A stretch of 64,000 nucleotides of DNA, from contig CAIJPN010000159.1 of assembly GCA_903822545.1 (NCBI GenBank), positions 1 through 64,000 on the forward strand, given 5' to 3'. Source of the stretch: an uncultured Anaerolineae bacterium (lineage in GTDB: Bacteria > Chloroflexota > Anaerolineae > Anaerolineales > Villigracilaceae). Under the pieces are notes generated by a model. It saw nothing but the letters and a program-made list of their open reading frames with translations. It searched no databases and had not been told where the DNA came from. This document shows, piece after piece, positions 1 to 64,000 of the stretch (its first letter is position 1; each line of letters starts with the position of its first letter). Both the position numbers and the translations under genes were made by a program.

Positions 1-2370
1 CCGCAGACCATGTATGTTACCGAGCACTTCCAGCTCGGGCGCTTTGGCCAGGTTGTGCTTTCTGTAGATGGCCGCTTACAGCAGCCCACGAATGTCACCA
101 CCCCCGGCATTGCTGCCAATACCCTGCAAGCTGCCAACACCCTGCGCAAAATTATCCTGGATGATGCTTCCCAGGCCCAAAATCCTGACCCAATCCTGTT
201 TGCGCGCGGTGGGTTGCCTCTCAGCGCCTCTAACACCTTGCGCGGCGGTGATACCGCCACCGGCATTGTCGGGGTGTTGAATTACACCTGGGCTGGGAAC
301 TCTGCCAGCCCGAATGCTTACCGTATTCGCCCGATTAATGCTCTGGATGGTTACGTTAACTTTGAAGCAGCTAATGCCCGCCCTGCATCTGCCCCCGCGG
401 TTGGCGGCTCGCTTAAAGTCGTGGGCATGAACCTGCTCAACTTCTTCAATACCATTGCTGATAACAATGCCGCCACTCCCGGCTGCTTCCCCAGTGGTAC
501 TGATGCCGATTGCCGTGGGGCAACCACCCAGACTGAATTTGACCGCCAGTGGCCCAAAACAGTAGCCGCCATCCTTGCCCTTGATGCAGATGTGATCGGC
601 TTCAACGAAATTGAGAATGATGGCTACGATTCCACCAGCGCTATTGCTTTCCTGGTGGAAAAACTCAATGCCGCCACAGCCCCCGGCACCTATGCCTTTA
701 TCGACGCTGATGATGCCACCAGCCAGGTTAACGCCCTTGGCGTGGATGCCATCAAAGTGGGCATGATCTACAAACCTGCCAGTGTCACCCCCATCGGCCA
801 GACTGCCGTGTTAAATACGGTGGCCTTTATCAATGGCGGTGACAGTACTCCACGCAACCGCGCATCCTTGCTGCAGGCCTTTGAACAAAACAGCAGCGGC
901 GCCGTTTTCATGGTCAATATTAACCATCTCAAGAGCAAAGGCTCTGCCTGTACTGCCCCTGATGCGGGTGATGGACAGGGCAATTGTAACGTGGTGCGCG
1001 TGAACGCCGTCAATGAGTTGATGGCCTGGTTTGCCACTGACCCGACCGGCACAGGCGATCCTGATATCCTGATGGTTGGCGACTACAACTCCTACGCCAT
1101 GGAAGACCCCATTACGGTTATTAAAAATTCAGGCTTCACCAATCTGATCAGTGAATTCCTTGGCACGGACGCCTACTCGTACGTTTTTGATGGACAATGG
1201 GGCTATCTCGATCATGCCCTTGGTTCAACTTCACTGACAGCCCAAGTGACCGGAGTTGGTGATTATCACATTAACTCTGATGAACCCAGCGTTTTAGATT
1301 ATCTCGAAGATTTCAAAAGCGCCGGTCAACTGGTCAGTTTGTATGCTGCCAACCAGTTCCGCGTCTCTGACCATGACCCGGTTGTTGTCGGCCTCGAGCT
1401 TGATGCTACCTTGCCAGAAACACAAATTACAAGCACGCCATCGCTCTTCAGCAACAGTGCCACCGGCAGCTTTGTCTTTAGCAGCACAGAGAGTGGCTCT
1501 ACTTTCCAGTGCAATTTGGATAATGGAGCTTTCTCGACCTGCAGCAGCGCTTATGATTACCTCAACCTGCTTGAAGGCGAGCACACCATTGAAGTATATG
1601 CCGTTGATGCTTATGGGAATGCTGATCCATCCCCGTCCACGTATACCTGGACGGTTGACTTGACCGCTCCGGTGGTTACGGTTCCGGCCAATATCAGCGT
1701 TGTGGTCAGTGTAAAGACTGGCGCAGTGGTTAAGTTTAGCGCATCGGCCACCGATGCAATCGACCCCGCCAACCCTGTGGTTTCCTGCGATCCACCATCG
1801 GGCTCTTTGTTCGCACCGGGTGTCACCACAGTTACCTGCTCGGCAACCGATAGCGCCGGGAACAAGGGCAGCGACACCTTCACGGTTTCCGTGATTTCAA
1901 AAGTCGAGCTGCTCAAGAACAGGTGGTTTGAGTCCGCCAGTTCGAATTTCCAGCCGCTCAATTGGAGTTCAAACTACTTCATGTCTGGGCTGGATAGATT
2001 GGTTTCATCCACATTCCAGGGCGGTAAATATTCGCTCAACCTGGTCGGCAATGGCAAACCCAAAGCGATCCTTCAGAATGTGGCGATCAGCGGCAAGGCT
2101 GGAGATACTTTTGCCCTGAGTGCCTGGAGCAAGGCCAAATCTATTCCCACACTCGGCGTATATGCGGTGCAGGTCAGTTTCTTGAGTGGAACCACTGTGG
2201 TGGGCACTACTACAGCCAGCTTTGCGAATGGGATTCATGATTGGCAGAAGATTTCCAAAACGTTCACTGCTCCTGCCGATTTCACATCCATTCGCTACAT
2301 GCTGATCTTCCGCAAGGCCAGTGGCTCCGCATTGTTTGATAGCGTTAGCCTGCTTAAGATTATCCAATAA
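1..2370 (+). CDS. Extracellular endonuclease, ExeM/NucH type, with Ig-like, HYR and C-terminal binding domains (5' partial)
   Basis: The reading frame is open to the left edge (three sense codons precede the first Met at 10), so the N-terminus and any signal peptide lie outside the window. Counting from that Met, residues ~135-460 form an endonuclease/exonuclease/phosphatase fold: VGMNLLNFFNT start, catalytic-type Glu in FNEIEND (~198), GDYNSY (~356) and SDHDPVVV (~452). An Ig-like repeat (~470-550, with FQCNLDNG and AYGNAD), a HYR domain (~550-630, VTCSATDSAGN) and a carbohydrate-binding-like beta module (~640-786, KNRWFE start) follow. ExeM/NucH proteins are secreted or surface DNases that degrade extracellular DNA. 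I infer the same role here, with the C-terminal modules anchoring the enzyme. The family is clear; the substrate is inferred. Confidence 0.75.
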   Translation, partial: PQTMYVTEHFQLGRFGQVVLSVDGRLQQPTNVTTPGIAANTLQAANTLRKIILDDASQAQNPDPILFARGGLPLSASNTLRGGDTATGIVGVLNYTWAGNSASPNAYRIRPINALDGYVNFEAANARPASAPAVGGSLKVVGMNLLNFFNTIADNNAATPGCFPSGTDADCRGATTQTEFDRQWPKTVAAILALDADVIGFNEIENDGYDSTSAIAFLVEKLNAATAPGTYAFIDADDATSQVNALGVDAIKVGMIYKPASVTPIGQTAVLNTVAFINGGDSTPRNRASLLQAFEQNSSGAVFMVNINHLKSKGSACTAPDAGDGQGNCNVVRVNAVNELMAWFATDPTGTGDPDILMVGDYNSYAMEDPITVIKNSGFTNLISEFLGTDAYSYVFDGQWGYLDHALGSTSLTAQVTGVGDYHINSDEPSVLDYLEDFKSAGQLVSLYAANQFRVSDHDPVVVGLELDATLPETQITSTPSLFSNSATGSFVFSSTESGSTFQCNLDNGAFSTCSSAYDYLNLLEGEHTIEVYAVDAYGNADPSPSTYTWTVDLTAPVVTVPANISVVVSVKTGAVVKFSASATDAIDPANPVVSCDPPSGSLFAPGVTTVTCSATDSAGNKGSDTFTVSVISKVELLKNRWFESASSNFQPLNWSSNYFMSGLDRLVSSTFQGGKYSLNLVGNGKPKAILQNVAISGKAGDTFALSAWSKAKSIPTLGVYAVQVSFLSGTTVVGTTTASFANGIHDWQKISKTFTAPADFTSIRYMLIFRKASGSALFDSVSLLKIIQ

Positions 2371-2383
2371 ATGCATGACAGGC

Positions 2384-2419
2384 GTTCAGTCAGGTAAAAC
2401 AACTTTGGCCTGACTGAAC
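2384..2419. repeat. Inverted repeat after nuclease gene
   Basis: An 11-bp perfect inverted repeat (GTTCAGTCAGG at 2384-2394, CCTGACTGAAC at 2409-2419) encloses a 14-nt loop just after the nuclease stop codon. There is no T-run. It may protect the mRNA 3' end or act with the stronger terminator at 2471-2507. Confidence 0.5.
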
Positions 2420-2470
2420 TGCCCGTCTCATTTCTTGGCTACCTGATTACCAACCATCTCACTGGTTTCA

Positions 2471-2507
2471 GGGGCTGTCCACGAGGCTGGGCAGCCCCTT
2501 TTTATTT
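2471..2507 (+). terminator. Rho-independent terminator of the nuclease gene
   Basis: A GGGGCTG arm (2471-2477) pairs with CAGCCCC (2492-2498), directly followed by TTTTTATTT. This is a textbook intrinsic terminator about 100 nt downstream of the nuclease gene. Confidence 0.75.
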
Positions 2508-2652
2508 CCAGGTTCACTGCCAAAACGATTAACGGCTGAGAATGCGGAGCGCGCAGGGATAATAGGTGCGATATCAACGAAGGATCAGCTTAAAACCTGG
2601 GGTGGAAATTTGTGGCAAATGCGGCGTGATACTTTTGGTGCGCGAACGTATA

Positions 2653-3301
2653 ATGATTCAGGATGACAAATCCACTGCGCTTCTTCACCAAAGGCCCATC
2701 GCGAAGTTCGGCTGGATGCAGCTGCGCAGGCATCTGATGGCGAAAGCGTGGATCACATCCCAGGGTGTGACGGTGGTCGTTGATGAAAGCCAGCCTGCCC
2801 AAAGCGGCACAGGTGAATCTTACGCCCGGATCTGGACACCCGCGAATGCGGCAGAACTTCCAGAAGAGTATCCATCCCTGGCAAGGCTGCCGGCCTGGGT
2901 GCCGCCTGGTTATATCATGCAGGCACGCGCCGCCTTGATCTATTGGAACATGTCCCAGGAAAGTCCGTCCGCGCTGCTGGTGGAATGGCCCAACGGATGA
3001 TGATGGCAACCCGAGAGCGGATTGTGTCAGCCGGATTTATTTCAGTGTGGGTAAGGAAAACGAGCCGGAGATTGTAAAACTCCAGGAACGATCGGTTTTT
3101 ATCTTCCCCCGGCTTTTGTTGCTGGCCGATTTATCTGATCCGATCCGAAAGTGGAACCCGGAACGGGGTATTTACGACAACCGAGACCCTGATGCGCTTT
3201 TCCTGATCTGGGAATCGCATGGACAGACTTTCGAGATGTCTGCCAAGGCGCCGGATGTTTCTAAGGAAGATTTGATGCGCCTGGTAGGTTCCATCCCATA
3301 A
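2653..3301 (+). pseudogene. Frameshifted DUF4367-like gene
   Basis: Two open frames abut. The first starts at ATG 2653 (an in-frame GTG lies at 2566) and stops at 2998-3000. The second is open in the next frame from about 2990 to 3301. Read together they give ELPEEYPSLARLPAWVPPGY, then RIYFSVGKE, then LFLIWESHGQTFEMSAK...VSKEDLMRLVGSIP. That order and the ending resemble the DUF4367 domain found in regulatory or lipoprotein-like proteins. The frame change falls at the gatgatgatgg repeat (2996-3006), a plausible slippage point. It could be true decay, a sequencing error, or two small genes. I see no convincing Shine-Dalgarno sequence. A TATAAT overlaps the chosen ATG, so the true start is uncertain. 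The family link is from memory of the C-terminal motif. Confidence 0.4.
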
Positions 3302-3351
3302 ACTGCGCTATTTTCCCTTATTCCTCCCCATCTATCCTGGCGGAAAGAGTA

Positions 3352-3373
3352 CCCTCCCCCTGTGGGGGGAGGG
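3352..3373. repeat. G/C-rich palindromic repeat (short form)
   Basis: CCCTCCCCC (3352-3360), a TGT loop, then GGGGGGAGGG (3364-3373). It lies in the 124-nt convergent gap between the frameshifted gene and livF. It resembles single hairpins of the larger elements at 32896-32981 and 42980-43062. It could serve as a terminator, but it has no T-run. Confidence 0.6.
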
Positions 3374-3425
3374 CGGATTTGGAGCACGCTACAGGTAGGG
3401 CCAAAAAACGTTATTCCTGAATGAA

Positions 3426-4136
3426 TTAGTGCCCGCCCAGATAGGCTTCGATCACGCTGGGGTTTTCCAGCAGTTCATCGCCGCTGCCTTGCATGACGAT
3501 TTTGCCGGTTTCTAGCACGTAGGCCCGGTCTGCGATGGCCAGCGCCATCTGGGCGTTTTGCTCCACCAGTAGGATGCTGGTGCCTTGTTCGTTGATATCC
3601 TGGATGATGTCGAAGATTTGCTCGACCAGGATGGGGGAAAGGCCCATGGATGGTTCATCCAGCAGCAGCAGGGTGGGGTGCGCCATCAGCCCGCGCGCGA
3701 TTGCCAGCATTTGCTGTTCACCGCCCGAGAGTGTGCCGCTGACCTGGTTGCGGCGCTCTTTCAGCCGCGAAAAACGCTCAAAAGCCGATTCAATGTCCCG
3801 GTTGATGGTGGCGCGGTCAGATTGGGTGTAGGCGCCCATCTCCAGGTTTTCCCAAACTGTCATGCGCGGGAAGATTTTTCGCCCTTCCGGCACATGCACA
3901 ATGCCTTTGCGCACAATTTCCTGCGGCGGCATCTCGTGGATGGGCTGGCCCTGGAACAAAACGCTGCCCTCGCGCGGGCGCAAAATGCCGGAGATGGTGT
4001 TGAGCGTGGTGGATTTCCCCGCGCCGTTTGCGCCGATCAGCGCCACGATTTCGCCCTTTTCAAGCTCAAAGCTGATGCCTTGCAGGGCGTGGATGGCTCC
4101 GTAATGAACATTGAGATTGTCAATTTTTAGCATCAT
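3426..4136 (-). CDS. livF: Branched-chain amino acid ABC transporter ATP-binding protein LivF
   Basis: Cytoplasmic ATPase subunit of a HAAT-type importer; it hydrolyses ATP to drive uptake through LivH/LivM. The 236-aa length is typical of LivF. Walker A GANGAGKST lies near residue 36, the ABC signature LSGGEQQMLAIARGL near 137, Walker B LLLLDEPSMGL follows, and the H-loop region is LLVEQNAQ. LSGGEQQ and the short C-terminus mark LivF rather than LivG. It is the last gene of the minus-strand operon livK-H-M-G-F. Its start overlaps the end of livG by 17 nt, indicating translational coupling. The substrate could be branched-chain amino acids or another small amide or urea; sequence alone cannot decide. 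Confidence 0.9.
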   Translation of the reverse strand: MMLKIDNLNVHYGAIHALQGISFELEKGEIVALIGANGAGKSTTLNTISGILRPREGSVLFQGQPIHEMPPQEIVRKGIVHVPEGRKIFPRMTVWENLEMGAYTQSDRATINRDIESAFERFSRLKERRNQVSGTLSGGEQQMLAIARGLMAHPTLLLLDEPSMGLSPILVEQIFDIIQDINEQGTSILLVEQNAQMALAIADRAYVLETGKIVMQGSGDELLENPSVIEAYLGGH

Positions 4137-4944
4137 GGCGCTGTTTCTTCCGTTGTTGGTATTTGCGGGTCAGGGTGCTGCCGCCGGGGCCGAGATAGGC
4201 CTCGATTACGCGCTGGTTGGACTGGATATCTTTGGGCTGGCCTTCGGCGATCTTGGTGCCATAATCCAGTACGGTGATCTGGTCGGAAATATCCATAACC
4301 ACGCGCATATCGTGCTCGATCAGCAGGATGGTGATGCCCAGGGTGTCGCGCAGGCTGCGGATGAAGTGGGTCATCTTGTCGGTTTCCTGGGGGTTCATCC
4401 CGGCGGTGGGTTCATCGAGCAGCAGCAGGCGCGGCTGGTTTGCCAGGGCGCGGGCGATTTCCAGGCGGCGCTGGGCGCCATAGGGCAGGTTGCGCGCCAG
4501 GGTGTCGCCCATTCCATCCAGCCCAACAAACTTGAGCAGGCGGCGGCCTTCTTCGATGGCCTGTTTTTCTTCGTTGCGTTCACGCTTGGTGGAGAGAATT
4601 GCATCCACCCAGTTGGCGCTGAAGCGTGGATACTGCCCGAGCATGATATTTTCGATGGCAGTCATATCCCCGAACAGGCGGATGTTCTGATAGGTACGGG
4701 CAATCCCCAGGGCTGCCACCGCGAAGGTCTGCTGGCCCTGGATGGGGCTTCCGTAAAACAGGATCTGCCCATGCTCGGGCTTGTAATAGCCCGAAATGCA
4801 GTTGAACAGGGTAGTTTTCCCTGCGCCGTTGGGGCCGATGATGCTGGCGATGCTTTTTTCCGGCACGGTCAAATCCACGCTGTTGACGGCGGTCAGGCCG
4901 CCGAAAATTTTGGATACTTGTCGGGTTTCGATGCAGGCTTGCAT
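4120..4944 (-). CDS. livG: Branched-chain amino acid ABC transporter ATP-binding protein LivG
   Basis: Second ATPase of the importer, 274 aa. Walker A GPNGAGKTT lies near residue 38. The LivG-type signature LPYGAQRRLEIARAL differs from the usual LSGGQ and is diagnostic for this subfamily. Walker B LLLLDEPTAGMNP and LLIEHDMRVVM follow. It pairs with LivF as a heterodimer on the cytoplasmic face. Its start lies 3 nt after the livM stop and its end overlaps livF. A basic tail (KYQQRKKQRHDAKN) extends beyond the usual end of the domain. Confidence 0.9.
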   Translation of the reverse strand: MQACIETRQVSKIFGGLTAVNSVDLTVPEKSIASIIGPNGAGKTTLFNCISGYYKPEHGQILFYGSPIQGQQTFAVAALGIARTYQNIRLFGDMTAIENIMLGQYPRFSANWVDAILSTKRERNEEKQAIEEGRRLLKFVGLDGMGDTLARNLPYGAQRRLEIARALANQPRLLLLDEPTAGMNPQETDKMTHFIRSLRDTLGITILLIEHDMRVVMDISDQITVLDYGTKIAEGQPKDIQSNQRVIEAYLGPGGSTLTRKYQQRKKQRHDAKN

Positions 4945-4947
4945 GGC

Positions 4948-6495
4948 TCAGGCCTCCTGCCCCGATGGCGGGGTATTTTTTTCAAGGGCGGGACGTTTTG
5001 CGGGCAGGAATCCTTCGGGGCGCAGGCGCATCATCACGATCAGCAAAATCCCGAAGACCAGCATACGGTAATTTTCAATCTCGCGCAGCACTTCGGGCAG
5101 GCCTTTGAGCGCAAACGCGCCCAGGAACACACCCGGGATGTTGCCAATACCGCCCACGATCACCAGGCAGATCACATTGATGGCAACCATCAACTGGTGG
5201 TCATCTGGCCCGGTGAACTGGTTGCGCGAGGCAAACAGCGCGCCCGCCAGCCCGGCGATGGCCGCACTCAGCGCCAGCGCCAGCAGCTTAGATGTGTAGG
5301 CATTAATCCCGGTGGCGCGCGCCACGGTTTCATCCTGGTTGACCGCCACCCAGGCTTTGCCAGTGCGCGAGTTTTGCAGCCGGTAGGCCAGGAAGCTCAC
5401 CACCAGCACGGCGATAATGATCAGGTACATAAAATCCACATCCGATGTGAACGACCGCCCGAACAGGGTCGGCCCGCCAATATCGCGGATGCCGCGCGGC
5501 CCGGCCGTGTAGGGCGTCATCAGGTCAGATTTGAGCAGGATGCGCACGATTTCCGCTGCGCCCAGGGTCACAATCGCCAGGTAATCACCGCGCAGGTTCA
5601 GGATGGGCAGGCCAATTAGCAGGCCAGAAATCCCGGCAGCCAGCACGCCTAAAATCAGCGCCAGCCAGAAATTCCACATCAGGTGGTGCGGCGCAGGAGC
5701 GGTCAGCAGCGCAAATGTGTACGCGCCCACTGCAAAAAAGGCCACGTAGCCAATCACCAACTGCCCGGCCCAGCCGGTGATGATGTTCAGCCCCAGCCCC
5801 AGGATGATATAAATGCCGACCGTGCCGAGCACATAGTTCCAGTAGCCGCCCCAGGTGCGCGGCAGGATGATCAGCGCGGCGGCTACCAGCGCCAAAAAGG
5901 CATAGCGGGCAGATGGATTGTTCCTGAGCTTAATCGCCCGCTCAGAGTGGATCGCGTTAGTGTAGCTTTCTGCGGCTTTTTGGAAAAACCCCCGGACTTT
6001 GGCATTTGTCCGCAGCGTCACCGCCAGGGCAGACCCGGCCACTGATGAAACGGTCAGCAGCACCAGCGAGAGCAAGCTGCCGGTAACGGCGTCCTGCCCG
6101 AACAGGTACATCTTGATCGATTCGGGTGAGATGGCAACCAGGTAGGTGCGCACATCGATTTTGTTGGCCGCCAGCATGCCGAAAACCAGCGCGACGACTG
6201 CCGAGAAAATCCCGGTCACCAGGCCAGCCAGCAACCCGGCCACCAGCGCCGGTTTGAACTCGTCTGCGCCGGTGAGTGGGCGCCTGGCGGCGGTTGCGCC
6301 GTTCCACAGGCCCACCAGGCTGATGAAAATGACAAAAAACGGGAGCGGGGGAATGCTGCCACTGCTGACGGATGTGCCGAAAATCTTGGCGACCAGCGCT
6401 GCGCCGATCACAGTGAAACCGATCAGGAACATGGTGACAACGATCACGCCGAAGGTGATGCCAGTTTGAAATCCGTTGCGGGTGGCCGTTTTCAT
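4948..6495 (-). CDS. livM: Branched-chain amino acid ABC transporter permease LivM (long N-terminal extension)
   Basis: Inner-membrane permease of the Liv importer. I place the start at ATG 6495, behind GAGGAG with a 5-nt spacer and overlapping the livH stop as ATGA; the longer open frame up to 6762 is read-through inside livH. That gives 515 aa. The canonical LivM domain occupies about residues 225-500 (GLGLNIITGWAGQLVIGY, LNLRGDYLAIVTLGAAEI, VGGIGNIPGVFLGA). The ~220 residues before it hold about four extra hydrophobic segments and a soluble stretch, longer than the usual 300-420 aa protein. The assignment is firm; the role of the extension is unknown. Confidence 0.87.
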   Translation of the reverse strand: MKTATRNGFQTGITFGVIVVTMFLIGFTVIGAALVAKIFGTSVSSGSIPPLPFFVIFISLVGLWNGATAARRPLTGADEFKPALVAGLLAGLVTGIFSAVVALVFGMLAANKIDVRTYLVAISPESIKMYLFGQDAVTGSLLSLVLLTVSSVAGSALAVTLRTNAKVRGFFQKAAESYTNAIHSERAIKLRNNPSARYAFLALVAAALIILPRTWGGYWNYVLGTVGIYIILGLGLNIITGWAGQLVIGYVAFFAVGAYTFALLTAPAPHHLMWNFWLALILGVLAAGISGLLIGLPILNLRGDYLAIVTLGAAEIVRILLKSDLMTPYTAGPRGIRDIGGPTLFGRSFTSDVDFMYLIIIAVLVVSFLAYRLQNSRTGKAWVAVNQDETVARATGINAYTSKLLALALSAAIAGLAGALFASRNQFTGPDDHQLMVAINVICLVIVGGIGNIPGVFLGAFALKGLPEVLREIENYRMLVFGILLIVMMRLRPEGFLPAKRPALEKNTPPSGQEA

Positions 6496-7589
6496 AGTTT
6501 CTCCTCGGAGAGTTTTTCGCCCAGGATGCCCGATGGGCGCACGATCAGCACCAGCACGAGGATGGAGAATGCGATCACATCTTTCAGCTGGAAATCGATG
6601 CCCAGCGCTGCCGGGCCAAGTGATTCGAGAATGCCCAGGAACATGCCGCCGAGCATGGCGCCGGGGATGTTGCCGATGCCGCCCATCACCGCTGCGGTGA
6701 AGGCTTTTATGCCCGGCAGGAAGCCAACATAGTGGTTGACCAGCCCCATGTGGATATCCCACATGACGCCCGCTGCGCCAGCCAGCACGCCGCTGATGAT
6801 GAAGGTTTTGCTGATGACATCATCCACGTCCACACCCATCAGGTAGGCGGTGTTTTTATCTTGGGCTACGGCGCGCATGGCGCGCCCGAGTTTGGTGCGC
6901 ATGACCAGGATGTAGAGGCCGATCATCAGCAGTGCGGAAAGTACCAGTGAGAAAACACCGGTATATGAAATCAGCACCGGGTTGCCGCTGATGGTGAGAG
7001 TCCAGCCGGTGCCGCGGTCGAGAATATCGGGGTTGATAATGTTTTTACGCTGCGGGCCAAAAGCCAGCATGGAGAGGTTTTGCAGGAAGAAGGATGCGCC
7101 GATGGCTGTAATCAGCAGGATCAGGCGCGGGGCTTTGCGCAGGGGCCGGTAGGCGATTTTTTCAAGGAAAAAGCCAACTGTGGCAGAAACAAAAATCCCC
7201 ACAGCAAAGGCCAGGATGACAGAAATGATCGGGTGGGCGTTGAGAAAGTTCAGGTCTGGGTTTTCGGGTGTGGCGGCGGGGATGTAGCGCAAAAGCTCGA
7301 AGGTGAAGTATCCGCCAAAAGCGCCGAGCATCATCACTTCGCCGTGTGCAAAATTAATCATAAACATAATGCCATAAACCAGGGTGTAGCCGATGGCGAT
7401 CAGGGCATACATGCCGCCCAAGATCAAACCGGAGAGGCCGAACCGCACCCAGGTGTCGGCGCTGAAGTTGCGTTCGATTACCAGTACGGTGAAGAGCCGC
7501 CAGACGAGGAACAGGCCAATCAGCGTCCCGGCAACCGGTCGAACCAGGCGACCGTATTTCAGGAGATGTGACGATGCTTTATTTTCCAT
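6492..7589 (-). CDS. livH: Branched-chain amino acid ABC transporter permease LivH
   Basis: First permease of the importer. I prefer ATG 7589 (365 aa, MENKASSH...) with AAGG about 10 nt upstream; an in-frame Met at 7631 would add 14 residues. Multiple membrane segments carry the family motifs GLILGGMYALIAIGYTLVYG, MINFAHGEVMMLGA and GGIGNIPGAMLGG (close to the EAA-like loop that contacts the ATPases). The stop TGA overlaps the livM start. A strong stem-loop separates it from livK, as expected if binding protein and permease are made in different amounts. Confidence 0.9.
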   Translation of the reverse strand: MENKASSHLLKYGRLVRPVAGTLIGLFLVWRLFTVLVIERNFSADTWVRFGLSGLILGGMYALIAIGYTLVYGIMFMINFAHGEVMMLGAFGGYFTFELLRYIPAATPENPDLNFLNAHPIISVILAFAVGIFVSATVGFFLEKIAYRPLRKAPRLILLITAIGASFFLQNLSMLAFGPQRKNIINPDILDRGTGWTLTISGNPVLISYTGVFSLVLSALLMIGLYILVMRTKLGRAMRAVAQDKNTAYLMGVDVDDVISKTFIISGVLAGAAGVMWDIHMGLVNHYVGFLPGIKAFTAAVMGGIGNIPGAMLGGMFLGILESLGPAALGIDFQLKDVIAFSILVLVLIVRPSGILGEKLSEEKL

Positions 7590-7614
7590 AACGAATTGCC
7601 TTGTGGTAGATTTT

Positions 7615-7649
7615 GGGGATTGTCGTGGCACAACCTCACGACAATCCCC
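7615..7649 (-). promoter_or_regulatory. Stem-loop between livK and livH
   Basis: GGGGATTGTCGTG (7615-7627) and CACGACAATCCCC (7637-7649) form a 13-bp perfect stem with a 9-nt loop. There is no U-tract on the operon strand, so it looks more like an mRNA-stabilising or processing hairpin that raises livK over livHMGF than a full terminator. Confidence 0.55.
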
Positions 7650-7715
7650 GCGATGTTATCGTATCCTGGGCGTGGTTTGCAACTTGTGCAATTTGCTCAG
7701 GGTGTGAAGCTTAGG

Positions 7716-8906
7716 TTACTGGGCAGGAACCCACTCGCCGTTCTTGACGATGTAGAAGACCGGGCCGGAGGCATTGCATTCGCCGTTTTCCTGGCAGGTG
7801 ATGACGCCAGAGATGCCCTGGTAATCTTTCAGGCCGCGCACAGCCGCCACCAGCGCGCCGCGCGGAATGTAGAGGGTGTCACCCTGGACAATCGCAACAG
7901 ACTTGATGGCGGAAATCAACGCGCCGATGGCGTCATAGGAGTTCCAGGTGTAGGCGGAAAGTACGCCAGCTTCGGTGCCGTAGGCGGTTTTGTAGGCTTC
8001 GTTGAATTTTTTGATGGCTTCGGTTCCAGGCGGGATGAGGGTGGCGGAGTAAACGCCTTCACCATTTGCGCCAACCTTGCCGAGGAAATCCTTGCCGTAG
8101 ATGCCATCGCCGCCAAAGAAGACTTTGCCTTCCAAACCGGCCTGGGCCATCTGGTTGACGAGCACGGCCGCTTCAGCGTTGTAGCCGCCAAAGTAGAGCG
8201 CATCGGGGTTGGTGGATGCCACGGCTGCCAGTGGGGCGCTGTAATCTGATTCGCCGGGGGTGACGGCTTCAAACGCCACAGCTTCGCCGCCGAGGGAGAT
8301 GAAGGTTTCCTTCACAACATTGGCGAGGCCCTGGCCGTAATCGGAACCATCGTGCATGAGCGCCAGTTTGCGGACGCCGAGCTTTTCATATAGATACTTG
8401 GCTGCGCCCTGACCCTGGACGGTGTCGGTGAATGCGCTGCGGTTGAAGACCTTGGAACCTTTGCTGGTCAGATCGGGGTTGGTCGCGGAGGGCGACATCA
8501 TCGGGATGCCAGCTTTTTCGTAGATCGGCATGGCAGCGGCAGTCGCGCCAGAGAAGGCATGACCGGCCATCGCCACGAAGGTTGTGTCGGCAACAAGCTT
8601 GTTGGAGACAGCCGCGCCACCTTCAGCGCCACCGCCGTCATCTTCCACGGCCAGTTCTACTTTCCAACCCTGGACATCGCCCATATCGGCAACAGCCAGT
8701 TTCATGGCGTTAGACATGTCGATACCAAACTGGGAATAATCGCCAGTCATCGGGCCAGCATAACCGATTTTAACGGTCTGGCCTTTGGCGATCTTGGCGC
8801 AGCCGAGTTCGGCTTTACAGGCATCCGGTTCCGCGGCGGCGGACGGGCCACAGGCCGCCAAAACGAGCATGGCAACCAACATCAGGACAAATAGTACTTT
8901 TTTCAT
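7716..8906 (-). CDS. livK: Branched-chain amino acid ABC transporter substrate-binding lipoprotein LivK/LivJ
   Basis: Extracytoplasmic solute receptor, 396 aa. The signal sequence MKKVLFVLMLVAMLVLAAC ends in a lipobox (VLAAC, Cys19), so the mature protein is lipid-anchored. A short Cys-containing segment (EPDACKAELGCAK) precedes the type I periplasmic-binding fold that starts at VKIGYAGPMTGDYSQFG and continues through MAGHAFSGAT, PSATNPDLT, LMHDGSDYGQGLA and LYFGGYNAEA. The Shine-Dalgarno is AGAGGAG before ATG 8906. It is the first gene of the liv operon. The ligand is probably an aliphatic amino acid, but this fold also serves amides and urea. Confidence 0.88.
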   Translation of the reverse strand: MKKVLFVLMLVAMLVLAACGPSAAAEPDACKAELGCAKIAKGQTVKIGYAGPMTGDYSQFGIDMSNAMKLAVADMGDVQGWKVELAVEDDGGGAEGGAAVSNKLVADTTFVAMAGHAFSGATAAAMPIYEKAGIPMMSPSATNPDLTSKGSKVFNRSAFTDTVQGQGAAKYLYEKLGVRKLALMHDGSDYGQGLANVVKETFISLGGEAVAFEAVTPGESDYSAPLAAVASTNPDALYFGGYNAEAAVLVNQMAQAGLEGKVFFGGDGIYGKDFLGKVGANGEGVYSATLIPPGTEAIKKFNEAYKTAYGTEAGVLSAYTWNSYDAIGALISAIKSVAIVQGDTLYIPRGALVAAVRGLKDYQGISGVITCQENGECNASGPVFYIVKNGEWVPAQ

Positions 8907-8996
8907 GTTTCTTTCTCCTCTTGAGATTTTTTTACCTTGCCAGGCAGCCCTTGCGTTGGTTGTGACTTTTCTGCTGCCTGTAATGGTCGTAGGTTG

Positions 8997-9554
8997 TCAA
9001 CCCTGGTAATGGATAACCAGGTGGAGTTGCGCGATTGCACTCCCGGGGTTTTCATAGACATGCGGGCGGTCGGCCCGGAAGCGAATGGAATCTCCTGCGG
9101 GAACGTGATATTCGCAGCCGTTTGTGCGCACTATTACGTTCCCCGCGATAACCGTAATGAATTCCTGGGTACCGGGATGATGCGGGTCAGCGCTCATAAT
9201 GCAGCCGGGGTCAATTTCGATCAGGTAAAGTTCAAAGCGTCGTCCGGGTTCGGCCGGGAAGAGCGGATAGAGCCGGTAGTGACCACCAGCTTCCACCAAT
9301 GGCATAATGTTGGCGCGTTGCACCAGCGCGGTATCCGTTTGCGGTTCGCTAAGCAGGCTGGTGAACGAAACCTTCAGCCCGTTTGAAATTTTCCAGATGG
9401 TAGAAATCGTCGGGCTGGATTCGCCGCGTTCGATCTGTCCCAACATGCTCTTGCTGACGCCGGTCAATTCTGAAAGTCGATCCAGGCTCAGTTTTTTTTC
9501 TTCTCGGATTTTTTTTAAATTTTGGGCAAAGAGCAGGGTTGGTTCTTCCATCAT
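8997..9554 (-). CDS. XRE-family transcriptional regulator with C-terminal cupin domain
   Basis: Likely DNA-binding metabolic regulator, about 185 aa from the ATGATG start at 9554, which has AGAGGAG 12 nt upstream; an in-frame Met at 9605 exists. N-terminal residues ~8-65 form a helix-turn-helix of the Xre/SinR type (FAQNLKKIREEKKLSLDRLS, TGVSKSMLGQIERGESSPT). Residues ~100-185 form a cupin_2 barrel (PHHPGTQEFITVIAGNV, HVPAGDSIRF). XRE-cupin proteins typically sense a small metabolite through the cupin. It sits upstream of the liv operon on the same strand, about 90 nt away, so control of the transporter is possible but unproven. Confidence 0.85.
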   Translation of the reverse strand: MMEEPTLLFAQNLKKIREEKKLSLDRLSELTGVSKSMLGQIERGESSPTISTIWKISNGLKVSFTSLLSEPQTDTALVQRANIMPLVEAGGHYRLYPLFPAEPGRRFELYLIEIDPGCIMSADPHHPGTQEFITVIAGNVIVRTNGCEYHVPAGDSIRFRADRPHVYENPGSAIAQLHLVIHYQG

Positions 9555-9720
9555 GCTGCAAAACGCTCCTCTGGAACGCAAAAAGCATACCGTGTTATTT
9601 GTCACGAATGTACGCTATGGCGTCCAACTTGAGCATTATAACATCCACTACTATTCGAAAGACCATGGGAATTTCCCCCCATTTTGCGGAGTTTTTCATA
9701 TACGCACTGCCACATCCGCA

Positions 9721-9763
9721 GTTACGCGCCCTGCGCCACTTTTCGTGGCGCAGGGCGCGTAAC
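9721..9763. terminator. 19-bp perfect stem-loop after the AIM24 gene
   Basis: GTTACGCGCCCTGCGCCAC (9721-9739), a TTTTC loop, then its exact complement (9745-9763). It lies 12 nt beyond the AIM24-family stop codon and upstream of the XRE-cupin gene. No U-run follows, but the stem is very stable. It could terminate transcription, or be a dispersed palindromic repeat. Confidence 0.55.
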
Positions 9764-9775
9764 CAGGTAGATTGT

Positions 9776-10474
9776 TTATTCGCCTCCGCCCTGCTGCATA
9801 TAAACTTCCTCATAGGGCTGCACCACTACCCAGCCTGCCCCGGCAAATTTGAGCTGTAGGGATTCGCCGCTGCCGCGCCCCAGGAATGTACCCAGGCTCA
9901 GGTCGGTGCGAATATCAGGGGAGAGCGACCCAGACCAGGCTACCGTGGCATTCGGGTCGGTGAAAATGGGCTGGTCAGGAGTCACTTGCAGGGCCAGTGG
10001 TTCATAGTGGGTGGTGATGGCGATCATGCCCGGGCCGGTGAGTCGGATGTTGAACAGCCCGCCAGTCAGCATCCCGGCCACGCGTTTCATCATGGTGATG
10101 TCCCATTTAACCGTATCTTCAAAAGCCAGCAGGTCGTTGCCGTTCACAAAGATGGTTTCGTTGCCCAGGCTGAGCACCTGTACTTTTTTGCCGCGCTCGG
10201 CCAGGTAGACAAGCCCCTGCCCATCAATTTTCATCAGGCTGGCGCTTTCGCCGGTCACCATTTTCTTGAGCATTTTTTCAAGGCCGTGCTCCAATACCCC
10301 CTCGCGGGTGAACTTGACCTGGCCAGTATAAGCGACCATTGATCCGCTTTTGGCCCAAACACGCCCTTTCAGGTTGACTTCCAGCAGGTGCGGATTTTCC
10401 AACTCGAATGGCCGGTTGGCAGCATTATCCTGCGCTGTTGATTTGATAAATTCTTCCACAGAGTAGCCAGACAT
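9776..10474 (-). CDS. AIM24 family protein (TIGR00266-like)
   Basis: 232-aa soluble protein of the AIM24/DUF124 family, whose biochemical role in bacteria is not settled. The start at ATG 10474 (MSGYSVEEF) has AAGGAG 6 nt upstream; the longer frame to 10567 lacks one. Family-type features are the repeated beta segments LEVNLKGRVWAKSGSMVAYTG, GLVYLAERGKKVQVLSL, LLAFEDTVKWD and the Gly-rich GMLTGGLFNIRLTGPGMIAI. There is no signal peptide or membrane segment. It is monocistronic, divergent from the membrane protein at 10726, with a stable hairpin after its stop. Confidence 0.75.
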   Translation of the reverse strand: MSGYSVEEFIKSTAQDNAANRPFELENPHLLEVNLKGRVWAKSGSMVAYTGQVKFTREGVLEHGLEKMLKKMVTGESASLMKIDGQGLVYLAERGKKVQVLSLGNETIFVNGNDLLAFEDTVKWDITMMKRVAGMLTGGLFNIRLTGPGMIAITTHYEPLALQVTPDQPIFTDPNATVAWSGSLSPDIRTDLSLGTFLGRGSGESLQLKFAGAGWVVVQPYEEVYMQQGGGE

Positions 10475-10725
10475 TTTTTCTCCTTTTGGTGTAAAGACAA
10501 TTTGTTCAATATACGTTCTACACAGGATTTCGGTGCAAAACGGTGCTGAACGCCGCATTCTGCCCACCGCAGGGTTTTCTTAAGTCATTACAAAAATCTT
10601 GATGGTTGCTTGGCATGGCTTTTGAAAACCATCTCGAATTGCATGTTCCCTTTGCTACAGAATGGGGTTATAGTATTAAGAGAGCCAAATGCAGGGCAAG
10701 TTTCCTGGCTCGAAAGGAGTATCTT

Positions 10726-11331
10726 ATGAATACCGAAAAATCCCGTTTTGAACGTACGATGTTCATCGTTCTTGTGTTGTTGTTCCTGTTCTCCCAGGCT
10801 GTCATTTTTTACCCGGCCCTGGTCAACGACCCGGCAAAGCCAGGCTGGCGGGAAGTGCTGCCCAACATGCTGATCATCTCTATCCCGCTGGTGCTGCTGT
10901 ATGGGTCGATTTATATGGTGGCTGTGGCCTGGAGGGAACATACATCTAGCGGGCAGGTGGAGCCGCGCCTGGCAAAAATCATCCATTGGGCTCCGCGCGT
11001 TGCCGCGATTTTGATCACCGGCTTTATCAGCCTGTTCTCGCTGGATGTGTTCGAAACGCAAGCTCCGCCGCTGGAACTGTTGGGCGGGTTCCTGATCCAC
11101 AATATCCCATCGATTGCGCTGATTGTGCTGCTGGTTTTTGCCTGGAAGCGACCGGTGGTGGGGTTTGTGGCTTTCCTGGCCGCCGGGATTTTATTCGCCG
11201 CCTTTTTTGTGCGCAGTTTCTACGCCCTGCCGAACCTGCTGCTCTTTGTGCTGCCCATCTTGCTGATCGCCTGTCTCTTTTACATAGACTGGAAATGGCT
11301 GGGCGCGCCATCCTCCCCGGCATCGTCATGA
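10726..11331 (+). CDS. Small multi-pass membrane protein of unknown function
   Basis: 201-aa protein. ATG 10726 has AAAGGAG 6 nt upstream; the frame is open further left, but without a better start. About six hydrophobic segments are visible (starting near MFIVLVLLFLFSQAVIF, MLIISIPLVLLYGSIYMV, APRVAAILITGFISLFSL, IPSIALIVLLVFAW, VGFVAFLAAGILFAAFF, LLLFVLPILLIACLFYI), so it is an integral membrane protein. A charged cytoplasmic N-terminus (NTEKSRFER) precedes the first. I recognise no family motif. It stands alone, divergent from the AIM24 gene; the 250-nt gap to that gene shows no clear promoter. Confidence 0.65.
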   Translation: MNTEKSRFERTMFIVLVLLFLFSQAVIFYPALVNDPAKPGWREVLPNMLIISIPLVLLYGSIYMVAVAWREHTSSGQVEPRLAKIIHWAPRVAAILITGFISLFSLDVFETQAPPLELLGGFLIHNIPSIALIVLLVFAWKRPVVGFVAFLAAGILFAAFFVRSFYALPNLLLFVLPILLIACLFYIDWKWLGAPSSPASS

Positions 11332-11478
11332 CCGGCAACCCGGGATGATCCTTATCCTGAAACGCAAACAGGATGGCAGTCTGCTTAAGAAAGAGCCAAC
11401 CCGAAGCGTATGTAAAAAGGCAGTAATTTGAGTTCTTCCCCGCTGCTTATGGCTGTACTGTTTCATCACAGATCAGAT

Positions 11479-12258
11479 TCACAATAGCGGATGTCCTTGC
11501 GCGCGTAAGCGTTGGGCGTCAGCCCTTGTGGGAAAGGAAAAATAGGTGGCGTGTGCGCTTTCAATAGGTCTGGTCTTGACTGTCCCTTGTTCAATCTGGC
11601 TGACCGCATCTAACACAGCCTGTACACCGAATTGCTTGGAACGTACCATCAGGTCATGCAGGGAATCGCTCGGGGAGATGGGAACGCTGCGCTGGATGAG
11701 CATATCGCCAGCATCAATTTTTTCCACCATGTAGTGAACCGTGACCGCTGTCTCCTTTTCTCCGTTTACCATTGCCCAGAAGTTTGGCATCATGCCCTGG
11801 TAGCGGGGTAACGGTGCGGAGTGCAGGTTGATGCAACCGTGCGTGGGGAGACGCAATACAGCCGAGCGGAAAATCTGGCTGGCGGCAATGGAGATGATCA
11901 GTTCGGGGCGCACGGTATCAGCGAGGAAAGAAATCGTATCGGCAGCGTTGATTTTGGCGATGTTATACACCGGGATTTTATGCCTGCGGGCAACGTCAGC
12001 GGCAGAGAATGGTTTGGTCACAGGAAAAACCCGGTTGAGCAGGTCGGCGAACTTTGCCCAGGCAAAACGGGCTGATAGCCGCAGGAAATCCAAAGGCCCA
12101 TAAAATTCATACAAGCGGCGGGCGGTGAGAGTCAATTTTTCGTTGAAGGCTGGAAGCACAATCAATCCGACAATATCGTCGCGCCGGGCAGCACAGATGG
12201 CATCTAGAGCGGCTGGCAGGTAAAAAGGTTCATTCTGGGTAATCAATACAATACGCAT
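11479..12258 (-). CDS. Formyltransferase family protein
   Basis: 259 aa, with the formyl_trans_N fold of methionyl-tRNA and sugar formyltransferases, which use 10-formyl-tetrahydrofolate. Motifs seen: LIISIAASQIFRSAVL, INLHSAPLPRYQGMMPNFWA (containing the conserved HSAPLPxYQG) and TVHYMVEKIDAGDMLIQ. It lacks the C-terminal OB-like tRNA-binding domain of Fmt. The N-terminal half carries an insert not typical of Fmt. It overlaps the upstream deacetylase gene as TAATG. With its polysaccharide neighbours it is more likely a sugar (amino-sugar) N-formyltransferase than an initiator tRNA enzyme; that is inference. Confidence 0.75.
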   Translation of the reverse strand: MRIVLITQNEPFYLPAALDAICAARRDDIVGLIVLPAFNEKLTLTARRLYEFYGPLDFLRLSARFAWAKFADLLNRVFPVTKPFSAADVARRHKIPVYNIAKINAADTISFLADTVRPELIISIAASQIFRSAVLRLPTHGCINLHSAPLPRYQGMMPNFWAMVNGEKETAVTVHYMVEKIDAGDMLIQRSVPISPSDSLHDLMVRSKQFGVQAVLDAVSQIEQGTVKTRPIESAHATYFSFPTRADAQRLRAQGHPLL

Positions 12259-13106
12259 TAATCACTTCCTCCATGGTTGAGATCAAGTTGCTGCGCAAAA
12301 ACTTCCCGGATGGGGCCAAATTGAAATTCCTGGAGCAGGCTGCGCAGGCGCTTTTCGGTATAGCGCAGGTTTATATAATGGCGGAACCTGGATAGCGCCG
12401 AGGCATGTTGGATGCGGGGCTGTTCGGGGTCGAATTCCCACGGATGCAGGTAGACAATCGCGGGTTGTCCGCTGGCGTTCAACCGGTGGATAGCCCAACG
12501 GGTTACCCAGGCTGGGTACATACGGAAATATCCTCCGCCAGCTACGGGCAAATTCCAGCGAGCAAGCCTGAGTGTGCTGATCGGGAATTCCCAGATGCCA
12601 GCCTCGGTGCGGTGCGCAAAGCGCTGCGCATCTGGAATTCCATAGCGGTCGTGGGCCGCAAGTGGAAAAATGCTCGAATCATAACGCAGTCCATTTTCTT
12701 TCAGGACATCGAGCGCCCATATGGAATTGCGGGTGATGGAGAAAGATGGCGCGCGATAGCCCAAGACTGGCCCGGGGGCGGCTCGTTGTATGGCAGCCAG
12801 GGATTTCTTGAGATCAGCATCAAACTCTTGGGGGCTTTGGCGATAGATCAACTCGTGCCAATATCCGTGCGTTGCGATTTCGTGCCCGCCAGAGACAATA
12901 TCGCGAACCAGGTCAGGATATGAGTCAGCCACCCAGCCAAGCATGAAGAAAGTGGCATGGGCGTTGCTATCCGCCAAAATATCCAGAATACGATGTGTAT
13001 TTTGAACAACCCGCACCGGGTACTGTTTCCAGTCGGATCGGCTGATTACGGTTTCAAAGGCTTGTACCTGGAAATAATCTTCAACATCAATTGTCAGCGC
13101 GTTCAT
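12258..13106 (-). CDS. Polysaccharide deacetylase (XrtA/PEP-CTERM-associated type)
   Basis: 282 aa NodB-type carbohydrate esterase. The first residues MNALTIDVEDYFQVQAFE are characteristic of the subfamily linked to XrtA exopolysaccharide loci (TIGR03006), with the catalytic Asp in TIDVEDY. Other motifs are ATFFMLGWVADSYPDLV, HEIATHGYWHELIY (metal-binding His), LGYRAPSFSIT and IVYLHPWEFDPEQP. A C-terminal DUF3473-like tail follows. It removes N- or O-acetyl groups from a polymer, and the family is usually cytoplasmic or membrane-associated. It is translationally coupled on both sides (ATGA with the glycosyltransferase, TAATG with the formyltransferase). No exosortase is visible nearby. Confidence 0.85.
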   Translation of the reverse strand: MNALTIDVEDYFQVQAFETVISRSDWKQYPVRVVQNTHRILDILADSNAHATFFMLGWVADSYPDLVRDIVSGGHEIATHGYWHELIYRQSPQEFDADLKKSLAAIQRAAPGPVLGYRAPSFSITRNSIWALDVLKENGLRYDSSIFPLAAHDRYGIPDAQRFAHRTEAGIWEFPISTLRLARWNLPVAGGGYFRMYPAWVTRWAIHRLNASGQPAIVYLHPWEFDPEQPRIQHASALSRFRHYINLRYTEKRLRSLLQEFQFGPIREVFAQQLDLNHGGSD

Positions 13107-14131
13107 GTGTTTTTTCCTTCAGATGGCCTGATGAACCATCCGACCCAGAAGGCAGCCCCCCAGGCGGCATGGAGAACCATAAAAGAAAGCAATATCAATG
13201 GGATAGTTGCCCATTCTTTTGTTTTGCTCACCTGGCGGATGGCAAATACCAAACCAAGAGAAAGATAAAGGGTCATCAGGCTGGCCAGGAATGCCAGCAC
13301 CACGGGCAGGAATACCCCGATTGCCAGGCCGCTGACAAGCACCAACACCCACACGGGTGCAACAAGGTGACGGAGACGAAGCGAGCGCCAATCCTTCCGC
13401 ACCATTTGGCATTTCCAATAGCCATAGCGCCAATATTGTTTCCAGAGAGCCGCGTAACTTGTGCGAGGCTTATAGAGAACTTCCAGCGAGGGAACATACA
13501 AGATGCGATTGCCTGTTTTTCGGATGCGATAATGCAGGTCGTAGTCTTCGTTGGAGATGAGTTGGGGGTCAAAGTAACCGGCCTGCTCAAATATCCAGCG
13601 CCGGTAGACACCAAAGTTCATCGTATCCGCTTCGCCTTCTTTATCTGAAAAACGGAAGCTGGATGTGCCCGGGCCAAATGGGGTTGATAGTGAGGCGGCA
13701 ATGGCCCTGGCTACCAGGGTATCGGCAGGCTGCATCAGCATACGCGGCCCCAGGCAGGCGGCATCTGTGGTTTCGAGTTTGGCGGCAACCAGGGCCAAAT
13801 AATCTTTTGCAACTGTACAATGCGCATCCAGGCGCACCACAACATCGCCCCGCGCGGCCCGGATGCCTGCGTTCATTGCCTCCGGGATGATGCGTTTGGG
13901 GTTGTCGATTAACTGGATGGGCAGGTTTTTCCGTTCTTGTTGAAATGACTGGATAATTTCCCTGGTTCCATCGGTGGAAAAACCATCTACGATGACAATT
14001 TCCAGCCGCTCATGAGGGTAGGTTTGGGCATCGATCGCTTCCAATAGCTGCCGAATCGTTGAGCGCTCGTTATAGCAAGGGATCACGATGGACATATATG
14101 GCAGGGGTCGATTATCGCTTGTGATTGCCAA
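13103..14131 (-). CDS. Family 2 glycosyltransferase, membrane-associated
   Basis: 342 aa. The GT-A domain runs through about residue 240: MSIVIPCYNERSTIRQLLEA, IVDGFSTDGT, VVVRLDAHC (DXD-like metal and sugar-nucleotide site) and SNEDYDLHYRIRK (ED motif of the acceptor site). About three hydrophobic segments close the protein (APVWVLVLVSGLAIGVFLPV, LASLMTLYLSLGLVFAI, IPLILLSFMVLHAAW). It likely transfers a sugar onto a lipid-linked or growing exopolysaccharide at the cytoplasmic membrane. It is the first gene of a three-gene operon with deacetylase and formyltransferase. The start may be ATG 14131 or the internal Met 12 codons later. Confidence 0.82.
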   Translation of the reverse strand: MAITSDNRPLPYMSIVIPCYNERSTIRQLLEAIDAQTYPHERLEIVIVDGFSTDGTREIIQSFQQERKNLPIQLIDNPKRIIPEAMNAGIRAARGDVVVRLDAHCTVAKDYLALVAAKLETTDAACLGPRMLMQPADTLVARAIAASLSTPFGPGTSSFRFSDKEGEADTMNFGVYRRWIFEQAGYFDPQLISNEDYDLHYRIRKTGNRILYVPSLEVLYKPRTSYAALWKQYWRYGYWKCQMVRKDWRSLRLRHLVAPVWVLVLVSGLAIGVFLPVVLAFLASLMTLYLSLGLVFAIRQVSKTKEWATIPLILLSFMVLHAAWGAAFWVGWFIRPSEGKNT

Positions 14132-14451
14132 ATCTCATTCCTTTCAGCCAGGGGCCAGGTACGATGGTTATCAATTTATCGAGCTTTCTGATGTGCCGGT
14201 TACCATTGGAACCAGCAGGAAAACATTTTACCACCATGCGCCTGGACGATATTTATGCTGGTGGTGTGATTAATCTCGGGTTGGGTGTGATACCTTTGTG
14301 GCAGGCGTTTGGCAAACTGTAACGCAATAACGCGCGGGAATATGCGCAGCATACTGATGCGCCCCGGGCAAAGCCTGAAGGCAATTTCATCTTTTAGAAG
14401 CATCCGATTCGGAGTACGATATTAGTAACGAAACCGAAGGGAGCCAAGTCC
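14132..14451. other. Intergenic region with no supported gene
   Basis: 320 nt between the divergent glycosyltransferase operon and the acetyltransferase pseudogene. Short open frames here have no recognisable motif, ribosome-binding site or family likeness. It probably holds the glycosyltransferase promoter on the minus strand, but I see no convincing -35/-10 pair. Confidence 0.5.
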
Positions 14452-15202
14452 ATGAATATTTCAACCCATCTTATGCAGGGCGAATCCGTGCTCGATGCCC
14501 TGTATACGCTGAACCAGTACGCACCGCACCCCAACCCGCCTTTCCAGAGCAAGGATGATTGGACAGCGGTCGTGCGCGAACGTAAAGGCGTGACCTGCCA
14601 CGCGACTTTCGAGGGGCCAGCACGGCCATGACCCACAATGTGCGTGGGAAGTTGTTCCCGGCCAGCGGTGTGTGGGGCGTTTCGACCCATCCATCGGCGC
14701 GGCGCAAGGGCTATTGCCAGCCGGCTGGCTGCCGAGCGGGAAACCGGTAAAGTTTTTCGAATCTGTATCCTTTCCCGTTGACCAAAATTGCCAAATTCGC
14801 GCCACAAGTGCTGGCCCCGCTTCTCGAGATGGAAACCGCCACATTGACCAGTCCGACCGCGCCGAACTCTGGCTGCCGGCTGATATGCATCCTGAAGCCC
14901 GGCTGGCAGAGTTCCAGCCCAAGGTTGAATCCGCCGTACGCCTGGCGATGTGCCGGGCGCTGGATGTGGCAAAAATCGGCGGGATGCGCGCGGGCGAGGG
15001 GCGCAGCGGCCTGTTGGAAGTGACCAAAGCCGCGGGTGCGGATTGCGAGTTGACGATCCAGGAGCTGGGCGCGCTCGTAAACGGAACCCACAGCCCGTCA
15101 GATTTCTCCCTGCGCGGCTGGGGCAGCCCCGGGGCTGAAATCCAATCCACCCTGCGCGGGATGTTCCCTCCGCAGGTTCCATTCCTCCACGAAAATTTTT
15201 AA
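14452..15202 (+). pseudogene. Decayed Eis-type GNAT acetyltransferase
   Basis: No single frame spans this region, but pieces of one protein lie in order in different frames. Frame 1 from ATG 14452 (GGGAG upstream) gives VLDALYTLNQYAPHPNPPFQ...RKGVTCHATFEG and stops at 14629. Frame 3 gives AMTHNVRGKLFP...GVWGVSTHPSARRKGYC. Frame 1 then gives AIASRLAAERETGKVF. Frame 3 gives SNLYPF then KIAKFAPQVLAPLLEME. Frame 2 gives RSGLLEVTKAAGADCELTIQ...DFSLRGWGSPGAE...LHENF to 15202. This matches the layout of Eis-like acetyltransferases (two GNAT folds plus an SCP2-like C-terminus). At least four frame changes and an apparent deletion after SNLYPF point to a dead gene. The 176-aa open frame at 14672-15202 is partly out-of-frame and not a true protein. 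Confidence 0.6.
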
Positions 15203-15209
15203 AATCAAA

Positions 15210-15893
15210 ATGAATCCACTCGATTATTACCTGCCGCAGCCCGCTTTTGAGCTTTCTCCCGTCCAACAGGCCGGGTTTGAGGCCTTGTTGGCCTCCACCC
15301 CGCCCGGCGGCTGGATCGACTACCGGCTGGATGCCCCCAAATGGCAGTTCCTGTCTTATTTGTGCCAGTCGAAAAATCTCGTCCTGCATGGCTCACAAAA
15401 TCTTACGATTGACGAAGTTGAGCCCAGGCAGGCGCTCGACATCCGCGCTTTCAGTGCCCAGGAGGCCATCTATGCCACCACCGATGGCATCTGGGTCATT
15501 TATTTTGCGATTGTTGACCGGCAGCGTTTCCAGCTTTCACTATTTAATAGCTGCGTCACGGTGCGCATCCCATCCGGGCCTGAACTGGGGCCGCTGTATT
15601 TCTTTTCGGTCACCCAGGCAGCGCTGGTTCAAACTCCCTGGTGTGATGGCGCGATTTATATTTTGCCGCGCGAACATTTTATGCAGGAAGCTCCCCAGCA
15701 TATGCAAGGTGCAGAAGTGATCTTTCCGCACTGGGTCAGCGTTCAACCGGCCCGTCCGGTTGCCAGGCTGAGGGTGGGGCCGCAGGATTTCCCGTTTTTG
15801 GCGCAGGTTCACGGTCACAATGAAGAAAAGCTGACCCGGCTGGCTGCCGCCGATCCGAATGGCTATCCCTGGCCCGAGGCCCTGGAAACCTGA
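15210..15893 (+). CDS. Uncharacterised protein, possibly an ADP-ribosyltransferase-like fold
   Basis: 227 aa, start ATG 15210, 7 nt after the pseudogene. No signal peptide or membrane segment. I do not recognise a named family. Residues ~50-105 read LSYLCQSKNLVLHGSQNLTI, then VEPRQ, AIYATTDGIWVIYFAIVDR. The spacing of HGS, EPR, (I/V)YAT and FA is reminiscent of ADP-ribosyltransferase-like folds (His of the first strand, Tyr/Ser of the middle strand). No clear catalytic Glu triad can be assigned. The C-terminal half is beta-rich (WVSVQPARPVARLRVGPQDF). It is followed by a membrane methyltransferase on the same strand after 53 nt. Function unknown; the fold suggestion is weak. Confidence 0.6.
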   Translation: MNPLDYYLPQPAFELSPVQQAGFEALLASTPPGGWIDYRLDAPKWQFLSYLCQSKNLVLHGSQNLTIDEVEPRQALDIRAFSAQEAIYATTDGIWVIYFAIVDRQRFQLSLFNSCVTVRIPSGPELGPLYFFSVTQAALVQTPWCDGAIYILPREHFMQEAPQHMQGAEVIFPHWVSVQPARPVARLRVGPQDFPFLAQVHGHNEEKLTRLAAADPNGYPWPEALET

Positions 15894-15946
15894 AAACAGG
15901 AATAAACCACATTGTCTCATGGCATTTTTGCCCGGAAGGAAAACCT

Positions 15947-16633
15947 ATGAACGAAAAAAAACTGACATCCAGGCTGGTTAAAGGCGCGATCGTGCGCATT
16001 GGATTGGGACTGCCCATCATCGCGCTGGTTATCATCCTGCCTGCGGGGAAATGGGATTACTGGCAGGGCTGGATGTGGATAGCCACGATCTTAATGCCGA
16101 TGTTTTTTGTCATTCCATACTTTATGGTCAAAAACCCGGCCTTGCTCGAGCGCCGTATGCGCATGCGCGAAAAAGAAGCGGTGCAGCAAAAAATTGTAGC
16201 GTTATCCTATCTGTATTTCCTGGTGGCATTCATCCTGCCCGGGCTGGATGTGCGTTTTGGCTGGTCGAATGTCCCACCGCTGGTTTCCATCATCTCGGAC
16301 GTATTCGTCCTGGCTGGTTATATGATTTTCGTCTGGGTACTGACGGTCAATAGCTATCTTTCGCGCATTGTGGAAGTGGATGCCGGCCAAAAAGTGGTTT
16401 CCACCGGGCCGTATGGCATCGTCCGTCATCCCATGTATTTTGGCGTCAGCTTGATGTACGCCGCCTCGCCGCTGGCGCTCGGCTCCTATTGGGCGATTCT
16501 CCCTGCCGTGCTGATTGTGCCCCTGCTGATGGCACGTATCGGCAACGAGGAAGAAGTTTTGCTCCGCGATCTGCCTGGTTATGCGGAGTATCGCCAGAAA
16601 GTCAAATATCGCCTGCTGCCGGGGGTTTGGTAA
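15947..16633 (+). CDS. Isoprenylcysteine carboxyl methyltransferase-like membrane protein
   Basis: 228 aa, about five membrane segments, then the signature of the ICMT/PEMT superfamily: GPYGIVRHPMYFGVSLMY (SAM-binding His/Pro region), later NEEEVLLRDLPGYAEYRQKV. Enzymes of this superfamily methylate lipids, small thiols or phenols at the membrane using S-adenosylmethionine; the bacterial substrate is usually unknown. ATG 15947 is preceded by GGAAGG. It is followed by a 13-bp hairpin at 16729-16758. The second, shorter member in this window is at 24947. Confidence 0.8.
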   Translation: MNEKKLTSRLVKGAIVRIGLGLPIIALVIILPAGKWDYWQGWMWIATILMPMFFVIPYFMVKNPALLERRMRMREKEAVQQKIVALSYLYFLVAFILPGLDVRFGWSNVPPLVSIISDVFVLAGYMIFVWVLTVNSYLSRIVEVDAGQKVVSTGPYGIVRHPMYFGVSLMYAASPLALGSYWAILPAVLIVPLLMARIGNEEEVLLRDLPGYAEYRQKVKYRLLPGVW

Positions 16634-16728
16634 AGAATCCCATCTCGCCAGGCGTACACAGCTGCCTGGATTCCATCCGCCAAATGGAGTTTTTTATTCA
16701 GGTTCAGCACTTCCAATGCAGTTTTTGA

Positions 16729-16758
16729 CGAAAACGCGCCGATTTCGGCGCGTTTTCG
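16729..16758 (+). terminator. Stem-loop between methyltransferase and pst operon
   Basis: CGAAAACGCGCCG (16729-16741), an ATTT loop and the exact complement (16746-16758). The right arm contains TTTT and is followed by TTATC. It probably separates transcription of the methyltransferase from the Pho-controlled operon. Confidence 0.6.
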
Positions 16759-16805
16759 TTATCCCGCCCGGATTCGGGCGGTACATTTCCCATCATCGCG
16801 CAAAC

Positions 16806-16849
16806 GTTAACCAAACGTTAAACAACCCTTGCATGGCCGTTAACAACCG
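16806..16849 (+). promoter_or_regulatory. Pho-box-like array upstream of pstS
   Basis: Four consecutive 11-nt units: GTTAACCAAAC (16806-16816), GTTAAACAACC (16817-16827), CTTGCATGGCC (16828-16838, degenerate) and GTTAACAACCG (16839-16849). Tandem 11-nt repeats beginning GTT(C/A)A are the organisation of PhoP-binding PHO boxes in other Gram-positive-type phyla. The array ends 60 nt before the pstS start codon, a suitable place for a response regulator to recruit RNA polymerase under phosphate limitation. No phoR/phoB pair is in the window. The repeat spacing is seen; the regulator is inferred. Confidence 0.6.
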
Positions 16850-16908
16850 CATGGGAAAATGAACCTGTAAAACCAACACAAAAACAACCCATTACAGGAG
16901 AATAAACA

Positions 16909-17970
16909 ATGCGTAACAAAATTTTTGGAGTTTTTGCCGCCCTGATCGTCACCAGCATGGTGCTGGCAGCCTGCGGCGCCCCCGCCACGGAAGCTCCCAA
17001 GCCGACCGAAGCGCCAGTCGTTGCCACGGAAGCTCCCGCCCCCACCGCCGAACCAGCTGTCGAAGACCCCATGGCGATGTACGCCCCAGATGCTGTCTCT
17101 GGCGACATCCTGACGGCCGGTTCCTCGACCGTTTTCCCGCTCTCTGAGCGCATGAAGCAGCGTTTTGAAGAAGAAGGCTTCTCGGGCAACCTGACAATCG
17201 ATAGCATTGGCACCGGCGCGGGTTTCGAGCGCTTCTGCAAGACTGGTGAAACCGATATTTCCAACGCTTCGCGCAAGATCAAGGATAGCGAAGTTGAAAC
17301 CTGCAAAACCAACGGCCGCGAATCAATCGGTTTCCAGGTTGGGATCGATGCCATTGCCGTAGTGGTGAGCAAGGACAACGATTTTGCCAAAGATATCACC
17401 CTCGAAGAACTTTCCAAGATTTTTACCACTGCTGAAAAGTGGAGCGATATTCGCCCCGAATGGCCCGCCGAGCCGATCCAGCGCTTCACCCCCGGCACCG
17501 ACTCTGGCACATTTGACTACTTCGTCGAAGCCGTCACCGCCCCCTTTTATAAGAACGCCGATGGCAAAGCCGATGTAAAAGCTGGCAAACAGGCCATCCT
17601 CGACTCGAAGAACACCCAGTTCTCTGAAGATGACAATGTGCTCGTCCAGGGCGTCGAAGGCTCCAAATACGCCATCGGTTACTTCGGGTTCGCCTACTAC
17701 GAAGCCCAGGCTGACAAGCTAAACACCGTCGCCGTGGAAGGTGTTGTGCCCACCGAACAGACCGCCGAAGATGGCAGCTACAAATTGGCCCGCCCGCTGT
17801 TCATCTACAGCGATGCCAAAATCATGCAGGAAAAGCCCCAGGTGGCCGCGTTCATCTACTTCTACTTGAACAACGTCAATGACGAAATCCAGGATGTCGG
17901 CTACTTCCCCGCCAGCGACGCCATCCTTCAGGCCAGCATGGATGCCTGGAACGCCGCAGTCGGAAAGTAA
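16909..17970 (+). CDS. pstS: Phosphate ABC transporter substrate-binding lipoprotein PstS
   Basis: 353 aa extracytoplasmic phosphate receptor. The signal sequence ends in lipobox VLAAC (Cys22), followed by a Pro/Thr/Ala linker to ~residue 55. The binding domain opens with GSSTVFPLSERMKQRFEEEG; GTGAGFERFC and DISNASRKI are the phosphate-contact loops, and TPGTDSGTFDYF is the second-lobe signature. The Shine-Dalgarno AGGAG lies 7 nt before ATG 16909. First gene of the pst operon, downstream of a Pho-box-like array and upstream of a hairpin that may limit read-through. Specificity for phosphate rather than another oxyanion is supported by the full pst and phoU context. Confidence 0.92.
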   Translation: MRNKIFGVFAALIVTSMVLAACGAPATEAPKPTEAPVVATEAPAPTAEPAVEDPMAMYAPDAVSGDILTAGSSTVFPLSERMKQRFEEEGFSGNLTIDSIGTGAGFERFCKTGETDISNASRKIKDSEVETCKTNGRESIGFQVGIDAIAVVVSKDNDFAKDITLEELSKIFTTAEKWSDIRPEWPAEPIQRFTPGTDSGTFDYFVEAVTAPFYKNADGKADVKAGKQAILDSKNTQFSEDDNVLVQGVEGSKYAIGYFGFAYYEAQADKLNTVAVEGVVPTEQTAEDGSYKLARPLFIYSDAKIMQEKPQVAAFIYFYLNNVNDEIQDVGYFPASDAILQASMDAWNAAVGK

Positions 17971-17985
17971 ATAGCCCTCTTCATC

Positions 17986-18021
17986 AGGTGACAGCCATCT
18001 CCAAGATGACTGTCACCTTTT
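17986..18021 (+). terminator. Attenuator-type hairpin between pstS and pstC
   Basis: AGGTGACAG (17986-17994) pairs with CTGTCACCT (18010-18018). The inner CATCT/AGATG extends the stem after one mismatch, and TTTTC follows. An intergenic terminator after a binding-protein gene commonly keeps PstS in excess over the membrane components. Confidence 0.7.
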
Positions 18022-18055
18022 CATCACTCAAAAGCCTTTATCGAACAGGCCGTCA

Positions 18056-18973
18056 ATGAATCAACTGAAAACCACCAACCTGCGCAGGAAACACCGCCCG
18101 GGAGAGAGCCTCATCCAGGGACTTTTGTTTGCCAGCGGGTTTGTCTCCATCTTCACCACACTGGGAATCATCTACGAATTGGGCAAGGAAGCCCTGCTTT
18201 TCTTCCAAATGCCAGAATTCGACTTTTGGGTCAGCCTGACCAACACCGTCTGGCAGCCACAAGCCGGGGAATTTGGCATCTGGCCGCTGCTGACCGCCAC
18301 GTTCCTGACCAGCGTCATCGCCATGTCCATCGCCATCCCATTCGGGCTGGCCGTTGCCATCTACCTGAGCGAATATGCCACCCCAAAAGTGCGTTCCACC
18401 CTGAAACCCGTCCTGGAAGTGCTGGCAGGCATCCCCACCATCGTCTACGGTTATTTTGCGCTGATGTTCATGACCCCGCTGCTGCGCTCCATCTTTGGGA
18501 CCGAAATAGTGCAGGTCTACAACACGGCTTCCGCCGGGCTGGTGATGGGCATCCTGATCCTGCCGCTGATCACTTCCATGAGCGAAGATGCCCTCAACGC
18601 TGTGCCGCGCTCGCTGCGCGAGGCCGCCTACGGCCTGGGCGCGACCAAACTCGAAGTGGCGGTGCAGGTTGTGCTCCCAGCGGCGCTCTCTGGCATCGCC
18701 GCGGCGGTCATCCTGGGCATCTCCCGCGCCGTCGGCGAGACTATGATCGTCGCCCTGGCGGCGGGCGCTGGCCCCAATTTCACCTTCAACCCCTTTGTCG
18801 GCGCGGAGACTGTCACCGGGCACATCGTCCGCATCTCTGGCGGCGACCTGAGCTACGACTCGGTCGATTACAACAGCATTTTTGCCCTCGGCCTGCTGCT
18901 GTTCTTCATCACGCTCTCGCTCAATGTTATCAGCCAGCGCATCGTGCGCCGCTTCCGCGAGGTCTACGAATGA
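18056..18973 (+). CDS. pstC: Phosphate ABC transporter permease PstC
   Basis: 305 aa membrane permease forming the channel with PstA. About six membrane segments. Typical PstC features are PLLTATFLTSVIAMSIAIPFG, the cytoplasmic EAA-type loop LREAAYGLGATKLEVAVQVVL (contact with PstB) and GISRAVGETMIVALAAG, which carries the conserved Arg/Glu pair of PstC/PstA. The spacing to pstS is 85 nt with the hairpin; pstA follows after 57 nt that contain a palindromic repeat. No good Shine-Dalgarno is visible directly before ATG 18056. Confidence 0.9.
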   Translation: MNQLKTTNLRRKHRPGESLIQGLLFASGFVSIFTTLGIIYELGKEALLFFQMPEFDFWVSLTNTVWQPQAGEFGIWPLLTATFLTSVIAMSIAIPFGLAVAIYLSEYATPKVRSTLKPVLEVLAGIPTIVYGYFALMFMTPLLRSIFGTEIVQVYNTASAGLVMGILILPLITSMSEDALNAVPRSLREAAYGLGATKLEVAVQVVLPAALSGIAAAVILGISRAVGETMIVALAAGAGPNFTFNPFVGAETVTGHIVRISGGDLSYDSVDYNSIFALGLLLFFITLSLNVISQRIVRRFREVYE

Positions 18974-18985
18974 CCCCCCTCTTAC

Positions 18986-19009
18986 TCTCCCCCCACGCGT
19001 GGGGGGAGA
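18986..19009. repeat. 24-bp G/C-rich palindrome between pstC and pstA
   Basis: Perfect palindrome centred on ACGCGT, with arms TCTCCCCCC and GGGGGGAGA. It occupies most of the pstC-pstA gap and is preceded by another C-run. It belongs to the same short palindrome class as 3352-3373. It may form a hairpin in the polycistronic mRNA. Confidence 0.65.
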
Positions 19010-19030
19010 CAACGCGTGCGGAGTTCCGCC

Positions 19031-20257
19031 ATGAATAATATCGACTCAAACATCACCACCCGCCACCGCATCGGTGCGGCCTGGCATATCATCTTCCGGG
19101 CGGCGACCATCGTTGGCATTCTCGCGCTGGTAGCCCTGCTGCTCAACGTGCTCAACGGTGCGTTTGGCTATGCCGCTCTCGAATACAAAGTTGACCCCAA
19201 AACCCTCACCCAGGATGGCGTTCCGCTTGAACAGCAAACCAAAGAGCAACTGATCAGCCTGCTCAAAACCAAAATCTCCAGCGGCGCCTTCAACAAGCTG
19301 GAAAAAGACCAGCCTTTCGCCGAACGCAGCCGCGAGAACGTTTACCAGGTCGTTGTCGAGCGGGTGGTCAAATACAGCGTGGATGAATCCTGGAATTTGT
19401 GGGAATCACTCACCCAGGCGGACTCGATCCGCGCGAAAGTGGCTGCCGACTACCCGTCAGCGGAATTCCGTTTTATCAACTGGTTCACCACTGATTTTGT
19501 CTCCCGCCCCCAATCTTCCGAACCGTTAACAGCGGGGATTCGCACCGCCATTTTGGGCTCACTCTGGACGATTTTCATCACCATCCTGTTCGCCTTCCCA
19601 GTCGGTGTGGGCGCAGCCATCTACATGGAAGAATACGCCGTCGATAACTGGATTAACCGCCTGATCCAGACCAACATCAACAACCTGGCGGGCGTCCCCT
19701 CAATTGTATACGGCATCCTCGGCCTGGCGATCTTCGTGCGGGCATTGGAACCGCTCACCAGCGGTGAACTCTTCGGGGTGGTCGATCCCACCACTGCCAG
19801 TGGGCGCACGATCCTGTCGGCGGGCCTGACCCTTGGGCTTTTGGTGCTGCCCATTATCATCATCAATGCCCAGGAGGCCATCCGCGCCGTGCCGCAATCG
19901 CTGCGCAAGGCCAGCTATGGCCTCGGCGCAACCAAATGGCAGACGGTCTGGCACCACATCCTGCCCGCTGCCATGCCCGGGATTTTGACCGGAACCATCC
20001 TGGCAATGTCCCGCGCCATTGGCGAGACCGCCCCACTGGTGGTGATTGGCGCTTCAACGGCCATCAGCTTCGACCCGAGCGGCCCCTTTTCCAAATTCAC
20101 CACCCTGCCCATCCAAATCTACCAGTGGACAGCCCGCCCGCAGGAAGAATTCCGCGCTCTGGCGGCGGCCGCGATCCTGGTGCTGTTGGGGTTGTTGCTC
20201 TCGTTGAATGCGATGGCGATTGTGTTGAGAAATCGCTTTTCTCGTAACGCGAAATAA
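19031..20257 (+). CDS. pstA: Phosphate ABC transporter permease PstA (with large extracytoplasmic insert)
   Basis: Second phosphate permease, 408 aa from ATG 19031, which has GGAG 8 nt upstream. TM1 is about residues 18-43. A charged, soluble stretch of roughly 110 residues follows ([57 protein letters not shown]) before the canonical domain begins at [20 protein letters not shown]. Conserved features are [36 protein letters not shown] (EAA loop) and [17 protein letters not shown]. The usual PstA is near 280-300 aa, so the insert accounts for the extra length. The role of the insert is unknown. Confidence 0.88.
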
Positions 20258-20270
20258 TATTTCGCGCTAC
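20244..20270 (+). repeat. Palindrome spanning the pstA stop codon
   Basis: GTAACGCGAAAT and ATTTCGCGCTAC flank AAT; the arms pair over 11 of 12 positions. The pstA stop TAA lies in the loop. It is followed by AGGAG for pstB, so the hairpin could modulate pstB translation. Confidence 0.5.
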
Positions 20271-20282
20271 AGGAGTATCAAA

Positions 20283-21062
20283 GTGAACGATAAAGAATAC
20301 ATTTTCCAGACCAAAGACCTATCCATTTATTACGGTAACTTCAAGGCTGTTACCAATATTAATCTGAACATCGAACGCAACAAAATCACGGCCATCATCG
20401 GCCCCTCGGGCTGCGGAAAATCGACCCTGCTGCGCGCTTTCAACCGTATGAATGAACTCTCAACTGGGACTCGCATTGAAGGCGGTATCCAGTTCGCGGG
20501 GCAGGATTTATACGCCCCGGATGTTGACCCGGTGGAGGTCCGCTACCGGATCGGGATGGTTTTCCAGAAGCCGAATCCCTTCCCCAAATCCATCTATGAG
20601 AATATTGCCTGGGGAGCGCGCATTCATGGTTACAATGGTAACATGGATGAATTGGTGGAAAACTCGCTCAAAAAAGCTGCCTTGTGGGATGAAGTGAAGG
20701 ACAAGCTCAGGCAGAGCGGCCTGGCGCTTTCGGGCGGGCAGCAGCAGCGCCTGTGCATTGCCCGCGCCCTGGCGGTGCAGCCCGAAGTTATCCTGATGGA
20801 TGAACCCGCTTCGGCCCTCGACCCGATTGCCACGCTCAAAATCGAGGAGTTGATGCAGGAACTGAAAAAGGATTACACTATCGTGATTGTGACCCACAAC
20901 ATGCAGCAGGCTGCCCGCGCATCAGATTACACCGCCATGATGATGTTGAGCGAAGACGGCAAGCGCTCTGGCACGGTGATCGAGTTTGCTGATACAACTA
21001 AGATCTTCACCCGGCCTTCCGACAAACGCACCGAAGGTTATGTCACCGGGCGATATGGATAA
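20283..21062 (+). CDS. pstB: Phosphate ABC transporter ATP-binding protein PstB
   Basis: 259 aa cytoplasmic ATPase. It starts at GTG 20283 with AGGAG 8 nt upstream. Walker [19 protein letters not shown] includes the Asn-Arg-Met-Asn extension typical of Pst[19 protein letters not shown] is the PstB-type Q-loop region. The ABC signature is [15 protein letters not shown], Walker B is [13 protein letters not shown], and [20 protein letters not shown] is the switch. It energises PstCA and, in known systems, contacts PhoU. The arsC-like gene follows after 18 nt. Confidence 0.93.
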
Positions 21063-21080
21063 TTTAAAGAGGAGAATGGC

Positions 21081-21530
21081 ATGAAACCTAAATTTTTATT
21101 CCTTTGTACTGGGAATTCAGCGCGCAGCCAGATGGGTGAAGCCTTTTTGCGGGCCTATGCTGGTGATGATTTCGATGTTTTTAGCGCCGGGATCGAACCG
21201 AAGGGTGAAATTCACCCGCTGGTTCGCCATGCGATGGCCGAGATCGGCCTGGATATGGCCGGGCAGCATCCCAAGCATGTGAGCGAATTCTTGGGCAAGT
21301 ATGTATTCGCGTATACGGTTACCGTCTGTGGCAATGCGGAAGAACAATGCCCCCAGGTTTTCCTGAGCATGGGAAAACACCTGTTTTGGCCTTTTGAAGA
21401 CCCGGCTTCTGTGGATGGGGATGGTGAGATTGCCTTGCAAAAGGTGCGCGAGATACGCGATCAAATTTCAGGGAAGATCACTGCCTGGCTGCAAGAGCAG
21501 GGCATCCAGCCTGCCAGGGCGGGAGGATAA
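21081..21530 (+). CDS. ArsC-type arsenate reductase / low-molecular-weight tyrosine phosphatase family protein
   Basis: 149 aa. The phosphatase P-loop CTGNSARS (Cys9, Arg15) is followed by FSAGIEP and the segment TVTVCGNAEEQCP with Cys83 and Cys90, the redox pair of thioredoxin-coupled arsenate reductases; WPFEDPAS carries the general-acid Asp. So arsenate reduction is the best call, with a phosphotyrosine-phosphatase role as alternative. GAGGAG lies before ATG 21081. It lies within the pst operon between pstB and phoU, and its TAA stop overlaps the phoU start. This makes sense if arsenate entering through the phosphate transporter must be reduced. No arsenite exporter is in the window. Confidence 0.82.
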   Translation: MKPKFLFLCTGNSARSQMGEAFLRAYAGDDFDVFSAGIEPKGEIHPLVRHAMAEIGLDMAGQHPKHVSEFLGKYVFAYTVTVCGNAEEQCPQVFLSMGKHLFWPFEDPASVDGDGEIALQKVREIRDQISGKITAWLQEQGIQPARAGG

Positions 21531-22219
21531 TGATGTTACGGAAAACCTTTGAAACCGAAATCCAGCACTTGAAAGATGAAATCCTGATCCTGGGCAGTAT
21601 GGTGGAGCAGGCCACAATCGACTCAGTGGAAGCCTTGCGAACTCGCAACGAGGAGGCTTCCAAAAAAATCATTGAAGCCGATAAAGCCATCAATGCCAGG
21701 CGTTTTGCCATTGAGAATCAGGTGATGGTTGTCATTGCCACCCAGCAGCCCATGGCGCATGATTTGCGCCTGTTGGCCTCCATTCTCGAAGTGGCGGGCG
21801 AACTGGAGCGCATGGGTGATTATGCCAAAGGTATCTCCACCATCAACCTGCGCATGACCGAAGCGCTCAAACCCATTTCCAACCTGCCGCCGATGGCCAA
21901 AAAGAGCGTGAGCATGCTTCACCGCGCCTTGACAGCCTTTGTGAACGAAGACCTGGATGCCGCCCGGAAAATCCCGCTCGAAGATGATGAAGTGGATGCG
22001 ATGTATGATCAGGTTTATCGCCTGTTGATGAGCTACATCCTTGAAAATGCCCATAACATTGAGCACGCCAACTGGATTTTATGGGCCGCTCATAACCTGG
22101 AGCGCCTGGCGGATCGCGTCACCAACATCTGTGAGCGGACAATTTTTGTGGCTACCGGTGATTACAAGGAAAATCCTTCGTCTTTCCATAAGTTGGGTGA
22201 GACCGCCCCAGGCAAATAA
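21530..22219 (+). CDS. phoU: Phosphate transport system regulatory protein PhoU
   Basis: 229 aa, all-helical, with two PhoU repeats. The first contains LGSMVEQATIDSVEAL, and VMVVIATQQPMAHDLRLLAS is the hallmark PhoU segment. ELERMGDYAKGIS carries the conserved ExxxxGD metal-binding motif, and HNLERLADRVTNICERTIFV is the second-repeat equivalent. PhoU restrains the Pst transporter and the Pho sensor kinase when phosphate is plentiful. The ATGATG start overlaps the upstream TAA stop (TAATG). A cyclic-nucleotide-binding protein follows 17 nt later in the same operon. Confidence 0.93.
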   Translation: MMLRKTFETEIQHLKDEILILGSMVEQATIDSVEALRTRNEEASKKIIEADKAINARRFAIENQVMVVIATQQPMAHDLRLLASILEVAGELERMGDYAKGISTINLRMTEALKPISNLPPMAKKSVSMLHRALTAFVNEDLDAARKIPLEDDEVDAMYDQVYRLLMSYILENAHNIEHANWILWAAHNLERLADRVTNICERTIFVATGDYKENPSSFHKLGETAPGK

Positions 22220-22236
22220 CCACGAGAAGGATTATC

Positions 22237-22593
22237 ATGCCATCTTTTGATCTTCTTAAAAACGAACCAGATGTACGTACCTTTACTTCGGGCTCCATCA
22301 TCTTCAAGGATGGGGAGCCAGGTGATTTGATGTTTGTAGTGGTTGAAGGCCAGGTGGAATTGCGTAAGGGCAATCGCACACTTCGAACATTGGAGCAAGG
22401 GGAGGTGTTTGGCGAAATGGCGATCATCGAGAACCAGCCGCGTAGCGCAGATGCATTCGCCGTAACAGACTGCCAGGTGGCAGCCATAAACCAAAAACGC
22501 TTCATGATCCTTGTATCCCAATCCCCCTTCTTTGCCATTGAAATGTTGCGTTTGCTCTCAGAACGCTTGCGGGAAGAGACAAGCGTGGGCTGA
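22237..22593 (+). CDS. Single-domain cyclic nucleotide-binding protein
   Basis: 118 aa consisting of one CNB (CRP/FNR-type) beta-roll and a short C-terminal helix, with no DNA-binding domain. Typical pattern: FTSGSIIFKDGEPGDLMFVVVEG, LEQGEVFGEMAIIENQPRSADA (phosphate-binding cassette, GEMA...PRSA) and AINQKRFMILV. The conserved Arg of the cassette is present, so it could bind cAMP, but similar stand-alone domains bind other ligands or act only in protein contacts. AGAAGG lies ahead of ATG 22237. Last gene of the pst operon, followed by a bidirectional terminator. A role in phosphate signalling is suggested by context only. Confidence 0.8.
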   Translation: MPSFDLLKNEPDVRTFTSGSIIFKDGEPGDLMFVVVEGQVELRKGNRTLRTLEQGEVFGEMAIIENQPRSADAFAVTDCQVAAINQKRFMILVSQSPFFAIEMLRLLSERLREETSVG

Positions 22594-22625
22594 TTCTGCG
22601 ATTAGATCACACAAACCTTCTAAAA

Positions 22626-22666
22626 GAAAAAGGCTGGAAATGTGAGTGACATTCCCAGCCTTTTTC
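22626..22666. terminator. Bidirectional terminator between the pst operon and sixA
   Basis: AAAAAGGCTGG (about 22627-22637) pairs with CCAGCCTTTTT (22655-22665), giving A-runs and T-runs on both sides. It serves the converging pst operon and sixA-CHAD pair. Confidence 0.85.
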
Positions 22667-22674
22667 TTTCCCGT

Positions 22675-23169
22675 TTAGCAAGCCGTCAACTGGGCCGGGG
22701 TCAGCAGCCATTCCAGCGTAGCGCAGCGCTCATAACCCAACTTCTCAATAGACAGTTTGCACAGCCCGGCCTTTTTCATCTCAATGCCGATGCTGGCATC
22801 GCCCGCCACCAACATGCCGATCAATTGGCTCAGGAAGGGTTCGTGCCCCACCAACAGCAAGTTTTCCACCGGCTCGCGGGCATTAATTTCATCGACCAGC
22901 TTATCTGCAAAACCGAGCGGGGTCAGGTTCTCGTTTTCCACTACCTGTTTGCGTTTCAAATCGAGCGTCTCCGCTACCACGTCAGCGGTTTCGCGGGCGC
23001 GCAGGTATGGGCTGGTCAGGATCAAATCGAACGAAATTTGCAGCTTTCCCAGGTTGCGCGCGATCTTTTCCAGTTTTTTGCGGCCCTTTTTGGTCAGCGG
23101 GCGCTGGCTGTCTTCAATGGTTTCATCTGGTTCGGCGGCGATGGCATGACGCATCAGGTACAGGTTCAT
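22675..23169 (-). CDS. sixA: Phosphohistidine phosphatase SixA
   Basis: 164 aa histidine phosphatase (RHG superfamily, short form). MNLYLMRHAIAA carries the catalytic RH. Residues near 55-70 read LTSPYLRARETAD (second Arg), and VGHEPFLSQLIG holds the second catalytic His. The start at ATG 23169 is supported by GGGAG upstream and overlaps the stop of the CHAD gene (TGATG), so the two are translationally coupled. SixA removes phosphate from phosphohistidine on signalling proteins such as phosphorelay or PTS components; the local target is unknown. Pairing with CHAD is common. Confidence 0.88.
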   Translation of the reverse strand: MNLYLMRHAIAAEPDETIEDSQRPLTKKGRKKLEKIARNLGKLQISFDLILTSPYLRARETADVVAETLDLKRKQVVENENLTPLGFADKLVDEINAREPVENLLLVGHEPFLSQLIGMLVAGDASIGIEMKKAGLCKLSIEKLGYERCATLEWLLTPAQLTAC

Positions 23170-24020
23170 CAGTTTTTCTCCCATGGGAAGGGTTTTTCGG
23201 GCGTTTCACGCCAGAATGTAGCCGCTTCGTTCATGATTTCAATATAGGCATCGATTAATTCAGCGTGGCGCTGCCGGTAGAAAACGGAAAGCGGCTGCGG
23301 GTCGTAGTTGTCGTGCCGGGTTGCAAAATCTGCCAGGGTTTGCAGCATCACTTCCACATCCTGGATATTCCCCATGCTTGTCTGGTAGGCGTGCATTGAT
23401 TTGAGCAGCGTGACGGGGAAATCTGGCAGCAGTGGGTGGATGATTTCAACCATGTAGCGGAATTTTTTGAACGCCACGCGGGTATGGTGGATGGTGGCTG
23501 GCTGCGCCGGATCGATCTGCCCCTTGCGCCTTGTGACCGTTTCATAAACATCATCCACCGCTGTGAGCAGGGACACCGTTAAATCGCTGTCAGCAGCCTT
23601 TCCTGCCAGCCCGGCCCGGACTTTTCCGATGCGTTGGGTGATCTTGCTGCTTTTGAATTCGCGCACACTTTTCCCGGCCGATTCAAGCAGGCGTTTCTCG
23701 CGTTTTTGCAGCGATTTTTGCAGCGGAGCCAGCCCTGGCAGTTCCGCAATTGTTTTGGAGATTTCAACCAGCATCACCTGGGTATCGCGCAATGTATCCA
23801 GGCTGTCGAGCTGCTCTTTGAAATCGCGGCGCAGCTTTTTCAGGCGCGGGTGAGCGTCGATGGCGCGCAGCAGCTCGCTCAGCGCCAGGATGCGGCGGGT
23901 TGCCACCCGCAGGTCATGGACAGCTTCCTCGGAGAATTCATCTTTGCAGCGTTGGCGCTCTGCGCGGTATTTTTCATAACGCTCATCCAGGGCGGTCAGT
24001 AAAAGTTCCAGGGCGGTCAT
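23169..24020 (-). CDS. CHAD domain protein
   Basis: 283 aa from ATG 24020 (AAAGG nearby); the longer open frame to 24284 lacks a supported start. It is an all-alpha, highly charged protein with the conserved histidines that name the CHAD domain: EAVHDLRVATRRILALSELL in the first half and IHHTRVAFKKFRYMVEIIHP in the second. CHAD domains bind inorganic polyphosphate through their basic surface. Together with SixA, and next to pst-phoU, it suggests a link to polyphosphate. No polyphosphate kinase or CYTH domain is visible. Confidence 0.87.
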   Translation of the reverse strand: MTALELLLTALDERYEKYRAERQRCKDEFSEEAVHDLRVATRRILALSELLRAIDAHPRLKKLRRDFKEQLDSLDTLRDTQVMLVEISKTIAELPGLAPLQKSLQKREKRLLESAGKSVREFKSSKITQRIGKVRAGLAGKAADSDLTVSLLTAVDDVYETVTRRKGQIDPAQPATIHHTRVAFKKFRYMVEIIHPLLPDFPVTLLKSMHAYQTSMGNIQDVEVMLQTLADFATRHDNYDPQPLSVFYRQRHAELIDAYIEIMNEAATFWRETPEKPFPWEKN

Positions 24021-24326
24021 GTGGTTAAACCTTTCATTCAATTTGCTGGGGTTTGCGTGCCAGCTCAAACCGGGAAAACTCAAGCTGGAGTCTAACACAA
24101 TTGGGATGATGCCCGGCTGGCAAGAGCCTGTCGCCGGGTAAATCATCAGCGCGGAACCTTGATCAGACGCCTGGCAGGGCTTTTGCACTCCTTGGCAGGC
24201 TTTAGAAAGGTGCGTTTCACAAATTTGGGCATCATTACAATCAAACTGTCCTGTGGTACCATTTGGCAACCTGCCTACCATCATCCATAACAGGCACAGC
24301 CGCCCTTGTTCAACCCGGATATATCC

Positions 24327-24944
24327 ATGAACGATTTCAACGAACGTGCAAAAGATTGGGATTCTGACCCCGCCAAAGTGGAGCGCGCCCGCATCGTAGC
24401 CGAAGCCATCCGCCCTGCCATTCCATCCCGCCCTGGCCTGAGCGCCCTGGAATATGGCTGCGGCACAGGCCTGCTCAGCTTCGCCCTCCAGCCCAATTTT
24501 GCATCCATCACCCTGGCCGATACATCCCAGGGCATGTTGGATGTGCTTTCAGCCAAGATCAAAGCCGCGGGCGTGGACAATATGCACCCGCTGCACCTTG
24601 ACCTTTCCACCGCCCCGGCGCCAGACTCCCGTTATAGTGTCATCTACTCGCTGATGACGCTCCACCACATCCCCGATACCGATACCGTGCTGCGTCAGTT
24701 TTTCGCCCTGTTAGAGACTCCCGGCTGGCTGTGCATCGCCGACCTCGAAAAAGAAGATGGTACCTTTCACGGCCAGCACATCACAGACGTTCATCGCGGT
24801 TTCGAGCGAGCTGACTTGCAAGCCCGGCTGGAAGCTGCCGGGTTCCGTGATGTGCATTTTTCCAGCGTTTATGCCGTCAAAAAGCTGGTAAACGGCATCG
24901 AAACAGCTTTCCCGCTCTTCCTGGTGACCGCCCAGAAAGGATAA
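24327..24944 (+). CDS. Class I SAM-dependent methyltransferase
   Basis: 205 aa from ATG 24327. Rossmann-type motifs: LEYGCGTGLLSFAL (motif I, SAM binding), ITLADTSQGMLDV (motif II acidic residue) and YSVIYSLMTLHHIPDTDTVL (motif IV with the LHHI pattern). No signal or membrane segment. The substrate is not predictable; the closest general class is methyltransferase_11/12. It is followed 2 nt later by an ICMT-like methyltransferase, so the two are probably co-expressed. The 306 nt upstream (to the divergent CHAD start) show no clear promoter. Confidence 0.82.
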   Translation: MNDFNERAKDWDSDPAKVERARIVAEAIRPAIPSRPGLSALEYGCGTGLLSFALQPNFASITLADTSQGMLDVLSAKIKAAGVDNMHPLHLDLSTAPAPDSRYSVIYSLMTLHHIPDTDTVLRQFFALLETPGWLCIADLEKEDGTFHGQHITDVHRGFERADLQARLEAAGFRDVHFSSVYAVKKLVNGIETAFPLFLVTAQKG

Positions 24945-24946
24945 TC

Positions 24947-25399
24947 ATGATCCCCATTCCCAAAGTTCCCCCGCCCGGCGTCATGCTCATCCACATTCTC
25001 AGCGCCCTGCTGCTTGGATGGTTTTTCCCGCTGCCCATTCCCAGCCCGGTTTGGATGAATGGCATCGGTGTGATCATTACGCTTGGCGGGTTGTGGCTGG
25101 CCTGGCAAGCCGTCAGCCAGATGCGGCAGCATGGTGTTTCACCAGCGCCACAATCCAACCCGCCACAGCTTCTCACCGGTGGAATTTACCAGCGCACCCG
25201 CAACCCCATTTACCTGGCCTACATCATCGCCGGGGCCGGCATCCCGCTGGCGCTGGGCACTTACTGGGGGCTGGTGCTCATCCCGCTCGGCGTGGATATG
25301 TTCAATCGCTTTGTCATCACAAATGAAGAAGCCCGGCTTGAAAAACTGTTTGGCCGCGAATACAGTGACTATAAATCCAGGGTCAAGCGCTGGTTGTAA
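24947..25399 (+). CDS. Short ICMT/PEMT-family membrane methyltransferase
   Basis: 150 aa with about four hydrophobic segments. The C-terminal half has the superfamily signature GGIYQRTRNPIYLAYIIAG and later TNEEARLEKLFGREYSDYKS, both required for SAM binding in this group. It likely methylates a membrane-soluble small molecule or lipid; the substrate is unknown. It starts 2 nt after the soluble methyltransferase and so belongs to the same transcript. Confidence 0.8.
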   Translation: MIPIPKVPPPGVMLIHILSALLLGWFFPLPIPSPVWMNGIGVIITLGGLWLAWQAVSQMRQHGVSPAPQSNPPQLLTGGIYQRTRNPIYLAYIIAGAGIPLALGTYWGLVLIPLGVDMFNRFVITNEEARLEKLFGREYSDYKSRVKRWL

Positions 25400-25418
25400 A
25401 CTTATCAAAACTTGCAGA

Positions 25419-25447
25419 TTGCTTTCAATCCCGGAAAATCGTAAAAT
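25419..25447 (+). promoter_or_regulatory. Putative sigma-70-type promoter of the Flp pilin gene
   Basis: TTGCTT (25419-25424), a 17-nt spacer, then TAAAAT (25442-25447), 37 nt before the pilin ATG. It suggests that the pilin is transcribed separately from the methyltransferases. Confidence 0.5.
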
Positions 25448-25484
25448 GTAGACACCAGAATTCACTCGGAAGGAGGTGAGATTC

Positions 25485-25640
25485 ATGAAGTTCGTTTTGG
25501 AACGTGGCCAGGGCCTTGTTGAATACAGTCTTGTTCTCGTCTTAATTGCAGTCGTTGTCATCCTGGCCATTGGCCTGCTTGGGACAAGCGTAAATGGGTT
25601 ATTTAATACAATCAATACTAAAATCTCAGGAACAATTTAA
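25485..25640 (+). CDS. Flp-family type IVb pilin-like protein
   Basis: 51 aa. A perfect AAGGAGGTGA Shine-Dalgarno lies 4 nt before ATG 25485. The protein begins MKFVLERGQGLVEYSLVLVL and continues with a single hydrophobic helix (IAVVVILAIGLLGTS) and a short polar tail. G-Q-G-(L/M)-V-E-Y before a hydrophobic helix is the prepilin motif of Flp/Fap pilins, cleaved before the Gln-Gly region and assembled by tad systems. No tad genes (prepilin peptidase, TadA/B/C) occur in the window, so assembly factors must lie elsewhere. It has its own promoter and strong terminator, consistent with a highly expressed small structural protein. Confidence 0.85.
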   Translation: MKFVLERGQGLVEYSLVLVLIAVVVILAIGLLGTSVNGLFNTINTKISGTI

Positions 25641-25646
25641 GGAAAA

Positions 25647-25673
25647 ACTCCCCGACGCATCGGGGAGTTTTTT
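25647..25673. terminator. Bidirectional terminator between the pilin gene and miaB
   Basis: ACTCCCCGA (25647-25655), a CGCA-type loop, TCGGGGAGT (25660-25668) and a T-run to 25673; a matching A-run precedes the left arm. It serves the converging pilin and miaB genes. Confidence 0.9.
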
Positions 25674-25676
25674 ACC

Positions 25677-27032
25677 CTAGAACGAAAGCAGCACAGGCTG
25701 CTTTGCAAGCGTGGCTTGCATACTCCAGGGGCCAGTCCAGGTGATGGTGACGGGGATAACCTGGCCTCGCAAATCTTCTTCCGTTTCAACAAAGACCAGC
25801 TTATTGGTAGGAGTGCGTCCCTTCCAGCGCCCCTTCACCTTTTCTTCAAACAAAACGGGCACAGTCTCCCCGAGATATTTGGCGTTGATCTCACCGACGA
25901 CTTTTTCCTGCAACTCTTCCAGCAGCCTGAACCGGCGCATTTTCTCTTCATCTGAGACATCATCCACCATGCGGCGGGTGGCTACCGTGCCCGGGCGAAC
26001 GGAATAACGCGCCAGGTGGGCCACATCCAGCTTCAGGTCGGCCAAAACCTGGTAGGTTTGCATAAACTGCTCATCGGTCTCACCCGGGAAGCCGACGATA
26101 ATATCCGTCGCCACCGAGCAGCCCGGGATGATTTTGCGGATTTTTTCCACAATGTCGCGGAACTGTTGCTGGGTGTAGCCGCGTTTCATGTTCTCCAGCA
26201 CGGTATCATCCCCCGCCTGGATCGGAATCTCAATGTGTGGCATCACTTTGGGCATTTCTGCCACGGTTTCCATCAGCTCTTCGGTGAAATAGTTGGGGTG
26301 TGATGTCAGGAAGCGGATGCGCTCGATACCTTCCACCTCATGCACAAGGCGCAGCAGCCCGGCCAGGCTTGGCCCACGTGTGCCCGCCAGGGTATCAGGA
26401 ATATCTTTGCCGTAGCGGTCAACGATCTGCCCGAGCAGGGTGATCTCTTTGACGCCCTGCGCTGCCAGCGAGCGCACTTCGCTGACGATGTCGCCGACTG
26501 GGCGCGAACGTTCCACGCCGCGTTTGTAGGGGATGATGCAAAATGTGCAGGCGTGCGAGCAGCCATAAACCACCGGAACATGCGCCGAGATGAGTTGGCC
26601 GCGCTCATGTACGGGGAGAATCAGCTCATCGTCCATCGATAAAAAGCGACGGGTGGTTTCAGCATCTTCCATCGAGCGGATTTCACCCTGGGTCAGCAGC
26701 GAAATCAATGGGCCAGGATCAGATGGTGGGGAGAAGACATCCACAAAAGGAAAGCGCGCTTTGAGTTTGTCGTGGCCGCGCACGCCCACCAGGCAGCCCA
26801 TCAGGTTGATGATGAGATTGGGGTTCTTTTGTTTGAGCGGCTTGAACGAGCTGAGACGCCCGTAGGCCTTGTCTTCGGCAGATTGGCGCACAACGCAGGT
26901 GTTCATGACGATGACATCTGCATCGGCGGCGTTTTCGGTCATGGCGTAGCCCAAATGCTCCAGCGCCGAACCCACACGTTGTGAGTCGGCGACGTTCATC
27001 TGGCAGCCTTCAGTCCAAATATGGTATTTCAT
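25677..27032 (-). CDS. miaB: tRNA-2-methylthio-N6-dimethylallyladenosine synthase MiaB
   Basis: 451 aa radical-SAM methylthiotransferase that adds a 2-methylthio group to i6A37 of tRNAs. The N-terminal UPF0004 domain has three cluster Cys (EGCQMN, MNTCVVR, LMGCLVG). The radical-SAM motif is YGCSHACTFCIIPYKRG (CxxxCxxC, with the MiaB-type RGxE following). The C-terminal TRAM domain (~375-445) holds LFEEKVKGRWKGRTPTNKLV. ATG 27032 follows an extended -10 promoter. MiaB rather than MtaB or RimO is favoured by the FCIIPYxRGxExSR sequence and overall architecture. Confidence 0.9.
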   Translation of the reverse strand: MKYHIWTEGCQMNVADSQRVGSALEHLGYAMTENAADADVIVMNTCVVRQSAEDKAYGRLSSFKPLKQKNPNLIINLMGCLVGVRGHDKLKARFPFVDVFSPPSDPGPLISLLTQGEIRSMEDAETTRRFLSMDDELILPVHERGQLISAHVPVVYGCSHACTFCIIPYKRGVERSRPVGDIVSEVRSLAAQGVKEITLLGQIVDRYGKDIPDTLAGTRGPSLAGLLRLVHEVEGIERIRFLTSHPNYFTEELMETVAEMPKVMPHIEIPIQAGDDTVLENMKRGYTQQQFRDIVEKIRKIIPGCSVATDIIVGFPGETDEQFMQTYQVLADLKLDVAHLARYSVRPGTVATRRMVDDVSDEEKMRRFRLLEELQEKVVGEINAKYLGETVPVLFEEKVKGRWKGRTPTNKLVFVETEEDLRGQVIPVTITWTGPWSMQATLAKQPVLLSF

Positions 27033-27069
27033 CGAAAATCCTTACCTTACGAATAAAGAACAGGCGCGA

Positions 27070-27078
27070 ATTATACCA
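27070..27078 (-). promoter_or_regulatory. Extended -10 promoter of miaB
   Basis: On the minus strand TGGTATAAT occupies 27078-27070, giving a start about 30 nt before the miaB ATG. No good -35 is present, as usual for TGn-type promoters. Confidence 0.5.
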
Positions 27079-27355
27079 ATTCTGTGCGATTTAGGTTTGG
27101 GCAAGCTCGCAGTCTTGCCGTTCTCAGGGTAATTTCATTTTGCATTTACGCGCAAGTGAATATAAAATCAGGGCTGGTCAGGTTTGTATTTTTTGTAACT
27201 ATTGGGCTGTTTGCGCATCTAAATTTTGGGCTTTGTTAAGCTGTTAGCGCGATGGCTGGCAGGCCTTCATCGAATTTCCCCGCAAGGCAAAATTTGAAAG
27301 ACGGCACAATTCTGGGCCGTAAAAAACGTTCGGTGCATCACAGGAGGATTTTTTT
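27079..27355. other. Intergenic region upstream of the copper-handling operon
   Basis: About 280 nt between the divergent miaB and YtkA-like genes. It is locally AT-rich (27130-27200) and must contain the plus-strand promoter. I see no consensus -35/-10 pair, repeat or RNA structure of note. Confidence 0.4.
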
Positions 27356-27862
27356 ATGACAAAGAAGCTTGTTGGAGTGGTTTTTATCGTTCTACTTGTG
27401 TTCGCTGCGGCAGCTTTCATGATGATGCGACGCTCGCACATGATGGGTGCTATGGCCCAGGTAAAAGTTGGCGATTTGCATGCCGTTACCGCCAGTGGCA
27501 CCCCCATGCCCGTGCCTGCATCCGCGGGGGAACTGCCGGAGAATACCGCGATCCAGGAATCGGGTGGGCTGCTGGTCTCCCTCGCGCTGAATCCTTATCC
27601 GCCCACTGGCAGTAAGTCCACCGATTTTGATGTGACCCTGGCGGACGCTGCCACGGGGCAACCCATTGCAGATGCCGCCATCAGCCTCGACCTGACCATG
27701 CCAGGCATGTACATGCCGCCCAACAAACCGGTCATGGAACCAGGGCAGGCTGGCAAATACCATGCCAGCGGGCTGTTTACCATGCGTGGGTTGTGGCGCA
27801 TCGAGGTCATCATCACCCGCGCCGGGCAAACTCAATCTGTCTTTTTTGATGTGGGTCTCTAA
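27356..27862 (+). CDS. YtkA/FixH-like membrane-anchored protein
   Basis: 168 aa. An N-terminal membrane helix (LVGVVFIVLLVFAAAAFMMM) is followed by a Met/His stretch (RRSHMMGAMA) and an extracytoplasmic beta-sandwich of the YtkA/FixH type: LNPYPPTGSKSTDFDVTLAD, then ISLDLTMPGMYMPPNKP and GLFTMRGLWRIEVIITR. FixH/CcoH-like proteins assist maturation of haem-copper oxidases, and the Met-rich MPGM segment would suit copper. AGGAGG lies 7 nt before ATG 27356. First gene of a tightly coupled trio; the next starts in its stop codon region. Confidence 0.72.
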   Translation: MTKKLVGVVFIVLLVFAAAAFMMMRRSHMMGAMAQVKVGDLHAVTASGTPMPVPASAGELPENTAIQESGGLLVSLALNPYPPTGSKSTDFDVTLADAATGQPIADAAISLDLTMPGMYMPPNKPVMEPGQAGKYHASGLFTMRGLWRIEVIITRAGQTQSVFFDVGL

Positions 27863-28602
27863 TGTTACTCAGCAACCTGGCACTTGCTTTCCTGACCGGT
27901 ATCATCAGCAGTTTCGGGCACTGCCTTGGCATGTGTGGCGGGATTGTGGCGATTTATTCGGCGCGACAGGCCGCTCAAACAGCGGAGGCTGGCAGCCAGC
28001 CGAATCTGGTTTCTCGCATCATTAGTTTTTTGCCTTTACACCTGGGGCGGATCACCACCTATACATTTTTCGGCGCGCTGGTCGGGCTGGCGAGTTCGCT
28101 GCTCGAACAGTTTGGCGGGATGATGGGCTGGCAGGGCGCTTTTTCGATCCTGGTTGGGCTTGCCATGCTGTTGGTTTCGCTCAGCCTGCTTGGAATTTTG
28201 CCGCCAATTGAAATGGCCATCGCATCCCTGACCGGTGGCAACTCGCCGATGGCGCGCATGCGCGGGTTGTTTGGCAAACGCAGCATCTTTGCCACCATCC
28301 TGCTGGGCATCCTGTGGGGCTTCCTGCCATGCGGATTGGTGTTCGCCATGCTGGTGCTGGCTGCCCGTGCCCAAACCCTGTGGGGCGGTGCGCTAACCAT
28401 GCTGGTTTTTGGCCTTGGCACAATCCCCACCCTGCTCGGATTTGGGCTTGCAGCCAACCTGTTAAGCCCCAACCTGCGCGGACGGTTGCAAAAATTCGCA
28501 GCTGTGCTAATCCTGCTTTTTGCAGTTCAAACGATTTTACGCGGGCTGGCAGTTGCCAACCTGATCCCATCTCTCATTATTGGACCGGTGATGCTATGGT
28601 AA
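27862..28602 (+). CDS. Sulfite exporter TauE/SafE-like (DsbD_2 / UreH-like) membrane protein
   Basis: 246 aa, six to seven membrane segments. Signature motifs are ISSFGHCLGMCGGIVAIYS near the N-terminus and LWGFLPCGLVFAMLV in the second half, with paired Cys (HCLGMC and PCG). These are typical of the PF13386-type group found beside copper and cbb3-oxidase maturation genes, where the protein is thought to move copper or reductant across the membrane. It is coupled to the YtkA-like gene at 27862, and its stop overlaps the next small gene by 7 nt. Confidence 0.78.
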   Translation: MLLSNLALAFLTGIISSFGHCLGMCGGIVAIYSARQAAQTAEAGSQPNLVSRIISFLPLHLGRITTYTFFGALVGLASSLLEQFGGMMGWQGAFSILVGLAMLLVSLSLLGILPPIEMAIASLTGGNSPMARMRGLFGKRSIFATILLGILWGFLPCGLVFAMLVLAARAQTLWGGALTMLVFGLGTIPTLLGFGLAANLLSPNLRGRLQKFAAVLILLFAVQTILRGLAVANLIPSLIIGPVMLW

Positions 28603-28796
28603 CCACTACAAAATGTGACCACTGCGGTGCAGATGCAAACTTTGTTATCAAAAAAGAATTCGATGGCAGGCTGATGAATTTTTGCTGTAAAGGCTGCCTG
28701 GGCGTTTACGAGATGATGCGCGAGGCGGGCCTGGCTGGGCAGCCGCCAGAAGCCCCCCAAGCACCTGAACAAAATTCATCCAAAAACAAACGTTAA
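28596..28796 (+). CDS. 66-aa putative metal-binding protein (CcoI N-terminal-like)
   Basis: The start ATG 28596 lies inside the end of the SafE-like gene. The sequence has CDHCG, then NFCCKGCLGVYEMMREAGL: CxxC plus CCxGC with a following helix. This matches the N-terminal putative metal-binding domain that precedes many copper-exporting P-type ATPases of the CcoI/FixI type. Here it is a free-standing protein with a Pro/Gln/Asn tail, and no ATPase follows. A copper chaperone or sensor role within the operon is inferred. Much of the longer frame upstream is read-through of the SafE-like gene. Confidence 0.72.
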   Translation: MVTTTKCDHCGADANFVIKKEFDGRLMNFCCKGCLGVYEMMREAGLAGQPPEAPQAPEQNSSKNKR

Positions 28797-28875
28797 TCTG
28801 GCTTTCCAGGGTTTTTCCTGCCCCACGGCGACGTTGCCGCCCAATAGCCCATGGATAACCCGAATCGAGCAAAAT

Positions 28876-30315
28876 ATGACCCAAGATCATCTTCATCGCA
28901 ACACCCCTGAATCCCAGGGTATCCAATCCGAAGCCATCCGCGATTTTGTTTTGGCAGCCGACCAGGCCATCCAATCCATGCACAGCTTCATGTTGTTACG
29001 GCATGGCGTTGTCGTGGCTGAAGGCTGGTGGCATCCATACCGGCCCGAATCGCCGCACATGCTCTTTTCGCTCAGCAAGAGCTTCACATCGACAGCAATC
29101 GGCCTGGCTGTGAACGAAGGACTGCTCACGCTGGATGACCCTGTGCTCAAATTCTTCCCGAAAGATGCGCCCCGTAAAACCAGCCCCAACCTGGCCGCCA
29201 TGCGTGTGCGCCACCTGCTTTCCATGTCTACCGGCCACCACGAAGACACCACCGAACACATCATGCGGGCGCGCAATCCCTTCAAAGCCTTCCTGGGGCT
29301 GGCGGTGGAGCATGAACCTGGCACTCATTTTGTTTACAACAGTGGCGCCAGCTATATGCTGGCCGCCATCGTCCAGAAACTCACTGGCCAGACACTGGCT
29401 GGATATCTCAGCCCGCGCCTGTTCGAGCCGCTTGGCATTGAAGGCGCGGTCTGGGACAGCCATCCCAACGGCGTCAACTTTGGCGGATGGGGACTGAACA
29501 TCAAAACCGAGGACATTGCCCGTTTCGGACAGCTTTACCTGCAAAAAGGGCAATGGAACAGGCGTCAGCTGATTCCCGTTTCATGGGTGGAGGCTGCCAC
29601 CTCCAAGCAGGTCTCCAACGGCCCCGACAAGAATCTCGATTGGGAGCAGGGTTACGGCTACCAGTTTTGGCGCTGCCAGCCGGCCTCCATCTATCGTGGC
29701 GATGGCGCATTCGGCCAGTTTTGCGTTGTCATGCCCGAGCAGGACGCTGTCCTGGCCATCACCGCCGGTTCGCCAGAGATGCAGCCCATCCTAAACCTGG
29801 TTTGGGAGAAGCTTCTGCCGGGCATCCAGGCCGCAGCGCTTCCAGAAAATGCATCTGCTGTTGAAAGCCTGGTGGAAACCCTGAAGCACCTGCACCTGTC
29901 TCCAACCCAGGGAAAAATTGCCAGCCCCGAAAGTTCCCGTATCTCAGGGCAGGTTTACACCTTTGAGCCAAATGATGAGACCCTGCACTCACTCAGCCTG
30001 GATTTCAGCACCAATACCCTGACTTACCGGCTGCTGGGCGGCGGAGCGCGTCGGGGTAAGCATCGCCTGGGTTTTGGAATTGGCGCCTGGGTGGAAGGCA
30101 CTTCCGCTTTGCGAGATTTCATCCCGCGTAAAGTTGCTGCCAGCGGAGCCTGGATATCTGATAACACTTTCAGGCTGACCCTGTGCCGCTACGAAACACC
30201 CTTCGTGGCTACCTTTGATTTTCGCTTTGAAGGTAGCCAGGTTTTCTTCGATGCCCGCGTTAATGTGGATTTTGGCCCGACCGAAGCCCCGCAGCTGATT
30301 GGGACATCCGCATAA
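28876..30315 (+). CDS. Serine hydrolase of the beta-lactamase/penicillin-binding-protein-like family
   Basis: 479 aa from ATG 28876; an in-frame Met at 28834 is possible. The class C-type fold (PF00144) spans about residues 15-330. The catalytic S-x-x-K is in MLFSLSKSFTSTAIGLAVN, the YxN-equivalent is FVYNSGASYML, and a later HxG-like site may be in the IYRGDGAFGQF region. The C-terminal ~130 residues form a beta-rich domain (LSLDFSTNTLTYRLLGGGAR). No signal peptide, so it is probably cytoplasmic. Members are esterases, peptidases or lactamases; the substrate is not predictable. It lies after the copper trio but with an 80-nt gap. Confidence 0.82.
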   Translation: MTQDHLHRNTPESQGIQSEAIRDFVLAADQAIQSMHSFMLLRHGVVVAEGWWHPYRPESPHMLFSLSKSFTSTAIGLAVNEGLLTLDDPVLKFFPKDAPRKTSPNLAAMRVRHLLSMSTGHHEDTTEHIMRARNPFKAFLGLAVEHEPGTHFVYNSGASYMLAAIVQKLTGQTLAGYLSPRLFEPLGIEGAVWDSHPNGVNFGGWGLNIKTEDIARFGQLYLQKGQWNRRQLIPVSWVEAATSKQVSNGPDKNLDWEQGYGYQFWRCQPASIYRGDGAFGQFCVVMPEQDAVLAITAGSPEMQPILNLVWEKLLPGIQAAALPENASAVESLVETLKHLHLSPTQGKIASPESSRISGQVYTFEPNDETLHSLSLDFSTNTLTYRLLGGGARRGKHRLGFGIGAWVEGTSALRDFIPRKVAASGAWISDNTFRLTLCRYETPFVATFDFRFEGSQVFFDARVNVDFGPTEAPQLIGTSA

Positions 30316-30385
30316 TCCGCGGGCTGTCAGGCAGTTATGCCCGGCATACCAGCTGGCACAACGGGTAGATTTTAACAGCGGAAGG

Positions 30386-30421
30386 AAAAGCCCCTGGGCG
30401 GGATGCGCTCCAGGGGCTTTT
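30386..30421. terminator. Bidirectional terminator between serine hydrolase and MFS genes
   Basis: AAAAGCCCCTGG (30386-30397) pairs with CCAGGGGCTTTT (30410-30421), with A and T runs for both directions. Confidence 0.88.
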
Positions 30422-30448
30422 GTTGCGGGGTGGGTAGTGCCCGGGCTG

Positions 30449-31696
30449 TCAGGCTTCCACCGGCACGGGGCTTCCATCCACCCCGGCGGGTTTTTCTTCT
30501 TTGGGCAGGTAGAATTTGATCCAGATAACCGGCAGCATCAGCATCATGGCGATGAGCGGGACGTAGAAGGGTACGCGCGGGCCAAAATTTTCCCACAGCA
30601 TGACGCCAATGTAGGGAGCGGGCAGGGAGATGAATCCCAGGCTGGTAGAGAAAAGCCCAAAAGCGGTGCCACGCACTTTGTTCGGCACAGCACGAGCGAT
30701 CAGGGCGCTGTAAGCTGGGCCGGTGAAAGCTTGCCCGATGCCGAGCAAGGACCAGGCCAGGATGAAGAATGGGAAGGACTGCACATTGAGCATGGTGAAG
30801 ATGGCGGCCCCGATCATCAGGTTGCCCAGGATGATGCCAACGCGTTCACCATATTTGTCTGAAAGCATGCCGCCGAGCATCATGAAGACCATCGCCGCAA
30901 TGGATGAGATCGCGCCCAGGAGGCCTAGCTGGGTTTTGGTGATCCCCACAATGTTGTTCAGGTAGAGCGGGAAAAGGTTGCCCACCATGCTGAAGGTCAC
31001 ATCGCTGACCCCATCGGAGATGAATATCCAGGTGACAATACCGCCCGCAAGCAGCAGGCCAAAGATCGATCCCAGTGACGTTTTCAAGTGAGCCAGCGAT
31101 GGTTTTTCGGTGGGCACAGCCTGCTCACTGCGAATTTTGCGCGCCATGAACAGTCGGATGATGGTGGCCAGGCCATAAAGGGCGGCGGCAATGATGAACA
31201 TATTGCGGAAGCCGTAGCCGTCTGCCAGCCAGCCGCCCAGCGGCGCACCGATGACTCCCACCACCAGGAAAAGCCCCTGGACGAGGCCGAAAACTTTCCC
31301 GCGTGATTCTGCCGGGGCTTCCTCGGCGATCAGCGCCTGGAAGCTGGGCCCAACGAAGGATGTAGCCATCGACAGGCCGATCATGCCTGGCAGCAGCCAT
31401 CCCCAGGTAGGGGCTATAACGAAGATGATGTAACCAGCCAGCCCGGCGACACTGCCAATTGCCATTGCCTGGACTCGTCCCAGCGAGTCAGAGAGCCAGC
31501 CGCCGAGCAGTTGAAACATGAGCGGGGCGATCATGGAGAGGGTGAAAAACAGGCCAATCTGGTTCATATCGGCGCCAAGTTGTTGGACATAGAGCGGCAA
31601 CAGCGGACCGTACATTTGCCCGCCAATGTTGGCCGCGATCATGCTGACCAGCAGTATTGCCAGGGTATTGGTGAGCAGGGGAGTTTTCTTTTGCAT
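30449..31696 (-). CDS. Major facilitator superfamily transporter
   Basis: 415 aa with about twelve membrane segments in two halves joined by a charged loop (RKIRSEQAVPTEKPSLAHLK). The MFS motif A appears as GGWLSDSLGRVQAMAIG between TM2 and TM3 and again as GGMLSDKYGERVGIILG in the second half. VQGLFLVVGVIGAPLGGWLAD is the motif C-like region of TM5, which favours an antiporter such as drug:H+ exchange. Substrate unknown. It is monocistronic, with a strong consensus promoter at 31789-31816. Confidence 0.85.
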   Translation of the reverse strand: MQKKTPLLTNTLAILLVSMIAANIGGQMYGPLLPLYVQQLGADMNQIGLFFTLSMIAPLMFQLLGGWLSDSLGRVQAMAIGSVAGLAGYIIFVIAPTWGWLLPGMIGLSMATSFVGPSFQALIAEEAPAESRGKVFGLVQGLFLVVGVIGAPLGGWLADGYGFRNMFIIAAALYGLATIIRLFMARKIRSEQAVPTEKPSLAHLKTSLGSIFGLLLAGGIVTWIFISDGVSDVTFSMVGNLFPLYLNNIVGITKTQLGLLGAISSIAAMVFMMLGGMLSDKYGERVGIILGNLMIGAAIFTMLNVQSFPFFILAWSLLGIGQAFTGPAYSALIARAVPNKVRGTAFGLFSTSLGFISLPAPYIGVMLWENFGPRVPFYVPLIAMMLMLPVIWIKFYLPKEEKPAGVDGSPVPVEA

Positions 31697-31788
31697 TGGG
31701 GATCCTTTGGGAAATTCGCCAGCCTGGCATCTGTGACGGGGTCGATGGTTGGCAAATAAATATAAGCAAGATTAAGATTATTGAATTT

Positions 31789-31816
31789 ATTATAGCAAGT
31801 TTTTCAGTATTGTCAA
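31789..31816 (-). promoter_or_regulatory. Consensus sigma-70-type promoter of the MFS gene
   Basis: On the minus strand TTGACA (31816-31811), a 16-nt spacer ending TTGC, then TATAAT (31794-31789), including an extended -10 TGCTATAAT. The leader is about 85 nt before the MFS start. The surrounding ~110 nt are AT-rich, unlike the rest of the window. Confidence 0.75.
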
Positions 31817-31891
31817 TTTTATATTTGATATTTTATAGCTCGAAATTTAAAGTTTAGTTTGGGGAGCTGGGATTAGAATCTTAACGCCGAG

Positions 31892-32015
31892 ACCTGGAAC
31901 ACAACCTGTTCTTCCTGCGCTGTGGCCCGTGTCCCCACGGCTTTCCAGGTTGGTTTGGCGCGATGTGATTTTTTTTCACATTATTCATCATTCATCTGAC
32001 GAATGTGAAAAATCA
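31892..32015. repeat. Nested inverted repeats in the MFS-uvrA intergenic region
   Basis: ACCTGGAA (31892-31899) pairs with TTCCAGGT (31943-31950) and encloses a CCGTG/CACGG hairpin (31927-31940) and a weaker CACA/TGTG pair. Next to it, TGATTTTTTTTCACATT (31966-31982) is mirrored by AATGTGAAAAATCA (32002-32015). The divergent 461-nt region otherwise holds the two promoters described. It may be an operator or a small RNA; no function can be assigned. Confidence 0.4.
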
Positions 32016-32105
32016 AAAACTTGGCTCTTGGCGGCTTCGCGTTAAGCCTGTGGTTTCAGGTTTTGTTGCTTGGCACGGTAAATACAGGCCAAAATAAAAC
32101 GCATG

Positions 32106-32114
32106 TGCTATAAT
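32106..32114 (+). promoter_or_regulatory. Extended -10 promoter of uvrA
   Basis: TGCTATAAT at 32106-32114, 44 nt before the uvrA ATG, without a clear -35. The same nonamer occurs before the MFS gene and at 38377. Confidence 0.5.
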
Positions 32115-32157
32115 TCCCAGTCCGGCTATTTACCCATTCACCCAAAAAGGTGTTTTT

Positions 32158-35115
32158 ATGTCTCAAAACGTTATCCGTGTGGTAGGCGCGCGCGAACACA
32201 ACCTGAAAAATATCACCGTAGAGCTTCCGCGTGACAAATTTGTTGTCATCACCGGCCTGTCCGGTTCTGGCAAATCATCCCTGGCTTTTGACACCATCTT
32301 CGCAGAAGGGCAGCGCCGCTACGTTGAGTCGCTCTCGGCTTATGCGCGCCAGTTCATCGGGCAGATGGATAAACCGGATGTGGATTACATCGACGGGCTT
32401 TCTCCCGCTGTGTCGATTGACCAAAAATCCACATCCCATAACCCGCGCTCGACGGTGGGCACCGTTACCGAAATTTATGACTACCTGCGGCTTTTATACG
32501 CGCGCGTTGGCACACCGCACTGCCCGGTTTGCGGGCGCGAGGTGGTCAAACAATCGGCACAGGAAATTGTCGATGCGGTTGAGAAAATCGAGGCGGGCCA
32601 GCGTGTTTTGATCCTGGCCCCGGTGGTGCGTGGACGCAAAGGCACGTACCAGGCCGTTTTCGAAGAAATCCGCAAGGCCGGGTTTGTGCGCGCCAGGGTG
32701 GATGGCAAAGTCGTCAGCCTGGATGATGAAATCGAACTGGATCGCTACAAACAGCATAACATCGATGCCGTAGTGGATCGCCTGGTGATTTCCCACCCCG
32801 AAACAGAACAGGAAGAGAAAGAATTCCGCACCCGCCTGACAGATTCAATCGAAACGGCGCTCAAGTTTGGGGAAGGATACGTGACGGTGTCGATTCTCCC
32901 CTCACCCCTGGCCCCTCCCCCAACGGGGGAGGGGGATTTGCTCCCCTCTCCCACCGGGAGAGGGGTTGGGGGTGAGGGCGGCGATCTGTTCTTTTCCGAA
33001 AATCTCTCCTGCCCCGAGCATGGCGTCTCACTGACTGAGATTGAGCCGCGCACCTTTTCTTTTAATACGCCACAAGGGGCCTGCCCCGAATGTCAGGGCC
33101 TGGGCTCCAAGTTGGAAATTGACCCGGAGCGCGTAGTTGACCCCGAACGGTCGCTGGAAGATGGCGCGATTATCGCCATGGAATGGACAAACTCAAAAGA
33201 TGATGGCGGCTATTACTGGCAAATCCTTTCGGCGGCGGCCAGGCATTATCACATCGACCTGCACAAACCATTCAAGGATTTGCCCGAAGAGCAAAAAGAC
33301 CTGGTTTTGAACGGAACCAAAGGCGAAAAGTTCACCCTGCACTACCAGAACCGCGAAGGCCGCAAAGCCACTTTTGATACTGAGTTTTCCGGCGTCATCC
33401 CCAACATGATGCGCCGTTATCGCGAAACTAACTCGGAGTATATCCGCGAGAAGATCTCGGAATACATGAGAAATCGCCCATGCCCAACCTGCCACGGCAA
33501 ACGCCTGCGCCCCGAGGCGCTGGCTGTTACGGTGGCAGACGCCAACATCTTGGAAGTCACCGAGTGGCCGGTCAACAAATCGCTGGTCTGGGCGCAGGAA
33601 CTGGCCGGAACCGAAACCCCGCTCAATCCGCGTCAGCAGGCCATTTCGGAGCGCATTTTGAAGGAAATCGTCGCTCGCCTGGGCTTTCTCGTCAACGTCG
33701 GGTTGGATTACCTGACCCTGCGCCGCTCTGCCGCTTCGTTGAGCGGCGGCGAAGCCCAAAGAATTCGTCTTGCCACCCAGGTTGGTTCGCGGCTGGTGGG
33801 CGTGCTCTATGTGCTGGATGAGCCATCGATTGGGCTGCATCCGCGCGACAATGACCGGTTGTTGGCAACCCTGAAAGGCCTGCGCGATCTGGGAAACACC
33901 GTCCTGGTGGTGGAGCATGATGATGAAACCATCCGCACAGCAGATTGGATTGTAGACCTTGGCCCGGCTGCAGGTGCGCTTGGTGGCGAGATCATTGCTG
34001 AAGGCACGCCGGAAGACATCTTAAAACACCCCCGGTCCTTGACGGGAGCCTATTTATCGGGCCGGAAATCGGTGCCGGTTCCTGACCAGCGACGCAAAGG
34101 CAACGGGAAAACGCTGGCAATTATCGGGGCGTCTGCCAATAACCTGAAAAATCTCACAGTCAAGATTCCGCTTGGGGAGCTGGTTTGCATCACCGGCGTC
34201 AGCGGTTCCGGCAAATCCAGCCTGATGACTGATATTCTCTACAGTGCGCTGGCTGCGGAGCTGAATGGCGCGCGCACCCAGCCGGGTGAGCACCAGCGCA
34301 TTGAGGGCGTGGACAACCTGGATAAGATCATCGAGATCGACCAGTCGCCGATTGGGCGCACGCCGCGCTCGAACCCGGCCACTTATACCGGCATGTGGGA
34401 CGAAGTCCGCAAGCTGTTCGCTGAGTTGCCAGAAAGCAAGATTCGCGGCTACAAGCCCGGGCGTTTCTCGTTTAATGTGCATGGCGGACGCTGTGAAGCT
34501 TGCCAGGGCCAGGGCATGCTGCGCATCGAAATGCAATTCCTGCCCGATATTTACGTACCCTGCGATGTCTGCCACGGTACGCGCTTCAACCGCGAGACGC
34601 TGCAAGTGCACTTTAAGGGCAAGTCGATCGCTGAAGTGCTGGATATGAGCGTGGACGAGGGCGTGGAGCTGTTTAGCGCCTTCCCGGCCATGATGAGCAA
34701 GCTGAAATTGCTGCAGGAAGTTGGCCTGGGCTACGTCAAGATCGGCCAGCCGGGTACTACGCTTTCGGGCGGCGAGGCCCAGCGCGTGAAACTCTCTAAG
34801 GAGCTTTCGCGCCGCGCTACCGGGCGGACGCTGTATGTGCTGGATGAACCATCGGTGGGGCTGCACGCTGCTGATGTGCATAAACTCATCGAAGTGCTGC
34901 AACGCCTGGTGGATGCCGGGAACTCGGTGTTGATCATCGAACACAACCTCGACATCATCAAGGTGGCTGATTGGATCATCGACCTTGGCCCGGAAGGCGG
35001 TGACCGGGGCGGCGAGTTAATTGCCGAAGGTACGCCGGAACAAATTAGCGCGGTGGATGCGTCTTATACTGGGCAGTTCTTGAAGGCTCACCTGGCGCAC
35101 TTTAATAAATCGTAA
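32158..35115 (+). CDS. uvrA: Excinuclease ABC subunit A UvrA (carrying an in-frame repeat insertion)
   Basis: DNA damage-recognition ATPase of nucleotide excision repair, 985 aa. Two ABC modules: Walker [13 protein letters not shown] (~34) and [12 protein letters not shown] (~683); signatures [14 protein letters not shown] and [14 protein letters not shown]; Walker [14 protein letters not shown] and [13 protein letters not shown]. Zinc-finger pairs are [15 protein letters not shown] and CEACQGQG...CDVC. Residues ~247-274 are an in-frame insertion encoded by a palindromic repeat ([13 protein letters not shown] and [11 protein letters not shown]), placed between FGEGYVTVS and LFFSEN, where the family has a short variable loop. 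UvrA is usually near 940-960 aa. The reading frame remains intact, so it is probably functional. Confidence 0.95.
32896..32981. repeat. Double-hairpin repeat element inside uvrA
   Basis: The outer arms CTCACCCC (32901-32908) and GGGGTGAG (32969-32976) enclose two hairpins: CCCCTCCCCC/GGGGGAGGGG (32912-32934) and CCCCTCTCCC/GGGAGAGGGG (32943-32965). Read on the minus strand, it aligns along its whole length with the element at 42980-43062. Such C/G-rich palindromic repeats are widespread in bacteria; this copy has been tolerated as protein sequence. Confidence 0.85.
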
Positions 35116-35158
35116 TGTGCGCCTATCCCTGGCCGTACCTGGAGCAACCCTGCTGATT

Positions 35159-35188
35159 TTGTGAATCGCCGCGGTTTTCAGGTAGAAT
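35159..35188 (+). promoter_or_regulatory. Putative promoter of the LysM gene
   Basis: TTGTGA (35159-35164), an 18-nt spacer, TAGAAT (35183-35188), 43 nt before ATG 35232. Confidence 0.4.
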
Positions 35189-35231
35189 ACAGGCATCTCT
35201 TAGTTGTTCCCATTGTGAAGGATAGGAAACC

Positions 35232-35960
35232 ATGAGCAAAGATCCGTCATCCGTAATTAATTCATACAAGCGCAACCAGCAGATGGGCCCATTCGTGATC
35301 TTTGGGTTGGCAATCATCCTGGTTGTTGCCGGGCTGATCACACTGATACTCTGGCTGTTCAGCGCCAGCGGGCCCGCCACCACCTTTTTTGCCACCGAAA
35401 CGCCCACCCCCACGCTTACGCCTACCATCACGCCGAGCAATACCCCCACCGAAACGCCCACCCTGACCCCAACTTTTACCATTACCCCAACATCCACCCC
35501 CGATAAGCCTTTCGAATACACTGTGCAAGAGAATGACACCCCGTATGGGATTATCGAAAAGTTTGGGCTGGATCCGGCAAAGGGGCTGACCTTAATCTAC
35601 GCTCTCAACCCTGATATTGACCCGGCAAACCCAATCATTTCTGTGGGGCAAAAGATTATCATCCCCAACCCTGGCATGGAGCCATTCACGCCCACCCCGG
35701 TGCCGCTGGATAAGATGTCAAAAGGCACAAAGCTGGAATATTATGTCCAACCGGGTGATACGCTGGGAGACATTGCCGCCAAATTCAACAGCACGGTGGA
35801 TGACATCCTGGCTGTGAAAGAGAATAAGGAAGCCGGTCTGACCGATGCGAATAAGCTGTTCGCCGGGCAATTACTGATCATCCCAGTCAACCTGGTGACA
35901 CCGACCATCACCCCTGCCCCGACCATTACTCCCGGTGCGACAGTCACCCCGACCCCGTAA
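35232..35960 (+). CDS. Membrane-anchored LysM-domain protein
   Basis: 242 aa with type II-like topology: a short cytoplasmic N-terminus, a membrane helix (FVIFGLAIILVVAGLITLILW, ~22-43) and a long Thr/Pro linker (about 58-92). Two LysM modules follow: FEYTVQENDTPYGIIEKFGL...VGQKIIIPN (~95-152) and LEYYVQPGDTLGDIAAKF...LLIIPVN (~172-222). A second Thr/Pro tail closes the protein. LysM binds N-acetylglucosamine-containing glycans such as peptidoglycan, so it probably links membrane and cell wall. No catalytic domain. GGA-rich Shine-Dalgarno (GAAGGATAGG) upstream. Such Thr-Pro linkers are frequent in Anaerolineae surface proteins. Confidence 0.82.
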   Translation: MSKDPSSVINSYKRNQQMGPFVIFGLAIILVVAGLITLILWLFSASGPATTFFATETPTPTLTPTITPSNTPTETPTLTPTFTITPTSTPDKPFEYTVQENDTPYGIIEKFGLDPAKGLTLIYALNPDIDPANPIISVGQKIIIPNPGMEPFTPTPVPLDKMSKGTKLEYYVQPGDTLGDIAAKFNSTVDDILAVKENKEAGLTDANKLFAGQLLIIPVNLVTPTITPAPTITPGATVTPTP

Positions 35961-35968
35961 ATTGGGTC

Positions 35969-35997
35969 TGGACAAATGAAGTAGCGTCGTGTAAAAT
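35969..35997 (+). promoter_or_regulatory. Putative promoter of rpsT
   Basis: TGGACA (35969-35974), a 17-nt spacer, TAAAAT (35992-35997). The leader to the TTG start is about 35 nt. Confidence 0.5.
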
Positions 35998-36039
35998 GAT
36001 GCGCCGCAGTAAGAAAGTTGTTATTTTGGAGGAACGACC

Positions 36040-36303
36040 TTGGCTAATATCAAATCACAAATCAAGCGTAACAGGCAGAACGAAAAACGCCGTCTGCGCA
36101 ACCGCGCATTCCGTGGCGCTTCCCGCGCTGCCGTGAATAAGGCCCGCACTGCCCTCGAAACTGGCAAAGCCGAAGAATCCAAGGCAGCCGTTTTGCAGGC
36201 TATCAGCGCCATCGATACGGCTGCTGAACGTGGCGTCATTCACAAGAACAACGCTTCGCGCCGTAAGAGCCGTCTGATGAAGGCGCTCAATAAACTGGCC
36301 TAG
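36040..36303 (+). CDS. rpsT: 30S ribosomal protein S20
   Basis: 87 aa, very basic helical-bundle protein that binds 16S rRNA. It begins MANIKSQIKRNRQNEKRRLR and ends NNASRRKSRLMKALNKLA, both typical of S20. The start codon is TTG (36040), fixed by GGAGG 7 nt upstream and by the conserved (M)ANIKS N-terminus. A rare TTG start for rpsT is known in other bacteria, where it allows autoregulation. Own promoter and own terminator. Confidence 0.95.
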   Translation: MANIKSQIKRNRQNEKRRLRNRAFRGASRAAVNKARTALETGKAEESKAAVLQAISAIDTAAERGVIHKNNASRRKSRLMKALNKLA

Positions 36304-36332
36304 CGATATTTCTATTCGTATGACCAACCGTC

Positions 36333-36363
36333 AAGCGGGAGCGCCATCAGCGTTCCCGCTTTT
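36333..36363 (+). terminator. Terminator of rpsT
   Basis: AAGCGGGAGCG (36333-36343) pairs with CGTTCCCGCTT (36351-36361), one bulge, followed by TTCTGTTT. Confidence 0.75.
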
Positions 36364-36458
36364 CTGTTTAACCGGGCGAACCTGGCCGTAGGTTATAATC
36401 CGCTCACTCGGATGTTGGGAAACATCCGAATCCAGTGTTTTTTTGTGGAAGGTGAAGC

Positions 36459-38285
36459 ATGTTTGAAAAAGAGCAGGAAATCATTGCAGAGAAAATCCGG
36501 GCATTTTGCGCGGAAAAAGATATTCCGCTGGGTGAGTTGAAGTGGATGCCGATCCCGTTTAGCGGGGAGTGGGGTATTTCTACCTCGTTTTTTGCGACTG
36601 CTGCGGCTGAAGCGAAGGCGGGCAAAAGCAAAGGGATGCCCGTCCCGGTGCGGGCGCAGGAAATTGCTGAGGCTGTGAAAAATGGTATCAGCGTGCTGCC
36701 CGGTATTTCGCGCGGCGAAGCTGTGAAGGGTTACCTGAATTTGTATTTTTCCACTGCGGAAGTGGCGCTCAAAGTGGTCGAATCTGCCCTGTCGGACGGG
36801 ATCCGCTTTGGGGCTGGACATCCCAAAAATGAGCGTGTGATGGTGGAGTATGCCCAGCCGAATACGCATCATTCCTTCCATATTGGGCATTATCGCAATA
36901 CGATTTTGGGCGAGAGCCTGGCGCGGATTGTGCAGTTCGCCGGGTTTGAGACCATCCGGGCCAGTTACCCAGGCGATATTGGGTTGGGTGTTATTACGGT
37001 GCTGTGGGCCTATGAGAAGTTTTACAAAGGCCAGGAACCGGCGGATATTCACGAGCGCGGGCAGTGGCTGTTGAAGATTTACGCCGAGGCGACCAACCGG
37101 CTGGCCGAAAAAGAGAACGAAACCCCTGAAGAGAAGGCCCAGCGCGAGGCCTATGACGCCGAACGGCGCGAGATGTACCGCAAATGGGATGCTGGCGATG
37201 AGTATGTGCGCAAACTGTGGCTGGATACGCGCGAGTGGAGCCTGGATGAGCTGCGCGATATCTTGCACATGATGGATGTTAAGATCGATGTGTGGTTCTT
37301 TGAGAGCGAAGTCGATGAACCGTCTAAGAAGATTGTGGATGAGTTGATTGTGCGTGGGATTGCATCGGATGAGCGCGGTAACGGCGGCCCGGTGATTGTC
37401 AAAATCGATGAGAAGCTGGGGCTGGCAAAGGAAAAATATCGCGTGGCCGTGATCTTGCGTTCGGATGGCACGACGCTGTACCTGACCAAAGACCTGGCCC
37501 TGGCCGAGCAGAAGTTTGATGAGTTCCATGTTGACCGCTCGATTTATGTGGTCGATAACCGCCAGAGTTTGCACTTCCAGCAGGCTTTTAAGATTTTGGA
37601 GCTGTGGGGTTTCAAACAGGCCGAAAAGTGCTACCACCTGGCCTATGGCTTTGTCAGCCTGCCAGAAGGCGCCATGTCGGCGCGCAAGGGGCGCGTGGCG
37701 CTCTTCAAGGAAGTGTACGACGAATCGATTGCGCGTGTGCTGGCGACGATTGCCGAGAAAAACCCGAGCATGCCTGAAAATGAGCGTGTTGGGGTGGCAC
37801 AGAAAATCGGTATGGGCGCGCTGGCCTATTCGATGCTGTCCGTAGACAATAACAAGGATATGATCTTTGATGTCAACGAAGCCTTGAGCTTCGATGGGCA
37901 CACCGGGCCGTACATTCAGAATGCGGTGGTAAGAGCCAATTCGATTTTGAAAAAGGCAGTGGAAAGCGGAAAGTGGAAACTGGAAAGCCAGGAACCAGCC
38001 ACTTATGGTTACCCACTTTCTACTCATGAAATCGAACTCATTGAGCAAATGTCCCGCTTCCCCAACGTGGTGCAGCAAGCGGCCAATGAGTACCGTCCGC
38101 TGGTGGTGGCGGCCTACGCCTATGATCTGGCGACAGCCTTCCACAGCTTTTATCATGCCGTGCCGGTGCTGCAAACAGACGATGAATCTGTCAAATCAGC
38201 ACGCCTGCGGCTGGTTGCAGCGGCGAAACAAGTGATGACCAATGCGCTCTACCTGCTGGGGATCAGCGCACCAGATGTGATGTAA
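36459..38285 (+). CDS. argS: Arginyl-tRNA synthetase
   Basis: 608 aa class I aminoacyl-tRNA synthetase. The N-terminal additional domain (1-~125) is followed by VEYAQPNTHHSFHIGHYRN with the HIGH motif (~139), ASYPGDIGLGV, ILRSDGTTLYLTKDLALA (Arg-site GTxxYxTxD-type) and MSARKG (~405, KMSKS variant). The C-terminal DALR helical domain contains NEYRPLVVAAYAYDLATAFHSFY. A TATAAT (36394-36399) lies in the leader, and GGAAGG before ATG 36459. Near residues 500-512 a heptamer tandem repeat encodes VESGKWKLES in the linker to the anticodon-binding domain. Single-copy essential gene; the family call is secure. Confidence 0.95.
   Translation: MFEKEQEIIAEKIRAFCAEKDIPLGELKWMPIPFSGEWGISTSFFATAAAEAKAGKSKGMPVPVRAQEIAEAVKNGISVLPGISRGEAVKGYLNLYFSTAEVALKVVESALSDGIRFGAGHPKNERVMVEYAQPNTHHSFHIGHYRNTILGESLARIVQFAGFETIRASYPGDIGLGVITVLWAYEKFYKGQEPADIHERGQWLLKIYAEATNRLAEKENETPEEKAQREAYDAERREMYRKWDAGDEYVRKLWLDTREWSLDELRDILHMMDVKIDVWFFESEVDEPSKKIVDELIVRGIASDERGNGGPVIVKIDEKLGLAKEKYRVAVILRSDGTTLYLTKDLALAEQKFDEFHVDRSIYVVDNRQSLHFQQAFKILELWGFKQAEKCYHLAYGFVSLPEGAMSARKGRVALFKEVYDESIARVLATIAEKNPSMPENERVGVAQKIGMGALAYSMLSVDNNKDMIFDVNEALSFDGHTGPYIQNAVVRANSILKKAVESGKWKLESQEPATYGYPLSTHEIELIEQMSRFPNVVQQAANEYRPLVVAAYAYDLATAFHSFYHAVPVLQTDDESVKSARLRLVAAAKQVMTNALYLLGISAPDVM
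37958..37985 (+). repeat. Heptanucleotide tandem repeat inside argS
   Basis: Four adjacent 7-nt units AGTGGAA, AGCGGAA, AGTGGAA, ACTGGAA. One unit is not a multiple of three, so loss or gain of a single copy would shift the argS frame. Confidence 0.7.
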
Positions 38286-38295
38286 TTTTCCTGTG

Positions 38296-38318
38296 GGGGC
38301 GCCACAATACGGCGCCCC
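38296..38318 (+). terminator. Stem-loop after argS
   Basis: GGGGCGCC (38296-38303) and GGCGCCCC (38311-38318), 10 nt after the argS stop. A TT follows but no longer T-run. The flanks TGT/ACA extend the symmetry imperfectly. Confidence 0.6.
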
Positions 38319-38376
38319 TTACAGTTTTCAAGGAAAAAAGTACCACCCAAAACATGACGCTTGTCCAGGGTGGCAA

Positions 38377-38385
38377 TGCTATAAT
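38377..38385 (+). promoter_or_regulatory. Extended -10 promoter of the COG2403-type GTPase gene
   Basis: TGCTATAAT at 38377-38385. Transcription would start near 38392, right at the first helix of the structured leader. Confidence 0.5.
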
Positions 38386-38391
38386 CTTTCC

Positions 38392-38510
38392 GCCTACCGT
38401 TGGCGCTTATGGGCATCACAGCCCCAGAAGTGATGTGACGGCTCCGGCACAGGCCGGGGACGAAAAAACAGCCGAGTTTTTAGCGCGTAGGCCGGGCTTA
38501 AGCCTGGTCC
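38392..38510 (+). promoter_or_regulatory. Candidate structured RNA leader
   Basis: The closing helix GCCTAC/GTAGGC (38392-38397 with 38487-38492) is stacked on GCGCT/AGCGC (38403-38407 with 38482-38486). Inside lie three hairpins: CATCAC/GTGATG (38414-38435), CTCCGGC/GCCGGGG (38442-38459) and AAAAAC/GTTTTT (38464-38481, competing for one base). A further GGCTTAAGCC palindrome (38495-38504) follows. The whole lies between the promoter and the GTPase start. The helix order looks like a multi-branch riboswitch or ribosomal-leader RNA, but I do not match it to a named class. Confidence 0.45.
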
Positions 38511-38557
38511 ACAACGACCCTGCTGAAATTCATCTTTTCTGAATGGAGAAAAACTGC

Positions 38558-39880
38558 ATGTCCCCCATCAAAACCATCATCATGGGAGCCGCTGGCCGCG
38601 ACTTCCACAACTTCAATACCTTTTTCCGCGGGAACAAGGATTATGAAGTCGTAGCTTTTACCGCCACCCAAATCCCCGACATCGAAGGCCGACAGTACCC
38701 CAGGGAACTCGCCGGAGACCTGTATCCCGCCGGGATTCCCATCTATGCCGAGTCTGACCTGCCCGAACTGATTAAAAAACATAACGTAGAACAGGTTGTC
38801 TTTGCCTATTCGGATGTCCCGCACGAATATGTGATGCACAAAGCCTCGCTGGTGAACGCCCTCGGCGCCGATTTCCGTTTAATGGGCACTCATCTCACCC
38901 AGGTCAAATCCACCAAACCGGTGGTTTCCGTTTGTGCGGTTCGCACCGGCTCGGGGAAAAGCCAGACCACCCGCCGCGTCTCGCTGATCTTGCGTGAGAT
39001 GGGCTACAAAGTTGCTGCTATCCGCCACCCGATGCCTTACGGCAACCTTGTCCGCCAGGAAGTGCAACGTTTCGCCGATTACGGCGACCTGGATGAGCAC
39101 GAATGTACCATCGAAGAGCGCGAAGAGTACGAACCCCACATTGATAACGGCGTCATCGTTTATGCTGGCGTTGATTACGAGAAAATCCTGCGTGCTGCCG
39201 AGAAGGAAGTCGACATCATCCTGTGGGATGGCGGAAACAATGACTTCCCCTTCTACGTTTCAGACCTGCAAATCGTCGTCGCTGACCCGCATCGCGCTGG
39301 TCACGAGAGCACGTACCACCCTGGCGAGACCAACGTTCGCGCTGCGGATGTGTTCGTCATCAACAAGGTGGATACTGCCGACCCGGAGAAGGTCATTGCG
39401 GTGCGCGAGAACCTGCGCAAGCTGAATCCGAATGCGATCGTGATCGAAGGCGCCTCCCCGCTGTTTGTGGATGACCCGGCGGCCATCCAGGGCAAACGTG
39501 TGCTGGTTGTCGAGGATGGGCCCACGCTCACACACGGCGAGATGGCTTACGGGGCGGGATATGTCGCGGCGAGAAGATTCGGCGCGAAAGAAATCGTCGA
39601 CCCGCGCCCATTCGCAGTGAAATCCATCGCTGATACTTACGCCAAATACCCCAAAACTGGCCCGATCCTGCCAGCGATGGGCTACGGCGAAGCGCAGATG
39701 AAGGACCTTGAGGCCACCATCGCAGCAGCGGATGTGGATATGGTCGTCATTGGCACACCAATTGACCTGACGCGCGTCATCAAGATTGACAAGCCGCACC
39801 AGCGTGTGCGCTATGAACTCCAGGAAATTGGCCAGCCAACACTGGAAGACATCCTGAAGCAGAAATTTGGGAAGAAGTAA
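38558..39880 (+). CDS. Cyclic 2,3-diphosphoglycerate synthetase-like GTPase (COG2403)
   Basis: 440 aa from ATG 38558, which has GGAG 9 nt upstream. The N-terminal Rossmann-like domain (IIMGAAGRDFHNFNTFFRG, VAFTATQIPDIEGRQYP) precedes a P-loop: VCAVRTGSGKSQTTRRVSLI (~132). The GTPase-like NKxD is in VFVINKVDTADPE, and DIILWDGGNNDFPFY is Walker-B-like. The family includes archaeal cyclic 2,3-diphosphoglycerate synthetase and many bacterial relatives of unknown role. In a bacterium the product may differ. It is monocistronic behind a 165-nt structured leader, with a convergent terminator after it. Confidence 0.8.
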   Translation: MSPIKTIIMGAAGRDFHNFNTFFRGNKDYEVVAFTATQIPDIEGRQYPRELAGDLYPAGIPIYAESDLPELIKKHNVEQVVFAYSDVPHEYVMHKASLVNALGADFRLMGTHLTQVKSTKPVVSVCAVRTGSGKSQTTRRVSLILREMGYKVAAIRHPMPYGNLVRQEVQRFADYGDLDEHECTIEEREEYEPHIDNGVIVYAGVDYEKILRAAEKEVDIILWDGGNNDFPFYVSDLQIVVADPHRAGHESTYHPGETNVRAADVFVINKVDTADPEKVIAVRENLRKLNPNAIVIEGASPLFVDDPAAIQGKRVLVVEDGPTLTHGEMAYGAGYVAARRFGAKEIVDPRPFAVKSIADTYAKYPKTGPILPAMGYGEAQMKDLEATIAAADVDMVVIGTPIDLTRVIKIDKPHQRVRYELQEIGQPTLEDILKQKFGKK

Positions 39881-39962
39881 GTGTCAAGCTTTACCCGGCA
39901 CGCTCACAATTTGCGCTTTTTCTGTTCCGTAGGGAAGTGAAATTTTTGGCTGCGGGTAGTAT

Positions 39963-39999
39963 AACCGGCTGGTGGAGTGAAATCTACCAGCCGGTTTTG
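39963..39999. terminator. Bidirectional terminator between the GTPase gene and yjbQ
   Basis: AACCGGCTGGT (39963-39973) pairs with ACCAGCCGGTT (39986-39996), then TTGTTTT. It serves the two converging genes. Confidence 0.85.
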
Positions 40000-40010
40000 T
40001 TTTGGGGGTA

Positions 40011-40430
40011 CTACTCACCGATAATTTTGACCAACACCCTTTTTTGGCGGCGTCCATCGAATTCGCCATAAAAGATCTGCTCCCAGGGGCCAAAATCCAG
40101 TTCCCCCTTTGTGACTGCCACCACCACTTCGCGTCCCATGATCTGGCGTTTTAAATGCGCATCGGCATTATCTTCCCCTGTGCGATTATGCCAATATTGA
40201 CCGATTGGCTCATGCGGAGCAAGTTGTTCGAGCCAGGTATCATAATCATGGTGCAAGCCAGATTCGTCATCGTTGATAAAAACCGAGGCGGTTATGTGCA
40301 TGGCTGAAATAAGCGCCAGGCCTTCTTGAATATTACTTTCGCGAAGGCAAGATTCAACCTGGGAAGTGATATTTACAAAGCCGCGTCTCGCGGGAATGTT
40401 AAACCAGAGTTCTTTACGAAACGATTTCAT
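40011..40430 (-). CDS. yjbQ: YjbQ family protein (UPF0047)
   Basis: 139 aa single-domain protein of the YjbQ/TIGR00149 family. Conserved segments are [18 protein letters not shown], then [19 protein letters not shown] (metal-binding His) and [16 protein letters not shown]. Some members show a weak thiamine-phosphate synthase activity and rescue thiE mutants, so it is sometimes called a secondary thiamine-phosphate synthase; the true role is unclear. Its nearness to the thiamine module at 41-43 kb may be coincidence. Monocistronic. Confidence 0.88.
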
Positions 40431-40852
40431 AACATGTATCCTGTTAATTTGTTAACGTGTTAAATCAATGTGAAAGGATTGGCCCAAGCAAGTAACCTTG
40501 ATATCTCTACGTCACAGCAGGGCAATTATTGAATGAGCCACATGCGGCTACATGGTATTGATGATAGCGAAAATTGAGTAAATTGACAATCCTGAAATGA
40601 CGACAGAGAGTTTTCCCCTTGCCGCTCACGATTACTTGTTGCCTCAAGGCTCAGGGAAATTGTTTTTGAGAGCAGTTTACCCCACCCGCCCAGGGTGGGT
40701 TACCCAACCCTGGGTGACATTCATTGCACCTGTTCGCGCTTATTTGATGTAAAGTTGGTTCTACTATTCTGTGGGTTTTTCCTGCCAAATCCGCCCCGCG
40801 CCAGTACGCTTGCCGTTTGGGATGGGGCGGATCGATGTCAGTAAGGATTGAA
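40431..40852. other. Intergenic region with overlapping hairpins
   Basis: About 420 nt between the divergent yjbQ and the small membrane gene. It contains overlapping C/G-rich inverted repeats at 40681-40715 (CCCACCC/GGGTGGG and ACCCA/TGGGT, with an alternative GGGTT/AACCC). TTGACA at 40584 lacks a matching -10. A weak TTGATG ... TATTCT pair near 40744-40770 could drive the downstream gene. No coding signal seen. Confidence 0.4.
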
Positions 40853-41248
40853 ATGCGCCTAACTGAAAAAGTGATCCATTTTGCGCAAATCTTGGCTGCT
40901 ATTGTCTTGGGAACAGCGTATTTCCTGCCGTTATATGAAACTTATGGGATTCTCGGCGGGGTCAAGTATGCCAAGGGGGAGGCCTGGTTATTTTTCTGGG
41001 CAATACCGGCGGCCACCGCGATCTATTTCATCTCGCATCGCTGGCTGAGGCTGGCGGCCTGCATCCTTTCATCCCTGGGCGGGGTAATGGCCCTGGGATT
41101 GCTCTACTTCCTGGCAAATTTCAAGGCAACACCGCTTGGCGGATTCTTCCTCGCGCAAATGTCCATTTTTGTGCTGATTCTTTGCTGGCTTGCCATCGGC
41201 GTTATCGAGATTCGCCGAAAAACCAGAAACCAGATCGCGCCGGGTTAG
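40853..41248 (+). CDS. Small four-helix membrane protein, function unknown
   Basis: 131 aa from ATG 40853, chosen because AAGGA lies 6 nt upstream. Four hydrophobic segments: VIHFAQILAAIVLGTAYFLP, AWLFFWAIPAATAIYFI, LAACILSSLGGVMALGLLYF and FFLAQMSIFVLILCWLAIGV. A basic tail follows (RRKTRNQ). No family recognised. Its stop overlaps the stop of the converging ThiB-like gene by 3 nt, so no terminator separates them. Confidence 0.65.
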   Translation: MRLTEKVIHFAQILAAIVLGTAYFLPLYETYGILGGVKYAKGEAWLFFWAIPAATAIYFISHRWLRLAACILSSLGGVMALGLLYFLANFKATPLGGFFLAQMSIFVLILCWLAIGVIEIRRKTRNQIAPG

Positions 41249-42294
41249 CGCAGGATGGCTTCCATCCAGGCGTTGATCCATTTTTCGCGCACATCGGCCA
41301 GGTTATAGGGGGCGGTCACTGGTTTTTCGGCGGTGGCGGCGTATTTGGTGAACACTTCGGGCAGTTTGGCGGCGGGGTTGACCGGGTAGACGAACATATT
41401 CAGCGGCATATCGGCCTGGAAATCGGTGGAAAGCATAAAGTCGATGAATTTCTCTGCCAGGGCGCGGTTTTTCGTCCCTTGCAGGATGCCGACAAACTCA
41501 ATTTGGCGGAAGCAGGTTCCGGGGGCGATCACAGATGCGGTGGGCGAATCATCCAGCGGCGCGCTGGCAAACACCACCTCGGCAGCCGGGCTGGAAGCGT
41601 AGGAAACCACCATCGGCTGGGGGCCTTTTCCGCTGGAGGCGCTGAAATTGGTGTAGTAGGCCGTTTCCCAGCCATCCACAATCACCACACCGTTATCCTT
41701 GAGCGCCTTCCAGTAGTCGAGATAGCCGGGGTTGCCATATTTGGCGATGCTGGCGATCAGGAAGGCCAACCCGGGGGAGGATGTGGCCGGATTCTCGACC
41801 ACGAGCAGGTTCTTGTACTCGGGTTTGGTCAAATCATCCAGGCTTTGCGGCACTGCCAGGGATTTTTCCGCGAACCAGGCTTTGTCGTAGTTGATGCAGA
41901 CATCGCCGTAATCGACCGGCAGGGCGCGGTTGTCGGCATCCAGCTTGAACTCTGCCGGGATGGAAGCGAGCGCCGGGGCATTGTACGGCTCGAAAATCTC
42001 CGCTTCCAGCGCGCGGGACAGGAAGGTGTTATCTACGCCGTAGAAAACATCGGCCAGCGGGGCGTCTTTGCTCAGGATGGCCTTGTTCAGCGCCGCGCCA
42101 GCATCCCCGCTTTTGACAAAACTGATTTTGACGTTGTTGGCAGCTTCAAATGCGGCTATGACGGCTTCGCTGGCGGCGAAAGAGTCGTGGGTCATCACGG
42201 TCAGGGTTGCGGGCGCTTCTGTGACGGCGGGGGTTGGGGCCGCGCAAGCCGCCAGCAGCAAGGCCAGGATGAGCAGGGGGGAAAGGGGTTTCAT
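41245..42294 (-). CDS. thiB: Thiamine ABC transporter substrate-binding lipoprotein (ThiB/TbpA-like)
   Basis: 349 aa. The start at ATG 42294 (MKPLSPLLILALLLAAC) is chosen because GGAG lies 6 nt upstream; upstream in-frame Mets exist. The lipobox LLAAC is followed by LTVMTHDSFAASEAVIAAFE, DVFYGVDNTFLSRAL, ALPVDYGDVCINYDKAWF and VVSYASSPAAEV, which are typical of the thiamine-binding group of iron(III)/thiamine-type receptors. It lies 32 nt after thiamine pyrophosphokinase and downstream of a TPP riboswitch, which supports thiamine as ligand. The permease (ThiP) and ATPase (ThiQ) are not in the window. Confidence 0.85.
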   Translation of the reverse strand: MKPLSPLLILALLLAACAAPTPAVTEAPATLTVMTHDSFAASEAVIAAFEAANNVKISFVKSGDAGAALNKAILSKDAPLADVFYGVDNTFLSRALEAEIFEPYNAPALASIPAEFKLDADNRALPVDYGDVCINYDKAWFAEKSLAVPQSLDDLTKPEYKNLLVVENPATSSPGLAFLIASIAKYGNPGYLDYWKALKDNGVVIVDGWETAYYTNFSASSGKGPQPMVVSYASSPAAEVVFASAPLDDSPTASVIAPGTCFRQIEFVGILQGTKNRALAEKFIDFMLSTDFQADMPLNMFVYPVNPAAKLPEVFTKYAATAEKPVTAPYNLADVREKWINAWMEAILR

Positions 42295-42318
42295 TTTCAT
42301 CTCCATTGGTAAACCGTG

Positions 42319-42340
42319 CAACAAATCTATAGATTTGTTG
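42319..42340 (-). repeat. Palindrome over the thiamine pyrophosphokinase stop codon
   Basis: A 22-bp perfect palindrome with CAACAAATC and GATTTGTTG arms around TATA. The TAG stop of the upstream gene lies within it. It probably forms a hairpin between the two thiamine genes. Confidence 0.6.
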
Positions 42341-42974
42341 TACGCAGGTGGGTGCACAGCAAAAGTCCGCGCTGGATGGTGACGCTGGCGGTTTCTGCCT
42401 GCATCACATTGCTGATTCCTCGCGTGCGGTGCGGATAAAGCGTCTCGCCGCGCAGGGGATAGGACAGATTTTCGGTGACAATGCCCTCGACCGGCTGCCC
42501 CAGCGGGATCAACGAAACGGTGTCTCCCGGCTGGCCGTGGATTTCTCCGCGCTGGCGGATGAGGAAGGCTTCGGTCAGGCCATCGTCGAGGCGGATATCG
42601 ACATCTTCCAGGGCCGGGTCTGCCAGCAGCCAGAGATTGCCAAGCTGCTGGTCGAGCCGCCCGCCGAGCGCGCCCAGCAGGATGATGGGTGAAAACTGCG
42701 CGGCCAGGGCATAATCCAGGGCCAGTTCCAGGTCGGTTTCATCTTTTTCGGGTGGGAAGCGCAAGATTTTGACGCCGCCTGCTGCGTAGCGGGAAACTGC
42801 CTCAGCCGAGACAGAGTCCAGATCGCCGATGAGCACATGCAGGGCGGCCCCAAGCGCGTCCGCATGGCGCGCGCCGCCATCCGCCGCGATGTAAACATCC
42901 CCGGCGCGCAGCAATCTCCGGGCGGCGCTCAAATCTGGAAGGTAACCGTTGACGAAGATGATGGCGCGAGGCAT
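42327..42974 (-). CDS. Thiamine pyrophosphokinase (thiamine diphosphokinase)
   Basis: 215 aa enzyme converting thiamine plus ATP to thiamine diphosphate. Conserved motifs are VYIAADGGARHADALG, VLIGDLDSVS (the GDxDS signature), RFPPEKDETDLELALDYAL (KDxTD catalytic) and LLGALGGRLDQQLGNLWLL. The C-terminal half holds the thiamine-binding barrel (GDTVSLIPLGQPVEGIVTENLSYPL, split by strands) and ends near RGISNVM and ASVTIQRGLLL. Start ATG 42974; its Shine-Dalgarno GAGGGAG lies at the edge of the palindromic repeat 42980-43062. It is under a TPP riboswitch and precedes the ThiB-like receptor. Confidence 0.92.
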   Translation of the reverse strand: MPRAIIFVNGYLPDLSAARRLLRAGDVYIAADGGARHADALGAALHVLIGDLDSVSAEAVSRYAAGGVKILRFPPEKDETDLELALDYALAAQFSPIILLGALGGRLDQQLGNLWLLADPALEDVDIRLDDGLTEAFLIRQRGEIHGQPGDTVSLIPLGQPVEGIVTENLSYPLRGETLYPHRTRGISNVMQAETASVTIQRGLLLCTHLRTTNL

Positions 42975-42979
42975 AAAAA

Positions 42980-43062
42980 CTCCCTCATCCCCAACCCTTC
43001 TCCCGGCGGGAGAAGGGAGTCAGAGTCCCCTCCCCCACCGGGGGAGGGCGGAGGGTGAGGGC
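42980..43062. repeat. Double-hairpin repeat element between the TPP terminator and thiamine pyrophosphokinase
   Basis: The outer arms CCCTCATCC (42982-42990) and GGGTGAGGG (43053-43061) enclose CCCTTCTCCC/GGGAGAAGGG (42995-43017) and CCCCTCCCCC/GGGGGAGGG (43027-43048). It is the inverted partner of the uvrA element. On the transcript it sits after the riboswitch terminator and ends directly at the Shine-Dalgarno. Confidence 0.85.
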
Positions 43063-43064
43063 GA

Positions 43065-43094
43065 ATAAAAAACATCCTCCAGCGGAGGATGTTT
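43065..43094 (-). terminator. Riboswitch-controlled terminator
   Basis: On the minus strand AAACATCCTCC (43094-43084) pairs with GGAGGATGTTT (43080-43070), followed by TTTTAT. It lies 14 nt after the TPP aptamer, where it can switch off the thiamine operon when TPP is bound. Confidence 0.85.
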
Positions 43095-43107
43095 GGTGTG
43101 AGCAGGA

Positions 43108-43192
43108 AATCCCTCCGCCGGTACGAACCGGATCAGGTTCAGCGGGTCGAGCGATTACGCTCCTCTCAGCCTGTCGGGCAGGCTCCCCGTTC
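43108..43192 (-). promoter_or_regulatory. TPP riboswitch (THI element)
   Basis: Read on the minus strand, the conserved blocks appear in order: GGGGAGCC (43188-43181), GGCTGAGAGGA (43171-43161), GACCC, TGAACCTGATC (43141-43131) and GGCGGAGGGA (43119-43110). These are the P2-P4 core sequences of the thiamine pyrophosphate aptamer. Followed by an intrinsic terminator, so control is transcriptional and negative. Regulates thiamine pyrophosphokinase and the ThiB-like receptor. Confidence 0.95.
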
Positions 43193-43239
43193 AATTGGTG
43201 GCAGTATACGCCGCGCAGGGGGGCGTGTCAAGTCAAAAA

Positions 43240-44091
43240 TTATTTCAAGCGTTTCAGCTTTTGCACACCCTGCCAGGCCTCGCCGGGGCGTAAAATCAGC
43301 GGCTCGCGCACCGCCGCCGCTTCGATGCACACAAAACCCAGGTAGCCATTCGGCTCCATATCCGCCAGCCGGGCGCACTTCTCGGGGCCGGGGTTCCACA
43401 GCACCGCATCGGCAAAACCGCGCGAAACCACACGCACAGCACCGCTTTTTTGGATTAATTGGAGCGGGTGAGACGCCCCGAAGTAGACCCTGTCCACCTC
43501 GCCGGGGAACGAGACTGAATCATCTTCCTGCTCGGATTCAACCGCCCCGGCAGCGGCATCCCGATAAAGCAGCCCTTCCAGCCCCGCAACAGTCGCCGCG
43601 CGCACATCATCTACTTTAAGATAGGTGTGCAGCGCGCTGGTAAAGCGGAAAGGCTTCTCGCCGCTGTTGGTCACAGCCAGCAAAAGCTCAATTTCCGCGC
43701 CCCACACCCGCACCGAAAACTCGGCTGAAAATTGATGCGGCCAAATGGCGCGGGTGGCGTCTGAATCTTCCAGCCGCAGCAAAGCCATATCGCTGCGGGA
43801 TTCAATCAACTCCCAGGGCAGCGAACGCGCAAAACCGTGTTTGGGCAGCAGCCCCACCTCCGCAAACTGCGGGAAAATCACCGGCACCCCGCCCCGGATG
43901 GCCGCCCCCGGCTTAAAATCCGCCTTTGGGCTGATGAAAAGCTGTTCTGTGCCCCCGGCAGGAACCCACGAAGTGACATGCGCCCCATGCAGGTACACCT
44001 CCGCCGAAGCGCCATCCTTCGACTGAACGCGGACTTTGGGCAGGCCGTTTATTCCATCAAGCAGCGGGATTTGAGCCAAGAGAACCTCCAT
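43240..44091 (-). CDS. Aldose 1-epimerase-like protein (D-hexose-6-phosphate mutarotase type)
   Basis: 283 aa galactose-mutarotase-like beta-sandwich. Key segments are YLHGAHVTSWVP, AIRGGVPVIFPQFAEVGLLPKHGFAR (conserved HGFAR catalytic His region), FRFTSALHTYLKV (second catalytic His) and DAVLWNPGPEKCARLADMEP. The C-terminus FVCIEAAAVREPLILRPGEAWQG carries the catalytic Glu (CIE). This pattern fits the YeaD subgroup acting on glucose-6-phosphate anomers. Cytoplasmic. It is upstream, on the same strand, of the TPP riboswitch, and so transcribed towards it; the 48-nt gap shows no separate terminator. Confidence 0.88.
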   Translation of the reverse strand: MEVLLAQIPLLDGINGLPKVRVQSKDGASAEVYLHGAHVTSWVPAGGTEQLFISPKADFKPGAAIRGGVPVIFPQFAEVGLLPKHGFARSLPWELIESRSDMALLRLEDSDATRAIWPHQFSAEFSVRVWGAEIELLLAVTNSGEKPFRFTSALHTYLKVDDVRAATVAGLEGLLYRDAAAGAVESEQEDDSVSFPGEVDRVYFGASHPLQLIQKSGAVRVVSRGFADAVLWNPGPEKCARLADMEPNGYLGFVCIEAAAVREPLILRPGEAWQGVQKLKRLK

Positions 44092-44228
44092 GAAACCATG
44101 TTGTGCCCTGGCGCGGCGATAGCGCAGTCGAAGGGCGGTTTTACAGAATAATCACGTCATTGTAAAACAAAACACAATCCGCCGGGGGTATTACTTTGCG
44201 AGCGGATTGCAAAATCTCCTGATTTTGT

Positions 44229-44250
44229 TCGAAAGTCGGGAGACTTTCGA
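44229..44250 (-). terminator. Stem-loop after msrA
   Basis: TCGAAAGTC (44229-44237), a tetraloop, GACTTTCGA (44242-44250). It lies 24 nt beyond the msrA stop. The 180-nt gap to the epimerase gene otherwise shows nothing coding. Confidence 0.5.
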
Positions 44251-44273
44251 GTCCAGGCCTCATCCCTGGCGAA

Positions 44274-44810
44274 TTACTTTTTCAGCCGGTCGATGTACTG
44301 CTTGCGGAATTTCGCTACTTTGGGGGCCACCACTACCATGCAGTAGGGCTGGCGCGGGTTGTTGGCGAAGTATTCCTGGTGGTAATCTTCGGCCAGGTAA
44401 AAAGCCTCGAAACGGGCCACTTCGGTGATGATGGGATTCGGCCACAGCCGGGCAGCGGTCAACTCGCGGATGACGGTTTCGGCGCCGGCTTTTTGGGTTT
44501 CATCTGCATAAAAAATGGCCGAGCGGTACGATTCGCCCACGTCGTTGCCCTGCCGGTTGAGCGTAGTAGGGTCATGAACGCTGAAAAAGACGCGCAGCAG
44601 GTCAGCGTAGGATAGTTTTTCTGCGTCAAAGCTCACGCGCACGGTTTCGGCGTGGCCGGTGGTTTCGCTGCACACCTGGCGGTAGCTGGGGTTGGGCACG
44701 TGCCCGCCGCAATAGCCGGATTCGACGGAAATCACGCCCTGGAGTTGGTCAAAAACCGCTTCGAGACACCAGAAGCATCCACCGGCAAGATAGGCGGTTT
44801 GGATGGTCAT
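44274..44810 (-). CDS. msrA: Peptide-methionine (S)-S-oxide reductase MsrA
   Basis: 178 aa repair enzyme reducing methionine-S-sulfoxide in proteins with thioredoxin. The catalytic motif is LAGGCFWCLEAVF (GCFWC) near the N-terminus. Other family segments are VESGYCGGHVPNPSY, TGHAETVRVSFD, FFSVHDPTTLNRQGNDVG and AEDYHQEYF. Start ATG 44810 with GGAGG about 5 nt upstream. It lacks the C-terminal resolving Cys pair seen in some MsrA; one Cys remains in QPYCMVVV. Downstream of clpC, separated by a palindrome. Confidence 0.93.
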   Translation of the reverse strand: MTIQTAYLAGGCFWCLEAVFDQLQGVISVESGYCGGHVPNPSYRQVCSETTGHAETVRVSFDAEKLSYADLLRVFFSVHDPTTLNRQGNDVGESYRSAIFYADETQKAGAETVIRELTAARLWPNPIITEVARFEAFYLAEDYHQEYFANNPRQPYCMVVVAPKVAKFRKQYIDRLKK

Positions 44811-44828
44811 ATCATCCTCCATAAACGT

Positions 44829-44857
44829 GTAGGGGCGAGCCGCTGGCTCGCCCCTAC
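44829..44857 (-). terminator. Palindromic hairpin between clpC and msrA
   Basis: GTAGGGGCGAGCC (44829-44841), a GCT loop, GGCTCGCCCCTAC (44845-44857), 13 bp perfect. No U-run. It is a common dispersed-repeat type as well as a possible terminator of clpC. Confidence 0.6.
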
Positions 44858-44868
44858 TGGGTATTTGG

Positions 44869-47394
44869 TTATGCCGCAGGCTCGGGTTCGGGCGCGGGTT
44901 CGGTTTCGGGCAGCGTTTGCCGGTTCAGGACAATCTCATTCTCGGGGGTCAGGTCCACCTGGATGATATCGCCATCTTTGAAGCTGCCGGAAAGCAGGTT
45001 GTCGGAGAGTTTGTCTTCCACTTTGAGTTGGATGACGCGGCGCAGCGGGCGGGCGCCCATATCGGGGTCAAAGCCTTCAGCGCCGAGCGAGGCCAGGGCT
45101 TCGGGCGTAGCGGTCAGGGCAATATTGTGTTCGGTCAGGCGCGCGGCGACTTTTTCCAGCTCGAGTTTGACGATTTTCTGGATGTCTTCCTTGTTGAGCG
45201 ACCGGAAGACGATCACGCTGTCGAGACGGTTGATAAATTCAGGGCGGAAGGCGCGCTTGAGGGTTTCTGTCAGCTTTTTGCGCATTTCTTCGTAGCCCAG
45301 GCGCTCTTCGGTGGCTTCATCGCGCTTCAGCGAGAACCCGAGCGAGGCCTGCTTTTTGATCATGTCTGCGCCAACGTTGGATGTCATCACGATGATGGCG
45401 TTGCGGAAATCGACCTTGCGGCCCTTGGCGTCCGAAAGGTGGCCTTCTTCCATGATCTGGAGCAGCATGTTGTGGACTTCGCCGTGCGCTTTTTCGATTT
45501 CGTCAAAGACTACAATCGAGTACGGTCGGCGGCGCAGGGCTTCGGTCAGTTGCCCGGCATCTTCGTAGCCCACGTAGCCTGGAGGCGCGCCCACCAGGCG
45601 GCTGGCGGTGTGGCGTTCCATGAATTCGGACATATCGAGCTGCAGGGCGGCTTCTTCGGAGCCGAACATGAACTTTGCCAGGGTTTTGGTCAGCTCGGTT
45701 TTGCCGACGCCGGTCGGGCCGAGGAAAATGAACGAGCCGATGGGGCGCTTGGGGTCTTTAAGACCGGCGCGGGCGCGGCGCACAGCGCGCGAGATGGCAA
45801 CAATTGCCTCGTCCTGGCCGATGATGGATTTTTTGAGTTCGTCTTCCATGCGCAGCAGGCGCTCCGATTCTTCTTCGGCGATCTGCATCAGCGGCACGCC
45901 GGTCCACATCGAAACCACCTCGGCGATGTCTTCGGCGGTGACGACCGGGCTGGTGGCGCGATCCCAGCCAGTGCGCAGGCGTTCGATCTGGTTTTCGATG
46001 GAGATTTCCTGATCTTGCCACGAGCGGATTTCTTCGTTGTTGCCTTCTTCCTGGGCCAGCGAGCGGTTTTGGCGCACTTCACGCAGGCGGGTGAACAGGT
46101 CTTTGGCCTGTTTGGCGGCCGGGGATTTGTACATGCGCACGCGCGAGGCCGATTCATCGATCAGGTCGATGGCCTTATCCGGCAGGAAACGCTCGGTAAC
46201 ATAGCGGCTGCTCAGGTGGGCGGCCGCTTCCAGGGCTTCGTCAGAGATCACCAGTTTGTGGTGTTCTTCATACGCGCCGCGAATCCCTTTCAGGATTTGG
46301 ATGGTTTCATCTTCCGAGGGTTCATCCACCTGTACTGGCTGGAAACGCCGCTCGAGGGCCGCATCGGCCTCGATGTGTTTTCTGTACTCATCGAGCGTTG
46401 TCGCGCCGATGACTTGCAATTCACCGCGCGAGAGGGCTGGTTTCAGGATATTGGCCGCATCCACGCTGGAACCGGCTGCGCCCGCCCCGACGAGCATGTG
46501 GACTTCGTCGATGAACAGGATCGAGCCTGATTGTTTCAACTCGTCGATGACGCGCTTCAACCGCTCTTCAAACTGGCCGCGGTACATCGTCCCGGCTACC
46601 AGTGAGCCGACATCCAGTTGCAGCACGCGTTTGTTCATCAGTGGCGCGGGCACGTCGCCCTCGATAATACGCTGGGCCAGCCCCTCGACGATGGCGGTCT
46701 TGCCAACGCCGGGTTCGCCGATCAGCGCGGGGTTGTTCTTGGTGCGGCGCGCCAAAATCTGGATGACGCGCTCAATTTCCATCTGGCGGCCAATCACCGG
46801 GTCGAGCTTTCCCTGCTCAGCCTTGGTGGTCAGGTCGCTGGCAAGCTGGTCAACCAGGGGGGTTTTTGCGCCCTGCTGCTGGCCCTGTTGGGGCGCGTTC
46901 GGGCGCACGGGTTCGCGTCCCTGGGCGGCCGGGGTGGGCGGCGGGGTGGTGGAGGATGATTCCTGTAATACCCGGCGCGTCTGGCGTCGGATTTCATCTG
47001 GGGTGATGCCCAGGCGGCGCAAGGCTTCCATGGCGGTGCCTTCGGTGCGCATCAGGCCGAGCAAAAGATGCTCGGTGCCGATGTAGTGATGCCCCAGGCG
47101 GCGGGCCTCGTCGATGGCATATTCCAGCACCTGTTGGGTATCTGCGGATAATTCAATTTTCTCACCTGGCGGGGTTTTGCCCTCGCCGGTGAGCCGGACA
47201 ACGATTTCGCGCACACGGGCTGAGTCCAGCCCCATTTCGCGCAAGACGCGGCCTGCAACCCCGCCTTCTTCTTCGATCAAACCAATCAACAAATGCTCGG
47301 TTCCAATCATTGGTTGACGCGCGCGCTCGGCTTCAGCGTGCGCCAGACTCAATACACGGCGTGCTCTTTGGGTAAAGCGTTCCATACCAGACAT
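44869..47394 (-). CDS. clpC: ATP-dependent Clp protease ATP-binding subunit ClpC
   Basis: 841 aa AAA+ unfoldase feeding ClpP. The double Clp_N domain (~1-150: [20 protein letters not shown], then [15 protein letters not shown]) is followed by a Gln/Pro linker. D1 has Walker [17 protein letters not shown] (~225), Walker [16 protein letters not shown] and the UVR-type middle domain (~430-470, [19 protein letters not shown]). D2 has Walker [17 protein letters not shown] (~558) and Walker [11 protein letters not shown]. The C-terminal tail is Glu/Pro-rich. Start ATG 47394 with AGGAG 6 nt upstream. The UVR domain and lack of the long ClpB coiled coil identify ClpC. Adaptors are not in the window. 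Confidence 0.95.
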
Positions 47395-47674
47395 AATGTT
47401 CTCCTGAACCGTTAGAACCAGATCGGCGCAATGAGTAGCCAGTCCAAATTACCCTGACCAAACCCTGAGGAACAACGGTCAACTGTAATTCTACCAAAAA
47501 AGAGATGGTATGTTCTGTATGAATAAGATTAGAGTATTTTTCTCCGAATATCTGAAACTCTAACTGTTTTCTTACCATCCTTCACTGGACAAAAGCTATC
47601 GGGCATGGGAAAATTCAAACCCGCGCAAATGCCGTATTTACACTGTACGCTAGGACTGAAAGGATGCGAAGGAA
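47395..47674. other. Divergent intergenic region, clpC / DsbA-like gene
   Basis: 280 nt. It must contain two divergent promoters. No CtsR- or CIRCE-type inverted repeat is seen. TTGACC with no good partner lies on the minus strand near 47480. No coding signal. Confidence 0.4.
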
Positions 47675-48415
47675 ATGACCAAGGAAACGAGCAAGCAATT
47701 GAGCAAACGTCAGGAGTTACGAGAAAAACGCCGCAAACAGGAGCAGGGCCAGCGGATTATGATGATCTCCATGATTGTGGTTGGCGCGCTGTTGGTAGCC
47801 GCTATGTTGATTTACCCCAACCTGCCCAAGCCGGTTGGCGAAATTACCACCCCCACCTTTAGTGAACGACCACTGGTGAACAAGAACAGCATGGGCGATC
47901 CCAATGCGCCTGTCAAGATCGATGTGTGGGAAGATTTCCAGTGCCCGGCCTGTGCCCAGTATAGCCAGGAAGTTGAAACACAGGTCACAGAAGCCTATGT
48001 TAAAACTGGCAAAGTCTTATATACCTTCCACTTCTTCCCATTTCTTGATGACAACAGCGTTGCCAAAGAGTCCGATCAATCTGCCAGCGCCAGCATGTGC
48101 GCCGCAGACCAGGGGAAGTTCTGGGAATATCATGATATGCTCTTTGCCAACTGGAATGGCGAAAACGAAGGCGCATTCAATGATACCCGCCTGGTAGCTT
48201 TTGCTGAAACCCTTTCGCTCAACATGGATGAATTCAATGCCTGCTTCAAAGAAGCCCGTTATATGGATATCATCCAGCAAGATCAACTGGATGGCCAAAA
48301 AGCAGGCGTCACCGGTACCCCGAGTGTTTTTGTGAACGGGCAGCAGATCATGCCTGGCTATATCCCAAGCTTTGAGGCGATTGCCGAAGCTGTTGAGGCA
48401 GCTTTGCCCAAATAG
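47675..48415 (+). CDS. DsbA-family thiol:disulfide oxidoreductase, membrane-anchored
   Basis: 246 aa. A long basic N-terminus (SKRQELREKRRKQEQGQR) precedes one membrane helix (~29-48, MMISMIVVGALLVAAMLIYP). The extracytoplasmic domain is of the thioredoxin_4/DsbA type: VKIDVWEDFQCPACAQYSQ with CPAC (~90-93), a helical insertion (CAADQGKFWEYHDMLF) and the cis-Pro loop VTGTPSVFVNGQ. It probably forms or shuffles disulfides in exported proteins. A partner VKOR or DsbB is not seen. AAGGA lies ahead of ATG 47675; a convergent terminator follows. Confidence 0.87.
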   Translation: MTKETSKQLSKRQELREKRRKQEQGQRIMMISMIVVGALLVAAMLIYPNLPKPVGEITTPTFSERPLVNKNSMGDPNAPVKIDVWEDFQCPACAQYSQEVETQVTEAYVKTGKVLYTFHFFPFLDDNSVAKESDQSASASMCAADQGKFWEYHDMLFANWNGENEGAFNDTRLVAFAETLSLNMDEFNACFKEARYMDIIQQDQLDGQKAGVTGTPSVFVNGQQIMPGYIPSFEAIAEAVEAALPK

Positions 48416-48432
48416 GGATTGGTTTTGTATAT

Positions 48433-48461
48433 AAAAAAGGCCGCCACCTGGCGGCCTTTTT
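48433..48461. terminator. Bidirectional terminator
   Basis: AAAAAGGCCGCC (48434-48445) pairs with GGCGGCCTTTTT (48450-48461). It serves the DsbA-like gene and the converging kinase operon. Confidence 0.88.
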
Positions 48462-48479
48462 GTTTGGGATGGCAGCATA

Positions 48480-51400
48480 TCAATTCTGGCGCAAATGGCT
48501 GGCAAGCGGCAGCCAGAATTCGACGGTGGTGCCTTTGCCCAGTTCGCTTGCCAGGGCAATTCGCCCGCCAAAATGTTCGATCATGGATTTGACGATGAAT
48601 AACCCGATGCCACTTCCGGGGATTTCGTTGTCTGTTGCGTTGCGGGCGCGGAAAAAACGCGCATATAGGTGCGGGATGTCTTCGGCGGGGATGCCTATGC
48701 CGGTGTCAGATATTTTGAAGTAGCCTTTTCGCCCGATCTGGTAAGAGCTGATCTCAATTTTCCCGCCAGGAGGGGTGAATTTAACGGCGTTGTTGAGCAG
48801 GTTGGTAAAAACCTGCTCGAGCGAGCTAGAATCACCGATCACGGAAAATGTTTCTGGTACATTATCCATTTGTATCTGGATGTTTTTCTGGAGCGCCTGC
48901 GGCGAGATGGTTTGGATGGAGTTTTGCAGGCTCTGGAATGGGTTGATGGGGTGCAGCTTGACCATCCACTGGTTACTTTCCAGCCGCCCTACCGTCAGCA
49001 GGTCTTCGATCAGCACCCGTTCACGCTCCAACTCATCTTTCATGATGTTCCAGAATTCTTGCCGTTCTTCGGGGGTGCACTCTTCTTCGAGCAGCCGCAC
49101 CATCAGCAGGATGGTGGTCAGGGGGGTGCGCAGATCGTGGGTGGCGCGGTTGATGAAATCGGATTTCATTTGTTCCAGGTGAGCGCGTTCGCTTACATTG
49201 CGCACAATGGCAAAGACTTCGCTCGAGCCGCTGGCAACAAAACGGGTCTCGAAGTGCTCCGTCTTGTTTTTCATGGGGATGTGGTAGTTCATTGTTTGGA
49301 TCTGCGCGGTGCTGATGGCACTCTGGATTTTTTCCAGCGCAATCTCATATAACTCGCTGCCGAGGAAATCAGATAGGACGGCTCCGGCAATTTGTTCCAC
49401 TGGCAAGAGCAGGCTGTCGTGGTCGGCAACGATAAAGTCGATGATGTTCCCATCTTTGCTGATGCGGAAAATGTTGTCGGGGATGGCCTTGAGGATGGCA
49501 GAGTTGCGTTCTTCGCTCTGGCGCAGGGCTTTTTCCACCCGTTTGCGTTCGATCAGGTTGCTGAGGATGTTGCAAAATTGATGCAAAAGGGCGATGCTAT
49601 CTTGTTCCCAGCTTTTTTCAACTTTTACTGAATCAAACCCGGCAAACCCAGACAGTAAATTGTTCATAAAGAGCGGCACCACAGCCACCGATAGGATGGA
49701 TTGGGATTGCAGGATTTCCTTTTCCGCGCTGGCTTCGTCTGTCATGTCACTCACCCGGGTAACTACAATCGGCTCACCCTTTTCGAGCCGACTGATCCAC
49801 CAGGGGAAAATATCGAGCGGCAGGCTTTGCAGCATGTCAATTTGTGGTTCGATGCCAGGCGCACACCATTCATGCGAATTGCTCATGGTTTTGGTGGTGT
49901 AATCAAAAAGGAAGATGTAGCTACGGTCGATGCTTTCAAAATTGCCAATATCCTGGAGTGCGTTGGTGATTTCTTTGTCGATTGCGGTGGTATCCAGGTT
50001 GATAAAGCGGGTGGAAACGCGAGTCAGCAGGTTTTCAAACTCCAGGCGGCGACGCAGTTTTTCTTCCATAGATCGGCGCTGGGTAATATCCAGGTGTGTG
50101 CCGGTCATTCGGATCGGTTTCCCATCCTGGTCACGTTCTGTGATCCGGCCTCGATCCAGCACCCAGACCCAGCGTCCATCTTTGTGGTGCATACGTAGTT
50201 CACAGTCGTAAGAAGCGGTTTTCCCATCAAAATGATCCTGTAGGAGTTTTTTAGACATTTCAAGATCGTCGGGATGGCAAAAATCGAGCCAGGTCTGGAT
50301 GGTGGTGGGGCTGATTTCTTCGAGGGTATAGCCCACAATGCCAGCCCAGCGTTCGTTGAGGATCAGCACTCCGGTTTGCAGCATCCAGTCCCACATGCCT
50401 ACGTTGGAGCCTTCGATGGCCAGCGCCAGTTGCTCTTTCGATTTGCGTAGCGACAGGTCGGCTTCTTTGCGTTCGGTAATGTCGCGGCTGATGCCAATCC
50501 AAACCGATTTGCCGCGAATTTTCCCGGCGCTGACTTTGGTTTCCACCGGAATGCGCCGCCCGCTGCTGCTGATCAGTTCCAGCGGGCAGGTATCCATGCG
50601 CCCTTCCAGCATTTCGGTAAGAATATAGGTGGCCTGCGAGTGAATATCTTCGGGGTGAAGTTTTAGTACCGGCTGGCCGAGCAGTTCGCTTTCGGTGTAA
50701 CCCAGCAGGTCGGTCACCTGGTGGTTGATCTTTACAATCTTGCCGCTTTGGTCAAAGACAACCAGGAAATCATTGATGGAGTTGAACAGGATTTCCAGCT
50801 CTTCCCGGCTTTCAGCCAGGGTTTCTTCTGTCAGCAGGCGGATGATGGTGCCGCCCATTTGCAGGGCAATTGCTTCGGCGGCGAGCTGCCCGCTGGGGAT
50901 GATTCTATCCAGTGTATGGGAGGCCAGGTTGAAGCACCCAATCACCCTGGCCTGGTGAAAAATGGGGATGATCGTCAGCCCGCGCAAGCCTTCCATATCC
51001 AGGTCTTGCCGATTTTTGATGGGCATTTCCTTGAAATGCCCGTGGATGATCTGGCCTTGCATCACCAAATGCCAGCGGTCTGAGCCAGCTTTGTAGGTAG
51101 ATGCGGCTCGCACAAAAGCTTCGGAAAGCCCCTGGGAATAGGCCAGGCTCAAATCTGATGTGTGCGGGTCAACCAGGTAGATACCGCCACAATCCATACC
51201 TGATTCGAGCAAAATCTGGCTGAAGCAGATGGAAAGCGCTGCCTGCATGGAGGCCGTGCCGGCCAGTTTTTGGGCCAGGTCGCGCTGGGCGATCAGCAGT
51301 TGTTTGTTTTGTTTGCTTTCGGTGATGTCGCGCCCTACAGCCTGGATTTCTACCATATTCCCGGCGGGATCGTGGATGATGGCGTCTTCCCAGGTGAACC

Positions 51401-52046
51401 AGCGCCAGCCGTTGACCGTCAGGGCACGCTGTTCAACGGAGATGCGATAGGGTGGGAGATAAAGCCTTTTCATGGCTTCGAGCGTTGGCTCGAGGTCGTC
51501 AGGGTGAACCAGCGGTGTGAAAGATTTCCCCAATAATTCTTCTTGGGTTTTGCCAAACGTATCACAATAAACCTGGTTGATGAAGCTGAACCGGCCCTCC
51601 AGGTCGACACGTACGATCAGGTCGGTTTGTGATTCAACCAGGCCGCGATAACGGCTCTCGCTGTTTTGCAGCACTTCGGAAGCCATTTTCCGGCCTGAAA
51701 TATCTCGCAAAATTGCGATAAAAACCAGCTCGCCATTTGCCATTGACCGGCCAAAGGATGCTTCGGTGGGGAACTTCTCCCCGTTTTTCTTGATTCCCTC
51801 GATCTCTTTTATCGTCGGGCTCCCAGGTGAGTCGAAAAAATCCTGGAAAAAGCGTTTGTATTGGGCGCGAGACTCGACAGAAAACAGGTTGCAAACCTGC
51901 ATTGCCAGGGCCTCCGATTCAGGGTACTGAAAAATGGCGCTGGCGCCGCTGTTAAATAACAAGATGCGTTGATCCTGGTTGAACCAGATTACAGCATCGG
52001 GCGTTGAGTTCATGATGGACAATAATGTGGTTTCGTCGATATTCAT
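48480..52046 (-). CDS. Multi-PAS/GAF sensor histidine kinase
   Basis: 1188 aa from ATG 52046 (GAGGT 4 nt upstream; the frame continues to 52154 without a better start). It has no membrane segment, so it is cytoplasmic. Approximate order: PAS (1-125), PAS (127-250), GAF (255-420), PAS (425-545), PAS_3-type (550-680), GAF (690-850), PAS (855-965), HisKA (970-1040, FINRATHDLRTPLTTIL with the phospho-His) and HATPase (1075-1188: NLLNNAVKFTPPGG N-box, SDTGIGIPAE G1, GSGIGLFIVK G2). Signals are unknown; PAS/GAF pairs often bind redox cofactors, light or small molecules. Last of a group of sensory genes, so its partner may be a nearby receiver. Confidence 0.9.
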   Translation of the reverse strand: MNIDETTLLSIMNSTPDAVIWFNQDQRILLFNSGASAIFQYPESEALAMQVCNLFSVESRAQYKRFFQDFFDSPGSPTIKEIEGIKKNGEKFPTEASFGRSMANGELVFIAILRDISGRKMASEVLQNSESRYRGLVESQTDLIVRVDLEGRFSFINQVYCDTFGKTQEELLGKSFTPLVHPDDLEPTLEAMKRLYLPPYRISVEQRALTVNGWRWFTWEDAIIHDPAGNMVEIQAVGRDITESKQNKQLLIAQRDLAQKLAGTASMQAALSICFSQILLESGMDCGGIYLVDPHTSDLSLAYSQGLSEAFVRAASTYKAGSDRWHLVMQGQIIHGHFKEMPIKNRQDLDMEGLRGLTIIPIFHQARVIGCFNLASHTLDRIIPSGQLAAEAIALQMGGTIIRLLTEETLAESREELEILFNSINDFLVVFDQSGKIVKINHQVTDLLGYTESELLGQPVLKLHPEDIHSQATYILTEMLEGRMDTCPLELISSSGRRIPVETKVSAGKIRGKSVWIGISRDITERKEADLSLRKSKEQLALAIEGSNVGMWDWMLQTGVLILNERWAGIVGYTLEEISPTTIQTWLDFCHPDDLEMSKKLLQDHFDGKTASYDCELRMHHKDGRWVWVLDRGRITERDQDGKPIRMTGTHLDITQRRSMEEKLRRRLEFENLLTRVSTRFINLDTTAIDKEITNALQDIGNFESIDRSYIFLFDYTTKTMSNSHEWCAPGIEPQIDMLQSLPLDIFPWWISRLEKGEPIVVTRVSDMTDEASAEKEILQSQSILSVAVVPLFMNNLLSGFAGFDSVKVEKSWEQDSIALLHQFCNILSNLIERKRVEKALRQSEERNSAILKAIPDNIFRISKDGNIIDFIVADHDSLLLPVEQIAGAVLSDFLGSELYEIALEKIQSAISTAQIQTMNYHIPMKNKTEHFETRFVASGSSEVFAIVRNVSERAHLEQMKSDFINRATHDLRTPLTTILLMVRLLEEECTPEERQEFWNIMKDELERERVLIEDLLTVGRLESNQWMVKLHPINPFQSLQNSIQTISPQALQKNIQIQMDNVPETFSVIGDSSSLEQVFTNLLNNAVKFTPPGGKIEISSYQIGRKGYFKISDTGIGIPAEDIPHLYARFFRARNATDNEIPGSGIGLFIVKSMIEHFGGRIALASELGKGTTVEFWLPLASHLRQN

Positions 52047-52126
52047 GAGACCTCGTTTCGGGCTCAGTTGCCGGTGTGGTTTTTGATTGAAGAGTGACTT
52101 GTGTTTTTTACCGATGATTTCCCGGA

Positions 52127-53293
52127 CTATGTTTTTTCTTGTGTGGGGTGCCAATTTGCCGGGGCGGGAGGGTAGATCATGCGCACTTTGCAGCCAACGC
52201 GCGAATCGACGATCTTTACGCTTCCACCCGCTGCTTCCGCCACGGCACGGGCAATCGTCAACCCCAAACCCAGCCCCCCATACAGGCGATTATCTCCCTG
52301 GTAAACCTGATAGTAGCGCTCGAACACCTTTTCCCTCAAATCTGCCGGGATAAACGAGCCTTCATTTTCCACCGATAAGATGCAGCCTCCATCCCCGTTT
52401 TTTTGCAGTTGGATCGAGATACTCGCGCCATCCGGGCTGAATTTGCAGGCATTATCTACCAGGTGTGAAGCGGCGTGGGCAAACTCAAACTCTGGGGCAT
52501 TGAGTACGATGCCTTCTTCGATGAAAATCTGGATGTTGAGCTTTTTCTGGGTGTAGCGTGAAATAACATTCTGTATTGGTTCGCGAAAGTTAAATTCCAG
52601 GTCAACGCGGCGGCGGAAAGTGCTCAGGTTGTTCTGATCGATGCTGTTTAGCAGGATCAGGTCATTTACCAGCATGGAAAGTTTGTGGGCACTGGACAGG
52701 CTGTTTTCCAGGTACCAATCCAGGTCGGTGTTTTTGCCGGTGAATTTTTCGCGGATGGCCATATCCAGGCTGGCGAGGATAATGGCCAGGGGGGTGCGCA
52801 GTTCGTGTCCCAGGTTGGTTGAAATGCTGTGGCGCACCAGGTCGATTTTTTCTTCCATTTCATCCATCGCAAGCTGGCGGGTGATGTCACTCCGGCGCAG
52901 GAGTGAATCTACCCGCGCGATCAACTCATCGGCGTTGAAGGGCTTGGTGATGTAATCGTCGGCCCCTTGTTTCAGCCCGGCGATTTTGTCGGCTTCGAGG
53001 GTGCGCGCCGTCAGGAAGATGAATGGGATGGAGGCCGTGTGTAACTCGCTGGATAGAATTCTTTTGACTTCGAATCCGTTGGGGGCTGGCATCATCACAT
53101 CGCAGATAATGATATCGGGGAGATGTTCGCGCGCCAACCGTATGCCATCGGTGCCATTGTGCGCAGAAATTACTTCATATCCTTCACGGGTCATGATCGC
53201 TTTCAAGCCAAGGAGCAGTTTGATTTCATCATCGACCAGCAGCATTTTTCTCTTTTTGGTTGGCCTGGTTTTGTCGTTCAGCTTTGTATTCAT
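52127..53293 (-). CDS. Hybrid receiver-histidine kinase
   Basis: 388 aa. Receiver domain (~16-130): LLVDDE, phospho-acceptor Asp in IIICDVMMPAPNGF, FLTART and the Lys of YITKPFN. It is followed directly by HisKA (~150-220, TNLGHELRTPLAII) and HATPase (~265-375: ASHLVDNACKFSPDG, then GGLGLGLTIARAVAEAAGG). A receiver at the N-terminus of a kinase usually makes it a relay member controlled by another kinase, here perhaps the multi-PAS protein downstream. Its start overlaps the HD-GYP gene as ATGA. Confidence 0.9.
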   Translation of the reverse strand: MNTKLNDKTRPTKKRKMLLVDDEIKLLLGLKAIMTREGYEVISAHNGTDGIRLAREHLPDIIICDVMMPAPNGFEVKRILSSELHTASIPFIFLTARTLEADKIAGLKQGADDYITKPFNADELIARVDSLLRRSDITRQLAMDEMEEKIDLVRHSISTNLGHELRTPLAIILASLDMAIREKFTGKNTDLDWYLENSLSSAHKLSMLVNDLILLNSIDQNNLSTFRRRVDLEFNFREPIQNVISRYTQKKLNIQIFIEEGIVLNAPEFEFAHAASHLVDNACKFSPDGASISIQLQKNGDGGCILSVENEGSFIPADLREKVFERYYQVYQGDNRLYGGLGLGLTIARAVAEAAGGSVKIVDSRVGCKVRMIYPPAPANWHPTQEKT

Positions 53294-54345
53294 ACTACTC
53301 CTTTGGCAATTAGCTCCATGAAGATTTCCACCAGTTCTGGTTGGAAACTCTTTCCTGTTTCTGTATGCAAATAGGCGATGGCTTCATCTTTCGACATGGC
53401 CGGGCGGTAGGCGCGGTCACTTGTCAGCGCATCCCAAACATCTACAATACTGAACAGGCGGGCGTCGATGGGGATATCTGTGCCTTTCAGCCCATGCGGG
53501 TATCCGGAGCCATCCCAGCGCTCATGGTGATAGAGCGGGATATTGATGGCTGCCCTCAAAAAATCGAAATTGGATAACAGATCATAGGCATAAAGCGGGT
53601 GTTGCTGGATAACCTTCTTTTCTTCGTCGGTGAGCGGGCCTTTTTTTAGCAGGATATTATCAGGAATGCCGATTTTGCCAATATCGTGAAAATAAGCGCC
53701 CAGGTAAATATCATCGAGCTTGATATCAGTAAGTGCCAACTGTGAAGCAAACAGGGCTGCCAGTTTGGCAACCCGTTCGCAATGATTGCTGGTTTCTTTG
53801 TCACGCAGTTCCTGGGCCTTGCTCAGACCTTTTAGCGAACTGATTAATTGGTGCTCCTGGGCTTCTTCCAGGTTTGAATTCAATTGGCTGGCTGTCTCCA
53901 GCTCTTTCGAAAGTGCCTCGATGCGCGAACGCGCCTCAAATTCTTTTTCTTGTGTTCTTGCCAGGTTGAATTTGTTGCGCCGAATAATGTTTCGGATGCG
54001 GGCCAGCAGCACATCTGGGTCAAACGGTTTAACGATGTAATCATCGGCCTGGTGATTTTCAAGGCCATCCATCATATCTGTTTTGGCGTTGCGAGCGGTC
54101 AAGAAAACAAACGGGATGTTACGAATGTGCGGATCGGTATTGACAATTTTCTTAAGCGTGAAACCGTTGGGTGATGGCATCATCACATCACACAAAACCA
54201 GATCGGGATTTTGATGATAAATCTGCTCCAGGCCCTGTGATCCACAATTCGCAGAAAAAACAGTAAAACCTGATTTCTCAAACAATAACTTTAGGCCAAT
54301 CAGCAGGTTGGGATCGTCATCGATGACCAAAATTGAGTTAGACAT
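53290..54345 (-). CDS. Response regulator with HD-GYP domain (c-di-GMP phosphodiesterase, RpfG-like)
   Basis: 351 aa. Receiver (~4-120: VIDDDPNLL, LVLCDVMMPSPNGF, YIVKPFD), a coiled-coil linker (~125-165), then HD-GYP: NHCERVAKLAALFASQLAL, YFHDIGKIGIPDNILLK (HD), HHERWDGSGYPHGLKG (GYP) and ARLFSIVDVWDALTSDRAYR. All metal-ligand motifs are intact, so c-di-GMP hydrolysis is likely, switched by phosphorylation. Next to a chemoreceptor and flagellar genes it fits control of the motile/sessile choice. First of three coupled genes. Confidence 0.92.
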   Translation of the reverse strand: MSNSILVIDDDPNLLIGLKLLFEKSGFTVFSANCGSQGLEQIYHQNPDLVLCDVMMPSPNGFTLKKIVNTDPHIRNIPFVFLTARNAKTDMMDGLENHQADDYIVKPFDPDVLLARIRNIIRRNKFNLARTQEKEFEARSRIEALSKELETASQLNSNLEEAQEHQLISSLKGLSKAQELRDKETSNHCERVAKLAALFASQLALTDIKLDDIYLGAYFHDIGKIGIPDNILLKKGPLTDEEKKVIQQHPLYAYDLLSNFDFLRAAINIPLYHHERWDGSGYPHGLKGTDIPIDARLFSIVDVWDALTSDRAYRPAMSKDEAIAYLHTETGKSFQPELVEIFMELIAKGVV

Positions 54346-54464
54346 AGCGCCTTTGGGTTTACATGATCAAAACTGTTCCGCAGCTAAACTCAACCCATAT
54401 TTTAGTCTGTTTTTTTATTGTTTTGATACTCTTCTCACCTTTTTTATAAATGTAACAGGATTTT

Positions 54465-56801
54465 TCAGCCTTGCAGCTTAAACCGGGCAACAGATTCTTG
54501 CAACACCCGGGCCAATTGCGCCAGGGAGCGGGCCGAAGCCCCAACTTCCTCCACCTGGGCATTCATCTCCTCTGTGCTGGCGCTGACTTCTTCCACCGCC
54601 GCGCTGTTTTCCTCGCTGACACTGGCAATCGCTTCCACCGATTGGGCCACCACTTTTGAGCTTTCGAGCATCTCATGGGTAGCGCTGGTATTCTCCTTTA
54701 CCACGCCCGAAACCGCATTCATCGACGCCACCAGCTCAGAAGAAGATAAGTTTATTTTGCGAGCCGCCGAAGCAATCTCATCCACCTGGCTGCTGACCAT
54801 TTCTGCGGCATTCAAGATGCTTTTGAGCGCCTCGCCCGATTGGTTGGCGCGCACAACCCCATTGCTCACCTCCTTGGCGCCGTCATCCATTGCCGCAACT
54901 GCTTCAGTGACAATGTTCTGGATGCCCCGGATCAAAGCTTCAATCTCTTTGGTAGCGCCGCTCGAACGTTCGGCCAGCTTGCGCACTTCATCAGCCACCA
55001 CCGCAAAGCCTTTGCCTTGCTCCCCGGCGCGGGCCGCCTCGATGGCGGCATTCAACGCCAGCAGGTTGGTCTGCGAGGCAATATCATCAATCGTGGCAAC
55101 GATCGTCCCGATCTGGTCTGAGCGGGCGCCCAACTCACGCACTTTTTCTGCCGAAAGCCCCACCTTTGATTTGATCGCCTCCATGCTGTGAATGGTTTCA
55201 TCTACCGTCTGGGCGCTGCTGAATGCGGTTTCGGCAGCCTGAGAAGCACCCAGCGCGCTGGTTTGCGCATTGGCGGCTACCTGCTGGATGGCGTTGGTGA
55301 TCTCGCGGGTGATAACAGCCGCCTTTGCCACCGCACTGGATTGTTCTTGTGCGCCGCGCGAAACCCCGTGGATGGTTTGGGTCATCACCTCGGCAGAATT
55401 GGCAGTTCGGGTGACGGCTTCGGTTTGCTGGTTGATGCCCAGGGCCACCTGCTGGATGGTGGTTGAAATCTGCCCCGTGGCTCGCCCGGCCTGGGTGGAT
55501 GTCTCTTCCAGATCTTTCGAGGCCGCTTCGAGACGGGCAGCATTCCCCTTCACGCCGCCGATCAACTCCCGCAGGCCGTTAATCATCTGGCTGAGGGCCT
55601 GCCCAATTTCATCTTTCTCCGAGCGTGCCTGTACGCTGGCGCTCAAATCGCCGCGCGCAATTTGCCCGGCAGTTTTTGAGACGAATACCAGGTACTCATT
55701 CATATTTTCCAGCGCTGCGCTGATCAGCCCATATTCATCATGACGTTGGCGCAGCCTGTGAATGTCAGAGCGGGAGGCCTCCTGCTCAATATCACCCAAC
55801 GCCAGGGTATTCAACATCTCTGAGATGGCTACCAGCGGGCTGGTAAGGGTGCGCCCAAAGAAGATTGCCAACGCTGTGACAACGACCGCGCTGAAAAATG
55901 CCACCATGATAATGCTGTTGCGCAGCTGGTTGGCACCTTCCTGCACTTCGGTCAGGTCTTGTTCCAGCAAGAAAGCTGCCCCGCTGCCCAGGCCCGGGAT
56001 GGGGCGATAAACCCCCAGTACCGTTTCACCGCGATAGCCGCTGTATTCTGAAATCCCGGCTTCGCCTGCCAGGGCTTGCTGCATTCCCATAGTGTCGATT
56101 TGCAGCTCCAGTGCAGTACGTTTGGCCACCAGACCCTGGCTAATCAAATCTTTGGTGAAGCGCGATTCGGTGATTAAGAAGCCATCCATACCCACCAGGT
56201 AAGAATCACGGGTATCACCGGTCTGGTTGGTTTTCAGCATGCGGCTCAGGTAATCGGTGGGCACCATGAGCCCGATTACGCCCACAATTTCTTCATTGGC
56301 TTTGATACCAATGGCTGTTACCAGGATCGGCGCATTGGTAGTTCGCGAAAGCTGGGCATTGGAGATGACATAGTTGCCCCCCAGGGCTTCTTTGAAGTAT
56401 TCTTCATCGGCCAGGCTGCTGGTGCTGCCAATTGCATCGCATAGCCGCTCGCCATCGAGTGTCGCGACAAAGATGTCCTGGTAAATTTGCCACTGGGCAA
56501 AATATTGATCAACCGCCGGGCAGGCTTTTGTGGCGTCCATGGTCTGGATGCGGGCGATTCCGGCCAGGGTCAGCGTATCCTTTTTGCGTTCGGCCAGCCA
56601 GTTGGTAATCTCCATGGATTGTAAGTCTGCGATGCTGACAAATTCTTTTTCAATGTCTGCCCGGATCACCTGCTGGCTTTGAACAAAAATGATCCCACCG
56701 ACGATCAGCAGGGGGGCCAACGACAGGGCCATGAACAGCAGAAAAACCTGGCCCTTTACAGATTGGAAAAAGCCAATTTTAAGGGTGTTGTTTGTGGACA
56801 T
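54465..56801 (-). CDS. Methyl-accepting chemotaxis protein
   Basis: 778 aa transmembrane chemoreceptor. TM1 ~15-36 and TM2 ~290-312 flank an extracytoplasmic dCache-type sensor ([51 protein letters not shown]). HAMP (~312-365) and a second HAMP-like stretch ([20 protein letters not shown]) precede the cytoplasmic coiled coil, with the tip sequence [32 protein letters not shown] (given here as the family hairpin, near 620) and [10 protein letters not shown]. Cache domains bind amino acids, organic acids or purines; the ligand is unknown. It sits after a lone receiver gene. No cheA/cheW/cheR/cheB in the window. Confidence 0.93.
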
Positions 56802-56991
56802 GGTTTGCTCTCAATGATAAGAACTGCCCGTTTTGGGGCAGCCGGCATGGTTGCAACAGGCCTGTGAGCCTTATTTTGATGATACAGTTTCCCGCCGGGC
56901 CTGTCTGTAAATAGCCTGTGAAGCAAAACTAAATAAGGCGTAAATTTAATTGGGTTTCCTGGGCATTGCCTCCCCCAGGTTTGGCTGGCTT

Positions 56992-57366
56992 TTAATTGAA
57001 ACTCTTCAAAATCCGGCTCACCAACACATCTGGGTCGATGGGTTTTACCAGGAAACCGCTGGCCCCCAGTTTGGCGGCTTTGCTGACAATTTCCGGGTAG
57101 CCCATCGACGAGATGAAGAAAACCTTGGTGCGCTGGAGCAAAACTTCAGCCTGGAGTGCATCCACCAGCTCCAGGCCATTCTGACCGGGCAGGTAAGTGT
57201 CAATTAACAGCACGTCGGGCCGGTGATTTAGCAAGTGCTGGCGCAGCGCCGCTGGTTCATCGCAGATGATGGGATTTATCCGGTTGCGGGTCAGCGCCAG
57301 CCTGATCAGGCTGCTTTGGAGTGGGTTGGGTTCAAGCACCAGCACAGAGAGTGATTCCCGGTTCAT
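56992..57366 (-). CDS. Stand-alone receiver domain protein
   Basis: 124 aa, single response-regulator domain without output. The phospho-acceptor Asp lies in VLLIDTYLPGQNGLEL, with the conserved Ser/Thr region FFISSMG and the Lys in GFLVKPIDPD. The usual acidic pair near the N-terminus is VLEPNPLQ: one Asp of the DD pair is replaced, so metal binding may be weak. Its start overlaps the stop of the HDOD gene (TAATG). It may act as a CheY-like or HDOD-linked signal. Confidence 0.85.
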   Translation of the reverse strand: MNRESLSVLVLEPNPLQSSLIRLALTRNRINPIICDEPAALRQHLLNHRPDVLLIDTYLPGQNGLELVDALQAEVLLQRTKVFFISSMGYPEIVSKAAKLGASGFLVKPIDPDVLVSRILKSFN

Positions 57367-58217
57367 TAACGGCCGCCTTTTGTGGGTTCCGGGAAGCGGC
57401 CCGAGGCCTGCATCCCGGCTTTGAGTTTTTCGATGCGGTCTGCATCCAGCCGCAGGATATTTAGTGTTTCGGGGTGGATATCAAAACTAAGCAGGGCAGA
57501 TTCTTTCAACTGGTACGCGTCGGCAAAAGCGTTCGACAGGTTGATGATGGCTGGCAGCTGCTGGTTGCTGCGGGCAAAAGATGGGATGTGGTGAAAGCGA
57601 ATGGCATCTACCAACACCACCGGGAAGTTCCAACGCTGGGCGATCATGCCGCCCACTTTGGCGTGGTCGATGCCGAGCAGTTTTTCTTCCACCTGCCAGA
57701 GCGGCAGGTGATAGCGCTGGACGTATTCTACGATGGCGTTGTAATTGCTCAGCACGAACTGGTCGAGCACCAGTTTGCCCATATCATGCAGCAGGCCAGA
57801 AACATAAGCTTCTTCAGGGTTGGGGTAGCGCAGGGCCTGGGCCAGCCACTCGGCGGTGGAACCTGTGACCAGTGAGTGATGCCATAGTTCACCAGATCCC
57901 AGCCGGTAACCGCTCAGGCTGCGTTTGAGTATGCTGGTGGCCGGGGATGTTAACAGGATGGATTTGAGCCGCGACAGCCCAATGTGCATGATGGCTTCAT
58001 GCAGGGTGGTGCATTTGCGTGAGTAGCCCAGCGCCACCGAGTTTGAGAGTTGTAACACCAGCGCGGCCAGCGCCTGGTCGAGGCTGATCAGGCCAACCAG
58101 CATATCGATTGAAACGTTCGGCTTGTCAATCTCACGCAGCACCCGTGTCACATTGCCTGGCATGGGGCGCAGGTTGGTGATGGATTGCAGGATGGCGCTG
58201 AGATTTGGGCTAGGCAT
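57366..58217 (-). CDS. HDOD domain protein
   Basis: 283 aa. The HDOD fold (~5-215) begins ITNLRPMPGNVTRVLREI, then DQALAALVLQLSNSVALG, EAIMHIGLSRLKSILL and YVSGLLHDMGKLVLDQF, where an HD survives (most HDOD proteins lack one or more catalytic residues). HHIPSFARSN follows. HDOD proteins are signalling scaffolds linked to motility, c-di-GMP and competence rather than proven hydrolases. Translationally coupled to the receiver downstream and 12 nt after fliQ, so it is effectively part of the flagellar operon. Confidence 0.87.
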   Translation of the reverse strand: MPSPNLSAILQSITNLRPMPGNVTRVLREIDKPNVSIDMLVGLISLDQALAALVLQLSNSVALGYSRKCTTLHEAIMHIGLSRLKSILLTSPATSILKRSLSGYRLGSGELWHHSLVTGSTAEWLAQALRYPNPEEAYVSGLLHDMGKLVLDQFVLSNYNAIVEYVQRYHLPLWQVEEKLLGIDHAKVGGMIAQRWNFPVVLVDAIRFHHIPSFARSNQQLPAIINLSNAFADAYQLKESALLSFDIHPETLNILRLDADRIEKLKAGMQASGRFPEPTKGGR

Positions 58218-58229
58218 GGTGTTTTGGGT

Positions 58230-58499
58230 TTAATGCACCAGGTTAGGCAGGCTGCTGAAGATTCCGTAGGTAAAGGTCAGGGTCTGTTGCAGCATCCACG
58301 AGCCGAGCAGCAGCAGTACAGCGATCACGCCGATCAATTTGGGGATGAAAGTCAGTGTGGTTTCATTGATTTGCGTGGCGGCCTGCACCAGGCTGACCAG
58401 GCTGCCAACCACCAGGCTGACGAGCAGGATCGGCCCGCCGAGGATGAGCGAGAGAATAATGGCATTTTGGCTGAGAGTGAGAACGTAGGCTTCGGTCAT
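58230..58499 (-). CDS. fliQ: Flagellar biosynthetic protein FliQ
   Basis: 89 aa, two membrane helices typical of the export-gate subunit: NAIILSLILGGPILLVSLVVGSLVSLVQAATQINE (two parts of the first helix and the loop) and LTFIPKLIGVIAVLLLLGSWM. Forms the FliPQR export channel core. It follows fliP after 7 nt. The gene after it is not fliR as in many bacteria but an HDOD gene. Confidence 0.92.
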   Translation of the reverse strand: MTEAYVLTLSQNAIILSLILGGPILLVSLVVGSLVSLVQAATQINETTLTFIPKLIGVIAVLLLLGSWMLQQTLTFTYGIFSSLPNLVH

Positions 58500-58506
58500 G
58501 GTTTCC

Positions 58507-59280
58507 TCACGATCCGGTGAAGCTCAATACCAGGCTGCGGGCCAGCAGGTACCAGCCATCCACCATTACGAACAGCAGCAGTTTGAAGGGCAGCGAGACC
58601 AGCGAAGGCGGCAGCATCATCATACCCATCGAAAGCAGGATGCTCGACACCACCAGGTCGATGATCAGGAAGGGGATGTAGAGCACAAATCCCATAGTGA
58701 AGGCGGTGCGCAGTTCGCTGATAACAAAGGCCGGGAAGAGTGTTACGGTGGCGATGTCATCCAGCGTGGCGGGCTGGGCTTCTTTGCCCAAGTCGATGAA
58801 AAGCTGGATGTCTTTGGGGCGCGTCTGTTTGAACATGAACTCGCGGATGGGTTTTTGGGTCAACTTCCAGGCCGTGTCCTGGTCGATTTGCTCATTCAGG
58901 TAGGGTTGGATGGCGGTTTCATCGATCTGCTTGTAGATGGGGGCCATGATGAAGAAGGTTAATAGCAGCGAGAGGCCGATGAGCACCTGGTTGGGCGGGA
59001 TGGATGGTGTGCCGATGGCGCTGCGCACCATTGAGAGTACGATGACGATGCGGGTAAAGGAGGTCGCCAGGATGAGGATGGTCGGGGCCAGCGAAAGCAC
59101 TGTCATTAAGACCAGCAGCTGCACGCCCGATGTGACCTGTTTGGGCTCGGTGGCACCCGGGTCAATGGTCAGCGAGACGCCGGGAGCCGAGGCGGTGGAG
59201 CAGCTGGTCAGGAGCAGGGTCAACAGCGCCAGGGTGAGGATGTAACGCGCGGCCTGGGGACGAACTTTTTTTGCAGACAT
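58507..59280 (-). CDS. fliP: Flagellar biosynthetic protein FliP
   Basis: 257 aa export-gate subunit. The mature part shows the family signatures VLMTVLSLAPTILILATSFTR, IVIVLSMVRSAIGTPSIPPN and FPAFVISELRTAFTMGFVLY, plus LVVSSILLSMGMMMLPP. FliP normally has a cleaved signal sequence; here the leader ARYILTLALLTLLLTSCSTA ends with a lipobox-like LTSC, so the protein may be processed as a lipoprotein or the Cys may be incidental. Start ATG 59280; fliO stops 7 nt before. Gene order fliO-fliP-fliQ is canonical. Confidence 0.93.
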   Translation of the reverse strand: MSAKKVRPQAARYILTLALLTLLLTSCSTASAPGVSLTIDPGATEPKQVTSGVQLLVLMTVLSLAPTILILATSFTRIVIVLSMVRSAIGTPSIPPNQVLIGLSLLLTFFIMAPIYKQIDETAIQPYLNEQIDQDTAWKLTQKPIREFMFKQTRPKDIQLFIDLGKEAQPATLDDIATVTLFPAFVISELRTAFTMGFVLYIPFLIIDLVVSSILLSMGMMMLPPSLVSLPFKLLLFVMVDGWYLLARSLVLSFTGS

Positions 59281-59286
59281 GGGGCC

Positions 59287-59775
59287 TTATCCCTTTATGG
59301 ATTGCAGCACGGCGCTGAAATCGAGCCCTGGCTGGGGGGCGGATACCGGGGCGGGGGTTCCTGCGCCTTCGAAAGGCGCGATCAGGGCGATGGAGTTATC
59401 TGTTGCGCCGATCAGGTACTTCTGGTCGCCGATGGAGACGAGGTGCAGGGCCTGTTTGGGCGAGAGCCGCACTGTTTCGAGCAGTTGCAGCTGATGGGTT
59501 GGGCCTGCCTGGGGGCCGAGGTTCATCCAGCGGCGGTAAATGGCCGCGCTGGCAAAGACCAGCAGCAGGACGCCGATCAGCTTGATAAAAACATCAAAAA
59601 AATACAGCGGGGATGAATCCAACATCCCATTGGCTGGGGCCGGGGTGGCGCTGCCCAATGCCGCCAGCGCCAGGGTGGCCAACAGACTGAAGGCCAGCAG
59701 GCCAGCCGTCAGTTTTTGGCGCGGGGTGCTGGTTTCGAGCCACTTTTTTAGCAGGGCGGGCAGCTTGTCCATCAC
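59287..59775 (-). CDS. fliO: Flagellar biosynthetic protein FliO
   Basis: 162 aa. One hydrophobic N-terminal segment (LTAGLLAFSLLATLALAALG) and a second (FIKLIGVLLLVFASAAIYRR) precede a small cytoplasmic domain (LQLLETVRLSPKQALHLVSI, then YLIGATDNSIALI), which is the FliO pattern. FliO assists FliP assembly and is poorly conserved, so position between fliN and fliP is important evidence. It overlaps fliN by 4 nt (ATGA). Confidence 0.8.
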   Translation of the reverse strand: MMDKLPALLKKWLETSTPRQKLTAGLLAFSLLATLALAALGSATPAPANGMLDSSPLYFFDVFIKLIGVLLLVFASAAIYRRWMNLGPQAGPTHQLQLLETVRLSPKQALHLVSIGDQKYLIGATDNSIALIAPFEGAGTPAPVSAPQPGLDFSAVLQSIKG

Positions 59776-60113
59776 GAGTTCCTGTCGTTTCGGTTAGACA
59801 TCATCTCGGTGATGCGTACGCCGAATTTGTCATCGACAACAACCACTTCGCCGCGCGCCACCATGCAGTCGTTGACGAAAATATCCACCGGGTCACCGGC
59901 CAGCCGGTCGAGTTCGACCACCGAGCCGTGCTGGAGTTCGAGGATTTGCGAAAGCTGCATACGGGTGCGGCCCAGTTCCACGGTCACGCGCAGGCTAACA
60001 TCCATCAGCAGGTCGATGTTGCCAGTGCTGGCAGTTTTACGTCCGGTTTGATCGGGTTTGGCGCCGGATGGCATTCCGGTGAGATTTTCCAAGTTTTCCA
60101 TCATAGGGTTCAC
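59772..60113 (-). CDS. fliN: Flagellar motor switch protein FliN
   Basis: 113 aa with a Gly/Ser/Thr-rich N-terminus and a SpoA (surface presentation of antigens) domain: LMDVSLRVTVELGRTRMQLS, ILELQHGSVVELDRLAGDPV and ARGEVVVVDDKFGVRI. It is a short single-domain FliN without the CheC fusion (FliY). Forms the C-ring with FliM and FliG. Six nt after fliM; overlaps fliO. Confidence 0.93.
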   Translation of the reverse strand: MNPMMENLENLTGMPSGAKPDQTGRKTASTGNIDLLMDVSLRVTVELGRTRMQLSQILELQHGSVVELDRLAGDPVDIFVNDCMVARGEVVVVDDKFGVRITEMMSNRNDRNS

Positions 60114-60119
60114 CTTTGG

Positions 60120-61154
60120 CTAGTAATTGGTTTGTACTTGATCTGTTTCGTGGTAGACGCCCGTGATCTGGATGCCGATATTTTTGCGGGCGCGCCCGAC
60201 TTTGCCGTAGAACTGCTTTTTGTTGGCAACCTGCACTACCATTGGGCTGTCAATGGTCTGGTCCAGTTCGATTACATCTCCCACCGAGAGATTCAGCAGG
60301 TCGCGCAATGTCACATCGGCGTTTCCCAGGATGACTTTGATCGGGATGACCGCGCGCTGCATGGTGCGGATGGCGGCCTGGCGCAGGGCCGGGTCTTGCT
60401 GCTGTTCTTTGCGTCCGGCGATCCAGATGTGCGGATTGAGCACGTTGGTGATGGGCTTGAGCGTGTTGAAGGGGATGAACAGGCTCATGGTGCCGGTGAC
60501 GCCCTGGATGCTGATTTCGATGGTCAGCAGGATGATGCGTTCGTTGCCCATCATCATGGTGACCCAGTGCTGGTTGACGGTGCTGTCTTCGAGGGAAGGC
60601 TCCAGTGGGACAACTTTGCTCCAGGCGATTTTCATGTCGCCGAGCATGTGTTCCACCAGCCCGCGCAAGAGTGACTGGTCGATCTCGGTCAGGGCGCGGG
60701 CGGTAACGCGTCCTTCGATCTTGCCGCCCAGGCGCTGCTCCAGGATCAGGTAGCTGACGTTCTGGCTCATGGTCAGCACCATGTGCCCCGGCAGCGGGGC
60801 CAGTGAGATCATGTGGAAGAGTGTGTTGACCGGGAAATCCTTGATAAAGTCTGCAAACCGCCCCTGTTCCATGTGGACAAGGTGCGGGCGCACGTTGGTG
60901 CGCAGGAAGGTTGGTAGCGAGGTGGTCAGGCGTTCGCTCAGGTCTTCGTGTACCAGTTCCACCGCGCGCATCTGTTCCTTTGAGAAACGAGCAGGTGACC
61001 AGAAGTTGTATGGCTGGATGCTCTTTTTGCCATCTTCGGTCTTGGGCCGCTCGCCTGGCTGGTTCATCATCTCAGCCAGGTTGATGCGGTCCTCTTTCTG
61101 CTCCATCTCAATGGCGCCAGAGAGCAAGGCATCAATTTCAGATTGGTTTAGCAT
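60120..61154 (-). CDS. fliM: Flagellar motor switch protein FliM
   Basis: 344 aa. The CheY-binding N-terminal peptide is LNQSEIDALLSG. The middle CheC-like domain spans ~50-230 (WSPARFSKEQMRAVELVHED, GHMVLTMSQNVSYLILEQRLGG) and the C-terminal SpoA domain ~255-330 (IPIKVILGNADVTLRDLLNL, VGDVIELDQTIDSPMVVQV). It lacks no expected part. It sets rotor direction on phospho-CheY binding. Start ATG 61154, 2 nt after fliL. Confidence 0.94.
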   Translation of the reverse strand: MLNQSEIDALLSGAIEMEQKEDRINLAEMMNQPGERPKTEDGKKSIQPYNFWSPARFSKEQMRAVELVHEDLSERLTTSLPTFLRTNVRPHLVHMEQGRFADFIKDFPVNTLFHMISLAPLPGHMVLTMSQNVSYLILEQRLGGKIEGRVTARALTEIDQSLLRGLVEHMLGDMKIAWSKVVPLEPSLEDSTVNQHWVTMMMGNERIILLTIEISIQGVTGTMSLFIPFNTLKPITNVLNPHIWIAGRKEQQQDPALRQAAIRTMQRAVIPIKVILGNADVTLRDLLNLSVGDVIELDQTIDSPMVVQVANKKQFYGKVGRARKNIGIQITGVYHETDQVQTNY

Positions 61155-61156
61155 GG

Positions 61157-61750
61157 CTACTGCACCACAAATTCTGTGAAATAAATGGCGATGATATACA
61201 GGTCTGGGAGCTTGTGCTCCAGGCTTTCCATGATTTCTGCACGCAGTTTTTCTTTACCTTCGGCGGTATACAGGTCTTCATAGGTTTTGGTGGAAAGCAG
61301 GGTGATGACGGTATCATCCATGATGGGCAGGCGGCTTTCGAGCTTGCCCTTAAATTCTTCCAGGTAGAGGGTTTTTTCCTCTTCGGGCAGCGTCTCATAT
61401 TCCGGGTTGTCTGGCGCGAACTCCACCACCACGGTCAGGCGAATGTATTTCCTGCCGGTAGGGTCAACCAGATTAATGATTTTGGTTGACATATCCATCA
61501 TGATGCCATGCCCCGGTTTGATATCTTCCACATCTGGCTCTGGGGTGGCCGTAATCACCACGACCGACCCGAATGTGGCTGCCGGGGCCTCCTCGCCTGT
61601 GGCGCTTCCCTCGTCATACACCAGGCGGAATGGTTTTGGCAGGTCATCGGGCGCGAAAACCACATACGCTGTCACCAGCGAAATCAGGGCTGTCAGGGTC
61701 AAAACGATTTGCGAAATAATGTTCAAAACTTTCAGGATTTTGTTGAGCAT
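61157..61750 (-). CDS. fliL: Flagellar basal body-associated protein FliL
   Basis: 197 aa. One N-terminal membrane helix (IISQIVLTLTALISLVTAYVVF) is followed by a disordered segment with acidic and Glu-rich stretches. The FliL domain (IINLVDPTGRKYIRLTVVVE, FKGKLESRLPIMDDTVITLL) ends LYIIAIYFTEFVVQ, the typical xxF(V/A)VQ ending. It supports stator units under load. Between motB and fliM as in many flagellar operons. Confidence 0.9.
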   Translation of the reverse strand: MLNKILKVLNIISQIVLTLTALISLVTAYVVFAPDDLPKPFRLVYDEGSATGEEAPAATFGSVVVITATPEPDVEDIKPGHGIMMDMSTKIINLVDPTGRKYIRLTVVVEFAPDNPEYETLPEEEKTLYLEEFKGKLESRLPIMDDTVITLLSTKTYEDLYTAEGKEKLRAEIMESLEHKLPDLYIIAIYFTEFVVQ

Positions 61751-61768
61751 AAGTCACCGCTTTCTACG

Positions 61769-62545
61769 CTATGGCGCAATCGCCGGGGGGTTGATGTTGA
61801 TCAGGTTGGTTTCTACCTGGTAAACGATGATGATTTCGACACGGGCGTTCAGCGCCCGATGTTGGTCTGAGTCATTGGGGAAGACCGGGGAAAATTCACC
61901 CTGCCCGGAAATGATGAACCGGTCTGGGGAAACACCAGCGTTGATCATGTACCGCCCCACCGACATGGCGCGGGCCAGCGATAATTCCCAGTTGGTGGGG
62001 TAGAGCGGGTTGGTGGATGGCAGGTCGCTGGTGTGACCAACCAGCCGGATTTTGTTGCTGATGGGCCGCACCATCCCGGTGATTGTATCCAGTACGGGCA
62101 GTGCTTCAGGGGGCAAATCGGCCTGGCCTTCCTGGAAGATCAACTTTTCACTAAGTGAGATCAAAATCCCTTCGATGTTGGTCTGCACACTGACCTGGTT
62201 GCCCAGGTGCTGCGAGGCCAGCATACTGGTCAACTGCCCGGCCACTTCTTCCGACTGGGTTGGCCCTTCGGGGATACCGGGGATGACGATGGGCTTGGCT
62301 GTACCCTCCTCAGAGTTGCCGCCTGCCTGGTTGATCTGACTGTCAACCACTTGCGAGGCTCCACCCAGCGAGAAGGCCGAGCGCATACTTTCGGCCAGGC
62401 GCTTGTACTTTTCCACATTTACCTGTCCCATTGAGTAGAGGATGACGAACAACACCATCAACAGGGTGATAAAGTCGGCGTAGCTGACGAGCCAGCGCTC
62501 GTCATGGCCCTCATGTTCCTCCTCGTGCTTTTTCTTGCGCGACAT
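61769..62545 (-). CDS. motB: Flagellar motor protein MotB
   Basis: 258 aa stator subunit. The charged N-terminus (MSRKKKHEEEHEGHDERW) is followed by LVSYADFITLLMVLFVILYSM, containing the proton-binding Asp. The OmpA-like peptidoglycan-binding domain (~115-250) contains IRLVGHTSDLPSTNPLYPTN, WELSLARAMSVGRYMI and ISGQGEFSPVFPNDSD. Its start ATG 62545 lies 2 nt after the motA stop. Ion type (H+ or Na+) cannot be decided from sequence alone. Confidence 0.93.
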   Translation of the reverse strand: MSRKKKHEEEHEGHDERWLVSYADFITLLMVLFVILYSMGQVNVEKYKRLAESMRSAFSLGGASQVVDSQINQAGGNSEEGTAKPIVIPGIPEGPTQSEEVAGQLTSMLASQHLGNQVSVQTNIEGILISLSEKLIFQEGQADLPPEALPVLDTITGMVRPISNKIRLVGHTSDLPSTNPLYPTNWELSLARAMSVGRYMINAGVSPDRFIISGQGEFSPVFPNDSDQHRALNARVEIIIVYQVETNLININPPAIAP

Positions 62546-62547
62546 GG

Positions 62548-63357
62548 TTATGCCTGGGCTTTCTGGGCCTTGCCAGCGGGTTTCTTTTCGCCTTCTTCGC
62601 CGGTTACTTCGTGCGGAGGCAGGTACGCATTCAACTTATCGCGCACAATGCGCGGATTTTCGCCAGCCTGGATGGCCAGCACGCCGTCCATTTGCATTGT
62701 GCGGTTGCGGACTTCTTCCTCGCTTTTGGCTTTGAGTTTGCCCGAGATTGGCAGGTAGATCAGGTTGGCGCTCAGCAAGCCCCACAATGTGGCCAGGAAG
62801 GCCGAGGCGATGGCTTCACCCAGTGCGCTGGGGTTATCAAGCTGCTTCAACACGGCGATCAGCCCCATAACGGTGCCGATGATGCCGAATGTAGGCGCAA
62901 AACCGGCTGCCGATGCAAAAAAGCCGATGCCGTGCTTGTGGCGGGCTTTCATTTGGTCGATCACATTTTCCATAATGGCTTCCACCTGCTCCGAGTCGAT
63001 CCCATCCACCACCATTGAGATACCTTTGCGCAAGAACGGGTCTTCAATCTTTTTACTATCTTCTTCCAGCGCCAGCAGGCCTTCGCGGCGGGCTTTATCA
63101 GCAAGCTTGGTCAAAAGCTCAATCGTCCCTTTGGCATCGAAAGGTTTGGTGAGGAAGGCTTTCATAATGTATTTGGGAAACTGCATGGCAACATGCAACG
63201 GGGTGGTGATGATGGTTGCCCCAAGTGATCCACCAAAAATCAACAGGATGGCTGCCGGGGCTGCGAATAATTCTGCCGGTGATCCGCCATCCAGGATCAT
63301 GACAGCGATGACTGTGGTGAGGGCAATGACAAGTCCTGCGATTGATGCAATATCCAT
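62548..63357 (-). CDS. motA: Flagellar motor protein MotA
   Basis: 269 aa, four membrane helices: IAGLVIALTTVIAVMIL, FAAPAAILLIFGGSLGATII, GFFASAAGFAPTFGIIGTVMGLIAVL and AIASAFLATLWGLLSANLIYLPI. The cytoplasmic loop between TM2 and TM3 carries the charged residues that touch FliG. The C-terminal tail is charged and ends KPAGKAQKAQA. Pairs with MotB as stator. Confidence 0.93.
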   Translation of the reverse strand: MDIASIAGLVIALTTVIAVMILDGGSPAELFAAPAAILLIFGGSLGATIITTPLHVAMQFPKYIMKAFLTKPFDAKGTIELLTKLADKARREGLLALEEDSKKIEDPFLRKGISMVVDGIDSEQVEAIMENVIDQMKARHKHGIGFFASAAGFAPTFGIIGTVMGLIAVLKQLDNPSALGEAIASAFLATLWGLLSANLIYLPISGKLKAKSEEEVRNRTMQMDGVLAIQAGENPRIVRDKLNAYLPPHEVTGEEGEKKPAGKAQKAQA

Positions 63358-63416
63358 ACGCTACTCCTGGTGCAAATACTTCCAGCCTGTGAAGTTCAAT
63401 CTACACGGGCTGGCCG

Positions 63417-63620
63417 CTACGATTTTTCGATAATGTAGGCCGCAAGGGTTTTGCGGCGGTACTCAATAAAACGCTCGGCGATCTCCTCGGGCGTATCCTT
63501 TACAACCACTTTCTTATTGCCCACCAGGGTGACAATCGTATCGGGCGTCGCTTCGACGGTTTGAATCAGCTCCGGGTTGATATAAAATTTCGAGCCATTC
63601 CTGCGAGTGAGATAGATCAC
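63417..63620 (-). CDS. flbD: Flagellar protein FlbD
   Basis: 67 aa. MIYLTRRNGSKFYINPELIQ, then DTIVTLVGNKKVVVKDTPEE is the full FlbD family pattern. The start is GTG 63620, with AAGGA 8 nt upstream. FlbD is a small protein found between flgE and motA in many flagellar clusters; its role is unsettled, with some motility-regulatory evidence. First supported gene of the motor operon. Confidence 0.92.
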   Translation of the reverse strand: MIYLTRRNGSKFYINPELIQTVEATPDTIVTLVGNKKVVVKDTPEEIAERFIEYRRKTLAAYIIEKS

Positions 63621-63827
63621 GGGGATATTCCTTTTTAGGCAAACAGGCGGGGTTTTTCCTGCATAAATTTAGCATGCCGGGCTTTCTTTTCCTGTAAATT
63701 GACCGTGAAAGGAATATAAAGAACGGCTAAAAAACGCGCGCGGAACCGGGCTATTCCCACTCGTAGCCCGTACTCCTTACCCAAAAATGCCAGTCAACCC
63801 TTGCCCCCTCGCATCAGCCTGCCATCC

Positions 63828-64000
63828 CTACCCGCTTACAGCCACAATCTGGCGGGTTTTGACAGCCGTATAACTGAACGATTGATAAACCGCCGGCCGT
63901 GAACTTGCTCCCGGCCCGGTTTTCATACCCCATACCATCCGGCCAGCCGCATCCACCCAGTCATTGCCATCCCCACTGGCGTAAACCGTGTCACCGGCAG
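63828..64000 (-). CDS. C-terminal fragment of an unidentified protein (partial)
   Basis: On the minus strand a frame is open from the right edge to TAG at 63828-63830, giving about 56 residues (GDTVYASGDGNDWVDAAGRM ... QIVAVSG). Codon third positions look coding, but I do not recognise a family, and it does not look like a typical hook or flagellin end. Could be a non-flagellar secreted protein or chance. The 207 nt between it and flbD hold an inverted repeat (GGGCTA/TAGCCC near 63748-63770, minus) and a weak extended -10 (TGCTAAAT, 63674-63667). Confidence 0.35.
   Translation of the reverse strand, partial: AGDTVYASGDGNDWVDAAGRMVWGMKTGPGASSRPAVYQSFSYTAVKTRQIVAVSG

Follow-up and report, generated by a model that had tools for sequence, protein, structure and literature searches.

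Closest described systems

The preQ1-II fold is a translation-controlling pseudoknot with an inner hairpin. The leader RNA analysed here, which we call type A, is likewise predicted to form a pseudoknot that carries a hairpin and ends beside the ribosome-binding site of one gene. It differs from preQ1-II in having no Rfam match, a larger variable insert and a core shared with the coding end of the neighbouring gene. The yjdF motif (PMC4793209) is a conserved leader found almost exclusively before one gene of unclear function, as is type A; unlike the yjdF motif, type A was seen in our searches in one Chloroflexota family only, and its core overlaps the coding sequence on its 5′ side. The gene behind the type-A leader encodes a P-loop GTPase with a distant relative in the archaeal cyclic 2,3-diphosphoglycerate synthetase (PDB 9sxb). 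According to one paper (PMC10690619) the archaeal enzyme makes an osmolyte, whereas the bacterial GTPase gene stands among arginine genes. Neither the type-A element nor a natural arginine-pathway riboswitch was found among the matches listed from open-licence papers, which were available as partial text. Our main reading, to which we give a probability of about 0.5, is that type A is a conserved leader of the GTPase mRNA, acting in cis on its translation.

Gene order and limits of the leader

The window (the whole stretch of DNA analysed, 64,000 nt) carries the locus on its plus strand. The gene argS for arginyl-tRNA synthetase (36459-38285; TIGR00456, E 1.5e-119) ends with a stop codon at 38283-38285 and is followed by a spacer (38286-38376) and by an extended -10 element, TGCTATAAT, read from the sequence at 38377-38385 and proposed as the leader promoter. 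The COG2403-like P-loop GTPase gene follows at 38558-39880, an open reading frame whose likely start is the ATG at 38558; a second in-frame ATG lies at 38543, and a Shine-Dalgarno sequence, GGAG (38545-38548), is located 9 nt 5′ of the start codon. The preliminary description had placed a leader RNA between the extended -10 and the start codon, and this placement was confirmed. Because the extended -10 is at 38377-38385, transcription probably starts near 38392. A consensus scanner called no plus-strand sigma-70 promoter near 38377-38385, its -35 rule being unmet, and a terminator scan of 38200-38620 was empty. The 3′ limit was set too early at 38510: helix S2 (see below) lies partly outside 38392-38510, and the element appears to run to about 38541.

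A G+C-rich inverted repeat, GGGGCGCC/GGCGCCCC, is found right behind argS at about 38296-38325 and was not called a terminator by the scanner; it possibly separates argS from the leader promoter. On the other side of the GTPase gene, a YjbQ gene (40011-40430) is convergent to it.

Covariance models of Rfam 15, run at gathering cut-offs over the whole window, found a TPP riboswitch alone and nothing on the leader. The TPP riboswitch lies on the minus strand (43093-43199, 72.3 bits), near a thiamine ABC transporter substrate-binding gene (41245-42357) on the same strand. With 4227 Rfam families and E up to 10, the region 38250-38600 gave three sub-threshold matches, none convincing, the best of which (17.9 bits against a cut-off of 41) was on the minus strand ahead of the leader. 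The same search of 18 type-A loci at E up to 0.5 gave one unrelated sub-threshold match. Assignment to a known riboswitch class was rejected, no Rfam family fitting, in agreement with the preliminary description, which could name none. A T-box leader was also rejected, as the Rfam searches gave no T-box match and the terminator scan was empty. The type-A leader is an uncatalogued folded RNA, absent from Rfam 15.

Leader types and their distribution

At E up to 1e-80, 117 of the 152 genomes of the same family contain the GTPase; of 301 phylum genomes sampled, 54 have it at E up to 1e-40. We read 110 GTPase upstream regions, that of the window and those of 109 further loci. Loci (L) and genomes (G) carry our own numbers; the 110 regions are not 110 genomes, since G039 is counted twice and L104 is a relative of 63% identity. 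By pattern and by eye, 25 regions have a type-A leader, 55 have a second type, type B, and 30 have neither. For type A, 24 regions came from a first pattern and L053 from a second; for type B, the first pattern count gave 52 and a later count 55. L061, which has the argS end alone, was placed among the 30 and left out of all type-A counts. GTPase places at contig edges or in fragments are mostly outside the upstream sample; the exceptions are four loci (L113, L125, L133 and L141) added through the core pattern described below, which bring the type-A set to 29 leaders. All compared sequences are related, and the shuffles reported below therefore overstate significance.

The preliminary description had proposed looking for a covarying leader before orthologous genes. 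A conserved leader with covarying helices was indeed found, but it is not universal, type A standing before 25 of the 110 genes; the 30 regions with neither leader count against the main reading. In several of these (L037, L050, L061, L073, L080, L107), the gap between argS and the GTPase gene often contains short repeats seen by eye, such as TGACACTGGAACAC units.

R2, a model built on the 5′ domain of type A, gave 30 places of at least 59 bits in 29 of the 152 family genomes, 28 of them located 19-344 nt 5′ of a GTPase place. The remaining two are both in G033: one precedes a GTPase start truncated by the contig end, the other is found at argS. In total, 29 of the 30 strong matches belong to a GTPase leader and are on the same strand. 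A further 10 places scored below 59 bits. Among 346 genomes of the class, R2 matched 20 at E up to 0.1; the window is one of them, and the next best reached 35.6 bits. Some of these weak matches are argS ends by their position. In the searches made, type A was seen in one Chloroflexota family only.

This one-gene distribution, with strong matches once per genome at the GTPase gene, also fits autoregulation or another protein response, in which the GTPase, ArgRS or some other protein would bind the pseudoknot and block or free the ribosome-binding site, with no small ligand involved. It would suit such a control that argS is the commonest 5′ neighbour (61 of 110 regions by a crude motif rule) and that 14 leaders have a core overlapping the argS 3′ end. 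On the other hand, types A and B are two unrelated folds before GTPases mostly 79-95% identical to that of the window, for which convergent sensing of a metabolite is a better explanation than one protein recognising both. We regard control by a protein as possible, though well behind the main reading.

A core shared with the 3′ end of argS

The 25-nt core, GGGCATCACAGCCCCAGAAGTGATG, occupies 38411-38435 of the plus strand in the window. A pattern search of the family genomes allowing up to 2 mismatches found it at 30 places in 29 of 152 genomes, 29 copies being exact and one having a single mismatch; a reversed-pattern control gave 0 among the matches listed. In a wider contig collection, whose scan possibly did not include the window's own record, the exact core is present on 27 contigs, 26 of them labelled Anaerolineae, Anaerolineales, Anaerolinea, Chloroflexi or Chloroflexota and one Ca. 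Desulfolinea nitratireducens, which we take to be a chloroflexote. A viral collection gave 0 matches.

In 14 of the 29 leaders, termed attached, the 3′ end of argS itself serves as the core, coding for GITAPEVM (GITAPEAM in L053) followed by the UGA stop. In the other 15, termed detached and including that of the window, it is a separate non-coding copy, and all 15 copies are exact. In five leaders (the window, L003, L010, L068 and L076) the detached core could be traced to lie 45-168 nt 3′ of the true end of argS. In the window, the end of argS proper codes for GISAPDVM and matches the core at 21 of 27 nt, and the 52 other argS ends compared agree with the 27-nt core at 15-24 positions; the list of argS-like ends outside the attached set has 54 entries, two of them (L004, L019) being detached copies let through by the open-frame filter. 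Three of the 52 (L061, L080 and L105) encode the same peptide with other codons. Among the attached ends, 12 match at 26 or 27 of 27 positions, and those of L113 and L133 are exact. The peptide and its codons thus fail to explain the exact core, and we therefore attribute it to the RNA; the identity of the detached, non-coding cores likewise indicates that selection acts on the RNA.

A TATAAT sequence was found 15-29 nt 5′ of helix S1 in 10 of the 15 detached leaders versus 0 of the 14 attached ones, and nine of these ten have the form TGnTATAAT; the detached leaders without it are L007, L068, L076, L096 and L141. A leader peptide, MGITAPEVM, was considered and rejected: an ATG or TTG is present, and by eye the printed detached copies have no Shine-Dalgarno sequence.

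In attached leaders, ribosomes finishing argS translation would unfold the core, which makes coupling an additional possibility there. As a full explanation, translational coupling would require ribosomes that terminate within the core, at the argS stop, to unfold H1, H2 and S1 and so tie the GTPase to argS translation, the detached copies being relics that still serve as structured 5′ UTR. The argS UGA at the core end in 14 of 29 leaders agrees with this, but the other 15 are detached with an unchanged core, and 10 of them have their own TATAAT. Coupling alone would not preserve the exact core in detached copies, and we consider it unlikely as the whole account.

Genome G033 (contig JACNJN010000139.1, labelled Ca. 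Desulfolinea nitratireducens; L114 and L141) has two exact cores about 1.9 kb apart, flanking an insert between argS and the GTPase leader. By eye, the insert holds a membrane-protein-like gene, and no recombinase was recognised in the frames printed. Such a repeat would be expected if the core acted at the DNA level, as a site in the argS 3′ end that is used for recombination or integration and is copied upon insertion behind argS. This explanation is very improbable in view of the lack of a recognisable recombinase in those frames, the location of 29 of 30 copies at a GTPase leader with none in the viral collection, and the covariation of S2 and H2, and of S1 in one lineage, described below. 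A mobile-element site was likewise a weak candidate, the repeat pair being seen in G033 only, with 0 viral matches.

Conserved helices and the pseudoknot

The preliminary description had drawn a nested multibranch fold, in which a closing helix and a stacked inner helix enclose three hairpins. The middle hairpin, H2 (38439-38462, plus strand, closed by CG...CG), is retained in relatives: in 28 distinct sequences, 6 of its 9 pairs are changed on both sides. A separate count over 29 leaders found 215 of 232 cells paired and 39 doubly changed, which was reached by 0 of 2000 strand shuffles. Taken together with H1, a candidate hairpin inside the core (38414-38419/38430-38435), it has 46 doubly changed cells versus 15.6 in shuffles (0 of 500) and a covariation score of 0.299 versus 0.097 (0 of 500), although 81 of 500 shuffles equal it in the plain number of doubly changed pairs (6).

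Helix S1 corresponds to the stacked inner helix. Its 5′ strand is GGCGCUU (38402-38408), of which 38403-38407 pairs with the 3′ strand AGCGC (38482-38486; AAGCGC in relatives). S1 was found in 27 of 29 leaders with 181 of 189 cells paired, a count that is biased, as are its shuffles, because whatever matched best within a search interval was taken as the 3′ strand. In genus g7 both strands have changed, from GGCGCUU/AAGCGC to GGUGCUA/UAGCAC (L068 and L076, with the same partner in L141); these compensatory changes, C-G to U-A and U-A to A-U, are confined to one lineage. L141 was probably given a wrong S1 partner in the cell count, a GTAGCAC further 3′ lying in a better loop. Among 27 leaders, 24 display the S1 3′ strand in a hairpin loop closed by 4 bp or more, versus 480 of 1040 random positions, a contrast somewhat flattered because the best of several candidate sites was set against single random positions.

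Helix S2 is formed in relatives by UCAnnnn pairing with nnnUGA; in the window it is short, CAGC (38469-38472) pairing with GCUG (38522-38525), which is followed by AAAUU, and 5 of 7 cells pair. Its strands were anchored by their UCA and UGA ends, independently of pairing, and were counted by these fixed anchors because alignment A3, made with MAFFT and without L007, L053, L096 and the long L068, has S2 in the wrong place in several rows. After L007 and L053 were dropped from the S1 and S2 counts, and L096, L058 and L068, in which the anchors were not found, from that of S2 also, 24 leaders remained. They have 148 of 168 cells paired, against a mean of 129.6 in strand shuffles (0 of 2000 as good), and 24 cells doubly changed.

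The S1 5′ strand precedes both H2 and S2, whereas the partner of this strand is enclosed by the strands of S2, which makes the fold a loop-mediated pseudoknot. Comparison of the relatives thus shows a conserved leader with a pseudoknot before the ribosome-binding site, in which S2 and H2 covary and S1 does so in one lineage, as expected of a structured cis-regulatory leader. The earlier proposal of a regulatory leader RNA is well supported by the core conservation and the covarying helices. Its nested fold is rejected, because S1 crosses S2 and just S1 and H2 of that fold are kept: the third hairpin was not seen in relatives, and the outermost closing helix (38392-38397/38487-38492) was found by eye in the window alone and partly in L010.

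Folded alone, 38392-38510 has an energy of -48.5 kcal/mol (z -1.87, with 8 of 200 shuffles equal or better), which is modestly above chance and suggestive only. A z of this size and the 30 of 110 regions without such a leader could also mean inherited sequence with chance folds and no regulatory function. With a core conserved without coding need and with S2 and H2 covarying beyond shuffles, this is the least credible of the explanations considered.

H1 and a possible long-range pairing

A near-invariant sequence, CAUCUUUUCUG (38531-38541), is located directly 5′ of the ribosome-binding site and is present in most full-length type-A leaders. It is complementary at 10 of 11 positions to the 3′ half of the core, CAGAAGUGAUG (38425-38435). 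This allows an alternative to H1, consisting of a GGGC/GCCC hairpin together with long-range pairing of 38425-38435 with 38531-38541. H1 is invariant in type-A leaders except for one unpaired cell, and covariation neither supports nor opposes it; both pairings escape the covariation test because the core hardly varies.

A duplex energy of -8.9 kcal/mol was reached by 23 of 29 type-A leaders and 8 of 85 other upstream regions, and in a control 181 of 2000 random window stretches reached -9. In 25 of 26 full-length leaders, 3 to 43 of 200 shuffles paired as well; the figure for L058 was 98 of 200, a fixed cut having removed part of its motif. L007, L053 and L096, which are without the CAUCUUUUCUG motif, gave 155, 166 and 117 of 200. 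By pair-probability folding, which cannot represent a pseudoknot, the long-range pairing has a probability of 0.69 to 0.996 in L004, L006, L010, L036, L064, L068 and L141 and of 0.02 in the window, and H1 one of at most 0.06 in all 26 full-length leaders, 0.71 in L007 and 0.99 in L096. As for the two states expected of a riboswitch, the alternative pairing is visible by eye and weak against shuffles, and H1 is improbable in nested folding. Because shuffles often pair equally well, we retain the pairing of 38425-38435 with 38531-38541 as a purely tentative one.

The GTPase and its arginine neighbourhood

The window GTPase has 440 residues. It matches a CobW domain over 64 residues (E 9.7e-6, above the Pfam cut-off) and PDB 9sxb weakly over residues 208-322 (E 8.5e-4), and no NCBIfam family matched at E up to 0.001. 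The COG2403 label was taken over from the preliminary description and does not come from a COG comparison.

The crude motif rule that gave argS as the 5′ neighbour in 61 of 110 regions gave an ADI-like gene in 11 and left 38 unassigned, some of which are argS by eye and some too distant for the 600 nt. An ADI-superfamily protein was found in 25 of the 152 family genomes, 21 of which also have the GTPase and four of which have no GTPase at the cut-off. In all 21 genomes with both, the ADI-superfamily gene lies 98-5360 nt 5′ of the GTPase on the same contig and strand, in 10 of them less than 400 nt away. Among the proteins scanned, arginine deiminase proper was found once (L098, partial), as was ornithine carbamoyltransferase (L104, partial). 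Carbamate kinase directly follows the GTPase in at least 3 of 20 distant loci, a lower bound since several ORF calls missed the GTPase frame. The gene neighbourhood in relatives points to arginine catabolism. Against this link, the window's genome has no match to arginine deiminase TIGR01078 (arcA) or to the ADI-like protein.

Proposed mode of action

Translational control is inferred because the leader ends directly before the ribosome-binding site and no terminator was found in 38200-38620; the leader would thus govern initiation of GTPase translation. The core half CAGAAGUGAUG could pair either within the core, as H1, or with CAUCUUUUCUG beside the ribosome-binding site, and this dual pairing could explain its lack of variation. 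A ligand bound at the junction of S1, S2 and H2 might then favour one of the two states, and type A is possibly a riboswitch with a ligand from the arginine pathway. The most likely effector would be a metabolite of arginine breakdown (arginine, citrulline, ornithine or carbamoyl phosphate), favoured because the GTPase travels with ADI-like genes and, singly, with carbamoyltransferase or carbamate kinase genes. For the phosphoglycerate, GTP or metal ion ligands named in the preliminary description, we found no evidence in the GTPase homology or the neighbourhood. If the main reading is true, an uncatalogued class is added to the regulatory RNAs, its effector offers a way to learn what an uncharacterised bacterial GTPase does, and a regulatory RNA core is common to the coding end of an adjacent gene and kept base for base once non-coding.

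The type-B leader

Type B is a second, unrelated covarying leader before the same GTPase gene, exemplified by L032:500-594 (+), L060:132-226 (-) and L099:132-226 (-). In 55 leaders (54 distinct), 18 of its 25 pairs are doubly changed, and 0 of 500 shuffles equalled either this count or the covariation score. At E up to 1e-6 a type-B model, R1, found 61 places, spread over 60 of the 152 genomes. Of these places, 59 end within 9 nt of a GTPase place; the outliers are in G071, on a contig without a scored GTPase, and elsewhere in G021. Of the 301 phylum genomes, R1 matched 10 at E up to 0.01, and eight of these belong to the family. The window's genome has no R1 match, and no Rfam match covered the type-B leader in 10 loci.

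Type B resembles type A in its gene, its position, its covariation and its nearly always single strong copy per genome. It differs in sequence and in fold, with helices P1, P2 and a small P3, and in its resemblance to an interspersed palindromic repeat. Two unrelated leaders at one gene would fit convergent sensing of one metabolite. Types A and B might be two riboswitch classes for the same arginine-pathway metabolite, type A derived from the coding 3′ end of argS, which would have been duplicated and then freed from coding with its bases staying fixed, and type B derived from a palindromic repeat; we consider this extended scheme doubtful.

The palindromic repeat, CTGAGCGNAGCGAAGNGTCTC, was observed around position 1500 in L203, L204 and L205 and in genomes G012, G045, G098, G132 and G136. 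By eye, these three are among five weak R1 matches elsewhere and have the same arms as type B; L201 lies in a different repeat array and L202 is a hairpin. Allowing up to 2 mismatches, five type-B genomes have 13, 36, 18, 6 and 3 copies of the repeat (the 36 including the type-B leader), and two type-A genomes, G000 and the 62% complete G066, have 0. Because of the shared arms and this distribution of copies, type B may be a domesticated interspersed palindromic repeat.
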